This document shows positions 1 to 64,000 of a DNA stretch of 64,000 bases, one piece after another (position 1 is the first letter of the stretch; each line of letters starts with the position of its first letter). The notes below the pieces were generated by a model that was not told the DNA's origin, searched no databases, and saw only the letters and a program-made list of their open reading frames with translations. This stretch comes from Paramecium tetraurelia (taxonomy: Eukaryota; Ciliophora; Oligohymenophorea; Peniculida; Parameciidae): positions 562,611 through 626,610 of the forward strand of contig NW_001799033.1 of NCBI RefSeq assembly GCF_000165425.1, read 5' to 3'. The position numbers were made by a program, and so were the translations under genes.

Positions 1-337
1 AATTCCAGCAATTATAATAGCACAAACAAACAAAAATAGGCTACTCCTATCGCTTAAAATAATAAAAAGGCTAGCAAGTAACCTTAGCAAGTGAAAACTT
101 CGTAAGCAAAGGCTAAGACATAATAGGATGAATTAGTGTTTACAATTAAGATGAGCAAGGAAGTATTATTGAATTATTAATAAAAATAGGAATATTTGTA
201 ATATATACAAGCTAAATAAAAATAGAGATGACTGTTTGAATTATTTATATATAATTAAAAATTACGTTAAAAATAATGTTTCAGAAGATGCTCAATTAAT
301 AATTGAAGAAATAAGTACAGAAATGTGTATAAAATGA
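1..337 (+). CDS. 5'-truncated coding exons of unknown protein, possibly N-terminus of the downstream kinase
   Basis: Frame 1 is open from the window edge. A canonical 28-nt intron (198-225) keeps it open through a segment rich in Asp, Asn, Tyr and Ile that ends at TGA 335-337. The upstream part is Gln/Lys-rich, so the true start lies outside the window. A 33-nt GT-AG intron at 325-357 (donor GTGTAT) would skip this TGA and join the frame directly to the kinase at 383. I cannot decide between a separate gene ending at 337 and an N-terminal extension of the kinase. No domain is recognised. Confidence 0.4.
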
Positions 338-382
338 TAGTCTGATGAATAAAATAGAAGAGTAGTTACGGAAGTCGAAGAA

Positions 383-1785
383 ATGGATAAGGAGATCAAA
401 ACACTATAAGACATTTCAAACCTTAAAGCTCGTTTAAAAATGAATCAAATGGCCAAATAGACTTTTAAGAAAAATAAGGATGAACCTACAACATCTATTT
501 ATGTAGGAAAGCTTGATAATCCGCTGAAATCATTCCAATAATAGACAATTAAAAAATAATCTCGAAAACCTCTTTCAATTGAAAAGAATAGCACTAAGTC
601 CGTGTTAATGCCAGCATCAACTGAGAGATTTGATTATAGCAATTTTACTTATACAAATCTAAAAGTTGTAGGCAGTGGATCTTTCGGAGTAGTTTACAAA
701 GTAAAATTATTAAATATTTGCAGGCTAAAGTGAATGAGACTGGAGAAATAGTTGCTATCAAAAAGGTGTTGCAAGATAGGAGATATAAAAATAGAGAACT
801 ATAAATACTACAAGAATTAGATCATTAAAATGTGTTGAAGATGAAACATGCCTTCTACACACCAGCAGAGAGCAAAGATGAAAGTTATTTAAATGTAGTA
901 ATGGAGTACTTCTAAGACACTCTATATTCCTACAATAAATCATTTATTAAGGATTTTAAGAAGATGCCTGATCTTTTAGTTAAGATTTTTAGTTATCAAT
1001 TATTGAGATCTATCGCGTATTTACTATTAATAAAAATTAGTTACATTTCTATCTTAGGAATATGTCATAGAGATATCAAACCTCACAATGTTTTAGTTAA
1101 TCCAGAAACCAATAAGTTGTAGTTATGCGATTTTGGAAGTGCCAAGAGACTAATTGCAGGGGAACCAAATATTGCTTATATATGTTCAAGATGCTACAGA
1201 GCCCCTGAACTCATATTTGGAGCAACTGATTATAACACATAAATAGATGTTTGGTCTGTAGGCTGTGTCATAGCTGAATTAATCAATGGGGAACCACTAT
1301 TCTTAGGAGATTCGGCTGTTGATTAAATGGTTGAAATTGTAAAAGTGCTTGGAACTCCTTCTAGGGATTAAATTTTAAGCATGAATAAAAACTACGATAT
1401 GTAATAATATCAATTTGCTACTATAAAATAAAGAGATTGGAGAAGAGTACAAATATAGTATATATATTGATTAGGTATTGAAAACTAAAGATCCCAAGGC
1501 CATAGATTTAGTTTCAAAACTTTTGACTTATTGTCCAAAAACTCGATTGACTCCTCTCCAATCTCTGACTCATCCTTATTTTGATGAGTTGAGAGAATAA
1601 AGTTCATTTAAATCAATTTAAAGCACAATAAAACTAAGTGCTTCCGATCTCTTTGAATTTTCAAATGGTATTATTATTATTTAATAAATTCAGAAGAAAT
1701 GTCTAAAATGACTTAGTAATAAATGATTACATTAATACCAGATTGGTATGCTAACACTTCGAAACCTTTAAAAACAATTTGCTGA
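383..1785 (+). CDS. GSK3/shaggy-type serine/threonine protein kinase
   Basis: Glycogen synthase kinase 3 family member, 433 aa from the first in-frame ATG after a TGA. The catalytic core shows the Gly loop [10 protein letters not shown], the VAIKK lysine, HRD in [13 protein letters not shown] in LCDFGSAK, and the GSK3 activation segment [19 protein letters not shown]. Four introns fit: 701-723, 1017-1040, 1447-1474 and 1668-1693; the spliced length is exactly 434 codons. GSK3 normally has two Tyr where this protein has Cys-Tyr after the Arg; the regulatory Tyr of YICS is kept. ATG 608 just before the kinase domain is an alternative start, and upstream exons (see 1-337) may extend it. GSK3 kinases phosphorylate primed substrates in the cytosol and act in signalling and ciliary control; the specific role here is inferred. 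Confidence 0.93.
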
Positions 1786-1876
1786 TTAATTATGATTATT
1801 TTTACAAAATGAATATATCAATAGAATTTTGTGTGTAATTTATGTATAAAATTCTAATTAAGATCTAATGTTAAAT

Positions 1877-2284
1877 TCAATATATATCATTAAGTTTAGG
1901 TAATCCATTGATTTTGGGTAACTTCTGGGTGCACTTCTATATATGATCATCAGCTATCTTAATATCAAAATCTCTCAAGCATCCTTTACAAAATCTTTTA
2001 GTGGAGATGACTTGCAAATATTTTGATGTGATCTGGGGTGTTTTAATTTAAGCGTTTTCAGTTTTCATTTTAATTGATTTAGGGGATGAAAATTAAGGTA
2101 AATTCTTCTTGTTTCCGATAAAGTAGTCATATCCTACTCGTTTTAATTAGGAATTAAAGACACAACGTTTTTGTTAGAAGACATCCTTACATATCTTGTA
2201 ATGGATTATCAAGCTGTCCTTATTAAACTTACGTCCACAACCTGCTGGACAGTTAATCAATTCTTCATTAAATCCCGCAGACAT
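1877..2284 (-). CDS. small C2HC-type zinc-finger protein (ZC2HC1/ZNF474-like)
   Basis: A 135-residue protein without introns. It starts MSAGFNEELINCPAGCGRKF and carries two zinc-binding modules: CPAGCGRKF with a following His and Cys near residue 12, and FCKGCLRDF with H and C near residue 105. The spacing Cys-x3-Cys(-x12-)His-x3-Cys is that of the ZC2HC1/ZNF474 family, small proteins common in ciliated organisms whose function is mostly unknown. It lies 38 bp downstream of the ARMC9-like gene on the same strand. The lysine-rich linker between the fingers has no recognised fold. The family assignment rests on finger spacing only. Confidence 0.7.
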
Positions 2285-2322
2285 TTAATTTATCAATAAT
2301 CAGTATATTATTTATCAATAAA

Positions 2323-4761
2323 TCAATGTTGATAATTGTATTACTAAATGGGAGGAGTTCTAGGTACTTTTGGTCTAGATACGAATGCCTAGGTTTATAG
2401 TTACATGTGCTTTTGATTATCATTAAACTGTGCTAGACTATCAACAATAAATGGACCTTCTAAATTGAATGATAAGAAATAATCTTTACATCTCACTGGC
2501 ATTTTTTCAATTTGAGAATCCCTCATTTGCTCTTAATAGATGGTTCTCTATTACAATTCCCTTTACATACTGGACTCCATCAAAAGTCTTTGTTATTCTG
2601 CTTATTCATTCTCTAAAGCAAATTCGTTCATTAATAATTCCTCTCCAACAACCATATCATTATTGTCTAACTCATCTTCATCATCATCATCAACTAGACA
2701 TTCTTCCTCATCTTCCAAATCATCTAAATCATTATCATCTTCCATTTATGATTGATCATTATCATCTTCATTGCTTTCTAATTTCTCAATCATGTATTAT
2801 ATTTATTTCTTGAACTTTTCTTCGATGACAGGTAATAACTTTGTTAATTTTTGAGGGATATTTAATTAATTTGCGTAATCTCTAAGTTCTATGTTGCTGA
2901 ACATTGAATAAAGTGTCCCATTTATAAAGATTCGAATTTAATCATTGGGATATTCTATTAATTCAAAAAGGACTTCAAATGCTAATTTTTTATTCATGGA
3001 TAATGCATCGCGACCCCTTGAGCTTAATGATAAATTCATAATCAATGCTGTTATATATTCATAAGTGTATTCACTCAGTATAAACTTTTCCTATTGGATA
3101 TATAGTTATGTATAATACTCTTTATAATATGGTTAATGCCACATAGATGATATTGTTATCAAGCATCCAAATCTAGCTTTATTTATGTAATGATAATTTC
3201 TGTAAAGTTCCAATTGCATTCTTTCTTTTAATTGAATCAGTCTAATCTTTTTTTACAAATTCAATTAATAGTTTTATTAGAAAAGAATTTGAAGTCAAAT
3301 AAATTCTACCATAGTAATCTGAAGCCAAAGCGTTCATTAATTTTAACGTTTAACATTAAATTATAGGAGCCACCTTAAACATTAAATGTTAGGCTAAAAT
3401 AATATTTCTCTAATGTGTTCCTATCAAATCATGAGTTTAGTATGCAACTACCACTGCTCTTCTTTCCAAAGCACTTCTAGCTCTCGTGATTCTCCATCTC
3501 AATGCTTATAATACAGTGGCAATCAATACTGAATTTTGCGACTTTGTGAACAACAAAATAAGTTTTTCATAGTTTAAAGGAAGATACTCTTCTATAGACT
3601 GCTAAACTGGATTCATTTCTATAAATAGTGTTATAACCACAGTATACATTGCTAATTTGTAATTTCAGATAAATCATGATCCGGTTAATTATTGTTATTA
3701 AACGGAGAAATGTCTTCTAATCTATCCACTTATTCCTCAAAATTCTAACCTAGGAATTTATCAAAAATTGCAATATTTTATTTGAATTGTTATATCTATT
3801 CTGGTATCTTGCTGTTGTTCTCTATGTATTTCATCATTTCTTTCTGTGTTTTCAACAATTCTCCTGACAACTAAAACCATTTTTGTTAGACTTCAATCAA
3901 ATTTTACTATGCTAGATGATTCAACTCTTGCAAAGCTTAAATCTGTTGGTTGTTCTTCTTTTTGAGTTCCATATTTTCTTATTGCAATTACTTTATTTCT
4001 ATAATTCTATTTTGATCATCTTTTTGTTGATAATTTACAGATCCTTCTTTAGACAGAACCAATCTTTTTAAAATACAACCATATTGATCAGATCCATAGA
4101 TGGATTGGATGAATTCCTTTAATTTAATTCTTAGATTAGATATCCATTCATGAGTAAATAGATGCTAGAAGGATTAATGAGTTTCTGGGTTTTTCACATA
4201 AGGTAATGCATAGAAGGGAAGAACTTCGTTTGTTTTCGATAAGTCTGCTCCTTTGTTGTCTAGATAATTTTTGAGTTGATTGATTGAGTATTTATTTATT
4301 TGGCCTTTCTTTTTGAAAACTGGATGAATAGGATAGATAAAGAAATAGATCTATATATAGAATTCTAATTTCCATGAATCGTGTTCTTGTCGCTGCGAAA
4401 TCGGAATGTAGCGACTCCATGATTCAAGAAACTTATCTCTTTCTCCTTTATCAAAATGCCCCAAAATAATATGCTCGGTTTCATTACTTTGTTCAGTTGC
4501 AAATTATGATTCAATTTTGAATTGTTCCAAAGTCTTAATGCAATTAGATCTTAATAAATAATCCTAAACTATATTGTTAAGTTGTTCTACTAGATTTCCA
4601 CTTGGGTCGACCGATTTATCAACCTAAATTATATAATTTAATACTGATTAAATTGCAGATTATATTCTTTTTTAAGGAATATCATTCTTACGATTCAATC
4701 CAGAATTGCCTTTATTTCTTACATCCTTTGAGGACTAGGTTTTCCGATTATTATTATTCAT
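2323..4761 (-). CDS. ARMC9: ARMC9-like LisH and armadillo-repeat basal-body protein
   Basis: Translates to 793 aa with introns at 3091-3118 and 3619-3647. The N-terminal third contains a LisH-type helix pair followed by the ARMC9 signature (...[15 protein letters not shown]..., [10 protein letters not shown] with a Pro-Phe-rich stretch). A coiled coil covers about residues 230-330. The rest is helical armadillo repeats with [26 protein letters not shown] and the [15 protein letters not shown] segment matching the human protein's order. The C-terminus has a very acidic Asp/Glu run, encoded by the TCATCATC-rich stretch near 2665-2770. ARMC9 works at the ciliary base and tip with the TOGARAM1 module and is mutated in human Joubert syndrome; a basal-body role here is inferred from homology. 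The short acidic tail differs from the vertebrate end. Confidence 0.88.
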
Positions 4762-5226
4762 AATAACAGATATTATTAATAAATTTATTTTATTTTCTCG
4801 TTGAAACTAAACAATTATATTGTTCTTGCAATTATAATTAATAGAATAAAATCATTTAATAATCTAGCATTCATAAATAACAATCATGTAATAATAATAG
4901 TAGCATTAAGAATTAATCTAAGAAGCCTTACCAATAGATAGCATCAATATTAATAAAGAGACGCAATAATATTACAACTACAGTATTAATCATGATTAAA
5001 TAATATCAATTAATTATTGAGAACAATCTAATTTTAGAATAAATTAAAAAAAGACTGAATTCTTTAAACTGAAAATTAGAAAAGGCTACTTCTTATTGAG
5101 AAAAGGAGATTATTTTATAAAATTTCCAACATGTAGGATTATTTGAATAAATTACTTCATCCAATTTAGCTTTTGCATTTTAGTCATGAATTTTTAATAT
5201 AAACTTTTTGTCCATAGAAATGTAAA
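4762..5226. other. intergenic, 465 bp
   Basis: AT-rich spacer between the divergent ends of the ARMC9-like and RING genes. Short ciliate-code frames occur on both strands (for example a Gln-rich one starting near 4886 and an antisense one from about 5193), but none has a recognisable motif or convincing splice pattern. I see no gene here that I can defend. Confidence 0.5.
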
Positions 5227-5725
5227 TCATTTCTCTTCACTCTTCAAACCTTCCAATACATCACTTCGACAATTAGGACATTTCGTACTATGATCAAGCC
5301 AAGAAAATAAGCAAGATTAATGGAAAATATGTTTACAGGGTAGTTGTATTATCGTTTCATCTAAGATATTAATAGATTCTTACCCTTAGAGAAATTATTA
5401 CAACAAATACTGCACTACCTGTTGGATTTTCCCATCTTCATCTTCCTCAGTTTTTATTACAATTTCTTAGGTACACCTTTACCCTTCTAAAATACCTTAT
5501 CAATGTTGGTCTACCACAATTGCTGTTCCAACAACTAATAATCATAATTTGAAAGTTTTTACTAGTATCTCTTATCTATATTGATTAGCAACTATATTAA
5601 TATTGCATTAATACCTTATTCCCATCTCCTAAATTAATTATCATCAACTTCAAATTCTTATCTTTCTTATTAATCTAATATTAATCACAATGCTTACCCT
5701 ATCCTTCCTAAACTATTTATATCAT
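5227..5725 (-). CDS. RING-H2 finger protein
   Basis: A 156-residue protein with one 28-nt intron (5487-5514), starting MIQIVQEGQGKHC. The C-terminal half is a RING-H2 finger: SCWNSNCEGQRC upstream, then the segment LPCKHIFHQSCLFSWLDHST followed by KCPNCRSDV, giving the Cys-x-His-x2-His-x2-Cys...Cys-x2-Cys ligand order. RING-H2 proteins are usually E3 ubiquitin ligases that recruit an E2; substrate is unknown. A short acidic loop (EEDEDG) follows the splice site. Neither transmembrane segment nor signal peptide is visible, so a soluble ligase is likely. Three in-frame ATGs exist; the longest open form was taken. Confidence 0.75.
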
Positions 5726-6337
5726 TATCTATGTGTTTGTTCTTTTTTTTAGACTTTATTAATGCTGTTATATTAATTAATCATATTATTTCAATGTAAA
5801 ATTTTATTATAAATGTATTATTTCAATTTCAAGAAGTTTTAATTGGAGTATTTTTGATTATTGAGATTAGTTGAACGTAATTAGTTATAGGCTTCGAAAT
5901 ATCAATCCTTTCTGTTAATAGAAAATAATAACACATATCTTTTTCTATTATAAATTATTTGATATTTATAATTTGCATCAATTAAATAGATTATAATGTA
6001 AAACTTATATAATAATTACTTAATGAAAAGATTTACTTTTGAACTTAAGAGAAATTTTATTAATCATTAACAAACAAAATATTCATTTTCAAAATAAGAA
6101 ACTAAGTGTTATTAATATAAATAATATTTGATCAATTGGTAATTCATAGATATAAGAGAATTATTGAACTATACAATAATATAATATTTTGATGATAAAT
6201 TGTATATCTTTAAATGTGATATAATTTATATTTTATGATCTAACCAAGTTTACAACTAGAACAATCAGAACCCCTTTTTAAAATAATCAAGAAAAATAAT
6301 ATTGATATCCTTATAATATTATAATATTATAATATTC
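5726..6337. other. intergenic, about 610 bp, very AT-rich
   Basis: No frame with coding character. It contains poly-A/T tracts and, at about 6312-6345, a simple ATAATATT repeat ending in a perfect 14-bp palindrome (6332-6345) that includes the ATG of the next small ORF. It probably holds the promoters of the divergent RING gene and the small ORF at 6338. Confidence 0.5.
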
Positions 6338-6602
6338 ATGAATATGTATAATTATTTCAAATGAATATAATAGTTTTAGATTATTGAAATCTTAGTTTTA
6401 AGATTATAGCATAAGGGTCAGTCTTATCGAAAACTAATAGAACACTCCTTTGCTCATAAATTGGAATAGGTTTAGGAATGAATACAAGTAAATTTCTGAC
6501 TTTCATCAGATTTCAGAATATGAAAGTACCTTTTTAGCGGAATTATTTGAATTTTATAGTTCCCAACTACCTATTAAGAAATTTTTGATTTCATTGCATT
6601 GA
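6338..6602 (+). CDS. small hypothetical protein, 78 aa
   Basis: ATG 6338 followed after 8 nt by a canonical 28-nt intron (6346-6373), then an open frame ending at TGA 6600-6602; the spliced length is 79 codons exactly. The product is rich in Leu, Phe, Gln and Tyr with charged helices (RFRNEYKQISDFHQ, ESTFLAELFEFY), resembling in size and helical content small mitochondrial assembly factors, but no family motif is certain. The frame looks coding because codon use matches neighbours and the intron is typical. Function unknown. Confidence 0.5.
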
Positions 6603-7186
6603 TATTCTAGTAATATTGCAAGAAAAGTAAATTATATTGATAAGTGTAGACTACTTTAAATTATATAATATTTTTTAGATTTGTATTTACAGCCTTTTGT
6701 GCACTAGTGGCTACATGCAATTTTTTTGGTAAATCTTGTATAAGGCATTGAAAATAGAATAAGATCAATTTCAATTCCTGATTTATTTTTGATATTTCTC
6801 TATTTTTTGCTCCATAAACATAAATGGATTCTGCTTTAATCAATTAAGTAAGACTTCACACGATTGGTTTGAGAAATAAAGTAGTGGATTGATGAATATT
6901 TGATTAGATCTACTCTAATTAATACTAATTTATTACCATTGGTTTAGAGAATGATAGCCACAGCCTCTGAAAGATGAAAATTATAATAATAATACCAATA
7001 TATATATCACACTCACTTGAGGTTGTTATAATGATTAAAGGTTTTAAGAAGCATCTTAGTCATTTTGTGTATTATTTTGAGAATTATTAAATTTCATTCG
7101 ATTATAGTGTCTAATTTAAATCTTTTTTTAAATAAAAAGGACATTATCGAAAGTATGAAAATAAAAATATTTTTATTAGAATATTT
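6603..7186. other. region with an unresolved minus-strand coding signal
   Basis: About 580 bp. On the minus strand, an open frame covers roughly 6985-6860 and, through a possible 28-nt intron (6832-6859, donor GTGTGA), continues to about 6655 with protein-like text (PKKLHVATSAQKAVNTNLK). I found no in-frame start and no stop before it runs antisense into the ORF at 6338-6602, so I do not call a gene. It may be a small gene with a first exon I missed, or a decayed one. Confidence 0.3.
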
Positions 7187-8512
7187 ATGGATCAAGCTAC
7201 TTAAGATATACAAGAAAATTGGAATGAGGTAAATAAATATTGTAAATTAAAAAGCAAGTCGAAACATTCGAAGAATTAACATTAAGCAAAGATTTATTGA
7301 GAGGCATCTTCTCTTACGGTTTCGAAAGACCCTCAGCCATCTAATAAAAGGCCATTAAACCAATCATCCTTGGTAAAGACGTATTGGCACAAGCATAATC
7401 AGGTAAGCACTCTAATTTTACAATATTTTATAGGAACTGGAAAGACAGGTACATTCACAATTGGTGCTTTACAAAGAATTGACCCAAATTAGAGAAAGAC
7501 CCAAGTCATCATTTTGGCACCAGTCAGAGAATTGGCAAAGCAAATTTATGATGTTGTCAAAGGAATTGGATAATATTTAAATATTGAAGCCTTTTGTTGC
7601 ATTGGAGGAACCTCAACACAAGAAACAAGAGAGAAATGCAAATAAGGTGTGCACATCATCATTGCCACTCCAGGAAGATTGATTGACATGATGAAAAACA
7701 AATATTTGGATGCCACATTCATGAGATTATTAGTTGTTGATGAAGCTGATTAGATGTTGGATCAAGGATTCAGTGATAATTTCGCTGAAATCCTTAAAAT
7801 GGTACCAGGAGATATCTAAATTGGTATACTTTCATCATATATTCTATATAGCATTGTTTAGTGCAACATTCCCATAAGAAATTATTGAATTGAGTAAATA
7901 ATTCTTAAGAGAAGGAACAGCAAAGATTTTAGTCAAGAAAGAATAATTGACCTTGGAAGGTATTAGATAGTTCTACATTGCCATTTAATAAGAAGACCAA
8001 AAGTTCAGAGTTTTGGTTGAATTATACAAGAATCTTACAGTTTCATAATCAATCTTATTTTGCAATTCCAAAAAGACTGTCGATGATCTCCATGATAAAT
8101 TGACAGCAGAAGGATTTACAGTCAGTAAAATCCACAGTCAAATGGAATAAAAGGAAAGAGAATAAGTAATTTTATCATCTCTACTCTTTAGGTTATGTAA
8201 GAATTCAAAAAGGGAGCTGCAAGAATCCTAGTATCTACAGATCTTATGGGAAGAGGTATTGATGTTCAATAATTATCTTTGGTTATCAATTATGAATTCC
8301 CAAGACTCAAGGAATAATATATTCACAGGTATCATTCATTTAATCTATTTTTTAGAGTTGGAAGAGCTGGTAGATATGGTAGAAAGGGAGTTGCCATCAA
8401 TATGGTTGCTTAACAAGAAGCTAATCTCTTATTAGAAGTTGAAAAGTATTACAACACTAAAATTGATGAAATGCCCAAGGATTTGGCTGAAGTAGAAAAG
8501 GAATTAAGTTGA
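7187..8512 (+). CDS. eIF4A: eIF4A-type DEAD-box RNA helicase
   Basis: 395 aa after removing introns 7229-7254, 7403-7433, 7824-7851, 8166-8191 and 8329-8355. All DEAD-box motifs are in order: Q-motif upstream of [10 protein letters not shown], motif I AQSGTGKTG, motif II VDEAD, motif III SAT, and motif [15 protein letters not shown], with the eIF4A-like tail. The length equals that of eIF4A (about 400 aa), with no N- or C-terminal extension, so it is an initiation factor or its EJC paralog, unwinding mRNA 5' ends with eIF4G. Motif Ia reads APVREL where nearly all family members have APTREL. The T-to-V change sits at an RNA-contact position. Start chosen as the only ATG before the conserved Q-motif region. 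Confidence 0.95.
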
Positions 8513-8790
8513 AAAATCAGTATATGTTAAAAAGAGTATATATATTACAATAAATCGTCATTAATATATTCTTATATCGAAAAATAGGACTAAAATTAAA
8601 AGTTTAACTTCTCAAGATGAAGCTACTTTCTTGATTATACAAAAGGTAAAGATTGTAAATGAATTTCATATATAAAGAGCGTCATTTTATTATCTTTAAT
8701 TACTTTTTTGATTAATAAAATAACGAAATATACTATTGAATTACGATTACAATTATAAATATAAATCAATAAATTTATTTACAGTAGATA

Positions 8791-10143
8791 TCAATTAATT
8801 AAAGATTAGGATAATTTAGTTTTTCTTATTTGCAAATTCTGTTTCTCTGTTGCTTTTATACAAAATTTTGATTATATCTTTGATCTTTCTGTCAACTCTA
8901 TTTATTGAGCTGGCTTAAATGCTTTTGCACATTCTTAACTCTGACTTAATTATCTTTCCTTTGTGTACTATTTGATACTAATTAATTTTTTTGTTCTATT
9001 AGTTTATTATGTTGAAGGATTACTATTTATTGATTATTTCTTATTCTCATATATCGAAGGATAAAGAAAATTGACTTTCTCCTTACGATTTGAAGTGTAT
9101 TAAATATTTGACTACTTAGCTACTTCTGAGATTTTTAGAACGATTCTATTTTCATTTGTATTTATTGCCACTTAATTTATTTCATCAACTATTTTAATTT
9201 GATAATTATTATCATTTTTTATTTTTTCAACGGATTGAGTCCTTATTTAATTAACCAGTCTTCCTTGTTCCCAATTGCCTTTAATAACTTAACCATCAAA
9301 GTATATCATTTCACCATATCCATGTTTAAAATCATTCATAAACTATCCCTTATACACATTCCCATTTGCCCATTTATAAACTCCAAATCCATTTTTTTTA
9401 TCTTCTTCATAATGTCCTTAATATGAATCTGTTGGTGATTCCTCGGATCTTCTCCAAATTCCTTTCCCATAACGCAATCCTTCCTTAAAATATCCTTGGA
9501 ATAACGCTCCACTACTCCATATATACTCACCATATCCATGAGGCATGCCATTCAAATAATTTCCTTGATATTTATCTCCATTATTAAAGAACTCTTAGCC
9601 TTCTCCATTTTTCATCCATTAAAGAAAATTGCCCATATACTTATTGCCATTTTAAATGTATTCCCCAAAACCTGTGGCCTAATTAGTCTTCCATTGTCCT
9701 GAATAATACTCACCATTTAAGCCACACCATATCCCTGCATAGAGAATTCAAATTTACCTTATCCCTCTCTGATTCCCATATTCCATTCTCCTACATAATA
9801 TTCTCCATTTGCCCATATAAATTTCCCTTTTCCATGAGGTTTTCCATGAAAATAATAGCCCTCATACTGTGAACCATTTGGCAATAATTCCCATCCATAT
9901 CCATTTTTCTCATCTTCATTCCAGTGACCCTCATATCTGCGTCCATTGGATGATAAAAGAATACCTACAATTATTTAATATGCAACCTCTACCATGTTTG
10001 AGATTGTTGAATAATTATCCATAATAAAGGTAATTGTTTGCAATCCTTAGTTTAGATTTGATACTTAGAAGATCAACATAATTGTAATCCTCGAAATGAG
10101 GTTCATACCCTTTGATCTATTCTAAAGCAGTTTAATAATTCAT
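8791..10143 (-). CDS. MORN-repeat protein
   Basis: 435 aa with introns 9965-9986 (22 nt) and 9735-9757 (23 nt); both are needed to keep the repeat phase. From about residue 45 to 290 it is built of roughly ten MORN repeats of the form Y-x-G-x-W/F-x5-G-x-G (examples YEGHWNEDEKNGYG, YFHGKPHGKGKF, YKGQFMNDFKHGYG). The last 140 residues are Lys/Ser/Gln-rich and probably disordered. MORN repeats bind phospholipids or act as extended scaffolds; in ciliates many sit at basal bodies and membranes. No kinase or other catalytic domain is attached. A perfect 8-bp hairpin (10190-10209) lies about 47 bp upstream of the start. Confidence 0.85.
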
Positions 10144-10790
10144 GAAAATTATAATTCATCGGAATTATGAATAAAATATATATAGTTATAGTGAATGAAG
10201 ACATTCACTTTTATAAATTTCGTAATCCAACCATTATCTAATTTCATAAAGTGTAGTGAAGACTCTCAAACAACTAGTATTTCTCAATCAAAATTAGATA
10301 ACCGATAAAGCTTGTGTTTATAATATGATGAAGTCTATCTTTTGGCTTCAATACTTATGATATAAGAAATAAAGGAAATCTAAAAATTAATACTTGATCC
10401 TCTCTTTCCTTACTTAAAGTCAATCAGTGATTTTAATTAAAATTTGGTCCAAAATTAAGATTTATAGAAATAGTTTTACATTTCCATAATAAATAAATTT
10501 GAGAAAAGAAGTTATCCAAAATGTTTTGGAATCTTACCTTTCTTTTTAGGTTATTGATCAAAAAAAAGATTGACAACTAAATTAATTATTATTAATTTAA
10601 AAGAATAAGACTAGTTATTAAAAAATGTAGATATTTTTTTAATCTAAAGTTTAAATAAACCTAATATTGAAACAAAAGTAAAATACCATAAAATAAATTA
10701 TTATAAAATTAACCTTTACTATAAATTATTAACCACTTTGATTAAATGTTGAAATTAAAATGGTCATACAAATATTTTAATTATTATTTC
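10144..10790. other. intergenic, 647 bp, between divergent MORN and SET genes
   Basis: Presumed shared promoter region. The only structured element I see is the inverted repeat at 10190-10209. The remainder is AT-rich with no open frame of coding character. Confidence 0.5.
10190..10209. repeat. perfect inverted repeat (8-bp arms, 4-nt loop)
   Basis: AGTGAATG, loop AAGA, CATTCACT. On the minus strand it would lie in the 5' leader or promoter of the MORN gene starting at 10143. It could be a protein-binding palindrome or an mRNA hairpin; a chance match is possible but such a perfect high-content arm pair is unusual in this AT-rich spacer. Confidence 0.5.
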
Positions 10791-13026
10791 ATGGATTTCG
10801 ATTAATAAAAAACAAATGAAATCAAACAATATCTAAAATACAAAAGGCTTATGGAGTGGAGTATTGAAAATGGAGTTCTGATGAAAGGTGTAGATTTTCC
10901 AGCTTCCTTTGGTGATGTCACAGGAGTAGTTGCCTCTGAAGACTTACCATCAAATACTGTAAGCACTTATTAAGAAACTATTAGGCATTTATTTGCATAC
11001 CTTAAGCATTAATAATTTCACCAGATAAATGTAAGAGTACCAATCTTAACACAGTTTACAATAGTCATCCAGAAATGTTCGACAAGGATGAAACCAATGA
11101 TGCAGAGTTTAATATGTTAGGTATCAAATTGATATGTATCTAAGTTTTTTATATGTTCAATGAAAAAAAGAAAGGTGAATTGTCATTTTATTACCCCTAC
11201 ATCTCAGCTGTCTAAGCAAATAATACATTGTTAACTTGGTCTAATGAAGACTTAAAGAAAATTGAAGATCCTATCATATTGGAGGAGTTTGCCAACATCA
11301 AATAGGATGTCTTAGGATTATGGGGTAAAGCAAAATAAATCTTTGATAATAATGAGGATGTATTTGGAATACCTAGATTAACTGATAAAAAGGACTTTTA
11401 CTGGGCAGTTGAATGTGTTATGAGTAGATGTTTTGGATGGAGTCTAAAATCTACTTGTATAATTCCAATAGCTGATTTTCTTAACCATTCTAATAGGGCT
11501 TGCACTCATTATATGGTTCATAAAGGGTTAGAAAAAGGGATTCCTCTTAAATAAAAAGATCAGGCACATTTTCAATAGCAATATATTTTAAAAAGAAACA
11601 AAATCAATTTGAGTATTTTAGGAATTGAGAATGGAAATGAAATGTAGATAGTTGAAGATGAGAAAATTAGATTTGTTTTAGATAATAAAGAATATTTGAG
11701 AGATTTAAAAGTTATTGATGATCTGGAAAGCCTCTCAATAGATGGAAGAAAAGAAATAATTAATTAGATATATTATGAGTAAATGATGTAAGATCCTAAA
11801 ATGAATGTTTGGGATTTGGATTCGATGACTTCTTCGGATAGTGAAGATAATGATTCTGATGAGGAAATTAAACTAACAAAACATAAAGAATTAGAGATTT
11901 TGAAGATTAAGGAAATTGCAGAATGGAAAAGAAGGGAAGAATAAAAGAGAATTGAAAAATAATATCAATCTATTTAATTGAAAAATCAACCTATTGTCAC
12001 TGTCACCTTGAATCCAAGTAAAATTCATTGAATAAACAATAGAAAAGAAAAACAAAGTAATCATACGAGGCTTACCTTAATATCAAATCGAAGCCATTAA
12101 AGCAAAATAGTAGATTATGAATGGGAGATTTAGCAAACTACAAAGCGAACCAACATCATCCAGTGATAATGAAAGTGAGACAAGTGAAGAGTCAAAATGG
12201 GATTGGTTGAATGAATATGATTAAGATGCATATTTTTGTATTGCAACTACTGAGCCAATTAAGAAATTTGAATAGGTTACAGTCTCATATGGGCGAAGGA
12301 CAAATAGATTTTTGATCAGTTGGTATGGATTTGCATTGTCAGAAAACATCTACAGTTCATTTAATTTTAGAGTAATTAACTAACTATATAAAGCTATGGC
12401 TAAATACAGACATTTTCAAAGATTAAGAAAAAAGTAGAGATGAAATCTTGAATACAATAATTATTCAAAAATTAATACCTGAGGGTGAATCAATTTTAAA
12501 TACGATTTTATATAATGGTCATGAAATTCCGGTTGCATCATTATCAAAGGAGTTCAGGATTAAAAGGAACAAGCTGAACATAGACACAATCATATTTTTG
12601 CGATTGCTCCTAAGGGTTCATTATGGAAATGAAAAAGATTTATTGAGTACTATCCCTGTGTCGATCGATTATGAAATTTTCGTCATGGAATTTTACTATT
12701 CATTATTACAAAACTTAATGAAATCTTACTCTTAAGACTTGGCTTAAGATCTTAAGGAGTTAGAATAGAAAATGGAATATCAAAAAAGATTTGCAGTATA
12801 CATATAATCTTTGATTACTTAGATTTACATCAACAAAGAAAAAAAGGAAATTCTGATAGGCTAAATGCAAATAGTAGAAGAAGCAATTAGAATATTACAG
12901 AAGTTTAAGGAAACTAAATAGTTGAGAGAAAGTTATCTGTCAGATATTAGACTGGATGTATCCTCAAAAATCTCATTAATTAAAGGACTAAAGCAATACC
13001 TTAAATTTGTGTGGGAGTTTTTATGA
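10791..13026 (+). CDS. SET-domain protein methyltransferase with Rubisco-LSMT-type C-terminal domain
   Basis: 712 aa with introns 10959-10984, 11121-11144, 12018-12042 and 12372-12393. The SETD3/Rubisco-LSMT class of lysine/histidine methyltransferases is recognised by ADFLNHSNRACTHY (cofactor/NH motif) and, far downstream, VSYGRRTNRFLISWYGFAL (catalytic Tyr strand), followed by a helical substrate-binding domain. Between these two halves of SET lies an insert of about 200 residues, rich in Asp/Glu/Ser and Lys (for example SSDSEDNDSDEE and a charged coiled coil), which is not part of the family core. The intron at 12018 is required to join the halves in frame. Substrate unknown; the insert is a probable disordered regulatory loop. 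Confidence 0.85.
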
Positions 13027-13147
13027 TTATATGTTAATTGTATTGTATAGTATTAGATTATTGGATGAAGTTGAGTATTCGAAATGAAGATCTTTATGGG
13101 CATATAATTAATTAAAGAAGTCTTAAGAATATAATATATAATATTTA

Positions 13148-14701
13148 ATGTTTCTCTTATTATTAGTAATACAATGTATTGCAAAAACATCGCTGTTGGA
13201 AGAGACCAATGCCTTATATGAGGAGTGGAGACATAAGGCATAAATGTTGGTTACTAGAATGCCGATGGAAATGATGAGATAAACATTAGGATTAAGAAGT
13301 CTAGATTAGGATTAGGGGGATGAGATTCCTATGCCTGAGATTGACAAGAATTTAAAACATGTCAGAATAAATAGAGTCATGGAGGAAGCAGGGACTTAAC
13401 AACCTCCAGCTACTTTGAACACTACAATCAATGAATATTTAAGATAAGGGCCACTTTATCCACTTAAGTGTTATCTTGGTTAACCTATTCTAATCAATGT
13501 GACTTAACATTATTGCTTTAAAACAAGAGTCACTCAACAATAATATGAGGATATTTCAGCCAACAATACAGCCAACTGTACCATTCGATACCGATTGCAT
13601 TATGGATGTTTATGTCCTCCTGATTTTTATGGAGATTATTGCAGATATTGGAATCCAATAGTTTGTGAAATGGAGCAACCATCTAAGGATTGCAAATTAG
13701 TTGTAGACGAAGATTATTACAACAAAAAGATAGATGGTAATCCCCCATGTTATTAGTTTAAAAGTCGTGAATTTACAGAGGTATTAATATTTAATTTATA
13801 TAGAATGTCAGAACTGTCTGTTATAACTATATTTAAAGTCAATTGAATAGTAGTGTCTTTCATCCAGAGAAGAATTACACTGTGATTTGGAGTAATTACA
13901 CCAGAGGGATCAGTGCATTGTTACCTCAATAATACAAATACTCAGCTCCTATTCCTGATGATCCCAACGATCCATAATAATACATTCAATTTGCTACAGC
14001 AACAGAGGAAGCAGAGAGGGAGTACTTTAAATATTAACAGATTTCATGCATTGGAGTAGAATCAAACACCTTATGCAGTTCCTTACTCTTCAACATAACA
14101 CCGTATGTAAGATTCATCAATTGGACATTCTTATCAGAGTCAGAGACAACTTACATCGATTTGAATTTGACACTCGTCGAGATGTTAGGATAAAAATACT
14201 TTTAGGTTCCCATTAAAATAAACAAAGGAGAACCATTGTATGGCAGATATTCATTAGAAATTGGATTAATCATACATCTCTATGGATTCAATGAATTATA
14301 CGCAACGAATGCATCCAATGAGACAGTAGATAAAGGTCCAAGAGAGTATTAAACACAATTGCAACCCAAAATCTTGTTTTATGAAGATGCTTTGTATGAA
14401 GGTAAGAATATGAAATATTAATCAAGAACCTATGAGTCCTACAAGAGCATTAGATAAAAATGCAAGAGTTGGATTGATCATTACAATTATCATATTACTT
14501 ATTTCAATCCTGTTGGTATACAAGTATAGGAACACAATAACTGAATGCTGCTTTCCTCGTATAGATAAAGTAGTACCAGAATAATACGGCAATTAAAAAA
14601 GTTGTGTGGAAAAGTGTTGTGATTGTTTCAAAGGTAATTAAGCTCGTGAACAAGCCTCTGAGCCTACTCCCTAACATTAAAACTAAAGCTTAGAATAATG
14701 A
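13148..14701 (+). CDS. type I membrane glycoprotein, Cys-rich, unknown function
   Basis: 501 aa with introns 13781-13803 and 14402-14426. It begins with a signal peptide (MFLLLLVIQCIAK...). The large extracellular part has many Asn-X-Thr/Ser sites and one EGF-like knot (YGCLCPPDFYGDYCRYW). A single transmembrane helix near residue 430 (GLIITIIILLISILLVY) is followed by a short cytoplasmic tail with Cys clusters (TECCF, VEKCCDC) that could be palmitoylated. No homolog is recognised. It looks like a surface receptor or adhesion-type protein; the ligand is unknown. Confidence 0.75.
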
Positions 14702-14876
14702 AATATCGTGCACTTATATATTAACAATCTTATACAATTATTATTTATCAACATTTACTAATAACACACTAGTCATTCTAGGCATTCTTAGTAATATAAT
14801 ATTACTGATATTTAAAAAGAGTATGTATAATTTACTAGAACATTATAGTAATTCATATATAAGATACCAAATTAAT

Positions 14877-15955
14877 TCATTCGAATTTTCCGTCAAGATT
14901 TATTCGTTTGCCTTTCTCCCACCATCCAAATTTAACTCTTCCATCTGGCATTAAGTACTTCCCTCTTCCATTCTATTTCCCGTCAACCCATTCTCCTTCA
15001 AATACTTTCCCATCTGGCCAAAAGTACTTTCCTTTACCATGTTTTTTGTCATTAAGATATTCACCATGATATGATCGTCCGTCTGTCCATTAATATACTC
15101 CATATCCATGCATCTTATTATCCTTCCATATTCCCTTGTACTATCGTTCCATCAGCCCAAACATAAACTCCCTATTTTCAATTGTACTTATACATAACCA
15201 TTTATCTTATTATCAAACCACTCTCCTTCGAAGTAACTTCCATCTGGCCACTTATACGTTCCTTATCCTTATTTCTTGCCTTAGAAATATTCTCCCTAAT
15301 ACATTGAATTATCAATCCCTAAATATATTATTAATATACATTTCTCCTGACCTTATCCATGTTGATAATCATTTTTCCATTATCCTGAGTAAACAACTCC
15401 ATTTGACTGTTTGTAAATTCCGAATCCGTTTGCTCTATCACTCTCCCATTGTCCTTCATAAGTAGCACCGTCGATATGGTAAAAGGTTCCTTATCCACAG
15501 GCTTGATTATTCTTCCATTAACCTATGAACTTGGCTCCATCCACCCAAATTTAAATTCCTTAACCGTCTCTTTAATCACCCAACCACTCTCCTTCATAAG
15601 TCGACCCACTCTTAAATTCGTATTTTGGTCGAAATTCTCTTTTTTGAGATTCAAACTTAATTTTTTCTTGCTAATTATATTTGATATTACATCCATACTC
15701 CTCTTATATAAAATATTTCTACGTATTTCTTTTGCTTTTACTTTCTATAGTTGCTTACTCAATTTAAGACTTTTTTAAATACATCCTTGCCTGTTCATAG
15801 GCTTTCCTGGATTTATATCCCTTCCAATACTTTTATATGACAATAGCCTTTTTAGAAAGTAATAATGCCCGAACTTTCTTATCAGTATCATCATGACTTT
15901 AATTTGATTTTTACTATTATGATTAAGATCGTATAAACTTTACGGAGATGGGCAT
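14877..15955 (-). CDS. IQ-motif plus MORN-repeat protein, interrupted by a one-base frameshift
   Basis: N-terminal region has an IQ motif (AIVIQKYWKGYKSRKAYEQ), a calmodulin-binding helix, followed by about eight MORN repeats. Introns 15319-15339 (21 nt) and 15172-15193 (22 nt) hold the phase. The repeat text runs cleanly to GVYVWADGTIVQG and then continues in another frame as IWKDNKMHGYG. The shift falls in the C-run at 15133-15135 (GGG on the coding strand); deleting one base restores a perfect repeat. The spliced length is 1036 nt, one more than a multiple of three, which agrees. It could be a sequencing or assembly error, or a real lesion making this a young pseudogene. No alternative intron of accepted size fixes it. 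Confidence 0.75.
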
Positions 15956-16128
15956 TATTTTATTAAGATAATTAAGAATTTGAAGAAATAACATTTTTAT
16001 GGCTTTCAGATTTCTTAGTTATGGTGACTTCATTGAGTTATTCCAATTTATCTTTCTAACATTAAGCACAATTTGAACATTTTGATCCCATGAAAATTTA
16101 ATTTAAATAACAAATATTATAATATTAT

Positions 16129-18180
16129 TCATTTTTTAGATGGTATTTTGGGTGGAATTTACGCAACTTAATCTTCATTATCCTCATTACCTATGCATTC
16201 AAAATTATTAACACTTCTATTGAATTAATCATTATCACTCTTGCTACTAATCGGTGATATGATTTCTATCTAGTTCTACTCGAGCAAATTCAAATTCGAA
16301 TGTATGTATCTATTACTCTGCAACAAAAACTCATCTTGATTCTTGTTAATCTTATCGAATATTGCTATCATATCATCACCAACCAACTCAAGAATGCTCT
16401 TGTCAGTATCAGTTAATCGTTTTTTCTCTTACAATTTCATGTAAGCATTGAATGCCTACTCCACCTTAATCAAATCTGATTTCTCTTCCTACAAAATAAA
16501 TTGGAATTCCGCCTTCTCCTCTAGAACATTCAACTTTTTCTCAAAATCTTACGAGAACATATCCATAGGTATTAAAGGTTTCGGAATATAATTAAACAAT
16601 TCTAACTGATCCTTATTCAATATCACATACTTTAATTTGTCTATCTCCTGGATCTTAGTCAATATATTGACAACATCCAACTTACACAAGATCTTCTCAA
16701 TTGCATAATCAATCTGCTGCTTTTGTCTCCTCTTCAATCCTATATTCATACACATCAGATCCCATAAACCTACTTTTAACTGTCTCTTCCTCTATTTCAA
16801 ATACTACTTCAATTGACCCCTATTTTAGACTTTCTCCAAATCCCTTTTCGATGATTACGGGATTCTCCCCTGCTTGTTTAATTCCACAATAAGATCCTTC
16901 TGCTCAGGTTTCCCATTGATATTAATATTTATATTTTGATTAGAATTTGAAACTGAATGTACCTCACGAACTTTGTCACCTCCATTTTCAAAATTGAAAA
17001 TCCTATTAGCCATCTACATATTCATCAATGTAGCTATTATAGGACTCACTAGAGTGGTAATAGTCAATGCCACCAATTGCCAAAGACCTCCGACATTACC
17101 AAGAATGTTTTAAACCTTGATGTAGGATCTCTTATAATTATTGGCTCTTTAGTCCATGAATAGAATATTTTCCACATAGGAATTCTGATTGAATGGTCCT
17201 GAGGAGTCCTTGATTGAAGACTGCATCAATCCTAATTCTGTGACTAAGTCCTATTGGATTAATCCGACATCAGTTTTGGTTTCAATCATTTTGAAGGTCG
17301 AGTAAATTTATTTTGATAGACTCGATGAAAATGCCGCAAATTAAACAGTGATAATTTCCTCATAAGGTCTACCTGGATTATCCAATTTTAGTAGAGTATC
17401 TCCTAGATATAATGCAAAAAATCCTGTCTTTAATCCTGCCTAAATTTCTTCAACGGGACTGCACCCATCGTATGTAGATGTGTTTTTGCATGGAGACATC
17501 GAGATGTTGACATACTAATAAGTATCAGCACTGGTATATCCTTGAAGTTACTATTATATTTTGGGTAAATACAGGTGGATTTTCTTCTCCTAGTTTCTTG
17601 TTAATACAAAACATGTTCGTTAAGCGGAATTTTCCAAAAAATTGCTTCTAATACTCTTTTGGAAAATGATCTTCAAGATTACAACCTTCTAAGGGGATAT
17701 TTCTGCATCTAAAATTATATGAATTTTATACATTAAAGAAATATCTGTCGCTTAGGTTGTTTCATTATAAAAACGAGTTCTATTGCAAGCAGTCATAGCA
17801 ATATCAAAGTGTTTCTTGTATGTAGTTAGCGATGATAAAGTTGGTCCTGTGATGCTAATTGCAAAGGTAAAGTTCTCAGAATACAAAGGAAAAGCCTTAT
17901 TCAATAAGTCGTTAAAAAATACCGGCGTATTAAAGGGTTGAGTTTCGGATATAATTATGTTGGGTGTTCTTTAATCGAGGAGGTCTTAAAATTAGAAATA
18001 CAGATAGAGGGCGCACATAATCAAGAGAATGATAGTCAGAAAATGACCCAAAAGAGTATTAAACTTTTGTCTTTTCAAGATTCTAAAAAAAGGAGGTTAG
18101 CCAAAGAAGTCCAATGAATTAACAATGTCAAGAACACAAGTCTTGGCTTCGTGTTTAGATTTCTTTTAAAATTTAAGCAT
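16129..18180 (-). CDS. ciliate-type membrane protein with two TM regions and a coiled-coil tail
   Basis: 668 aa with introns 17709-17731 and 17551-17572. Layout: short N-terminal cytoplasmic part, TM helix around residue 45 (TLLGHFLTIILLIMCALYLY), a long lumenal/extracellular domain with conserved Cys (CNLEDHFP, SPCKNTSTYDGCSP), a second hydrophobic region near residue 350 (WQLVALTITTLVSPIIATLM) preceded by YIKVQNILGNVGGL, then about 280 residues of charged coiled coil. This arrangement, with the IxxILGxxGG-W motif before the second helix, is that of the large ciliate-specific family annotated only as putative transmembrane proteins. Biochemical role unknown. It is divergent from the DEAH-RBR gene, with about 170 bp between starts. 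Confidence 0.75.
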
Positions 18181-18353
18181 TTATATTTAATGAAAAATTT
18201 TGATCACAACACCAATATATATATCTTCGAATTAATTTAACTAAAATAGCTCACTTACATCAAATATATATCAAAAATGAATAATTCAAATTACAAGTAA
18301 TTTTTATAATTAATTGATTTAATGAAAACTTTCTTCTAATAAATATAAAAATA

Positions 18354-21300
18354 ATGAATTCTAAAGTGATTATTAATCAAAACACATTAAGAGATGTTGA
18401 AATGGTATATGAGAAGGCTATCAGAATGATTTCCTGTTTGAAAGAAAAACACAAATTAATAACAAGGATTAGACTTGTTGATAGTGATAAAGCTATATTT
18501 CAGGAATTAGCCAAAGGAATGGCATAATTGATCGATAATTTAAGGAAAGGTGGTGATGTACATTTGATATTTCAATCAAATCTACCTTACTTTGAAGTTC
18601 AATTAGATTTAGAACTATTCATTGTAGAACCGAAGAAGATGAAAGAATGTTTGTTGAGGAAATAGTTACGTGAGTTGGGATTAAAAAATATTTAATTTAA
18701 ATCTAAAGAGTGTAGAGAACATATAATTGCCGATGATTTTATAAATCTGGAGGATGAGTTCAAAAAAGATGAATGCGCTGAGTTGTTGAAAGAGAGGTTC
18801 GATACTTTCAAGGTTTAAGATGAATAAGCCATCATAGAAATATTAAAGAAATATTTAAAAAAGAATCTCATAGAGACATATAATAGGGAATTAATCGATA
18901 TCAGATTCTACATCAATCAGGATTTCGACATAGTTATTGAATATAAGATTAATGATAACTAATTGAATCTCTAGAAAAAAATAAAGAGAAGAAGGTGGAG
19001 TGAAATTAAAGATGCCATCTCTCATTTTTACACTTACTAATACTTGCAAGAGATAACATTATCCATGATGGAATAGATGTTTTACGTAGATGAAATAGAA
19101 TTAATGGAATTAAGGTAGTGTGTCTAATAGATTGTCTAAAATTGCTAATCCAGTTACAACGAGAACTTGAAATACCCCCTTTCCATCTATAAATCAAGGT
19201 TTTGGGATATACTGGGTATATTACCTAGGAGTTTAAATACACATAATAGATTTGGTCAATGCAAAATTATCATTATATAGAATTAGAGTAGACTCTTCTT
19301 TTTGAATCATCAGAAGATTATTGAAAACAAATTAATTAAAAATGATATCACCTTATTTTAAACATACACTTAATTAATAGCTGACAGTAAGCAAAGACTT
19401 GATTTGATTAAAAAGAATGTGTCTTCAAGTAATACTCAAAGTTTGATTAAGCAGAAAAGAGAGTTAATAGAAAAATTATTAATTCTTCCTGAATTAGAAC
19501 AAGAAATATAAGGTCTATAAATTCTTGAGTAATGGAAGTTGAATTAATCAAACTAGGACAATGAAGAAGATTTTATTCTATAGATGCCTGAAGAAACCTA
19601 TGATTAAATAAAGGCAATCACAGATAAGATTGCATAAACAAAACAAATATATGAAGAATATCACAGAGTGTTGAATAAAGTCAAAAATGATGTCATAAAC
19701 TTTTAAGGTTTTAAGACCATTTAACAAAATAAAATATATTTAACAAATTTGTATAAAAGAGTGCTCTAAGAAAAGCAGAGAGTGACTTAGAAATTGCCTA
19801 TTTATTTTAAAAAAAGGGAGTTGATTGATAGCATACAATAAAGTCAGGTAATTCTTTTGATAGGAGCTACAGGATCAGGTAAATCTACATAATTGGTATA
19901 ATATGTATACGAAGAAATTGAGTTGAGAGGGAAAATCATATGTGTAGAGCCAAGAATGATAGCTGCAAGAAGTTTGGCAAAGAGAGTAGCTGAGGAGATG
20001 CATACCAAGCTTGGAGGGAGTGTTGCTTATTTGAATGAATATGATTAATTAGATGATGACAACAAGATTATATTTACTTAGGATAGAATAATACTAAACA
20101 TCTTGCAAAAAGATCCTCTTTTAAATGATTATGAAGTTGTGATCATAGATGAAGCACATGAAAGAAATATGAATACTGATATTTTACTTGGATTACTAAA
20201 GGATATAATAAATAAAAGGAAGGATCTTAAAATAATAATAATGAGTGCTACGATGGATGAAGAATTATTTAGTAATTATTTTTAGTGTAAAGCATTTAAA
20301 GTTGAAGGTAAGTTATTCGATGTAAAGATTAAGTATTAAAATTCATATTCAGACAATTACATAGATTAAATCTAATCATTAATTTAAAACAAGATAATTT
20401 ATAAGGTTATGAATCAGTCATATTAATAAAGACATGTCCTTATATTTTTGGCAGGAATAGATGAAATTCAAAGGCTACTTTATTTATTTTAGGATTATTA
20501 AGATATGGATGAATTTCTATTTTTAGGATTGCATGGTCAGATGACATAGGATGAACAATTCGATGTTTTCTAAGAAACTAAGAAGATCAAAATCATTTTT
20601 TCTACTAGAGTAGCTGAAACAGCTCTTACAATTAATGATGTAAGTGTTGTTATTGACATCGGAGTTGATAGATTCAGTGAATACGATTAAAAAAGAGGAA
20701 TGCAAATTACAAAAATTAGTTGGATATCTTAAGCTTAGGCTAATCAAAGAGCAGGTAGAGCAGGAAGAACGAGACAAGGAAAATGTTATAGATTATACTC
20801 GGAATAGGAATATTAGACATAGATGTAAGAACATAAGACACCTGAAATTTAGAGATGTTGTCTAGATTTAGTTGTGTTGAGAATCAAATCATTTAATAAA
20901 GATCCATTTGAATTTGAATTTATACAATCTCCTAATCGTTAAGCTATGAAAAGTAGCTAAGAATACTTAATAGATATCAAAGCACTAGATGAGCAAGGGA
21001 ACATTACAGTCTTAGGAAAGTTTATGTCATAAATCTAAACAGAGCCAAGAATGAGTAGAATCTTAATTGAAGCCTATTACAAAAATGTATTTAGAGAAAC
21101 TCTCTCCATTATTTGTGTAATGCTTAATAATCAATCATTGTACTTGAAAAACACAGATGTTTCTAATAAAATAGAATGTTTAAATGAAATGGGTGATTTC
21201 TTTACTTATTCTAGAGTTTATTGGGATTTTAAATCACTCACTAATTCCAATTTAAGCAATTTCCAAATAAAATAGAAATGTTTCTAAAAAGGATATCATT

Positions 21301-24071
21301 ACAAGACATTAAAAAATTGCGAAAAAGCCTTTGATGAAATGGAAAAGGCTTTTAGCTATTTTGATTTGTAGTTGTATGAAAATTAAGAAATAAAAAATAA
21401 AATTCTGTGGAATTCAGATTCAACAAGAGAAGAATGTGTGATGACATGCTTTTTAACAGCATTCTATCCTGATTTATGTGTTTATAATGGGAATCCGTAT
21501 ATTGGATACACATTTCTGAAATCAAAAAGAAATGTAAGAATCTATGGATCTAGCACTTTAAGTTTGTTGAATCATTTCCCTAAATACATTATATGTTCAG
21601 ATTTGTATTCTTCAAATTACTTTGATTTCTGCAGAGTGGCCCAAGAAGTAAAATTAGAGAAACTAAAGGAAATCTTAAAACCTAGTTAAATAGAAGAGAT
21701 TGAGAACTTTGTTCCAGATAAGTATCAATACCAATAGCTGAGAAATGTTTCATCCTCCTTATTAAATCATCTAATCCATACGTTTAACTAATACTCATAC
21801 GATGAATAGGAAAAAAGATTCTAATATTATTGTAATAATGATCAAGACAATGGAATTTTCGAAATTTGGTCTTTAAAACCAATAGATCTTGAATTTTACT
21901 AGAAGGATTATTATGAGAAAATGAAAAGCTATCTCTATTTTAGACTTTATGGATAAGGCATGCTTGTTTATTTCAAACATGGAGCATAGATACATGTTAC
22001 CTAGTAATGTACTTCATCTGAGTTAGTGATAGTTCAATTTTCTTCATCTCCTTTTAATATTGAAGAAATCCAATAGATTCTTGATGAATAACATTTATAC
22101 TACAATAATCTGTTCTAGATAAATGCCAACAGATTTGGATATTGTGGATAGATATTCACTAATAGTTAAGAAATTGCCTATCAAATAACCTATGTCTTAA
22201 ATGAAAAAGCCAAGTACAGATTGGAATTATAAAATTAACAGGAATAATAGGAAAGATAAAGGTTGTTCACTATAAAACCAAGAGAAATAAGAAATAGAGT
22301 AATCAAATCATCTGTGGAATTAATTTTTTATGGTTCTGAGAATAAAGGATTTGGATTTATTCAATTTAAAAATTAAGAAGAAGCAGAAGAATTTTTTATT
22401 AAAACCATTTCCATAGTACAATTTAAAGGAAGGCCGTAGGATTTGAAAATTTATTAAGATCAAAAATCTAAAATAAGAATATCAAACGTACCTTATAATG
22501 CAAATGAATATGAATTACTCAGATATTTATAAGATTTGGCTCAATAAAAGAATTGTCCTAAACCACAGTCATTGAATTTAATTGGCAAAGAGTAGACTGA
22601 AACTAAGGATTGGAACCATGAAATCCATAAAGTATTTGAAAAGTATACTGGTGAAAAACCCCTTCATTTAGATATTCGATCTGATAAAAATAATTATAGG
22701 ATAATAGTGAGGGTGATGACCACTACAAATCCAATAAAGTTGGAGGAAATGAGAAAACAAATCAACTTTACTAACAATATATTAGGGTTCTCATCAATAA
22801 CAATGAAAATTGAATATAAAATAATAAAAATAATCAGTAAAAATATATTGGTATAAAATGAAGAAAAAATAAATGATATAAAAAAAGAATTGTAGGCTAA
22901 ATATTCAGAAGATCTATTGAAAATATTCTCATCAGGTGAAAATATGATTATTATTGGTAAGAATCCAAATTTTGTAAGATAAGCATCTTTGATGTTGCAT
23001 GGTGTTCTTAATGGATATAATTTAAAAGTCAATTTGAGAAAATATGTCTTTAAGTAGGTATTAAGGGATAACTAATTTTATCAAGATCTTTTATCATTAC
23101 AAGATTTGCATGGGTTTAAATTTAATACTAAGTTATTGTAATAAGGTGCAATAAAAGTGTATTTAAATCAGGATTCTTTAATTGAAATTTAGAATGCAAT
23201 CAACTCAATGATCAAATAGCACGTCTCAAATAATCTTATCGTAAATATAAGAAATTATTCCTTTAAACCATTATTAACTATCAAAGACAACATTATGTTT
23301 ATGTTACAATAAAAATACAATGTTAGCATAGACTTTATACTTTAGAAAAAACAAATAATTATCTACGGAAACAATGAATAAGCATAGAAATGTAAAGATC
23401 ATTTATTGAAATCTCTATCAAAGTCTCCGGAAGCTTAAAAATAAGATCTTTGTGAAATTTGTTATGGCGAACTAACTGAAAAATATGTACTTGCTTTATG
23501 TAATCACTTTTTCTGCAAAAACTGCCTTTACGAATCCATTAAAGCATAAAATAATCCCCCTTATAAATGCCCATAGCAATCTTGTGATAATTTAATAAGT
23601 CTCTCCGATCTTTAATAGATTCTTTGCGAAATAGAATTTTCTAAATTACTAGATTAAAGCTTTAAAAGATATAAGGATTAACATGCTGATGAGTACATAG
23701 GATGCCTAACACCTGATTGTGAAGAATTCTTTAAAAAGTTAACATAAAACAAAGAATAATTCTATTATTGCTAAAGCTGTTTACAATCATTTTGTTTCTT
23801 ATGTAAGCGAAATGCACATCCCTAAATAAGTTGTGAAGAGGCTAAAAAATTATTTATTGATGGAAAAGACTTAGATGAATCAGAATTACTTAAAATGAAT
23901 ATCAAAAGATGCCCTAAATGTCAAATGGGAGTTCAGAAAAATGAAGGTTGTCTCCATCTTCACTGCACAAATTGTGAAAACCATTTCTGTTGGGTCTGTT
24001 TGCATTAAGCTAACTTAAGTCAAGATATTTATGCACATTTAAGAAGTTAACATGGAGGATATTTTTAATGA
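18354..24071 (+). CDS. DEAH-box RNA helicase fused to an RBR (RING-IBR-RING) E3 ubiquitin ligase
   Basis: A single uninterrupted 1905-residue ciliate-code frame (5718 nt). The centre is a DEAH/RHA helicase: Walker A GATGSGKST (504-512), VVIIDEAHERN (D599), SAT motif MSATMDEELF, and NQRAGRAGRTR (motif VI). The C-terminus is an RBR: RING1 CEICYGELTEKYVLALCNHF from residue 1700, an IBR with CLTPDCEEFF and FCFLCKRNAH, and RING2 KRCPKCQMGVQKNEGCLHLH, in which the Cys at about 1866 is the thioester-forming residue. This is the same order as plant DEAH11/DEAH12. The N-terminal 450 residues are unrecognised and coiled-coil-like. It should couple RNA binding to ubiquitin transfer; the RNA and protein targets are unknown. 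No intron is a notable contrast to its neighbours. Confidence 0.95.
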
Positions 24072-24085
24072 AAGTTTGAATATAA

Positions 24086-24772
24086 TCATTTAATAAATTT
24101 ATACAATGTTAATGGTACAACTACAGTATACCCTTCATATTTTGCCACTATTTTATCTTAATTTTCAGAAAGTATCCAACTTTTAAACACTTAATAGTCT
24201 GCTTAATTATTCAAAGACTTGCTTAAATTCTTAAAACATGCTTAAGCAGCTATCTTAACTTTTTCCTTCAATTCCTAAGATTTGCTCCAATTTTCTATTA
24301 AATCTCCATCTTCTTTTCTTTTATTTTCTGGAAATTTTTCAACTAATGCCGCAAATGCTCTCTCCCATGAGTCAACAACCATGGCAATAAAATTCTTTTC
24401 AATCACATACTTTTAAATTCTTTTGCCTTCCAAACAGTAAGCTTAAAATGTATCTAGAATAAATATATGTTATTTACATTCGCATCGGGATTCTTTATTA
24501 GAGTACAATTATGTTAAAAAATAATATAGAACTTCTGATGTGACTTTGTCTTGATTTTTTGCATTTAATACATCAAAAAGACGATCACCTAGAGGTGTCG
24601 ATGCTATTGATATGATTTTAAATTAATTCAAGTTTCCAAGAATATTATCAAAATAGTTTTTGTTGATACCAGATTTCGGAACCTTATAACAAATCTATTT
24701 TAGATATTTCTAAAATTCTGAATTGTTGACTATTTCCTATGTCATTTGTGATTATGATTCATTTGCACCCAT
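24086..24772 (-). CDS. hypothetical protein with MGANES N-terminus
   Basis: 228 aa, no intron, ends 14 bp from the convergent DEAH-RBR stop. It starts MGANESQSQ, where Gly2 and the small Ser6 suit N-myristoylation, so membrane association is likely. The body is mixed alpha-helical and contains RCECKQH and DSWERAFAALVEKF; no catalytic motif is visible. It lies 34 bp downstream of another MG-starting gene on the same strand (24807-25889), so the two may be co-regulated. No homolog is recognised; the N-terminal half weakly recalls the helical part before TLDc-type domains. Confidence 0.6.
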
Positions 24773-24806
24773 TTGTAAATAAATTAAATAATTAATTAAA
24801 TAATAA

Positions 24807-25889
24807 TCAATTAAGAAATAGTCTCTCTAAATCTGATCTCATTTATGAAGGACTCATATTTAGTACTTTGTTTCTGCAATTGCATCGAAGCATCCTTGCA
24901 AAAATGCAAGTGTAGACTGCACTATCATACATGTTGTAAGATTGTGGAATATTGTCTTTGATTATCACTTTTGCTTCTAAATTGTGACTCAATAGTTTCT
25001 AGAAAAGTCGAGTTAGTTTAAGTGTTATCTTTTAATAAAATGCCTTGCTGCATTTAATGGAATCATAAATATTGATTTTGAATTCGTCTTCTGTAATCTA
25101 AACTTCTACAAAGTACCAACGATTGGGATTGTGTTCAATTACAAACCCTATCTTTTTGTAAATTAACCAAAACTTAACAAATCTAAATTATTAAATTAGT
25201 TATGTAAATTCATCATAGCTATCCAAAGGGCAGTTGCTTTAGAATATGATTGTCCTCTCAAACTTCTCCCTTTTATGAGGAGGAGTATCCCAATACAATT
25301 TTTCGTCAAGTTATTAAAGATACTGAATATATCCATTAACGATATTGGATCTAAGTTGATTTGTATCTCTAATAGAATTTAAATCCTTCTCGTTTATCAA
25401 CTTGTTGTATTTGTAAAATTCATTCTACATTGGAGAATTCTACGAATCTAATGATTCTGTAATTTTAGAGTCTAAAGTTTCATCTAAACATTCACCTTTT
25501 GGTGAAATTTGTCCAGATTCTAAATATTTATTATTTTTAAATATTCCTTTCTTTATAACTAACTTTTAGTTTCCATTCTTATCCACATCTTATAAGTAGA
25601 GTTTTCCTTTTCCATTTTTTTAGTATTTTTAATTCATTTCACCATAATAGACACTGTGTCTTTCGAGAATTGCGAATTTGTGACCTTTAAACGCAATCAC
25701 ATCCATGTTCTCTTTGAATGTGATTGGATAAGCACAGTCTGGTGAAGACATTATCGAAATGCTCTCTATACAAGTATTTGATGAATGCTCTACTGCATAA
25801 ATTCCCGGTCTGGATTCTATTTTATTGAATTTGGCTTATGTGTCTTCATTAATTAATGAATCACTCTCTGAAACACAATTATTACCCAT
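24807..25889 (-). CDS. Ulp1/SENP-like (C48) fold protein lacking catalytic Cys and His, MGNNC N-terminus
   Basis: 360 aa, intronless (1083 nt). N-terminus MGNNCVSESDS is a candidate for myristoylation and palmitoylation. Residues about 75-120 have weak MORN-like text (YYGEMNQKYQKNGKGKLYL). The C-terminal half aligns with the SUMO/NEDD8 protease core: the strand RWYFVEV, IYDS (the Asp strand), and IPQSYNMYDSAVYTC matching the PQQxNxxDCGVxVC block. In this block the nucleophile Cys is Ser (codon at 24921-24923) and the catalytic His of HW is Arg (RW, codon at 25119-25121); the Gln and Asp are retained. I read it as a non-proteolytic member that may bind ubiquitin-like proteins. The match is by eye only. 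Confidence 0.6.
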
Positions 25890-26109
25890 TTAATTTAAAT
25901 TAAAATATGAATCACATAATTATAATGCACCATATGAATTAGAATAAGATTTAATCAACAACACTTAATTCCATTGAATTCTGTATTGGTGTAGATCTTT
26001 TGGATTTTAGAAATAAAAATTGTTCTCTTTTCTTAAAAATATAATCCTTATGTATATATTTATTAAACATTTTAACTATTATGAATTACATTCTTTGATA
26101 ATTTTTAGA

Positions 26110-27138
26110 ATGAAATTTATCAAAGAAAATAAAGATAATAAAGTTTAATTCATCGAATAAAAAAAAATCATTTATAAGGGCAGTGTTCGTTTGGAAAAGT
26201 TTGAGAACAAAATACAAAACAATATCCCTTATACTTAGAGAGAAAAATAGAAAAGCGATTGGAGTCCAATCATAAAACAAAAAAGAACTTAAACAATTTT
26301 AAAACAGCTCATTACTGAATAAAATTAACAGTAAGATATAAGTTTATTTAGAGTACTTGAAGCAAAGTCATCACGTAATTTTAAGTTTAAGAGAATATCA
26401 GTGGACTATAACTATTCAATTCAACTACCGAACATTGAAGAGTATTTTCATTCACAAGATAAACATTAACTGCTCAAAACTATTAAAAATGAAAAAAACA
26501 GAGTAGAGAATCACATTGAGAAATTAGAAAAAATTAAAAAAGAATTAGATCTCTCAGATTCTATCATTAATCAACATAAATAAGCAGCCTATCATTCTAA
26601 TACGCCAAACAAATTAGTAAGAAGACCCACAGTAAAATTAAATACAAGTGGCAGCACTTCCTTTGGAAAAACAGAGAATGTTAAAATGCATTTATCTATC
26701 ATTGAATGTGAAGAAAGAAAATAAAACGATAAAAATAAAGAAGTTGAATTGTATAAAAGATATGAAAGAGTACGAAATAGCAAGGTTTTACCATAATTAG
26801 TTACTTAAATCAATGAATCATATGAAGAAAAGAATAAATTAAGTGATAAATTCAATAGACAATTATATTACTGCATACATAATAGAGATTATAGTATTCA
26901 GGATAAAATGAAAGAGTATAATAACGATAGCCTCTCATATTCTCAGTTTTACTTAATTTAAAAAAGACTCAAACAACATTTAGAGGGTAGATTCAAGGCC
27001 ACAGAAAATCAAGTGATAAAATTTGAGGATGAACTTAAGAATCTAGCCAAAACCAACAGGTTAACTGAAAGTAGAAAGGAACAATTATCCAGAATAAAGA
27101 TTCAATTAGAGAGTGGTAATTATTTAGAAAATTATTGA
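26110..27138 (+). CDS. coiled-coil protein of unknown function
   Basis: 342 aa in one intronless frame from ATG 26110. Strongly charged, Lys/Glu/Asn-rich, with predicted heptad coils at about residues 115-165 and 225-342 (RVENHIEKLEKIKKELDLS; FEDELKNLAKTNRL). No signal peptide, TM segment or catalytic motif. The start is the first ATG of the open frame. Such proteins are frequent in ciliates and often belong to cytoskeletal or basal-body structures, which is only a guess here. It is divergent from the Ulp1-like gene with a 220-bp spacer. Confidence 0.65.
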
Positions 27139-27340
27139 TGTGTTATAAAAGGTGTAATACACTTTATTTATGTATTCTTTATCACCTAATATTTCGAAAT
27201 ATTTGAAATAAATGATATAAAAATTAGAAATTACGAAAAAATATGTTTATTATTACATAAGATATTTTAGTTTTGCATAATAATAACTTGTAAGTAAATT
27301 GTATATTGTATAAAGTTATTATTTTTATTATTATATTATA

Positions 27341-29960
27341 ATGAATAGTGTAAATTTTAGAGTAGTAATTCAACTAACCTATTTTATAATGGTACTTACA
27401 ATAAAGTTAGTTAATCATAATGCAGAATACTTTTAAGTTATCTTTAGTATGATTTTGACAATACTGTTTATACCATTTAATAGATATATCAATACATGCG
27501 TTGAACAATAATAATTGATATGTAAAACCTTGTGGTAAATTCTCAATCTCTTTTGTTTGGGTAGTGTAGATTTTGGATTGAAAAACGATGGATTATTAGG
27601 CAGATTTTAATACTTTTGGTTGGGATTGACAATTTAATTGGAATAAGACACTACGATTCTAAATTAAATAGCCAGAGTTGGATATTTGTTGGCTGTCATT
27701 GCATCGGCAAATTTGACAGCAATTTATTTATTGATAGATTCATCCTAAATTGGAATAATTTTCGGAGAAGCCCTCTGTGGTCTGCTTTTGATCTATTAAT
27801 TATTTGCAAAGACAAAGACATAGACATAGACAAAAACATTGCCTCAAAAGAAACCAAGCTCTCGTAGTTTTACAGAGAAATTAGAAAGTCCTTAATAATA
27901 AATTTTTGATGAAGATTCAAACTAAATTAAATTTATGTCACTAAATTAAGGGATAGTTAAAAACCCTTCTATTTATTCAAAAGATCCATCAGTTTTCGAA
28001 TAGATAGAATAATAGAAAACCTTTTATGAGATTTTATTTAACTAATTTCCTGAGGGTATAATTATCATCAATGATCAAAATAAGATTGACTATCATAATA
28101 ATCAAGTATATACCTTCTTGGGCAGAAAACATTGTCAAAACAGAGATTATATACTATCTCGCTTGTATGAGCTAAAGAACTACAGCTCCAAATTTCAATT
28201 TGAGGAACAAGCATAATTTGATAAGTTTTTCTCAAGACTGGATAAAAACCTAAAATATAATCAACATGAATACTTTTAACCTTTTGATTAACAATTTGAT
28301 CAATAATTAAATGATGATTATTCTAAAGAGAGTATCTTTAATAATAATTTCGATGACAATCTGACCGATTACTATTATCAAGCTGAACTTAGCAAGGCTG
28401 AAACACTGAAATAAGAATTAGATAAGGCCTTCTAATTGTCTCCCTATGCTAGATAAATGTCTGGTCGTTCTGAAAAAACATATAAAGGAAAGGATAAAAT
28501 AAGATTTTCACCAGAAGTTAAAAAAATGCTCTGTATGATAGAGGAATCAGCAGAAGATCAAATTAATGAATTATAAGAAGATAAGTCTTAAGAAGATTGC
28601 AATCCAGGTTTATTGATTTAAATAACAATCAAACCCTACATTTATGAAAATAAAAGAAGTGTTTTATTACTGATACGGGATGTATCATTATTTAATCAAT
28701 TCAAAGTTTTGTAATAGCAAAATAAAAACAAATCTAGGATGTTATCCTATGTTTCTCATGAGCTACGTAATCCATTAGCAGCTATAATTGAAATCAATAA
28801 ATAGCTGATGGCATAATTTCAATAAGACGAAAACTTGACATTAAAGTAATTAATTCTAAAGTAAAATTAGATATCTGTAACCTATGAAGAGTTCTGCAAC
28901 ATCAATTTAAGCATTGGCAACTGACTTATTGGATCTAGCTTAACTGAAAGCAGGAAAATTTATGTTAACATATGCAGATTTTTCAATCAAATAATTATTG
29001 AATGATGCAATATCAATTATGTAATATCCAGTAAAATTGAGGAATTTAAATCTAAAATTAGATTTTGATCCCAAGCTTCCACAAATTATCAAATCTGATT
29101 AATAGAGAATATAATAGATAATTTTTAATCTGATTAGTAATGCCACCAAATTTACAAAAGAAGGCGGAATCACTGTGACAGCTAGATTGTTATAGGCAAA
29201 ACTAATAGAAATTTCTGTTGAAGACACAGGAGTAGGTTTGAAGCCAGAAGATAAAAATAAATTGTTCTAACCATTTGGAAAATTGGAAGACACAAAGAAC
29301 ATGAATACTTAAGGAGTAGGGTTAGGATTGATGATAAGCAATGTGTTGGCCTAAAAGCTAAGTGGGAATGATGAAGGATTATAAGTTGATTCAAAAGGAG
29401 TAGATAAAGGATCTAGATTTCTATTTAAAATATAGGATGTAAGCGATAATTAAATTTCTACTTAATTGGAATCCAAAATTCTTAATAGAAAAGAGAGTAG
29501 TTCCAATAATATACAAATTCAAAAGAAGTTTGAAGAATAAATAATAGGATAATCTTTCAATTGTAGATGTCCTCAAATTATAATCGCTGATGATGAGCCA
29601 CTCAATTTATAAGCTTTAGGGTGGAAATTAGATCGTATGAAATACATTCACCTACAAGCGAAAAGTGGTTAAGAATGCATAGAAATTCTCTAGAATTGGC
29701 AAAATAATAGAGAGTATTGTTGTAACTGGATTAAATTTATCATCATTGACATTAATATGCCTTACTTAAATGGATATTAGACTTCTAAATTAGTAAGATA
29801 AATGGAGGTGGAGAAATAGGTTAAAAGATGTAAAATTATAGGTTGTAGTGGATTTACAGATTATGAAAGCAAAAGAGTAGGATTTGAAAATGGAATGGAT
29901 ACCTTTATTTCAAAGCCAGTAGAAGATAAGGAGTTATAAAGTGCCTTATAAGCTTAATGA
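27341..29960 (+). CDS. membrane-bound hybrid histidine kinase with receiver domain
   Basis: 862 aa with one intron (28861-28891, 31 nt). The N-terminus has about four to five hydrophobic helices (for example NLTAIYLLIDSS). A linker with PAS-like text (GIIIINDQNKIDYHN; RSVLLLIRDVS) precedes the HisKA H-box SYVSHELRNPLAAI (His about 473). The ATPase domain shows NLISNATKF (N box), EDTGVG (G1) and QGVGLGLMIS (G2). The C-terminal receiver domain has IIADDEPLN, the phospho-acceptor Asp about 793 in FIIIDINMPYLNG, and the Lys in FISKPVED. All residues for autophosphorylation and intramolecular transfer are present. Two-component hybrid kinases are known in ciliates; the signal and downstream phosphotransfer protein are unknown. 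An eroded paralog piece follows at 30095. Confidence 0.93.
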
Positions 29961-30094
29961 TTAAATGTTTCGTGTAATTAAAATAGTAGTCGTCATTCTG
30001 AAAACTATTTCAACGTAATTAATAATGATAATTTTCTATAATTAAATATAATTCTGTGGTTTGTGACCATCTGAACTCAGATATTGACTTCATA

Positions 30095-30542
30095 ATGGGT
30101 ATATAAAAGAAAAAAGAACTTCTAGTATTATATATAGATATTCTAAGTTAATTGATCTAATAATAGTAATTTCTAAATTATCGTTAATATTTATCATATT
30201 TTCTAAAGAATAGAGGTATTTTTATCTACAAAAGTAGTCCACTAGAAGGATATATGAAGGAAAGAACTAGAAAATTGAAAAGCTAATGATTAAATCTCTT
30301 TTGACAAGGATTGTATTATCAAACTATAACGAGTGCGATATAAAACCATTGAAGTTATTAATACTAATAATAAGACTATTTAAAAACTAAATAATTGGTC
30401 AACATTTTATCAATTGAGATTAAATTATATATAATTGCAAATTAACTCTTTGGTCATAATTAGAGATATATCATATACAACCTCTTCTCATTGTAGATTA
30501 GTAAATATACATAAATTATTAAGAATATACTCTTCTTTTTGA
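30095..30542 (+). pseudogene. relic of a second histidine kinase (PAS/linker region)
   Basis: ATG 30095 opens a frame of 64 codons ending at TGA 30287-30289. A shifted frame overlapping that end runs to TGA 30540-30542. Read in order they give text resembling the linker of the upstream kinase: a Gln-rich segment, YKSSPLEGYMKERTRKLKS, then VRYKTIEVINTNNKTIQK and the kinase-like strand SLVIIRDISYT (compare SVLLLIRDVS in the upstream gene). No H-box, ATPase or receiver follows. No intron of accepted size joins the frames. It therefore looks like a truncated, frameshifted duplicate. It may be a small active gene with different splicing, but this is less likely. Confidence 0.5.
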
Positions 30543-30622
30543 ATGCTTTAAGAAAGTATCCTTCTTGTAATTTTACCTTAAGTTCTATAAGAATATTTTA
30601 TTTTATTTTTTGACAATAAAAT

Positions 30623-31447
30623 ATGGATGATGAAAAAAAGAAAAAAAAGGGTAATAAATTGGATTTAAACTTATTGCCTTCATCTCTAAAAGAGCGCTAT
30701 GCAGCAATGGGAATACTTCCGAAACCATAAATTCCTAAGGCCAATATTTAAGTTGATGTATAGAGAATGAAATAGAAAAAAATGGAGAAAGAGTAGCCAA
30801 TTGAATAAAAATTAGAGAGTGTTGAAATCAAGGCAAGTGAAAAAAAATAACTAGAAAAGTACATATTGCACTTTTTATATATAGAGTGTTCTAGATGCTT
30901 AAAAAGAAAGATGTTGATTATTTTGACATGAAAGATGTTGATAAAATGCTTAGATTTTTAGGAGTAGCACTGACTAAATCTGAAATTGATCTTATGTTGT
31001 GGGTATCAAGTTTTCACAATTAAATAGGAAGTTGATGAAAATCTTGATGGTAAAGTTAGCTGGACTGAATTTTTGAATATGTACAAGAAATGCACAATTG
31101 ATAAAACAGGGCTAGAACCTAAGAGTTTGTATCATATGGTCTAATTTCTAATGTATTTACCTCCAGATAGAAAAGATCCAAAAATAACAGTTGAAGTTAT
31201 CAAAATATCTTAATTTTAGGACACATTGGAGTTGCTTTACGTGAGGTTTGGAAGGCAATCATTAGATTCAGAGATTCATGCAATATTTGGAGATGAAGAA
31301 AAGAGTAAGGACGGACAAGAAAAGGCGATATCATTTAGTGAGTATATGGAGAAAATCAATGAAAGAGCAATTCAATAAAGGAAGCTAAGAAAGGAAGAAT
31401 AAAAATAATAATTTTAATATTTTAAGAAGGAGAAAAATGGATCTTGA
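30623..31447 (+). CDS. EF-hand calcium-binding protein
   Basis: 249 aa with introns 30859-30884, 31003-31027 and 31196-31219; the exon joins give 250 codons exactly. N-terminal 70 residues are Lys-rich. At least one clear EF-hand loop is seen, DENLDGKVSWTEF (D-x-N-x-D-G-x-V-x-W/x-E), preceded by the helix LTKSEIDLMLWEV. A second, degenerate hand near the C-terminus (DEEKSKDGQEKAISFSEY) has Gly and acidic positions. Calcium sensing in the cytosol or cilium is likely. The protein is longer than calmodulin and keeps only a partial set of hands, so it is a family of its own; orthology is not assigned. Confidence 0.72.
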
Positions 31448-31540
31448 ATCATTATCTAAAAAAACTTGCTAGAATTTTAATATCAAAACTATTAATTTAT
31501 AAACTAGAGATTTAATTTCATTCAAAATTAATTTAGTATT

Positions 31541-33490
31541 TCAAGACTTTTTAACAGATGGCCTTCTACTATGTTACTATAATTATTAAATCACTTGAGG
31601 AGTCTTACTATTTGTAAATGTTGATGGCTTTTCATACTTTTTTTTCTCTAAGATCTCTTTAATTTATTATCCTTCAATTAATAGTTTACCCATCCCTCCA
31701 ATTTCTCTATTTGTTCTACTTAATAAAGTGTTTTCATGCGAGGCTAATTAAATTTTGGCAGCAAGTCTATCACATTCTTGTTATAATTATCTGTTCATTC
31801 CTTCCAGTCTTTCTACTACTTATTGTAAATGCATTATTTCCCTATCTTTAACAATCATCTGCTATGCACTCTTATCAAAATGATACGAACTTGACTTAAT
31901 GTAAATGTATACTTTTTGTTAATTCTCCTTAATTGTCTCAATTCTTCCTCATTTTTTTATAAATCATTTTCGAGATTATCAACTTACCTCAAGAGATCTC
32001 TGTTCTAATCTTATAATTACATGCATTATTAAGAGACTACAAAAAAGGATCTAAAGTATTTTAAAATTATTATACTTCTCTGTCTATTCGAATTACATTC
32101 TTTATTCTTAAATTTATTTAATCATAATTTCTGAATTCTTTTATTTTATCTCTAATTCTACTTAAGTTTCATCTTTAATTTTAATAAGATCAATTAAAGT
32201 TTATCTTTCATTTCTTAATTAATCTAATTATATTAAATTCTCTTTGCATTCTTTATTTGATTAATCTTTTAACTAATTTAACTGCAATGCATATATTTTA
32301 TTTTCTTTCTGTAATTAACTAATACAAATCTATTGATCAGACTTATTTTGTTATAATTCCTTTAATTATTAATTAATTTCTTTGGTGTGTTGTTAAACTT
32401 ACTCTTCTTTAAACTTTTGTTCTTGTAATTATTATTATATCTTTTCCGCAAACGAATCCTTTTCAAATAATTAGTTTTTTAACATTTAAGATTCCTACAA
32501 ATATTGATTATTCAAATCTTATAAATCAGAATGCTATTAATTAAGAATCATAAATTCCTCATTTATAGCTTAAATTTATTATTGATATTATTAATTGCTC
32601 ATTTGTAATTGATCCAATTAGTTTTTCAATGATTAACACTCTTTATTCTAATTTTTTTCAGAGTTTGATAATTATTGTTATAAAACAGTATATCTATGGC
32701 TAGAGCTCTAAATTGAGTCGATTTTAGATACTAATTTATTTCTTTCTATTTCAATTTATTAATAACCACTATATAGGCTTGAAAGATTTTTTTCATATTT
32801 TTCTGATTGATATGTTAACTGTTAAATATAATTTTTTAAGTCCTCTTATGTCAAATACAATTGGCTAATTTCCTATTCTTTTGTAATAATTAATTTCTCT
32901 AATTCTTTAATTTTTTTTCGGTTTTACCTCTTGATATTTTTGCTTTGATCTTAACTTAAGATATTATTGATGTCTGAATGAAGATATTCATGATTATTAA
33001 GAGATTCTTATAGGTTAGTTAATTCTTAGGTGAGTTATTCATTTTCTTCTTATAAGGATATGATTTGTTCTTTATATAAATGATTTTCTTGTGTAAGGTA
33101 ATCTGTTTATTGAACCTTATGCTAAATTTGTGAAATCTGAAGGTCGTTTTCTTAAATTATCGAATTGTAATATGTGCCAGCTGATTCAATTTGTTTTTTA
33201 TACTCATGTATTTAATTTTCAAAGGATTCATTTTCCTATCTTAACCTTTAACTAATAGTAAATTAAGCTCTTAGGTCATTCTTGAGATTTTCAATTTCAT
33301 CATTTAACTCATTGTTTTCAGTTTGGAATTGACTAAAAGTCTAGAATTAGATTAGAGGATTTACCTATTTCAATTATTGGATTTCATGTTATAATTTCTA
33401 ATTTTCAATGAAAATATTTTGATTAAGTATTTGGAGATTGTCATATCTTGAATTTAATTCTAGTAATTCATCGTCTTAAGAAAAAGACAT
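31541..33490 (-). CDS. long coiled-coil protein
   Basis: 623 aa with introns 33341-33364, 32010-32040 and 31890-31912; the last was located by the need to join two clearly coding frames (YHFDKSAQQMIVKDREIMHL after splicing). Almost the whole length is heptad coil, with Gln and Glu/Lys at charged positions. The C-terminal 60 residues are less regular and end in RRPSVKKS. No motor, kinase or binding motif is present. A structural role in the ciliary/cortical cytoskeleton is plausible but unproven. It ends 93 bp from the convergent EF-hand gene. Confidence 0.7.
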
Positions 33491-33536
33491 AAAATATATT
33501 TATATTTCAAATAAAAGATTAACGATCATAAAATTA

Positions 33537-35243
33537 TCATTTTTCACCATCTGAATCAACGACTTTAATATCATTTCCGAATAAATCATCGAAACTGGCT
33601 TGTTTTTTCGTTTCTTTAATGTTTAAGTTTAAGGCTACTTGTTCTTAGATGTTTTATTGTTATTATTAATATCCACCAATGGATTACGACATACAAGGCA
33701 AAACTGGAGGTAGCCAATAACTATTGATCATACTTTAGCCTAAAGGCATCATGAATGAAGGTTAGTTAGCCAATAAGAGTATTGGTTAGATATTGCTTTG
33801 TCTATTAATATCATCAATTGACTTTTATAGAAATAGCATATTGTGATCTGATTAAGTTAAAGTGGGACATTTGCTGTTGTTTTCTTCGCTTTTAACAGAT
33901 TTATAGAGATGTTTGAGTATGAGTCCTTGAAAATCCAATGTGTTAAATGGAGATATAAATATGTTTTTAGTTTTTTTATTGAAAATTACAACTCCTGATC
34001 TATCATTCTCAACATGGAATTAATTGTCCACTCTTTTTATGTTTAAGAGTTTTTTATATAAAATGCCATTTCTACTAGCATTCGAAGTGATTTCATTGTG
34101 AAACAAATCAAAAAAGTCATCGTTTTTAATTTTCTAAGCTTCTTGGTATTTACCCTCTTAAACGCATAAATCAATATATAAGCTTTGAATGGCCAAAACA
34201 ATAAATTGCCATTCGTAATTATCAATTTCTTCGATGGGTGTAATATTACCATACTTCTTTGCATAATCCATTCTTAATTATTGAACTTTCGCAAATAATT
34301 AAGGGTTTATAGTTTCAAATTCGTATTTTAGTTTTTCCTTTTTTAAAAGAGAGTTGTATTTGTTCTTCAATGAATTTTCAGTTCTTACTCTACCATACAA
34401 GGCTGATAATTCCGACCACTTTTTGCCTCTTATCAAAATGGTCTTCAATAAATCGATCTCTTACTATTTTGACCATGGTTCACTAATTTCAATAATTAAA
34501 TATTTACTTGCAAATATTTGGATCCAATCTATTAATCCATCTTTCTCTACATTGTTTTGGCTGTCTAAATATCTTATTAGGAGATCTCTTGTAAATCTCT
34601 CTGGCTATTTGAGACCACTTGTTCTCCTTCCCTAATCTACTGAATTCTCTAAAAATTATAATTTAAACTATTGCGTACTCATGAACTTGTTGTAAAAGCT
34701 AATCTTCTTCCTCAGTCCATGGAGCTTCGGAAAGGGAAATCTTGTATTTTTGTTCCCATTTGAGTCTGCATTAATGGGCATTACGTCCAAGTATCATTTT
34801 AGCAATATCTCTCCACTCAGAAGGTGTCTTATGGATATAAGAATAATTAAATATACAAGTGAACTTAAGTCTTTCACCAAACAATATCGAATAACTATCC
34901 AATAGAATAAACGCTTATCAGTGTCATTCCATTTTACACTTCTCCTTCTAGCATTCTAGCTATAATAATTTAGTCTATAATTGAAATACATGTTTATTTA
35001 GAATAACATTTTCGCTTCATCAATTGTAGGCCAATTGTCAAGCTTTAATCGAAGATTTGCACCTATTTTACTTAATTATTCTCTTGTTTCCACGAACTCT
35101 TTTGTATTCTCTACAAAAGTACAGAAATGCTGATTCACTACTTCGTATGGATAGACTTGAAGAATAACTTACTTAAACATACTTATTAAGTCTTCCATCT
35201 CACAACTCCCTGCTAGTTTTACTTCCTTTGTCTCAGTTTGCAT
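33537..35243 (-). CDS. Myb/SANT-repeat DNA-binding protein
   Basis: 541 aa after introns 34914-34939, 34649-34678 and 34483-34507. Three Myb repeats follow one another from about residue 130 to 270: TPSEWRDIAKMILGRNAHQC, then APWTEEEDQLLQQVHE with NKWSQIAREI and KQCRERWINRLDPNI, then EPWSKQQEIDLLKT with KKWSELSALY and KNKYNSLLKK. The tryptophan spacing and the RERW recognition helix are those of R2R3-type Myb, and the overall build resembles SNAPC4/c-Myb. The C-terminal 260 residues lack known domains and include Pro/Ser/Gln-rich text. Likely a nuclear transcription factor. Which snRNA or cell-cycle genes it controls cannot be told from sequence. Confidence 0.82.
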
Positions 35244-35323
35244 AAATTAAATATATAATACTGTATTATTAATTCATAATTAACTACAGCGTTGATAATT
35301 GAATAAACAAAAGTGTTTATATA

Positions 35324-35877
35324 TCAATTAATGAGTTTTTTATAAATTTTATCAACTTCTTCTTTCATGTTGAAAATATTCAAAATATTCTCCTCCACTC
35401 TTATCAAACTTTGATTCTATGGTCCATCATGAGCAATGCTACTTAACTCTCCTCCGTTCATACTTCTCAACGTTCCATTAATCAAATCTTAATTGCTTGA
35501 GAGATTTCCAGGTTTTATTATTGATAATCCAGAAAACATTTATCTGCTGATTCCTACTCCCATTCCCTTTTTTGGTCCATTCTTTAATCTAAAGCTCTAT
35601 AGAAAAGTATTCATATCATGCTTTTCTTCGTTTTAATTAACTGTCTTTTAACAAACTAATTACTTAAGTCTTAAATTTCGATTGTTTCATCTTTTTATTT
35701 ATAACATCTTAAATAATCCTCATAAGGTGTTTGATAATAGGATGGCAATCCTGGATAAGTATTAGGCATAAATTTTAACTACTTTGAAGGAGCTTCCAAA
35801 GAAAAACTTAAAAATTTTTAATTGTCACTTAATTTTATTTCCTTTTATCTCTCATTTTATCCATCATACCTTCTCAT
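35324..35877 (-). CDS. hypothetical protein, 176 aa
   Basis: One 23-nt intron (35641-35663) is needed to keep the frame; 177 codons result. Start MRRYDGQNERQK. The N-terminal half contains LEAPSKQLKF and TYPGLPSYYQTPYEDY, rich in Pro and Tyr; the C-terminal half has a Gly-rich segment (KKGMGVGISRQM) and a helix ending in EEVDKIYKKLIN. No known domain. It is preceded by the Myb gene on the same strand (80 bp gap). Function unknown. Confidence 0.55.
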
Positions 35878-36187
35878 TAAAAAATAATTATTAATTATAA
35901 TTTTAAAGATAAAAAATAATGATTAATTATGAACCTATCTTTCTATGATTACTTTAGTAGTTTTGTTAAGTTATGGCAATCAAGACTTAATTGTCTATTT
36001 TTAGTTATACAATACAGTTAAATTATTCTATAGTTCAAACATAAAGAATGTCCTCAAGAAGGTTGTATGAATTATATACATGACATAATAGAAATAAGTA
36101 TAATACTAAATAATGAGTTTATATCCCCAATGAAAATATCTTTTAAGTGAATACTATATAAATATAATCGGATATTTAATAATATAA
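35878..36187. other. intergenic, 310 bp
   Basis: AT-rich spacer between the 176-aa hypothetical and the next coiled-coil gene, both on the minus strand. I see no coding frame or structured element. Confidence 0.5.
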
Positions 36188-37216
36188 TCAGAATAAGACA
36201 TGGAAACCCATGCTTGATGGTTATTAAGTTGAATTGCATCTATTTCTGGTAGTACTTGGAGCTGAAGATTTCGGTCTCGTAAAGAATTTACGACTACTGA
36301 TATTTCCTTGTCTCAAATCAAAACTTTAGGCCATTTAAAATGATGAAACATTTTTAAAAACCATATCATCAAATTTTAAGAACTTTTTTATTATTTGAGT
36401 ATTTTTTATAGCATTATGATTGCATTTGAATGAGCTGTTTATTTTCTAATTTAACCTACTTTAAAGATTCTGATTTTAAGTTTTTAAAAATTCATTATTA
36501 ACTTATAAATCATCCCTACTTTTTTATAATTTTTAAATAGACTTTTGATATTCAAGAAGTTCTTTAGATAGATTTGGAGTGAGACTCTATTTTTCTTCAA
36601 TTTGAATCTTTTGTTCTATACGAGGTTTCTATTTTTTCTATTTAATATGGTTTGTTTAAGTCCCAATAGAGGGATTCTCCTATAGATTGTTATTCATCAT
36701 TTCGAATTGACTATTGTATTACATATTCTGTGATGCAATCTGTATTTGCTTTTAAGTATCCTTCAAAGGGTTTATTCCAGTTGATTGTTCTTGGTGGTTA
36801 GGATTAATGAAAATTTCAGCTAATTACAATTAGAGGTTATTCTTATGAGAGAAATATTCAGATTCAGAAATGATATTGTGACTTTTAAGTTGTAGGAGGA
36901 GGGAATTGATCTTCTAGGTTAAGAGTTAATTAACAATTTCAAGACACATATAATTTTTGGTCTGAATAGATTTAAATTCTTACTCTAATATGAGTTTTGA
37001 GTATTGTTCATTTTTTAATCTGAGTTATTCACACGTAAGCTTGCATTCTTCATATTATTGAACAATTAACAAAAGTTATGATTTGTATTTTAATTCCAAT
37101 TATTTCATCTATTAGACGACATAATCATGAGCTTTGGTTTAGAGTAAAGTTAATTTATCTCTGAGTTTAATTTCTTATGAGTCCCTTAACACTTACATGT
37201 ATTAAATTTGATTCAT
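36188..37216 (-). CDS. coiled-coil protein, 342 aa
   Basis: Intronless frame (1029 nt). Starts MNQIQYMQVLRDSQEIK. The first 150 residues form a coiled coil (KLTLLQTKAHDYVVQQMKQL); a Gln/Asn-rich middle is followed by a second coil (ELLEYQKSIQKLQKSRDDLQ) and a Lys/Ser-rich basic tail (SSRKFFTRPKSSAPSTTRNR). No catalytic motif. Divergent from the Kelch-EGF gene, with starts 218 bp apart. Similar proteins occur in ciliate cortical structures; the role here is unknown. Confidence 0.62.
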
Positions 37217-37433
37217 ATTAATTTGTTTTTATTAAAATATATTTTTGGGATTCAAAAGACATTTATAAATTTATGATTAATTTATTTATTTACTCTGCAA
37301 AACCGAATAGATGCTTAATTATTTTGAATAGAAGTCTCTCAAATTTTCTACTTTAGTATTTGATATTTAAGTATGAAATATGTTCTTGTAAATGAATAGT
37401 GAATTATAAGTTATAAATGAATTTGATAATTTT

Positions 37434-39896
37434 ATGTTAATATATATTTTATTATTGGGGTTAATTAATACTTAAAATGGACCCGTTTTGATTGAGAAAT
37501 TCGGAAGGAGCAAGAAGAAATAGGTTCAAGCACCTCCACCAGATTTTGAGTGCATCGATGAACTTGATGAAGATGATGCACCACCAAAGGAATACCCATT
37601 GAAAGTGGGATCTTTGTATCATTTATCTGATGGATGGTATTTGAGATCAGAAGATTCCACCAATCAATAGGTGACTCTAATAAACATGAATGATATAAGC
37701 AGAATCAAATTTGTTGAGAAAGAGATAGAAGCAACATTACCTGACAAATAACCAGAACAGAAATTAAAGGATATGGAATGGACACCTTTATTGGCATTTG
37801 AACGATTTCCTAGATAAAGAGGAGGTCATTCAATGCATTCAATAGGAGATTATGTAGTGTTATTTGGAGGATGTTTGTTGAACATTTAATGTTTCAATGA
37901 TTTATTTTTATTTAATGCAAGGACACGTATATGGACAACACCTAAGGTATTTGGAATACCTCCAGTAGGTAGGAGTGGATTTGGATCACTGGTTAATGGA
38001 GCAAGGCTGTACATATTTGGAGGACACACAATGTAAGGGTTGGTGAATGACTTATTTGTATTTGATTTGGAGAGTAGGAGTTGGAATTAGTTGTCTTGGC
38101 CAGGTTAAGCACCAACACCAAGGGCAGGTCATAAAATGGTATTGACTAAATTGGGAGGATTGATCTTTGGGGGTTTTGTTGGAGAAGTATACACAAGTGA
38201 CATTTTTATTCTGGACTTTGTAAATGAGAGATGGGGAAAACCATCAGGTGGTGGAGATGTGCCTCTTGGAAGAGAGAGTTTCTCTATGACTTATCATCAT
38301 GGATTGACTTATGTTTTTGGAGGTTATGCTAAAGGTTTGATAATGAATGATCTTTATACAATCAATGAAGATTTGATTTGGCAGAAAAGAGAAGTTTAAG
38401 GTGACATTCCTAGTCCTAGATAAGGAGCAGCTATGGCTGAATATGATAACAGAATATTTATAGTTGGAGGATGTAATCCCATATTATTTGAATGCTATAA
38501 TGATGTCTATACATTAGATACTCAATCAATGACCTTTACTAATGTGACTGTGGAGAAGTAAAGAAATTTAAGACAAGTTGCATATAGTAGTATGGTATTT
38601 GCGGGATCTTTATTGATTCATTTTGGTGGATGCAAGTTGTTAAAACATTGCAGTGATTCATTAATAGGATTGGCTGTGGCATCAGCTGAAACATGTCCTC
38701 CTTGTAAAAATGATGGAGAGTGTAGAGCTGGTCATTGCAGTTGCAAATAGGGTTGGCAAGGAATAGATTGTACTTAGAAGGTTCTGTGTAAGTAAAATTG
38801 TTTGGAATAGGGAATTTGTTTAAGTAATGGATATTGTAAATGTTATCCTGGATACACTGGATCCGTTTGTTAATTGAATGTACCATGTCCAGGTAATTGT
38901 ACTGATGAAGAACATGGTATATGTGAATTGGATGGAAAATGTAAGTGTTTTGAAGGATTCTCAGGTGTTACTTGCAGTGGCAATCCTGAAATTGATAGCA
39001 AATTGCCACAATCAACGGGATGTTTGGATGAATGTAATCATAGAGGTCAATGTAATTTTGAAACTGGATTGTGTGCATGTGAGGATGGATTCAGTGGTCC
39101 TGATTGTTCACTTGTCTAAGGAACAGAATCTGGATATACTTCTATTTGGGATCTGTTGAAGGATTATGATGGTGAACATGAGAATGATTTAGAACCAGCA
39201 GATACAGGAGAAGAGGATTTAAAACAATTTATTTCGACTGGATATAAATTTAATCAAAGATAAGAAGGACCAATGCCAATGTTTGATGATGATATTGATA
39301 GAGTATATTATGTAGATGTAGATGAAAATGGTCATGTCGTAGATGATAATCATCAAAACAACCATAATTAAGATGATAATGTTTAAAAATAGGATAACAA
39401 GAATGAAGACAATAATAATTATCAATAATCATTACAATATGATCCTAAATTTAAACCTTACAATATTTAAGAAGGGAATAATAACAATCTCAATATCTTA
39501 TAATCCAATCAAAACCCTTTTTCATTTAATTTTATGATGGTACCTCCAAAGGTTTCATCCAAAGAAGAAGATCCCTTTAAATTGTTGTTATTAGATGAAT
39601 GTCCTAAAAGATGTTCCGAACATGGTGTATGCATTGAGAATGAGTGTTATTGTTGGTTCGGTTACACTGGAGATTGGTGTTAGGCTGAAAAAATCAGTGA
39701 TTTCTATAAGGGATGGACAAAAAAGGGAGTGATTGAGGCATGCATTGTAAGTTTCATAGTAGGGATGATTATTGGCTATGGCGTAGTATTGCTAATGAAA
39801 AAGAGAGGAAATAATGATGAATTTAGAAATATGTCTGAGGTTCCAAGTCAGAATATTGATGACAATGAGGGAGAAGTGGAAGAATAAATTATATGA
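37434..39896 (+). CDS. Kelch-repeat and EGF-domain type I membrane protein
   Basis: 820 aa, no introns. Signal peptide MLIYILLLLGLIN; then six Kelch blades (typical FGG... pairs: VVLFGGCLL, LYIFGGHTM, GLIFGGFVG, YVFGGYAKG, IFIVGGCNP, LIHFGGCKL) forming a beta-propeller up to about residue 410. Four EGF-like modules follow (CPPCKNDGECRAGHCSC; CKQNCLEQGICLSNGYCKC; CTDEEHGICELDGKCKC; CNHRGQCNFETGLCAC), an acidic Asn/Asp-rich spacer, a fifth EGF (CSEHGVCIENECYCWF), one TM helix (EACIVSFIVGMIIGYGVVLL) and a short acidic tail. Propeller plus EGF plus TM recalls attractin/MEGF8 receptors, though CUB, PSI and plexin parts are missing. Probably a surface receptor or adhesin. ATG chosen because it starts the signal peptide. 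Confidence 0.9.
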
Positions 39897-40055
39897 TATA
39901 TAATTATTATAATCATTTATGAAATAGTCATATTTTCATATAATGAATTTGATCAATATGATGTAGAGATGATGAGATTCGTGTCACCATAACAAATATT
40001 AGAGTTTAGTTTTGATGTAATCTGATAATTATTAATTTAATAAATTATACATAAT

Positions 40056-42828
40056 ATGGAAGAGAAAGAGATCGAATTATTCGGGGGCAATTCTAAAATT
40101 AAAGAATAATAATAAGAAGAATAGGAATAGGAATAAATACAATATCGAAAGCAGGAATATAATTGCATCCGATTGTTGACTTTGATGTTAAAAAAGAATC
40201 TATTGCTCTTTCAAAGATAGAAATGTCTCTCTATCTTTTTATTCTTGTCACCGTTATTGATATGTCTACTAATCTTATTATGGCAATACCTTGTGGATCG
40301 ATTCACAGGATTCCTGATAATAGATCCGCCCATAAAAGATATATTGAAATAAATCCCAAGATGTACATCTTATAATGATGATAATTGCATAACAATCGGA
40401 TATTTCGTCCTGGGACAAACCCAAGACTGGATCACAAATGTAATGAAACGAGTTGCCTATACTAATCGCCTAAAATTTGATTAGGATGTCAAATTTATAG
40501 GAAATTATGATCAACCAAGTCAGATTTCAGAATATCTATTGTCTCATATGAATCTCACTTAAATAGCAGTAGTATTTTGTACCGATTCTTGGATGTTGTA
40601 TGATAAATAGCCAGAGATTTCAATCCCATGCCAGTTTGAAAGACTTGATAAATAGGTAGTATTCTATACCATATTGTACAATTACACTCTATTGTACAGG
40701 TCTCCATATCTATCAGACATGAAAATAGCCTACCCCAAAGATGCCTATGCATCATCTCTCAAGATAAGTTTAGATAATGCTATTTTGAGAGAGTTCACCA
40801 AAATTCCTAAAGAAGATGACGAAGAATTCTTGTATATATCTTAATAGGAATTTCCCACTATCCCAACCAGATTTATGCAAGGAATAGACATAGTGGGCAA
40901 TTACGGTGCCTTTTACTTCTTCGCTCCCTACTTGCTTAACTTTTTGGTATTAATAAATGAGATGTTGTAAGAAAAGGGTAAGAAACTTCGATAAGGTTTA
41001 ACAGTGATGGGATTGACACACACAATCTATTGGATAAGTTGGAGTATCACAGCATTGCTTCTAGTAATCATTTTGACAACCAATCTGTTGATTTGTGGGT
41101 AAGTGTTTAGGATGGATTTCTTTTTGAACACACCGAATCTGATTTTGTTCATTTTGTATGTGACTTTTGGGTTTTCGATTTCATTGGTGGCATTCTTTAT
41201 AGTGGTTGTATGTCCAGATGTGAAAAATGGATACACAATAGCCTATGGATTCATACTAACAGCAATCCTGATGTAGATGTGTTTTACATAAGCAGGGATG
41301 TCAATTCTATTTTATCGTTTAGATGCTTCGAGTTGGGTTGGTATGGTGAGAATACTAATGAGTTTGTATCCAGCATTCAAATATTCATTGATTTTTGCAG
41401 ATATTTCTATAAAGTCTTGTCGACATTACTCTTTGGAAGAAGGGAGATGGGTAGAAGGAGACGGATTCACTTTTGCTGACTTATTCGCAGTAAATAGTGG
41501 TAAAGTACAATTGGATAAGAATGTCCAATATCAATCACCATGTGCAATGGATAACTATTTCCATTTACTATTGGCATGCATGTTCTACATCTTGTTGACA
41601 TACTATTTTGATCACATTCTTGAAAGTGTATGTTTATTATTCATTAATAGAATAGAGGAAAGGCTGATTCATTATTGTTCTGCATCACTAAACCCTTTAA
41701 TATGTTCTTTAAGTCTCCTCCTTAGCCCATCACTGATCTTCAATACTAGTGTCATACTAATGATTCTGCTCAATTAGAGAAAGAGAGAGTAATCAAGAAC
41801 TCCAATAACACCTACGTAGATGGATTGAGGATAATAGGGTTAAGCAAGACTTATCACAAATATTCCTTCAACATAATATCCAAAGATGATGTTCATGCTC
41901 TTAAGGACATCTATCTAGAAATAAATTCTGGAGAATGTCTGGCATTGTTGGGACATAATGGAGCAGGCAAAACTACTTTGATTGGTTTGTTGACAGGGAT
42001 GTTCAAACCATCTAAAGGTACAGCTCAAATTATGAATTATGATCTTAATGATATGGAAAAGATCAGAGCGATGTTAGGTGTTTGTCCGCAATTCGATATT
42101 CTATGGAATCAATTGACTGCAGCTGAACATCTAAGGATGTATGCTACAATCAAAGGATTGCATAGAGATCAAATAGAGAATGAGATAGATCTCAGATTGA
42201 AGGAGGTTGAATTATTGCATGTCAAAGATCAACAAATTCAAACATACAGTGGAGGAATGAAAAGAAGAGTGTCTTTAGCTATCAGTGCAATTGGGAATCC
42301 AAAGATCATTATAATGGATGAACCAACGACAGGAATGGATCCCAGAGCTAGAAGGTAGGTTTGGAAAATGATTAAGAATATGAAACAAAATAGAGTTGTG
42401 ATACTAACTACACATGCTATGGAAGAAGCAGATGTTTTGGCTGATAGGATAGCTGTGATGGCTGAAGGGTAATTGAAGGCTATTGGTACAAGTTTGTTTC
42501 TGAAGAACAATTTCTCAGATGGATATAGAGTCAACATTATCACTGATTAGGTGGATGAATGTTTGTCCAAAATAAAACTATTATTAAACTAATTTAAACT
42601 ATTAGACACTAGTGGTGGTAGCATTTTGTAAATTTATCATTTTATTTCAGAATCTCCATACCCTTTTAATATATGCAGGATCTGAAGGCCTTGTTTGAAG
42701 TATTCGAAAAGAAGGAATCAGATTTATCAGAAACTTAATTGCAATTAAGAAAGCTGATTAAGGATTGGGGATTGAGTCATGCAACATTGGAAGAGGTGTT
42801 CATGAAAGTAACTAGATGTTGTGAATGA
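40056..42828 (+). CDS. half-size ABCA-type ABC transporter
   Basis: 908 aa with introns 41628-41650 and 42628-42650. N-terminal half: one TM helix after a short cytoplasmic part (about residue 55), a large lumenal loop, then five to six TM helices typical of ABCA/ABC-2. C-terminal ATPase: Walker A GHNGAGKTT, Q-loop in CPQFDILW, signature YSGGMKRRVSLA, Walker B IIIMDEPTTGMDP, and H-loop TTHAMEEAD. ABCA transporters move lipids or amphipathic molecules, usually as full-length molecules with two halves. One half only means dimerisation is required. Two canonical 23-nt introns were needed to keep the frame around residue 525 and before the last 60 residues. Start is the first ATG before the charged N-terminus. 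Confidence 0.93.
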
Positions 42829-42909
42829 TAATTGTTATATTATCGAACATTTATTAAAGTTTGTTGTATCTATAATTTAATCAAATATTCCTATTATTTA
42901 ATACTTATT

Positions 42910-43663
42910 ATGAAATCTCAAGCTGTCTTTACTTATTCCTTCCATACATCCAGAGATCCTTGCCATTTTTAATTTACAAAGACCATCCAATAGAAACATA
43001 AACATTCATTTAGTGATCTCTTTGCTAGTAATTAATTAGAACAGCGTATCAATTAAAAGATAAGAAGAAAGAGTTGTCATTGCAACGAATGTGGTAGAAT
43101 GAGCAAATTCCAATTCAAATTTATGAATCTCAAACATCACCAACCACAAACAAGGAATCAGAGTTATACTCTTCATCCATCAACAGAACATAGGCCAATT
43201 TAAAATAGATTCTCCATCTAACTTCCAAGTACATTCTAATCATTATTCAGATATCCAACACATTCGCAAAAGTTAGGGCTCCTTTCGTGTCAGTAGAAAA
43301 TAATTAATCAATGATAAATCTGATGAACAAAGATCTCCCCTTCTGATCTATGACTCTTCCTTTGCCAGGTCCTCTATTAGTACAACCTAGAAATTATTGG
43401 AAGATACTGCTCACAAAAATAAACCTTTCAGACCAAGTTTTTTTCATTCTCATGATGGACCATCTCCGCTTGTACTTAAATCTCAGCAATTAATTATTGA
43501 GAAACTCCCTTAAACTGAAAGATCTACAAATACTAAAATTAAACTCCGCAATAATCCCAAACTCTTGTGCCCACTCTTAATTGGGTTTACTAAAAAAATA
43601 TTCACTTTTTCAAAAATTAAACCAACTTAGACAAAAAAACACAATAGATTTAAAACATAATGA
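42910..43663 (+). CDS. RRKSCxCxxCG-family protein A (tandem paralog 1)
   Basis: 243 aa, one intron (43229-43250). Family hallmark at about residues 50-70: RRKSCHCNECGRMSKFQFKF, i.e. basic RRKS, Cys-x-Cys-x2-Cys-Gly and a following aromatic block. The rest is Ser/Thr/Pro/Lys-rich and low-complexity, with no TM segment. Two more genes with the same motif follow head-to-tail (43909 and 44886). The three Cys could bind one metal with a fourth ligand, and RRxS is a classic PKA phosphorylation site; both are inferences. No family outside this array is recognised. Confidence 0.6.
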
Positions 43664-43908
43664 TATTCTTTATAATTTTATATTTATGTTTTAAACTTCT
43701 TAATAATTATTGTATATAATCATCAAAAAAAATAAATAAAATGTTCAATTCTTTATTCCAAAATGTTAATAATTTAAATTAACATATATTTTGATAATGA
43801 ATATTATTTCTATTTCATTTATATTATATTGTAATAATAAATATAAGATTTTATTTAAGAACAGTAATTACAACTTTATTAAATTATTAAATAAATTGAG
43901 AATTCACT

Positions 43909-44799
43909 ATGTCCTCATCAACTAATAAAAAAGGAATAAAACGTAGAAGCAAAAGTTTTATTCAACTTCCAAATCATCAAATAAGTGAACAATTTAAATA
44001 AAGAAGAAAAAGTTGTAATTGTGATTCATGTGGATAACTTAGCTCTCTATAATTCAAGTTTATGAATTTATAATCATATATTTCCCATCTTTAAACCAAC
44101 AAACCAAAGAAATATTAGAGCATTGAATCCACTTATATGGATTCTCAAGATGGCATCATTGCCAATAATTAAATTCATAAACGAATCCCTCAAACTATCG
44201 AAGTAAAATTGAAATATTATCCAAACCCTAACACAAGCCTAATTTAAACTAATTAGTTCCGCTATCAAAAGAAATAACGTTCAAATAGTTGTTGTTGTGA
44301 TGAATGTGGAAATATGACTAAATTTCAATCCTAAACAAAGTTAATTTATATCTAATAAATAATTAAAAACAGACATACTAATTTTAGAATTAAAAGAAAC
44401 CTTGATTACATATTCAAAGGAATTAGTCCAATCGAAAGAAAATAAGAATAAGAACCTGAAGATGATGAAAATTATTCAACTTATCCAAATCAAATCACCT
44501 CATTAAGAAGATCAAATCTAACATTGAATCAACCTACAAAACAACTCTAAAAAGGCTATTAAGGCAGTTCTAGAAAGGTGTTCCTTAAAGATGCCTGCAA
44601 AACAACATTCTTCACTAAAACCAATTCAAATATTAGGGATCTAACATTGAAATCTGAAAGCAATAGTCCAAACGTTACAAAAAAAAAACTAAACCTGCCA
44701 ATTGTGAAATCCTCCTACAGCAAAACAACATAAATAACCAATGAAGTTCAACTTTTTAAATTTACTCCTAAATTAAATAGTATTAATCTAATATCTTGA
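43909..44799 (+). CDS. RRKSCxCxxCG-family protein B (two motifs, tandem paralog 2)
   Basis: 296 aa, no introns. It has a basic, Ser-rich start (MSSSTNKKGIKRRSKS) and two hallmark motifs: RRKSCNCDSCGQLSSLQFKF near residue 37 and NSCCCDECGNMTKFQ near residue 130. The second keeps Ser-Cys-x-Cys-x2-Cys-Gly but only a single Arg before it. The rest is Ser/Thr/Asn/Lys-rich, probably disordered. Gene spacing within the array is about 250 bp then 90 bp, all on the same strand. The likeness to A and C includes the block FMNLQ after the motif. No known domain; see the finding on this family. Confidence 0.6.
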
Positions 44800-44885
44800 A
44801 TTAAAGATGACTATTATTAATATTTAATATTTATTATTTATTTGAAGTTGTATTTCTTTTAAGCTATTCCAATATTTTGAACATA

Positions 44886-45806
44886 ATGAGAAGATAAATA
44901 AGTAAAAAAGACTACACTATAAAATGTGAAATTGTTTTAAATAAAATCTCTAACTCTAGAAGTTTTAACATTTTACAGGTTTAAAATGATGAAATCGAAT
45001 AACCAAGAGGTTTAACAAGAAGAAAAAGTTGCTACTCATAATTATTTGGATACATGAATAAATTCTAAAATCGATACCATAATATTTTACCTGAATTGAA
45101 AACCAAATATTGTACTTAAGATAAGGAGACTAAGGAAACCTATAGAAGACAAACGTAAATAGCTGAAGATACAGTCATAAGGAAATTTCGAAGAGGCCTT
45201 TAAGAATTGACAAAATGCTAAACTGTTATATAAACTCTAAAAATGCTTAAAACTAAGAATAGAAACATCTAAAATTTTATAAAATAAATGAGAACTCCTA
45301 ATGATAAAATTGTTTAAGAAAAAACAAGAAGAAACAGTTGCTTTTGTTCAGAATGTGGTTCATAAAGTCAGTTTTAATTGACTCATTAAAATGATCCATA
45401 TTTCAACTATTTCAATTATAATGAATTTTTGAAAAGAAAGATAATTGATCCAAAAATCAACAGGTTTAAAAATAAACTATTAACTCATATATAATTAGAA
45501 AATATGAAAAAAAGCTTCGTCAATGAAAATAAATCATAAATCAATAAATATAGAACTGTTTCAAGAACTACTAATCTATTATTAAAGCTATCCTCAACAA
45601 AACTTTCAAATTTTGATTAGAGATAATTTTCTATTCAATCAAAAAGAGTTAAAACTGAATTCACACAATGTTCTCCAAAGTCATTCAAATAATACTCAAG
45701 TCAAACTACCAAATAAAGAAAATTTGTAACCTATTCAAATTATTAGTCAATGGTTACCAATTAAACTAAAGATAGCTTTAAATCTTTGGCTTCTATATAT
45801 AAATGA
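44886..45806 (+). CDS. RRKSCxCxxCG-family protein C (two motifs, one decayed, tandem paralog 3)
   Basis: 306 aa, intronless. Contains RRKSCYSQLFGYMNKFQNRY near residue 45, in which the second and third Cys of the motif are gone, and an intact RRNSCFCSECGSQSQFQ near residue 150. Otherwise a basic, Ser/Thr/Asn/Lys-rich chain without TM or signal peptide. The loss of Cys in the first copy, with the RRKS and aromatic positions kept, suggests the flanking text has its own use. Third in the same-strand array after A and B. Function unknown. Confidence 0.58.
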
Positions 45807-46332
45807 AACGTCATCATGAGTATTGAAAAAACTTATAAGATAAATCTTTATAAATATTAATTATAATCTTAAGAGTTTAGTCTTCCAAACATACTTAAAC
45901 TAACTTATTCTATATATATTCATTTTTTTAATTGTTAAAACCTTAAACTATGCATTATTCTAGACTGAATTTGTATCTATCTTTCAAATATCTCAAGAAT
46001 TTCTTTCTTACATTAATAATTAAAAGGATTATATAAGAAAATACTATCTAAAATATTTTTCATTTCATTTTAGAATAATCTAAAGAAAAGTGAAGGCACA
46101 CTTGGAGCTAATTGAAAATTCATTATGTTGATCCCAATTTTAATTTTCGATTTATAACTGCCACATAAATTATGTTATTTCTGTGTTATGTGTTCAAAAT
46201 TGGAGTGGAAGTCAATCAATAAAATTTAATGAATCAGATTTCGATAATTGAATAATACTAATTAAACACAGTATTTTCATATTAAAGAAATTATGAATTG
46301 TTATAATATATAATTTAAAATTCAAAATTAAA
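45807..46332. other. intergenic, about 525 bp
   Basis: Between the third array gene and the WRAP73 gene. There is a short open frame starting near 45817 (MSIEKTYKIN...) of under 45 codons, and short frames after 46070, none with a recognised motif. Probably spacer and promoter. Confidence 0.45.
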
Positions 46333-47665
46333 ATGAACTTTAGTGAAATCTTCCCAGGTGTAATATTTGCTTAATTTGCACCGAATAGCAAATATATTGT
46401 GTTGAGTAATGGAACAAGAGTGATTGTGAAAGAAACAGATTAATTACAATCAATTAACTTTACCCATTCATAAATTAATGATGCTTAAATACAATAAATA
46501 GAAATTTCTCCGAATAGTGAATTAATTGCATTAAGTTATCCAAAAAAGGGATACGTAGAAATTAGAAAAATAGATGAAGTTAATTGGTGTGCAAGAATTG
46601 ATGATAGTGTTGAGACTATTTAATGGTGTCCAGATTCTATTTAATTAGCTGTTATTAGTGAATTTTAAGTAAAAATAAATAAAATCTTAATAGATTAAAG
46701 CATCAATTTACAATTTGAATAACAAAAATGTGACTCATTTTAAAAATCCAAAATAAATTTCATTTAGTCATAATGGGAGATTCATGGTAATGAGTGAAAG
46801 AAAAGATGCTAAAGATTTTATTGGAATTTATAGTGTTAGAGATTGGAAACTATTGAATTATCAACCATCTGATACTTTGGATACAGCATTATTACAATGG
46901 TCTCATAATGACTCCTTCATTGGAGTTTAAGACACTGAATTAAATGTAATTCATAAGATAATAATGTTTTAGTTTCGACTTAATCTTCATTGTCCTTGTT
47001 AAGGTTTATAAATGAAATTCGAACCTTATTCATATTCATTAGGCATCAAAGTTAGTAGGTTTGCCAACCAAAGCGATTTGATGGCTGTTGGAGCTAATGA
47101 TGAAAAATTAAGAATCATTAATTTACTGACACTTAAATAAATAACAGAATTAGAGCATAAAATTACAAAGGATGTTCTAATTTATAAAGAAGAAGAATAT
47201 TCTGATTAATATTCCTAGAGAGTAGTGACTAAATGTATTATAATAATATGATAATTAGTTACTTAAATGGAATAAGGTTGTAAAATCAATATCTCAAAGA
47301 CCCAAAATGGTATTAGTTTATTGGAATGGAGCTATAAAGACGACTATATTGCCACAAAGTTTGATGGAATGTAAAATTGTGTATTCATTTGGGACATGGA
47401 ATTATTGACCTTAAAAGCTATAATGGTTTAAATATTACCTGTTAAATCTTTTACATGGTCGAAGAATTCTACAACCCTAACAGTTTGTACTGGAAGTAGT
47501 AAGATATTCTTTTGGAATCCAACATGTACCTCTGCTTGTGACATGCCATTCGATAAGAACTTCCATGTTGTAAAAATAGATTGGAGCACTGATCAAAAAA
47601 GTATGTTACTTTTTGATAAATCTGATGTCGTTGTTGCTTATCCAACTCTAGATGATAGTTTTTGA
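46333..47665 (+). CDS. WRAP73: WRAP73/WDR8-like WD40 protein of centrosome/basal body
   Basis: 428 codons after introns 46669-46693 (25 nt) and 47235-47258 (24 nt). It starts MNFSEIFPGVIFAQFAPN, matching the conserved MNFSEVF start of WRAP73. Order of blocks agrees with the human protein: KNPKINFIQ with later ERKDAKDF, EPYSYSLGIKVSRF, KTQNGISLLEW, ATKFDGMQNCVFIWDMELLTLKA and the last blades ending in KSMLLFDKSDVVVAY. WRAP73 forms a complex with SSX2IP that anchors spindle/centriole microtubules; a basal-body role is inferred. A 27-nt in-frame stretch near 46950-46977 could be a further, stopless intron, so the exact length is uncertain by nine residues. Confidence 0.85.
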
Positions 47666-47814
47666 TTAATTAATATGTTAAATCACCATATTTGTCTAAC
47701 ATTATCATATGATATATTTGTGAGTGCAAAATGAAATAAAAAGACTATATTTAATATTTTAAAATGAGCGATACTCAATTCATCAGGAAATTAAATATCA
47801 AACAACAATTGCAA

Positions 47815-48163
47815 TCAAATAAGCTAACAGCATTCATCTGCCGCTTCAGTATCAGGAGAAACATAGTTGTATTTTTTCCAACATTCTACTTCAATAACAG
47901 TTTGAACTTGCTTCCCCTTCTCTATTTCATCGACAAATGTTATTTTGTGTTTCTTAAGTCCTTTCATTATTTCAACACCAGTCTTGTCCTTCCTTTTTAT
48001 TTTTTGAATTACTATCTAATCTTAATTCACAATATTATTTGTTAATTCCATACTATTATAAATATGAACAAATCCTTCTCAAAATACTTAAGATCCTTTC
48101 TTTAACCTCTTTTTTAAAAACAAAAAATTCTCTAGAATTACATCGCATTAATACTTATGACAT
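47815..48163 (-). CDS. small basic hypothetical protein, 109 aa
   Basis: Two frames look coding: MSQVLMRCNSREFFVFKKEV...QQYGINKQY, and ...KDKTGVEIMKGLKKHKITF...VQTVIEVECWKKYNYVS. They can be joined by an unusually short 19-nt GT-AG intron (48012-48030), giving exactly 110 codons. If this intron is not spliced, the gene is frameshifted. The protein is Lys-rich with the repeating pattern of helical and strand segments; a VECWKKYN motif resembles text seen in other Paramecium small proteins, but no function is known. The start was set at the ATG 48163. Confidence 0.5.
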
Positions 48164-48653
48164 TCTCAATTATTGATTACCATATTTTATTCAATATAAC
48201 AACTGATAACTGCATTAAATACTTAGAATAATTCTAATTTTTATTATATATACTCTTCTCTTTAATATCAAAAGGCGTTTTATACAATAACATAATCTTT
48301 ATACTGAACTTATAATACTAAAGAATTATTAGTGATAAGCATTTATTTTATATATTATTAAATAATGAATAAAATTATTAAACATACTAATTTTTTTATT
48401 TCATAGTCTAAGATTAGATAAAGAAGGCATTTATAGCTTTTATTGATATCAGAATAAGTACCTTCATTGAAAGTATTTAGAATTAAAATAATTAAAAATA
48501 CTGAAGTAAGTAAAAACTAAAAACATTATAAATTTTATTCAGAAAATAGTATAATAATAAGACTGGAAAAAAGGTTTAGATTATTTGATTTATAATCATC
48601 TTGTTATATTTATAATATAATGATTGATAATATTGTAAATTTAAACATTTAGT
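48164..48653. other. intergenic, 490 bp
   Basis: AT-rich spacer. A minus-strand frame continues upstream of the 47815-48163 gene (through about 48300) without a start or a known motif; it may be extra sequence of that gene's leader. Nothing else is supported. Confidence 0.4.
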
Positions 48654-49137
48654 TCATTTCTTTTTATTGTTTTTGAACATATTTTAGATTGGATCATAAG
48701 GATCAGGTTCTGGTTTCCAGCCTTTTTGATATTTCCATGTTTTTGGTATTTTTCTATCTTAAGGTTTAAGGTCTTTGTTTCTTTATTTATTATTTTGATC
48801 AGTCTAAAACTTTTCCAAAGCATCTCCTTTACCATAGGTTCTGTTAATTGTAATTTTATTAGGGTCAACCTAAATTTTTTCAATTTCCTTTGATATTAAT
48901 AATTGAAAGTACTTGTTGTAGATTTTTAATTTATTCATCGATATTATAGGGTTTAGTAGCATCCTCTAATTTGAGATTCTCTGAATTTCCAGCTAAGAAT
49001 CCCCAATCTCTATTCCAAGCAGCTGTACATGTTAATTCATTATTGACTCTTCCAATCCAATTTCTATCATCTGCCACAGGGTCACCTGTTGACACAAATT
49101 TTCCTCCTGCTTACTTTTATTACACTTGTTTAGGCAT
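48654..49137 (-). CDS. C20orf85/CIMIP1-like small ciliary protein
   Basis: 152 aa, one intron 48888-48912 (25 nt). The stretch NNELTCTAAWNRDWGFLAGN aligns with the W-x-N-W-G-F-L signature of the C20orf85 (DUF4490) family, small proteins found inside ciliary doublet microtubules. The N-terminus is basic (MPKQVQQKQAGGKF), and the C-terminus has IPKTWKYQKGWKPEPDPYDP, a Pro/Trp-rich region like those of microtubule-inner proteins. A ciliary role is inferred. The similarity is short and needs a profile search. Start is the only upstream in-frame ATG. Confidence 0.5.
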
Positions 49138-49296
49138 GAAATTTATATGATATAAATATTAATCAATTAAGTTACATTTAAATGAAGCATAAATTATAAT
49201 GTTTGAAATTTTATTGTTATTATTTATATATATGAGCAGATAATTAAGACGGTAAAAACATAAAGAGTTCATAATATATTATAATAGTTGTATGTT

Positions 49297-49755
49297 TCAT
49301 CGTTTTTTATTGGAAAATCGCTCAAGCACTTTATTCAAAGAATCTTGATGCATTCTAACTTTTGGTGTGACTGATAGTAATTAACTCATATTTATAATAG
49401 TATATTTTGGTTTCTTTTTAATTGGAGATTATGAAATATTTTTCTATTTTTACTAATCTTCTTGTGTTAATGTTGGAGTGAATTTGAATCGAATTCTGCT
49501 CTTAGTTGTAGAAGGAGTATAAAAGTTAGCACTAAAAGAACCAGTCTAATACGCTTAACTTTAAGTTGGTCTATGATGATGTAAAGAGGTAATGGATGCT
49601 TGTTGGTTAATTTATTTTGGCTGTGATAATGTTCGGATCCTATGACTACTATTTTCTGAGATTCTTCTTTCTAATTTAGGTAAATAACCTGTAAATAATG
49701 TGTCCAAATAGCATTGTTCTTCAATATCCCATCCTGAATTATCACACAAATTCAT
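49297..49755 (-). CDS. hypothetical protein, 152 aa
   Basis: Intronless, 153 codons. Starts MNLCDNSGWDIEEQCYLDTL. The middle is Ser/Thr/Gln/His-rich (SITSLHHHRPTQSQ), and the C-terminal half is basic, ending VLERFSNKKR. No TM segment, signal peptide or known motif. Length, codon use and gene spacing (160 bp to the next gene upstream) support a real gene. Function unknown; a short acidic N-terminus with Trp is the only conserved-looking feature. Confidence 0.5.
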
Positions 49756-49922
49756 TTTAAATATATAATTTAATTAAGTTTCCAAGAACTAAGATGCAAG
49801 ACGCAGTAATTCTATTTTGTACTATAAACATCTAAGTTTATATTAATGATTAATATATATTTTTCATTCTATAAGCCACCATTTTATACAGAATATTGAG
49901 TAATAAAAATAAAAATCATATA

Positions 49923-51177
49923 ATGAAATAATCACTAATAAGATAACGAAGAGGATCATTTGATTCATAGATTTTCTCATCTTTATTACAATCCAATTTT
50001 ATAACTGGTGATAAGAAGAAATTGATAGATGATGAAATTATCAATTATTAAATAGATGATGAGTTTGAGATGATAGAAAAATGTATTGTCTTTCATAAAT
50101 TAGAACCAAAAAATATACCTCTACCTTTGTTTAATAATGATTAATTACACAAAATCTCTAAAAACCAATTCCTGGGTGAAAATTAAAAGTTACAATTAGC
50201 AGCCACCTTAATATAATAAAGAGGTATTCCCTACTTAAAGTAAATTTATTTATAATTTAGACGCAAAGCAATATGGATGACCTTTATAGAAAAAGGTGAT
50301 GCTAAAACCTACTTCTCTAAAAAACCCCCCTATTTAGTTGAAGACTAAATCAATAAAGACGTTCCTAGAACTGGTTATGATGATAAAATGAATACCAAAA
50401 AATATACCACTCTTTTATACCGAATTCTATGTGCATATGCAATTTATAATCCTAAAATAGGATATACATAAGGGATGAATATCATTTGTGGAAAGATAAT
50501 ACTATTGTTAAGTATAGATGGAAATGATAAATAATTGGAAGAGGACGATTTTGAAGTCTTTGAAGATGAAGAAGAAATGTTTTGGATGTTTGTTCACTTA
50601 ATGAAATCAATGCAAGACTTATTTATTTAAGATGTACCTGGGATATAAAGAAGAATTTAATAGTTGGAATAAATGCTACAAAGTAGATGTAATGAAATTA
50701 TTGTGCATTTATAATGTAACAATATTGTATTACTATATTCTTTTATTTTAGGAAAACTTATGTTAATGTTTTAGTCAGTATTATTTTACTCTATTAATGT
50801 AAAGACAGGAGAAAAAGTTTGCAAGGTTAATATTAGAGATGTTCCTATTGTTTGGAGAAGCATTTATATAAAATTTTATAGTTGGAGTTTTAGAGTTTTA
50901 TTCAATGAAAATAACAAGAATGAATGAATTAGAAAAACTAATGCCCTTTTTTAGAGATACAATGCTTACATCTTATTATTAGGAGTTGAAAAAATTAAAA
51001 AAATAGAATTAAATTATCTAACATTTTTAATAATATCACTATTTTGATGTAGAACCTTATTATGGTAATTTTTAACCAATTGTATAAATTGTTTAAAAAT
51101 AAGAGATGCATTTAAATCCCAAAAATATATTAAAACTACTGCCTAAAATTTTGTTTGGAAAAGTTCTTGGTTAATGA
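49923..51177 (+). CDS. TBC-domain Rab GTPase-activating protein
   Basis: 402 aa with introns 50240-50260 and 50727-50751. The dual-finger catalytic motifs are present: IxxDxxR as QINKDVPRTGY, and the Gln finger as IGYTQGMN. The core also includes RRGIPYLKRKAIWMTF and, after the second intron, the FSQYYFTLLMQRQ and ARLILEMFLLFGEAF strands/helices of the C-terminal TBC subdomain. Rab-GAPs hydrolyse Rab-GTP at membrane trafficking steps; the Rab partner cannot be told. The length is short for a TBC protein, with no extra domain. A Ser/Arg-rich N-terminus (SLIRQRRGSFDS) is typical of a flexible tail. The stop lies 11 bp from the derlin stop. Confidence 0.85.
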
Positions 51178-51188
51178 TTTATATATAC

Positions 51189-52015
51189 TCAAATATTTTA
51201 TATATCAACCTAAACGTATTCCTTATCCTTAAAAGAATTGTTGCCTTTAAGGTTACTGGAATTATTATTAATTAAATCTGTTTCTTTAAAAATGGTGCAT
51301 ATTTCGCAATGTGTTTATTCACAAAGTTTTTACTAGTATATGATAAATTGAATTCTTACAAAAATTAAGGTGTTTCTAATAATGGCAATGCTATTAGTCA
51401 CTGGTAGGAAGTCCTTTAATAATAAATATGAATGGGCTATTCCTAAACCGATAAGGTCCTAAACTATGTCTTGATCGGTTATTGCATGAAAAGCAATCAA
51501 AACCCATGGAAAATATTCACTTTTGAATTGAAATCCAAAATAAAATCTCACTGTTTCAAATGGTTTTCTCTTGCACCAAACATAGATCAATGCAAAACAA
51601 AATGCAGCTGATAAAAATCCATAATCAAATAGCCAGCACATAATCTACATTATCAAACTTATTTACATCTCCTGTTATAAAAAAGTAAAGAATCATATAA
51701 TAGAAATCTGCATAGTTAGATCCTTCGAACATCATTTCGCAGTTTTTAATACAAAAGATTATAAACAACAAATGAAAGATGAAACTAAAACTTAGTGTAC
51801 CGCTGAAAAAGTAATGAGTAAACAGTCTATGTATCTATATAATAATTCATTATCATTCTTACTTATAGCGGAAATATTTTATTAGCATCGAACATTAAAT
51901 ACCACAAATATGATGGTTTAAATTTTCCAATTATCCCAAATAACACTAAAACACTTACATATGTTCTTGTAAAAAGAGGCTAAGTTTTATACCAGCTATT
52001 GAAATCGTTTAACAT
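51189..52015 (-). CDS. derlin (Der1-like ERAD membrane protein)
   Basis: 258 codons with introns 51835-51862, 51645-51666 and possibly a stopless 27-nt intron at 51333-51359. It starts MLNDFNSWYKTQPLFTRTYV, the W-x3-P-x3-R derlin start (here with Leu), and has the LTHY/FFSG-type segment (HRLFTHYFFSGTLSF), the FEGSNYADFYYMI-like element, and at least four hydrophobic helices. Derlins are pseudo-rhomboids of the ER that move misfolded proteins to the cytosol with p97/Cdc48. The C-terminal 45 residues are Asn/Lys-rich and lack the p97-binding SHP box I could identify. Convergent with the TBC gene. Confidence 0.85.
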
Positions 52016-52117
52016 ATTGACGTGTTTTATTATAATAAATATAAACAAAGTAATTAAAGAATATTCTCTATTAAATTTATCACAAATTATATGATTCTTC
52101 TCATCCATATCAATACA

Positions 52118-52199
52118 GCACACATGCCCGAGTGGTCTAAGGGGTCGCACTCAAGATGCGTTGATTTATTTCGGAGTAGTTCAAATCTCACTGTGTGCA
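52118..52199 (+). tRNA. tRNA-Leu (anticodon CAA), possibly defective
   Basis: 82 nt. Acceptor arms GCACACA and TGTGTGC pair fully; D-arm CCC...GGG; anticodon loop CTCAAGA with anticodon CAA, stem CGCA/TGCG plus a T-T pair; T-loop TTCAAAT; variable region of class II type. A box and B box (AGTTCAAATCT) are present. The T-stem strands AGTAG and CTCAC pair at only two of five positions; GTGAG would be expected. This may be a decayed copy or rely on an alternative variable-arm folding. A T6 run at 52201-52206 follows as terminator. Confidence 0.7.
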
Positions 52200-52200
52200 G

Positions 52201-52206
52201 TTTTTT
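52201..52206 (+). terminator. RNA polymerase III T-run terminator of the tRNA
   Basis: Six Ts directly after the tRNA 3' end, standard for RNA polymerase III. Confidence 0.6.
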
Positions 52207-52722
52207 CATAATTTTTTGATTTTAAATTATAATATTCTAAAAATCAAAATTAAGGTGTTATCTCTTTTGATACCGATCTCTGAAACAGATAACTACATTT
52301 ATGAAAATTCGATATCATAAAGAATTTATATAGGTTAAATGTTTAAATATAACATATGGTTCCATTAAATTTCTATTAGAATTTTAATAATCTATTTTCT
52401 CCTCAATTGATGGAAGGCCTTAGGTAATATAAGCACAAAAAAATACGATAGCACAAATTTGAAAAAATTAAAAATACGAGAAGTATTGTATAAATTTATC
52501 AAATATGACTTTATAAATGTGCGTTTGCTTTATATGACTTGTAAAATAACTCATTTTGTATATTTGTTTACTAATCAATTTTTCCATATGAGATTATAAT
52601 TAAGAACAAATATATTAATAAATTATTAGAAGGAATATAAAATATTGTGCTAAACAAAATGTACATTTTGTATATTTGTAAGCAATTCAATTCTGTAAAA
52701 AATTAATGAATAAATAAATAAT
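52207..52722. other. intergenic, about 515 bp
   Basis: Very AT-rich, between the tRNA and the Piwi pseudogene. It contains two copies of the short string ACATTTTGTATATTTGTA-like text (near 52553 and 52663). No coding frame. Confidence 0.4.
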
Positions 52723-55019
52723 ATGCAATAGTAATCAAATACAATTTGCCAGCTACCAAAAAGACCTCAAAGAGGAGAGAATCTCAACAAAGATTATAGG
52801 ATGAAGATTCTTGACTCTAATCATTTCGAACTTTAATTTTTGAAAGATATACAACTTCATATTTACAGTTTTACCATTTAACCTGAAATTAATTTGAATT
52901 TCAGAAAAAGAAGTGAAACACTTATTTGCTTCAATTAAAAATGAAATTGTTTCCTAAGGAATCCAAAGCTTTTGTATCACAGGAGCAAATATATGGAGTT
53001 TTCAATTACAGAGGAATAATATTCACATTACAAAAGTAGTGGATGAAACTAAGTTGATTGTAGATATCAAATATGTGAAGACAATTAATTTAAAAGATTT
53101 AACCCAGTATAATGATTAATAATCAATAAACATATCCAAATAAGCAATTAATGCTATACTTAAGTAAATTCATGAGAAAAGAAATATGAAAGAATTTTTT
53201 GGAAAAGGTAAATTTTATGAATCGGTAATGAATTGTAATCAAAAATTTTAAGAGTTTCAAATTGCATATTTGAAAGGATTTAGAAATGTATATTGTCCTG
53301 GTCAGAATACTCCTCTACTTCAAATTGATTATAGTACAAAGTTGATAAATACTGATTCAATTTTGAACTTTATTTATAACTTTTAAGGTAATAGAAAACA
53401 ACTACAAGAATAACTATAGCATACATCTGGATATGCCATGTACTCTAAAAGATTCTATAGAATCCTTGGTATAGATTTTTCCAAGACTCCTTAATCGTTA
53501 ATGGAAAATGGAAAAATGACTTATTACTAATATTACCAACAAAAGTACAAGATTACAATATATGACTAAACCTAACCTTTATTGGTTCATTGAAACAAAA
53601 AAGGAGAGGAAATACGATTAATACCTGAATTATTGTGGAAAACTGGATTAAATGATACACAAACATCTGAATAAAGAATTAAACAATTAACAAGATCAAC
53701 TTTAGTTGTGGATCCATTGGATAGAAAGGATAAGATTATTAAAGAAAGGATAGAATTGGAATAATTTTTGAAAAATTAATAGATAAAATTTAATCCTAAT
53801 TCTGCAACATTAGCCTATGAAATAAAGAAACCAGATATTTTATGCAAAGGAGAAAGAAAGTTCTTTTCTGGAGGATAATTTCAAATAACTAGTTAAATTG
53901 AATAAACTTAATTAAAAAATTGGGCTTTAATATATCATGTTGAAAATGAAAAGTACAAAGAGGATTTTCTATATGAATTTCAAAAAATGGATATAGGTGT
54001 GGATTAAATTCGTAGATTCCGCATTAATTGTCAGTTAGGAGTAATAGCTGTTAAGATTGGATTTCATGTCTTTAATAACATATAACTAAAAATGGAAAAC
54101 CATAACTAGTTATTTCATTACTCGGGGAAAAAAATAACAAAAGTATATATTAAGCATGAAATTAATATTTAATTGCAAAAGTGGGAGTTTCTCATTAAAA
54201 TATCACTTTAAAATTAATTAAAAAAACCAAGTTTATCATTATAATTCCAAAAATAATACTATAAATACATAGCAAATTAAGGAATTCATCATGGATGATT
54301 TCTAAAATGAAAGAGATTTCAGATGAAATTATGATTATTGGAATCGACGTTTATCACAAAACAGAAAAGAAGATTAATTCTTGTGTTGGATTCAATGCTT
54401 AATTTGGATAGTAAGGTGATACAAATTTCACAAAAACAATAATAGTAGATTAAGGTAAAGAAATTAATAAAGATATCGCAAACCTTTTAGAACAAAGTCT
54501 AGAAGAATATTAGAAAATTAAAATTATAAACTACCAGAAACTATTGTAATATTTAGAGATGGAGTAGGGAACTCATAAATAAATTATATTAAGAGGAAGT
54601 AGAAACGATGAAATAAATCATTAAAAATAAATATAACTTTAAATTGCCATAATTTGCATTTATAATAGTTAACAAGAGAATAAATGATAAATACTTCTCA
54701 AAAAGATAAAGAAATTTATGGAGTGGTTATTGCAGACAGAGTCGTCTCATCTCATTTTGATTGTTTCATGATTGCATAATAAGTTCATTAAGGAACTGCT
54801 ACTCCAACACATTATACAGTTTTAGAAAATACCACTAATTGGAAAGAAGAATTATTTTGGAAATTTACATATTATTAATGTTATAATTATAAAAACTGGT
54901 GTGGACCAATCAAAATACTTGCTTGTGTTTAGAATGCTCACACAGCTGCATACAGAACAGGGGAGGTTATCTAAGATAACGCATGTTCTTCTTTAGAATC
55001 AAAGCTATTTTATCTATGA
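52723..55019 (+). pseudogene. Piwi-family Argonaute gene, disrupted by frameshifts and one stop
   Basis: Order of recognisable parts: N-terminal part, PAZ (LLVH / NKKGEEIRLIPELLWKTGL), MID (ILQIHSKLRNSSWMIS) and PIWI with the catalytic-type blocks MIIGIDVYHK, TIVIFRDGVGN, RVVSSHFDCFMIAQQ, TATPTHYTVL and QNAHTAAYR. The D-D-H residues survive. Reading through needs at least five frame changes (near 52905, 54180, 54515, 54592 and 54690), none coinciding with an acceptable intron, and there is an in-frame TGA at 53591-53593. No other gene in the window shows such damage. Paramecium has many PTIWI genes acting in scnRNA/iesRNA and siRNA silencing; this copy appears dead. Confidence 0.8.
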
Positions 55020-55100
55020 GTTTCTTTATTATTTTATTTTCATTTAATTTATAAATTTTAACTTCAAATATATTAATACACTTATTATCTAATATACTAC

Positions 55101-56192
55101 TCAAATATTTAATGACAATGCTTATTAGGACATTTCAGAAAAACTATCAATGGAGATTTTAGCCAAACCATTAATTCCCCAAGTGTCTCCCCAAGTATTC
55201 TCAATGATCCAATACTATTATCCATTGTGTTCACCCCATCCTATTATTTTAACTGCTTGACCCCCATGAAAATGAGGCTACCCATCTAATACTTAATAAA
55301 TTCCATCTTTATAGATTAAAAAATCTTTGTAAACTGGCATAATCGCAACCGCTGGTCCTTTCATTAAAATATCCCTTTTGATATCCTATGATATGAATAT
55401 TAGTACATCTTTATTCTATAATTAACAATAGGACTCAGCTTTAAATCGCTAACAATGATCAAGGGCATTGGTACACTCTTTAAATGTATCATCCCCTCTA
55501 AAAGGATGACATTCGTTTGTAGTCAATCCATGTTTTATGATATAATCAGCTGATCTTGTTAAATGTCCTCCTTTGCATCCCAAATTTAATTTGCCATCAC
55601 AAGACAATAAATTTTGAGCAGATAATTATTAGGTTTAATTTTATTTGCATACTCTGTCTGAGAATGAAGAAGAAACCGCAATAGAATAAGATGATGAACA
55701 ATTTCCTTAATTATAAACTTGATGATTGCACTATGGATAGAATTCTTTGAAGTTGTAATATACAGGTATTTCTTCGATAAAAGACAATTTGCATTTCTCT
55801 ACATTTATTTATTATGTGAAATCATTTTTAAATAAGGTTTTTGCTTACATTAACGTGATATTCTATTGTAATTATAATAATTAAAACATAGAAAAAAGCA
55901 TTTGGGCCTAAGTTGTATGAATGGCCTTACGAATTGTGTGACTTAATTTCAGATTCATTAATGATAATGTATTCTTTTGTTTACTTGGTAAAAGATAAAT
56001 AAGAAATAATTAAAAACCCAATCACAACTATAGGCTTTTTAGTATTATCTTACTTGATATTATGATATGAATTTTGTAGTTGGTCATAAAATCTGGTTTT
56101 GTTGTCCTTTTCTTAATTGCTGTCTATAAAAGCTTTAGTTTCTCAACTTATTGCTTAGTAGGACAAGGACTCGTTGAACGTGGTCCACGCAT
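55101..56192 (-). CDS. membrane-anchored cathepsin-B-like (C1A) protein lacking catalytic Cys and His
   Basis: 339 aa with introns 56028-56053, 55863-55887 and 55386-55406. The second intron connects a cytoplasmic basic stretch and TM helix (IIISIVIGFLIISYLSF) to the peptidase part, making a type II anchor. The C1A core is clear: NQGNCSSSYSIAVSSSF corresponds to the QGxCGSCW block; GCKGGH, HFHGGQAVKIIGWGEHNG and YWIIENTWGDTWG follow. The catalytic Cys is Ser (codon at 55689-55691), the catalytic His is Gln (codon at 55257-55259), and Asn of NTW is retained. Cathepsin B occluding-loop-type Cys pattern is partly kept. So it is a probable pseudopeptidase, comparable to TINAG-like or SERA-like proteins. 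Confidence 0.85.
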
Positions 56193-56238
56193 TCTTAATT
56201 AATTAATAATTATTTAATCATTATTTATCATAATTCAA

Positions 56239-57088
56239 ATGTCATAAGATCAACTGATTCTAGATGATATTTCAGTAATTAAAATTCTTTAAATTAGGAC
56301 ATCATGAGAAGCACAAGAATAATTGATAAATATTTAGTTAAGGCTTTACATTGCATCATTAATGATTACCAATAAAATATGGACATAAATGCATTATTAG
56401 ATAGCCTTAATAATTCTAAGCACTTGGTTTGTAACAAGTATTGTTTGTTAGAATCTAAATCTAATCTTCTTAGATATGTAGTTAATACTGAAAATTACAA
56501 TGTAATATTTATTGTTTAAAATAATAAAGAATTACATAAAGATCATAGCCTTCTTGAGTTCCCTTATTTAATAATAAGAATTGAAGTCCATTTCCTAATT
56601 AAAATAAACTCATAAACCTAATTGTATCCTTATCTAACCCAAAAAGACCAAGAATGTTCAAAATGACAAATCTCCGAAAAAATGTTTCGATATTAAACCT
56701 AAATATTTTCATTCCAAATCTTAGACCTGGATTTTTAATTCTAAATAGTACATTTCAAAAATATTAGTAATAAAAGTAACTCAATAATTTCAACTAGGAC
56801 AGAGAATTATCAAAATTACAACAATTGCAAACCCAACATGATGATTACTCTAGATATCGTTCATGGTCTATTCAGTAATAAGAATTACAATAAGAAAATA
56901 AATAAAGATTCAATTATCAGCAGAGATCAAGCAGAGAATTAAGATTTTCTATAACTACTTCTACATCGCCAAAATAAAAAAGTTAAATTCTACCCTAAAC
57001 TAATAAGGAACATGATTATTCTATACAAGTAAAAAGGTTAAAAAACGAAATCTCATAGTTAGAATCAAAATTAAAACTTTATAATTGA
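56239..57088 (+). CDS. hypothetical protein with C-terminal coiled coil, 255 aa
   Basis: Introns 56275-56297, 56502-56529 and 56767-56797 give 256 codons. Start MSQDQLILDDISDIMR. The first 120 residues are helical; a basic Cys/Lys/Ser region (PKKTKNVQNDKSPKKCFD) and a Gln-rich region follow; the tail is a coiled coil (VKRLKNEISQLESKLKLYN). No catalytic motif or TM. The three introns are canonical, which supports a real gene. Divergent from the cathepsin-like gene, starts only 47 bp apart, suggesting a shared promoter. Confidence 0.6.
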
Positions 57089-57112
57089 ATTTTAAACTTA
57101 TAATAAAATACT

Positions 57113-57655
57113 TCAAAAATTATTTTTTTAATAATTACTCTTAGTTGTAAATTATTAATATTGATTCTAATTGTCTTTGAGAGAAAATTCTGTATTTAAT
57201 CTAGTCGAAAAACTAGTTTTAGATTTTTTCTTTTGAATTTCTATTTTTTCCAATGTTTCATTTAATTCCTAAATCTATTCTTCCTTCTTTTTACACTCCA
57301 AACATTAATGTACAACAGGTAAAATGATTGGCTGCGAATTTTAGCGATAATGTTTTAAATCAAGTACTTTAGTTTCTATGTTACTAATTAAATTTGATAA
57401 TTAAGTAGGTTCAATATGACTTTAGATTAAAGATATCTAATTTAAATTGAATTTGATCTTTTGTTCATCACTAAGTTGATTCCAAACTTATTGATATTTG
57501 TATTATAAGTTTTTATATTGTATCTCTTATACTTATAAATTATCCATTAAACTATTTGATAACTTTGTGAGTTTTTAAATTTCTTATATCAACTATTCTA
57601 ATTTACTCATCAAATGAGGGATTAGTTTATTTGTTGAAATTGATAGTTGTTGCAT
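57113..57655 (-). CDS. coiled-coil protein, 180 aa
   Basis: Intronless, 181 codons, stop 24 bp from the convergent gene. N-terminal 60 residues are a helix pair (MSKLEQLIQEIQKLTKLSNS); then a region with HQCLECKKKEEQIQEL, i.e. a CxxC flanked by Lys and a coil, near residue 130. No other domain. The CxxC could be part of a zinc site or accidental. Function unknown. Confidence 0.55.
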
Positions 57656-58088
57656 TTTAAATAATTAACCGTAATAAATTTTTAATCTAATTACTTACTT
57701 GTATATAAATGTAATTAACTACAATTACTGTATTTTGAATATTTTTTCATTCACAACAATCTTGTACAATTTTGATATTATTATTGATTTAATTCATTAT
57801 CTTAATTATATCATTAAAATCACGATATTCACAATCCACTTTAGTTGAAAATCAAAAATAACCTCTAAATAATGCTCAAATAAAGGCGGAATAAAAAGTG
57901 ATTTAGTGTTAACTTTGAGAATAGCCATATTCTCTAAGAAATAACTAATAATAATTTCCTTAATTTGAATTCAGTTTCTATAAGTAAAAGCTCACTCGAC
58001 GTTTAATTTATATTGGTAACTATAATATCACATGAATTATTTAAAGCTAAATAGATATTATGAGAATATTTGTTAATAAAAATTAAAA
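57656..58088. other. intergenic, 433 bp
   Basis: AT-rich spacer upstream of the hemoglobin gene; no coding frame or motif that I can defend. Confidence 0.45.
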
Positions 58089-58490
58089 ATGGATAATTAA
58101 AAGAAGTGTCTTTTTGAAAAATTTGGAGGAGACCAATAAGTTTCAGAACTCATTGATCAATTCTATTATAAAGTTTTGTTTGATAAGCTACTTCGAGACA
58201 AATTTTTGAAGGCTGACATGAGTCGAGTTCGATATCAACAAAAACGATTTTTCGCTTAAATGATGGGTGATACTAATACCTAATACACTGGAAGGTATTT
58301 TATTTGGTTTAATAATTATAGAGATTTAATAGAGGTTCATAAAAATCTCAATATCACAAACTAATAATTTGATAAATTTAAAACCCATCTCAAAAATATT
58401 GCATTAGACATGGAAATACCAAATGTAGACTTAGAAGAGCTACTTCAACATGTTGAAAAACATAGAGACCTTATTGTATTCTAAAAATGA
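58089..58490 (+). CDS. truncated hemoglobin (2/2 globin)
   Basis: 124 aa after intron 58295-58321 (27 nt). The group I truncated-hemoglobin frame is clear: LFEKFGGDQQVSELIDQFYY (A/B helices with Tyr at B10), RYQQKRFFAQMMGDTNTQYT (E region), GRDLIEVHKNLNIT with the proximal His in EVH, and the final helix. Length fits ciliate hemoglobins (about 116-120). Truncated hemoglobins bind O2 and NO and may scavenge NO or supply O2 in the cytosol. Start is the only upstream ATG and no targeting signal is seen. Confidence 0.92.
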
Positions 58491-59425
58491 TAAAAAGATT
58501 TTGCGATTGGTTATTGTATTATATTCTTTTCTAAATTGCATCATTTACGATATCATTTTATATAATCTGAAATATAAATAATACAAAAAGTTAATTATTA
58601 CAAATTATCAACTAACAGAAATAATTTGGATGAAAATGAATATATACTAATGCAAATAGAATTAGTTTTACATTGCATTATATTATATTGAATTAAAATC
58701 CAATTATAACTGTTATTTTTACTTTAACCTTTTTTGACTTATGGTATTAGAATCTAAAGTTATTTACTAAAAGGATTAAGTTTTTAGATATTATATTCTA
58801 AGTATTGAATTTATTTAAATTTAAAAGCTAAGATTACTTTATTCGACGATAGATTGTAACTTTACCTTAGAGTTAGTGAAAAATATACTTGAACAGAAGT
58901 TTCATTGATTTAAGAATCTACTTTGTCTTCAAAATGATAAAAAATATGATTTCTTTAGAAATGAAGATTCGGCAGCTCTAAAGTAAAATGATTGTTTTAT
59001 TCTGTTAAATAAAATAAGGTTTTTGTTTTATAAAAAGCTAACCATTTATCCAAACTCCTATTCTAATCAATGTTGATTCAGTTTTTTAGTATTTGATTTT
59101 ATTAGTTTTTTTCTTAACTAATTTATCAAAAAAAATATATTAATAAATTTAAAAATACGAATAAACAATCCATATAAATCTAATACATTAATTCTGGTAA
59201 ATAAGAATAAACGAATTTTGTGACTATCCAAGAACTAGTAGATGTAGAATAAGATGAGAAATCAATTCATTTTCCCAATCCATTTTTTGATATAAATTTA
59301 ACAAATTTATTTAGTCGAAATTGTTGAAAAAAACTTAACAATTTAGTAATTGATTTTTGAGGATAGCTAAGTTTATAAAAATGAATAATTTAATTTGTAT
59401 ATAAGATTTATTGGTATCGTATAAA
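58491..59425. other. intergenic, about 935 bp, with a possible TGA-interrupted ORF
   Basis: Unusually long gap for this genome. It contains the disputed frame described at 58741-59076; the rest is AT-rich with no support. Confidence 0.4.
58741..59076 (+). pseudogene. possible gene remnant with one in-frame TGA
   Basis: From ATG 58741 the frame runs 55 codons with normal-looking text (MVLESKVIYQKD..., TIDCNFTLELVKNILEQKFH) to TGA 58906-58908. The same frame then stays open for 55 more codons with similar character (NDKKYDFFRNEDSAALKQ) to TGA 59074-59076. No GT-AG intron of accepted size removes the first TGA. It could be a nonsense-mutated small gene or chance. No family is recognised. Confidence 0.3.
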
Positions 59426-62400
59426 TCAAATTAAAATCATTTTAACAGTTGTTCTTCCTCTTTATTCCTAAAATATTATACTACATTAGTAAGATTAAAC
59501 GTGTTTTTTAATTATTTCTGTTACTATGCTTATTTTATAACCTATAAGAATGTCATTCCAGTTGATTTTTTGTTAGGTTGAGGCTTAATAAGATAAAATC
59601 TGTACCATAGTAAGAATAGGTTGAACAACAATCGTGTTGAGTTGCTCTTCTAATAATTTTTCTTCTTATTAAGGCGTTATTTTTTCAGTATTATCCTCCT
59701 CTAAATCTGGGTTTGGTTGTTTAATTACTTGACCATAGGTTTTTTACATGCACTTATCAAAATCAGAAAGATCATCAGATTCACGAAATTATGCCTTTAT
59801 AATCTCGCCCAATCTAATATAAATGAGGAATGTTAGTGCATCTAATTTCTTAAACAGGGGTTATTGTCTTCTATCATCAATTGTGATCTAATCATTAGTT
59901 CTTATCAAAGATAATTTTTCAGCACACCTAGCTAAAGCCTCTAAGAATTCATAAAATTCCATTTAGAAATGTTTAAGTAAGTAAAGTTCATCAACTGATG
60001 TCTACATAGCCAGCAAGTATGCAAGATAAGCATCTCTTTCAACAAAAATATCACAATACAAATCGCATTTGTTTAATAAATCTCTGAAATCTTTAAATTA
60101 AAGCCATATGTGTTTATAATACTTTTATTTAGAATTTAATTTTGATGTGTATTTGAATAGTAATTTTAACATTGGCAATCTATCTTCTAATAGAATATTT
60201 AAATAATGAATTACTTAATAAAATGTCACATTATTCATTCCAATATCTCATGTCCCTCCAATCTTGACTACGGTCAATTTCTTATAGTTTTTATTTGATT
60301 CCATCTTCTTCAAACATTTTTCTCAAACTCTCTTTAATTGTTTTGCAAATTTATGTTCTCAAATATTTATCAATAGCAATTCTAACTAATACTTCCATTA
60401 GCTGGTATCTTACTAGAGCTTTCTCGTAAACATTAGGATAATTGATATCTTTAACATTTGAAGTGGCAATAAAATTTAAATCAATATCCCCAGATCTAAA
60501 TTTTTCAGAAATAACTCCTGTTGTTGATAAAAAATCAGAGAAGGCATTAGATGAAATACAAGGAATCGTGGCCCCGATAAGAGTAGATGCTAAAAATTTA
60601 TAAGCTGCAAAAATGTAAGGATAATACTCTCTCATAATTTCTTTGACTTCATTATATTCAATTGGATCTTTAATAATTTTATTAATTTTTGAACTTCCAT
60701 AATCATATTCAAAGCATTCATCAATTAATTCATCATTATCAGGTTAATAGTTTTTAAAAATAGAAATTTCATAACTCCAAAATTTTTCAGTTTTTGTAAG
60801 AAATTAAGTTAAATCAAAAGTCTTTTCTTCTTCTCTTGGTTTGCTAAAGATTTTCGCAAAATATCTATCCATAATTGATTACTTATCATCCGTAAATAAT
60901 TCATTGACAAATCCCATTTTATTTCCTTCAATTAAGATATCTCCATTATATAAAAATGATTGTTTAGTTGAATATAAAGGGTCATCCTGAGGAGTTTAAG
61001 TAATTAACTAATTTTTAGCTGTAGTTTAAATTCCAAGCACAGGATTGCTAAAAAAATAAGTGACTTTGAAATTTGGAGGACACATTCTATAAACAGAATA
61101 TTCTCCATTATGAAGTGTCATTAGAACTGGTTTGTAATTTTCAAAATTTAAGTGTACAAATATTGGATCGTTGTTCATTCCACCTGATTTACCAGGAGTC
61201 CAAGTGAATTTCACTTCCTACCACCCATCACATATCCAACAAGCATCTAATTCACTATCAGTATCATAATTTTATTTGATTGGCTTCATTCCTTAAATTC
61301 TTCGAAATCGAAAATTTCTATATAATTCTGAATCAGTTTTTAGATCTTTTATTCTTTTTTTTTAATACTATTAGTGTTATTGTTGTTCTTATATCTGTAT
61401 TTCTGGACTTTAATAATCATCTACTAATTTTAAAGTTGTTTATGGGTTTTTTTAACACTCTTCGATTTTTCTTTGAATATCTGTAGCTTCTTAAATTCTA
61501 TCTCTTAAGTGTCCAGTAGAATCAACTGAATATTTTGGGCAATTCCCTTAATAATGAAATCCATATATATTCTAATTTTATTCTAATGCTTTTTTAATTT
61601 CGATTGATTATTCCTCATTAAAACCATTATATGAAATGTCTATATGCATAAGTTCTGGATACTATTTAATAATAACTTTGGCCATTTATTAAGAACATTC
61701 TATAGAGGCTGTTCGGTTATATGAAATATCAAAGACCTTGACGCTAGAATTTTTATACAATGCTTTCCAAATATTAACAGCTCCAACACTATTTATTGAA
61801 TTAAAATGAAGATATAATTCAAATAGAACTTGTGTTTTCTTTAGATAGTTGGCCAGTTCAACACAACAATGCTCTGTTAAATTATTTTTAGATAAATTTA
61901 AATATAACAAATAATCGTGATCTTGAACTGCCTAACATAATGCATTACTTCCTATGTCACCTATTCGATTGTTTTCTAAATTAACTTTCTTTATTTATGA
62001 GTTTTAAATATATTTTGATAACAATTAGCAAGATTTTGAATCTAATCCATTATTCATTAAATCTAATTCCTACAAATGTTATGGGAATGACTTAGTCAAT
62101 TGTTAAATTCTAATAAAATATGTTAATTGGTGAATACTTTAATGAATTCAGTTTATTGTGGTTCAACTTCAGATGTGTTAAAGTCTTACATTATTAAGTC
62201 TTGAGTGCATCAGAAAATACTTTAACTTATTAAGGGGATCTTATTTGTGCTTATGCATTGGCTAGTTGAATGTGGTTGCATTATTATACTAGTCCTAGAC
62301 CGCTTTAAAATATTTGCTATTGGTGCGAGCTTTTATTCAATTGCATATACAAATTTGGAGTTTATTTATAAAATTGAGCATAATCATCCAATTTGTTAAA

Positions 62401-62987
62401 TTGTTTGATGGTCTTTCTGAAATCTTCTTAAGAGACTTTATTCAAATTTTTACTAATATAAAATAATATCAGCTTATTACTTTGCTAATCGAAATTTCCT
62501 CAAATATTTACCTCTATCTGTATGTAATTCTTGATTGATATCTCCTTTATATTCTAGTTATTACATATATAGCTATTTTTATTCATCATATCTTTAATTA
62601 TTCTTAAGATGAGATGGGTTAGATTTATGATGATGATGTTGATGCTTTTTAATTAAATTCATTCTTTGAGGACTGTAATCTTGATATGAAAACTATTTCA
62701 TCGAGTTTGCGTGTGCCTCATCATTTTGTCTTTCAATTTCTAATTAATCATTCTCCATCATAACATCATACTATTCGGGTTTGTAATTATCAATTAATTC
62801 TCTAATCATTTTATCTTCCTCTTATTCATTTAATCTCTCTAGAATACTCTTTTAGGGAGGCTGAGGAGTTGATATTCTATTGATAGTTATAATATTGAAA
62901 CTGTTAACGGATGGGTATTTCAGTCATTCTTGTTATGTTCTAGTATCTTTCAAATGTGAGTGGCATTTTAATTTTTTCGATATCCAT
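59426..62987 (-). CDS. leucine-rich-repeat protein with C-terminal ciliate-type domain
   Basis: About 1151 aa with introns 62877-62901, 62453-62480, 62110-62137 and 60247-60271 (and perhaps 62485-62511). N-terminal 170 residues are Gln/His-rich. LRRs follow: LKLNHNKLNSLK, LQELDLMNNGLDSKSC, KVNLENNRIGDIGSN, LYLNLSKNNLTEHC, ELYLHFNSINSVG, VFDISYNRTASIECS, HIDISYNGFNEEQ - the RNI-type pattern of NLR/RanGAP-like proteins. Then a domain with WICDGWQEVKFTWTPGKSGG, VHLNFENYKP and MCPPNFKVTYFFSNP, seen in large ciliate LRR proteins, and 400 residues of helices. The frame runs unbroken from the LRR into this domain, so it is one gene. Function unknown; scaffold or ciliary role possible. Confidence 0.75.
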
Positions 62988-63253
62988 AATGCATTAAACT
63001 TTAGGAGATGTTGATAATCTATTTAAACTATTCAAAGTTGTTCTTTATGATTAAGATGTCGAAACTAAATTATTTTCTCAAAATTTACATACAAGTTCTT
63101 TTAACCTTTTCTTTCATAGGTGTGTTCTTTTTCATCTCCTCCTCTTTCTTGATTTCTTTCAATCTTTCCAAAAGCTTCTCTTTTGTATTGAATATTTTTA
63201 GTTTCTCAAATAACATAATTTAATTGTTATTTTTAATATAATCGATTTCAACC

Positions 63254-64000
63254 ATGAATTCAAACTTCTTACCAAGATTTCGATACATGGATCAACTACA
63301 AAGATGTAAATCATACTAATATGAAAGTCATATAAATCACAAGAAATACATCAAAATCAGAGCTAATCTCATTTAATACTTAATACAAAAGTTTATATAA
63401 GATAAAACCTATTACCTACTAACTTCCTGGCTTCTACAATTACATAAAATAAGAAATTGTAATCATTTTTCTCATATAGATTTAAGGAGACATAGAATCT
63501 TTAAACAAGGCATCCACTCACTATTTCAGCAAGGAAGGCAAACTTATTAGACCGATGTTAAATTTATTATATGCCAATCATATTGAAAAAAACAGTTAAC
63601 ATACAGAATAGTAAAGAATCTGGGCTGCAGTGATAGAAATTCTACATGTAGCCAGTCTAGTTCATGATGACATCTTAGATGCATCAGATACAAGAAGGGG
63701 AATCCCTTCATCTCACACAATATTTGGCAAACACAGAGCTACATTTTCAGCTAACTATTTAATTGGAAGAGCGTAATAATAATTATAAAAATATTAGTGG
63801 TCGAAAAATTTCTGAATTAGATGACATCAGAATGTTCCAAATCTATTCACAAATTATGGACAACTTAACTAATGGTGAATATTTATAAGCTATGAAATAA
63901 AAGAGTTTTCATAACTTTGAGATCACTCTTCAAAATTACATGATTAAAACCTATTACAAGACAGCAGCATTGATTGCGAATAGTTTATAAGGAGTGTGCT
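63254..64000 (+). CDS. polyprenyl diphosphate synthase (5' part, cut by window end)
   Basis: Introns 63306-63327, 63459-63479 and 63773-63797. N-terminus is basic and Arg/Ser-rich, typical of a mitochondrial presequence. Synthase motifs: KEGKLIRPMLNLLYA (FPP/long-chain IPP binding), first Asp-rich motif LVHDDILDASDTRRG (DDxxD...RRG), and TYYKTAALIANS. This is the trans-prenyl chain elongating enzyme (PDSS1/COQ1-like) making the ubiquinone side chain. The second Asp motif lies beyond position 64000. Start set at the ATG before the presequence. Confidence 0.9.

Follow-up and report, generated by a model that had tools for sequence, protein, structure and literature searches.

A same-strand gene array in Paramecium tetraurelia belongs to a family whose shared cysteine motif and likely kinase target serine point to a possible, uncharacterised signalling module

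Three neighbouring genes on the forward strand of the window (the whole stretch of 64,000 nucleotides of Paramecium tetraurelia DNA analysed here) encode different proteins that share one type of cysteine motif (Table 1). The motif-bearing frames of all three genes are open under translation table 6, in which TAA and TAG are read as glutamine, and these frames, together with the coordinates of the motif cores, bear out a preliminary description of the locus as a same-strand array with five motif copies in three genes. A correction applies to gene 1, which comprises two exons separated by a predicted intron rather than one continuous frame; its frame stops at 43314 if splicing is omitted, and its paralogue on contig C90 has a 22-nt GTA...AAG stretch at the matching place. 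The C90 stretch examined, which reaches 1.5 kb before gene 1, yielded no counterpart of the upstream neighbour, presumably an ABC-transporter-like gene. The downstream neighbour, presumably a WD-repeat-like gene, is 89% identical over its first 152 residues to the gene that follows the C90 array, and this identity anchors a duplicated block.

Table 1. Positions in the window of the array genes, their motif copies and the two flanking genes
Feature	Position	Strand	Remarks
Upstream gene, presumably ABC-transporter-like	40056..42828	+	directly upstream of the array
Gene 1, single-motif member	42910..43663	+	exons 42910-43228 and 43251-43663
Predicted intron of gene 1, 22 nt, GTA...CAG	43229..43250	+	position common to the C90 paralogue
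Motif copy 1, core RRKSCHCNECG (gene 1)	43063..43095	+	then RMSKFQFKFMN
Gene 2, two-motif member, 296 aa	43909..44799	+	paralogues C90:51035 and C161:22262
Motif copy 2, core RRKSCNCDSCG (gene 2)	44002..44034	+	then LQ, not FQ
Motif copy 3, core RSNSCCCDECG (gene 2)	44278..44310	+	one Arg only; C90 paralogue likewise RSNSC
Gene 3, two-motif member	44886..45806	+	near full-length alignment with the paralogues on C161 and C163
Motif copy 4, core RRKSCYSQLFG (gene 3)	45018..45050	+	lacks the second and third Cys
Motif copy 5, core RRNSCFCSECG (gene 3)	45327..45359	+	
Downstream gene, presumably WD-repeat-like	46333..47251		downstream of the array

A chance origin of the motif is ruled out by shuffling. 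When the window is read in six frames, the core R..SC.C..CG is found four times, compared with 0.0 per shuffle in 60 dinucleotide-preserving shuffles; on the same basis, C.C..C occurs eight times against 1.6 per shuffle and RR.SC four times against 0.4. Two of the five copies deviate as had been noticed from the letters, one (45018, RRKSCYSQLFG) by the loss of two cysteines and the other (44278, RSNSCCCDECG) by a single arginine.

The array represents a small part of a genome-wide family. In the host genome (69.07 Mb, 231 contigs), protein searches with six queries besides the window genes, followed by reading of the DNA, identified at least 77 motif copies, which fall into about 59 genes; 18 of these are two-motif genes, with knuckles 66-103 residues apart, and 41 are single-motif genes. 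A gene is here a set of same-strand copies no more than 330 bases apart, that is, a grouping and not a gene model, and the totals are lower bounds since scoring covered the best candidates. Two chance look-alikes (C161:19249 and the opposite-strand C77:80119) were dropped before the count, and contig C133 and a truncated gene-3 remnant at C90:52135 were left out of it; C133 (13 kb; L087, G000:C133:9250-9800) repeats C12:142.8-143.6k and is perhaps an assembly duplicate or allele. An initial DNA pattern for the motif gave 213 matches against 289 for its reversed control, and the loci obtained with it (L001-L008) were not used. Further short arrays of family genes lie on C9, C12, C27, C53, and C61. 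The frames are rich in lysine (12%), glutamine (10%), serine (10%), and arginine (6%), and cysteine amounts to 1.1% of residues outside the motif (46 frames); the proteins are short, basic, and Ser/Lys/Gln-rich, and, judged from this composition, probably disordered.

Several subfamilies were distinguished. Members at L076/L077 (C199, C101) and L074/L075 (C77, C165) combine an RRKTC or RRQSC motif with a strongly kept basic YIRAHH-KKRKR element, whose histidine pair could supply extra metal ligands, and contain the sole two threonine-for-serine copies among the 77. Those at L088-L091, L093, and L094 (C4, C39, C198, C73, C46) are small basic proteins with RRKSCVC..CG or RRSSCHCSHCS, and the C4 and C46 members have a downstream NFRIF element in common. 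At about position 641 of L075 (minus-strand count), a further NESCCCSQCGKANKK knuckle, which lacks the arginine pair and lies outside the 77, occurs in a neighbouring open frame.

The family had been described as unrecognised, and the searches agree, since no relative was confirmed in Pfam/NCBIfam, in the PDB, or among viral and prokaryotic sequences. Neither the three window proteins (gene 1 as the unspliced 134 aa) nor 10 paralogue frames exceeded a cut-off in Pfam or NCBIfam; the score nearest to one (PF00069, 31.3 of 31.7 bits) was given by a kinase C-terminus upstream in frame L062 and probably belongs to a neighbouring gene. Among 53 motif segments, with cut-offs known for one member only, the best E value was 0.00073, to La_HTH_kDCL (two members), a family for which the longer frame reached 18.6 of 27.5 bits. 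A known curated domain is therefore rejected as the identity of the motif, no score lying above a known cut-off in these two libraries. A profile search of PDB sequences gave no match at E 10, and Foldseek with a 40-residue model of pLDDT 64 gave three matches, none significant (best E 8.6). For 13 of the 53 motif segments, none of 41 pattern matches in prokaryotic genome contigs and none of 90 in viral contigs was confirmed, and gene 2 searched against phages yielded no confirmed relative (best E 2). No account of an RRxSC-CxCxxCG family was found among the titles and abstract openings of the papers listed in literature searches; ciliate databases may contain such proteins under an uncharacterised label.

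The Ser/Thr and the first cysteine of the motif are invariant, and its glycine is nearly so. Position 0 is serine in 75 and threonine in two of the 77 copies, the first cysteine (C1) is present in all 77, C3 in 74, and C6 in 73, all three cysteines occur together in 73, and glycine occupies position 7 in 75. Every copy has at least one arginine (at -3 in 71, at -2 in 73, at both in 67), and Phe12, Gln13, and Asn18 are found in 53, 57, and 48 copies, respectively. These tallies carry a bias of ascertainment: copies were found by similarity, the first tally was anchored on SC, later scoring allowed any residue at position 0 (S/T counting one point of twelve) and required cysteine at position 1, and the last five loci were read with S/T-requiring patterns, each giving a copy. 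When the motifs of reciprocal-best paralogues are set side by side (23 pairs), residues agree in 181 of 184 comparisons at the eight core positions and in 2427 of 3567 (68%) outside. Since cysteines outside the motif are kept in 22 of 37 paralogue comparisons, the joint retention of the three motif cysteines indicates that these are specially constrained. The motif serine is encoded by AGY in 70 of 75 copies and by TCN in five, family-frame serines overall being 36% AGY, and one paralogue pair has threonine (ACT) at this position; the TCN and ACT codons signify that a hydroxyl residue is retained across codon sets, and the AGY excess also argues for common descent.

The family is under purifying selection, as judged from substitution rates. 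In 16 of 18 reciprocal-best paralogue pairs (48 frames), dN/dS is 0.087-0.355, three of these values being rough owing to dS above 1.5; the other two pairs have saturated dS. Selection on the window frames themselves, on which the preliminary description had made its reading depend, is evident in gene 1 against C90:49110 (dN/dS 0.30 over 154 codons of the open frame holding exon 1) and gene 2 against C90:51035 (0.24); gene 3 compared with C161 has dN 0.42 and dS 1.43. A point against such constraint is the C90 copy of gene 1, where two length differences of one base each in the C-terminal half suggest a broken frame there, or else an assembly error.

Parts of the array occur in the same order on two other contigs, and the array was thus inherited. 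C90 carries gene 1, an extra gene with two motifs (M), gene 2, and what is left of gene 3, after which comes the downstream gene of the window; C161 (minus strand) has M, gene 2, and gene 3 in the order seen elsewhere, and gene 3 is present on C163. M is absent from the window array and gene 3 has decayed on C90, a distribution expected of a block that predates at least two duplications and afterwards suffered losses. Whole-genome duplication in Paramecium is a candidate cause of the block copies. Local duplication had been put forward to explain the array; as the sole cause it is ruled out by the presence of about 59 genes over many contigs and of array parts on C90 and C161. In a tree of 36 first and second motifs, the motif-1/motif-2 labels need three changes versus a shuffled mean of 12.4 (0 of 500 shuffles as low), an effect that near-copies also produce; none of 200 bootstrap trees needs one change only, and good support is confined to 11 of 33 inner branches. 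The trees therefore do no more than suggest an ancestral two-motif gene.

The two deviant copies of the window are, from their paralogues, inherited subfamily states. The copy at 45018 is no one-off degenerate: C3 and C6 are missing from motif 1 of gene 3 not only here but also on C161 (RRISCYGDEFG) and on C163 (RSFSCYGTEFG, with one arginine only), and in all three this motif keeps the serine, C1, the glycine, and FQ. Motif 2 of gene 3 is intact in the window and on C161, and lacks C6 on C163. All four copies with cysteine loss among the 77 retain the serine, the first cysteine, the glycine, and FQ or KQ. The deviant copies separate the RxSC core from the metal-type cysteines and speak for an independent role of the serine. 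Additional candidate sites occur elsewhere in these proteins: in 46 frames, RRx[S/T] is found 19 times outside the motif, the shuffled mean being 5.3 (none of 1000 shuffles as high, with paralogues treated as independent and some non-coding tail possibly included). Serine or threonine follows RRx in 19 of 60 cases, S+T making up 15% overall; RR pairs are also enriched by themselves (60 against 34.6 per shuffle), and the looser [RK]xxS is weakly enriched (205 against 182, 28 of 1000 shuffles as high). The invariance of Ser/Thr, the use of both serine codon sets, and the extra RRx[S/T] sites favour a basophilic-kinase role for the motif residue. The same extra sites, and the gene-3 copies that lack C3 and C6 and retain the rest, would also suit a linear-motif scaffold, in which an RRxSC-x5-G-x4-FQ peptide docks one conserved partner (for example, a kinase or a 14-3-3-like reader), the extra cysteines merely stiffening the peptide and metal being unneeded; we regard this as somewhat unlikely, given that 73 of the 77 copies hold all three cysteines and that cysteines outside the motif are so much more freely lost.

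The preferred reading, held tentatively and at rather less than even confidence, is that the knuckles are half zinc ribbons that pair through a second copy into a docking or dimerisation clip switched by PKA/PKG-type phosphorylation. The module spans approximately 22 residues, in which an RRxS/T site abuts a CxCxxCG knuckle and is followed by a segment, often FQxKxxN, predicted as a helix. The CxxCG pair would form half of a zinc ribbon completed by a second copy, from the same chain in two-motif proteins and from another chain in single-motif proteins, and phosphorylation of the invariant Ser/Thr beside the first cysteine would switch the pairing or the partner. A 40-residue AlphaFold2 model from the five window copies places two strands at the cysteines and then a helix, at a modest mean pLDDT of 64; the whole-protein model (gene 2 with gene 3 as partner, two sequences) is uninformative, its mean pLDDT of 32 being no evidence of disorder. 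The best candidate for a fourth ligand, at +16, is histidine or cysteine in 21 of 70 copies; because no fourth Cys/His is conserved per copy, most single copies could not fill a four-ligand zinc site alone, which favours pairing of two copies as the simplest way to a full site. Two observations weigh on the clip: C1, the most constant cysteine, would have no role in a plain CxxC/CxxC ribbon, and gene 3, whose motif 2 stays intact in the window and on C161 beside a motif 1 that has lost C3 and C6, speaks against obligatory pairing in cis.

Cysteines clustered beside basic residues, with no conserved fourth ligand, would also suit a membrane anchor, in which the cysteines are S-acylated (palmitoylated) and an adjacent phosphoserine regulates release. 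We consider this quite improbable, as acylation needs neither the strict CxCxxC spacing nor the near-invariant glycine, the frequent FQ, or the predicted helix. Zinc-ribbon proteins that bind nucleic acid, with the arginine pair contacting phosphate, would fit the basic composition (K 12%, R 6%), the long basic YIRAHH-KKRKR of one subfamily, and the matches of single motif copies to ZPR1, RecR, and other zinc-ribbon models; these matches are weak (best E 0.015) and the Ser/Thr invariance would be left unexplained, so that this alternative also appears improbable. Storage of copper or zinc by metallothionein-like CxC/CxxC motifs is least credible and highly improbable: a three-cysteine CxCxxC could bind Cu(I), and gene 2 has a sub-threshold match to Metallothio_11 (E 0.2), but so little cysteine lies outside the motif, and metal storage would have no use for RRxS and FQ.

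About 59 genes of a single protist form a protein family that is under purifying selection, has been retained through duplications, and is nameless in the libraries consulted. The fusion of an invariant kinase-type serine to a cysteine knuckle offers a testable link between basophilic-kinase (possibly cyclic-nucleotide) signalling and metal-dependent interaction in ciliates, and would, if the signalling-module reading is true, provide the cell with a combinatorial set of phospho-switchable protein clips. The fullest version, a ciliate module of about sixty effectors in which half-ribbon knuckles, paired in cis or trans, would open or close when a cyclic-nucleotide kinase phosphorylates the serine adjoining the first cysteine, is speculative and unlikely to hold in its entirety.

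Among known systems, the zinc-ribbon knuckle (CPxCG type; ZPR1, Rpb10, HVO_2753-like) shares the CxxCG turn between two predicted strands. The ZPR1/RecR/zinc-ribbon scores are weak, and the Foldseek matches, among them HVO_2753 and a Pol II complex (chain J, presumably Rpb10), are not significant. A zinc ribbon has two Cys/His pairs per fold, whereas a single copy here has three conserved cysteines and no conserved fourth ligand, and would be a half site with an extra cysteine before it and RRxS/T before that. The 41 single-motif genes would thus not suffice for a ribbon by themselves, and the two knuckles of the 18 two-motif genes might fold jointly. In the Rad50 zinc hook, two CxxC halves on two chains share one zinc ion; the likeness lies in the idea of shared halves, as the present family has no coiled-coil ATPase and different flanks. 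A paper on ciliate metallothioneins (PMC4862169) contains the term CxCxxC. Metallothioneins are Cys-rich chains, whereas the present proteins, about 200-300 aa long, carry one or two motifs, with 1.1% cysteine outside them (46 frames). RRxS is the consensus of PKA/PKG substrates, and the R-R-x-S/T form is found with both arginines in 67 of the 77 copies and with one in the other 10; unlike stand-alone sites, this candidate phosphosite is fixed directly ahead of a cysteine knuckle.
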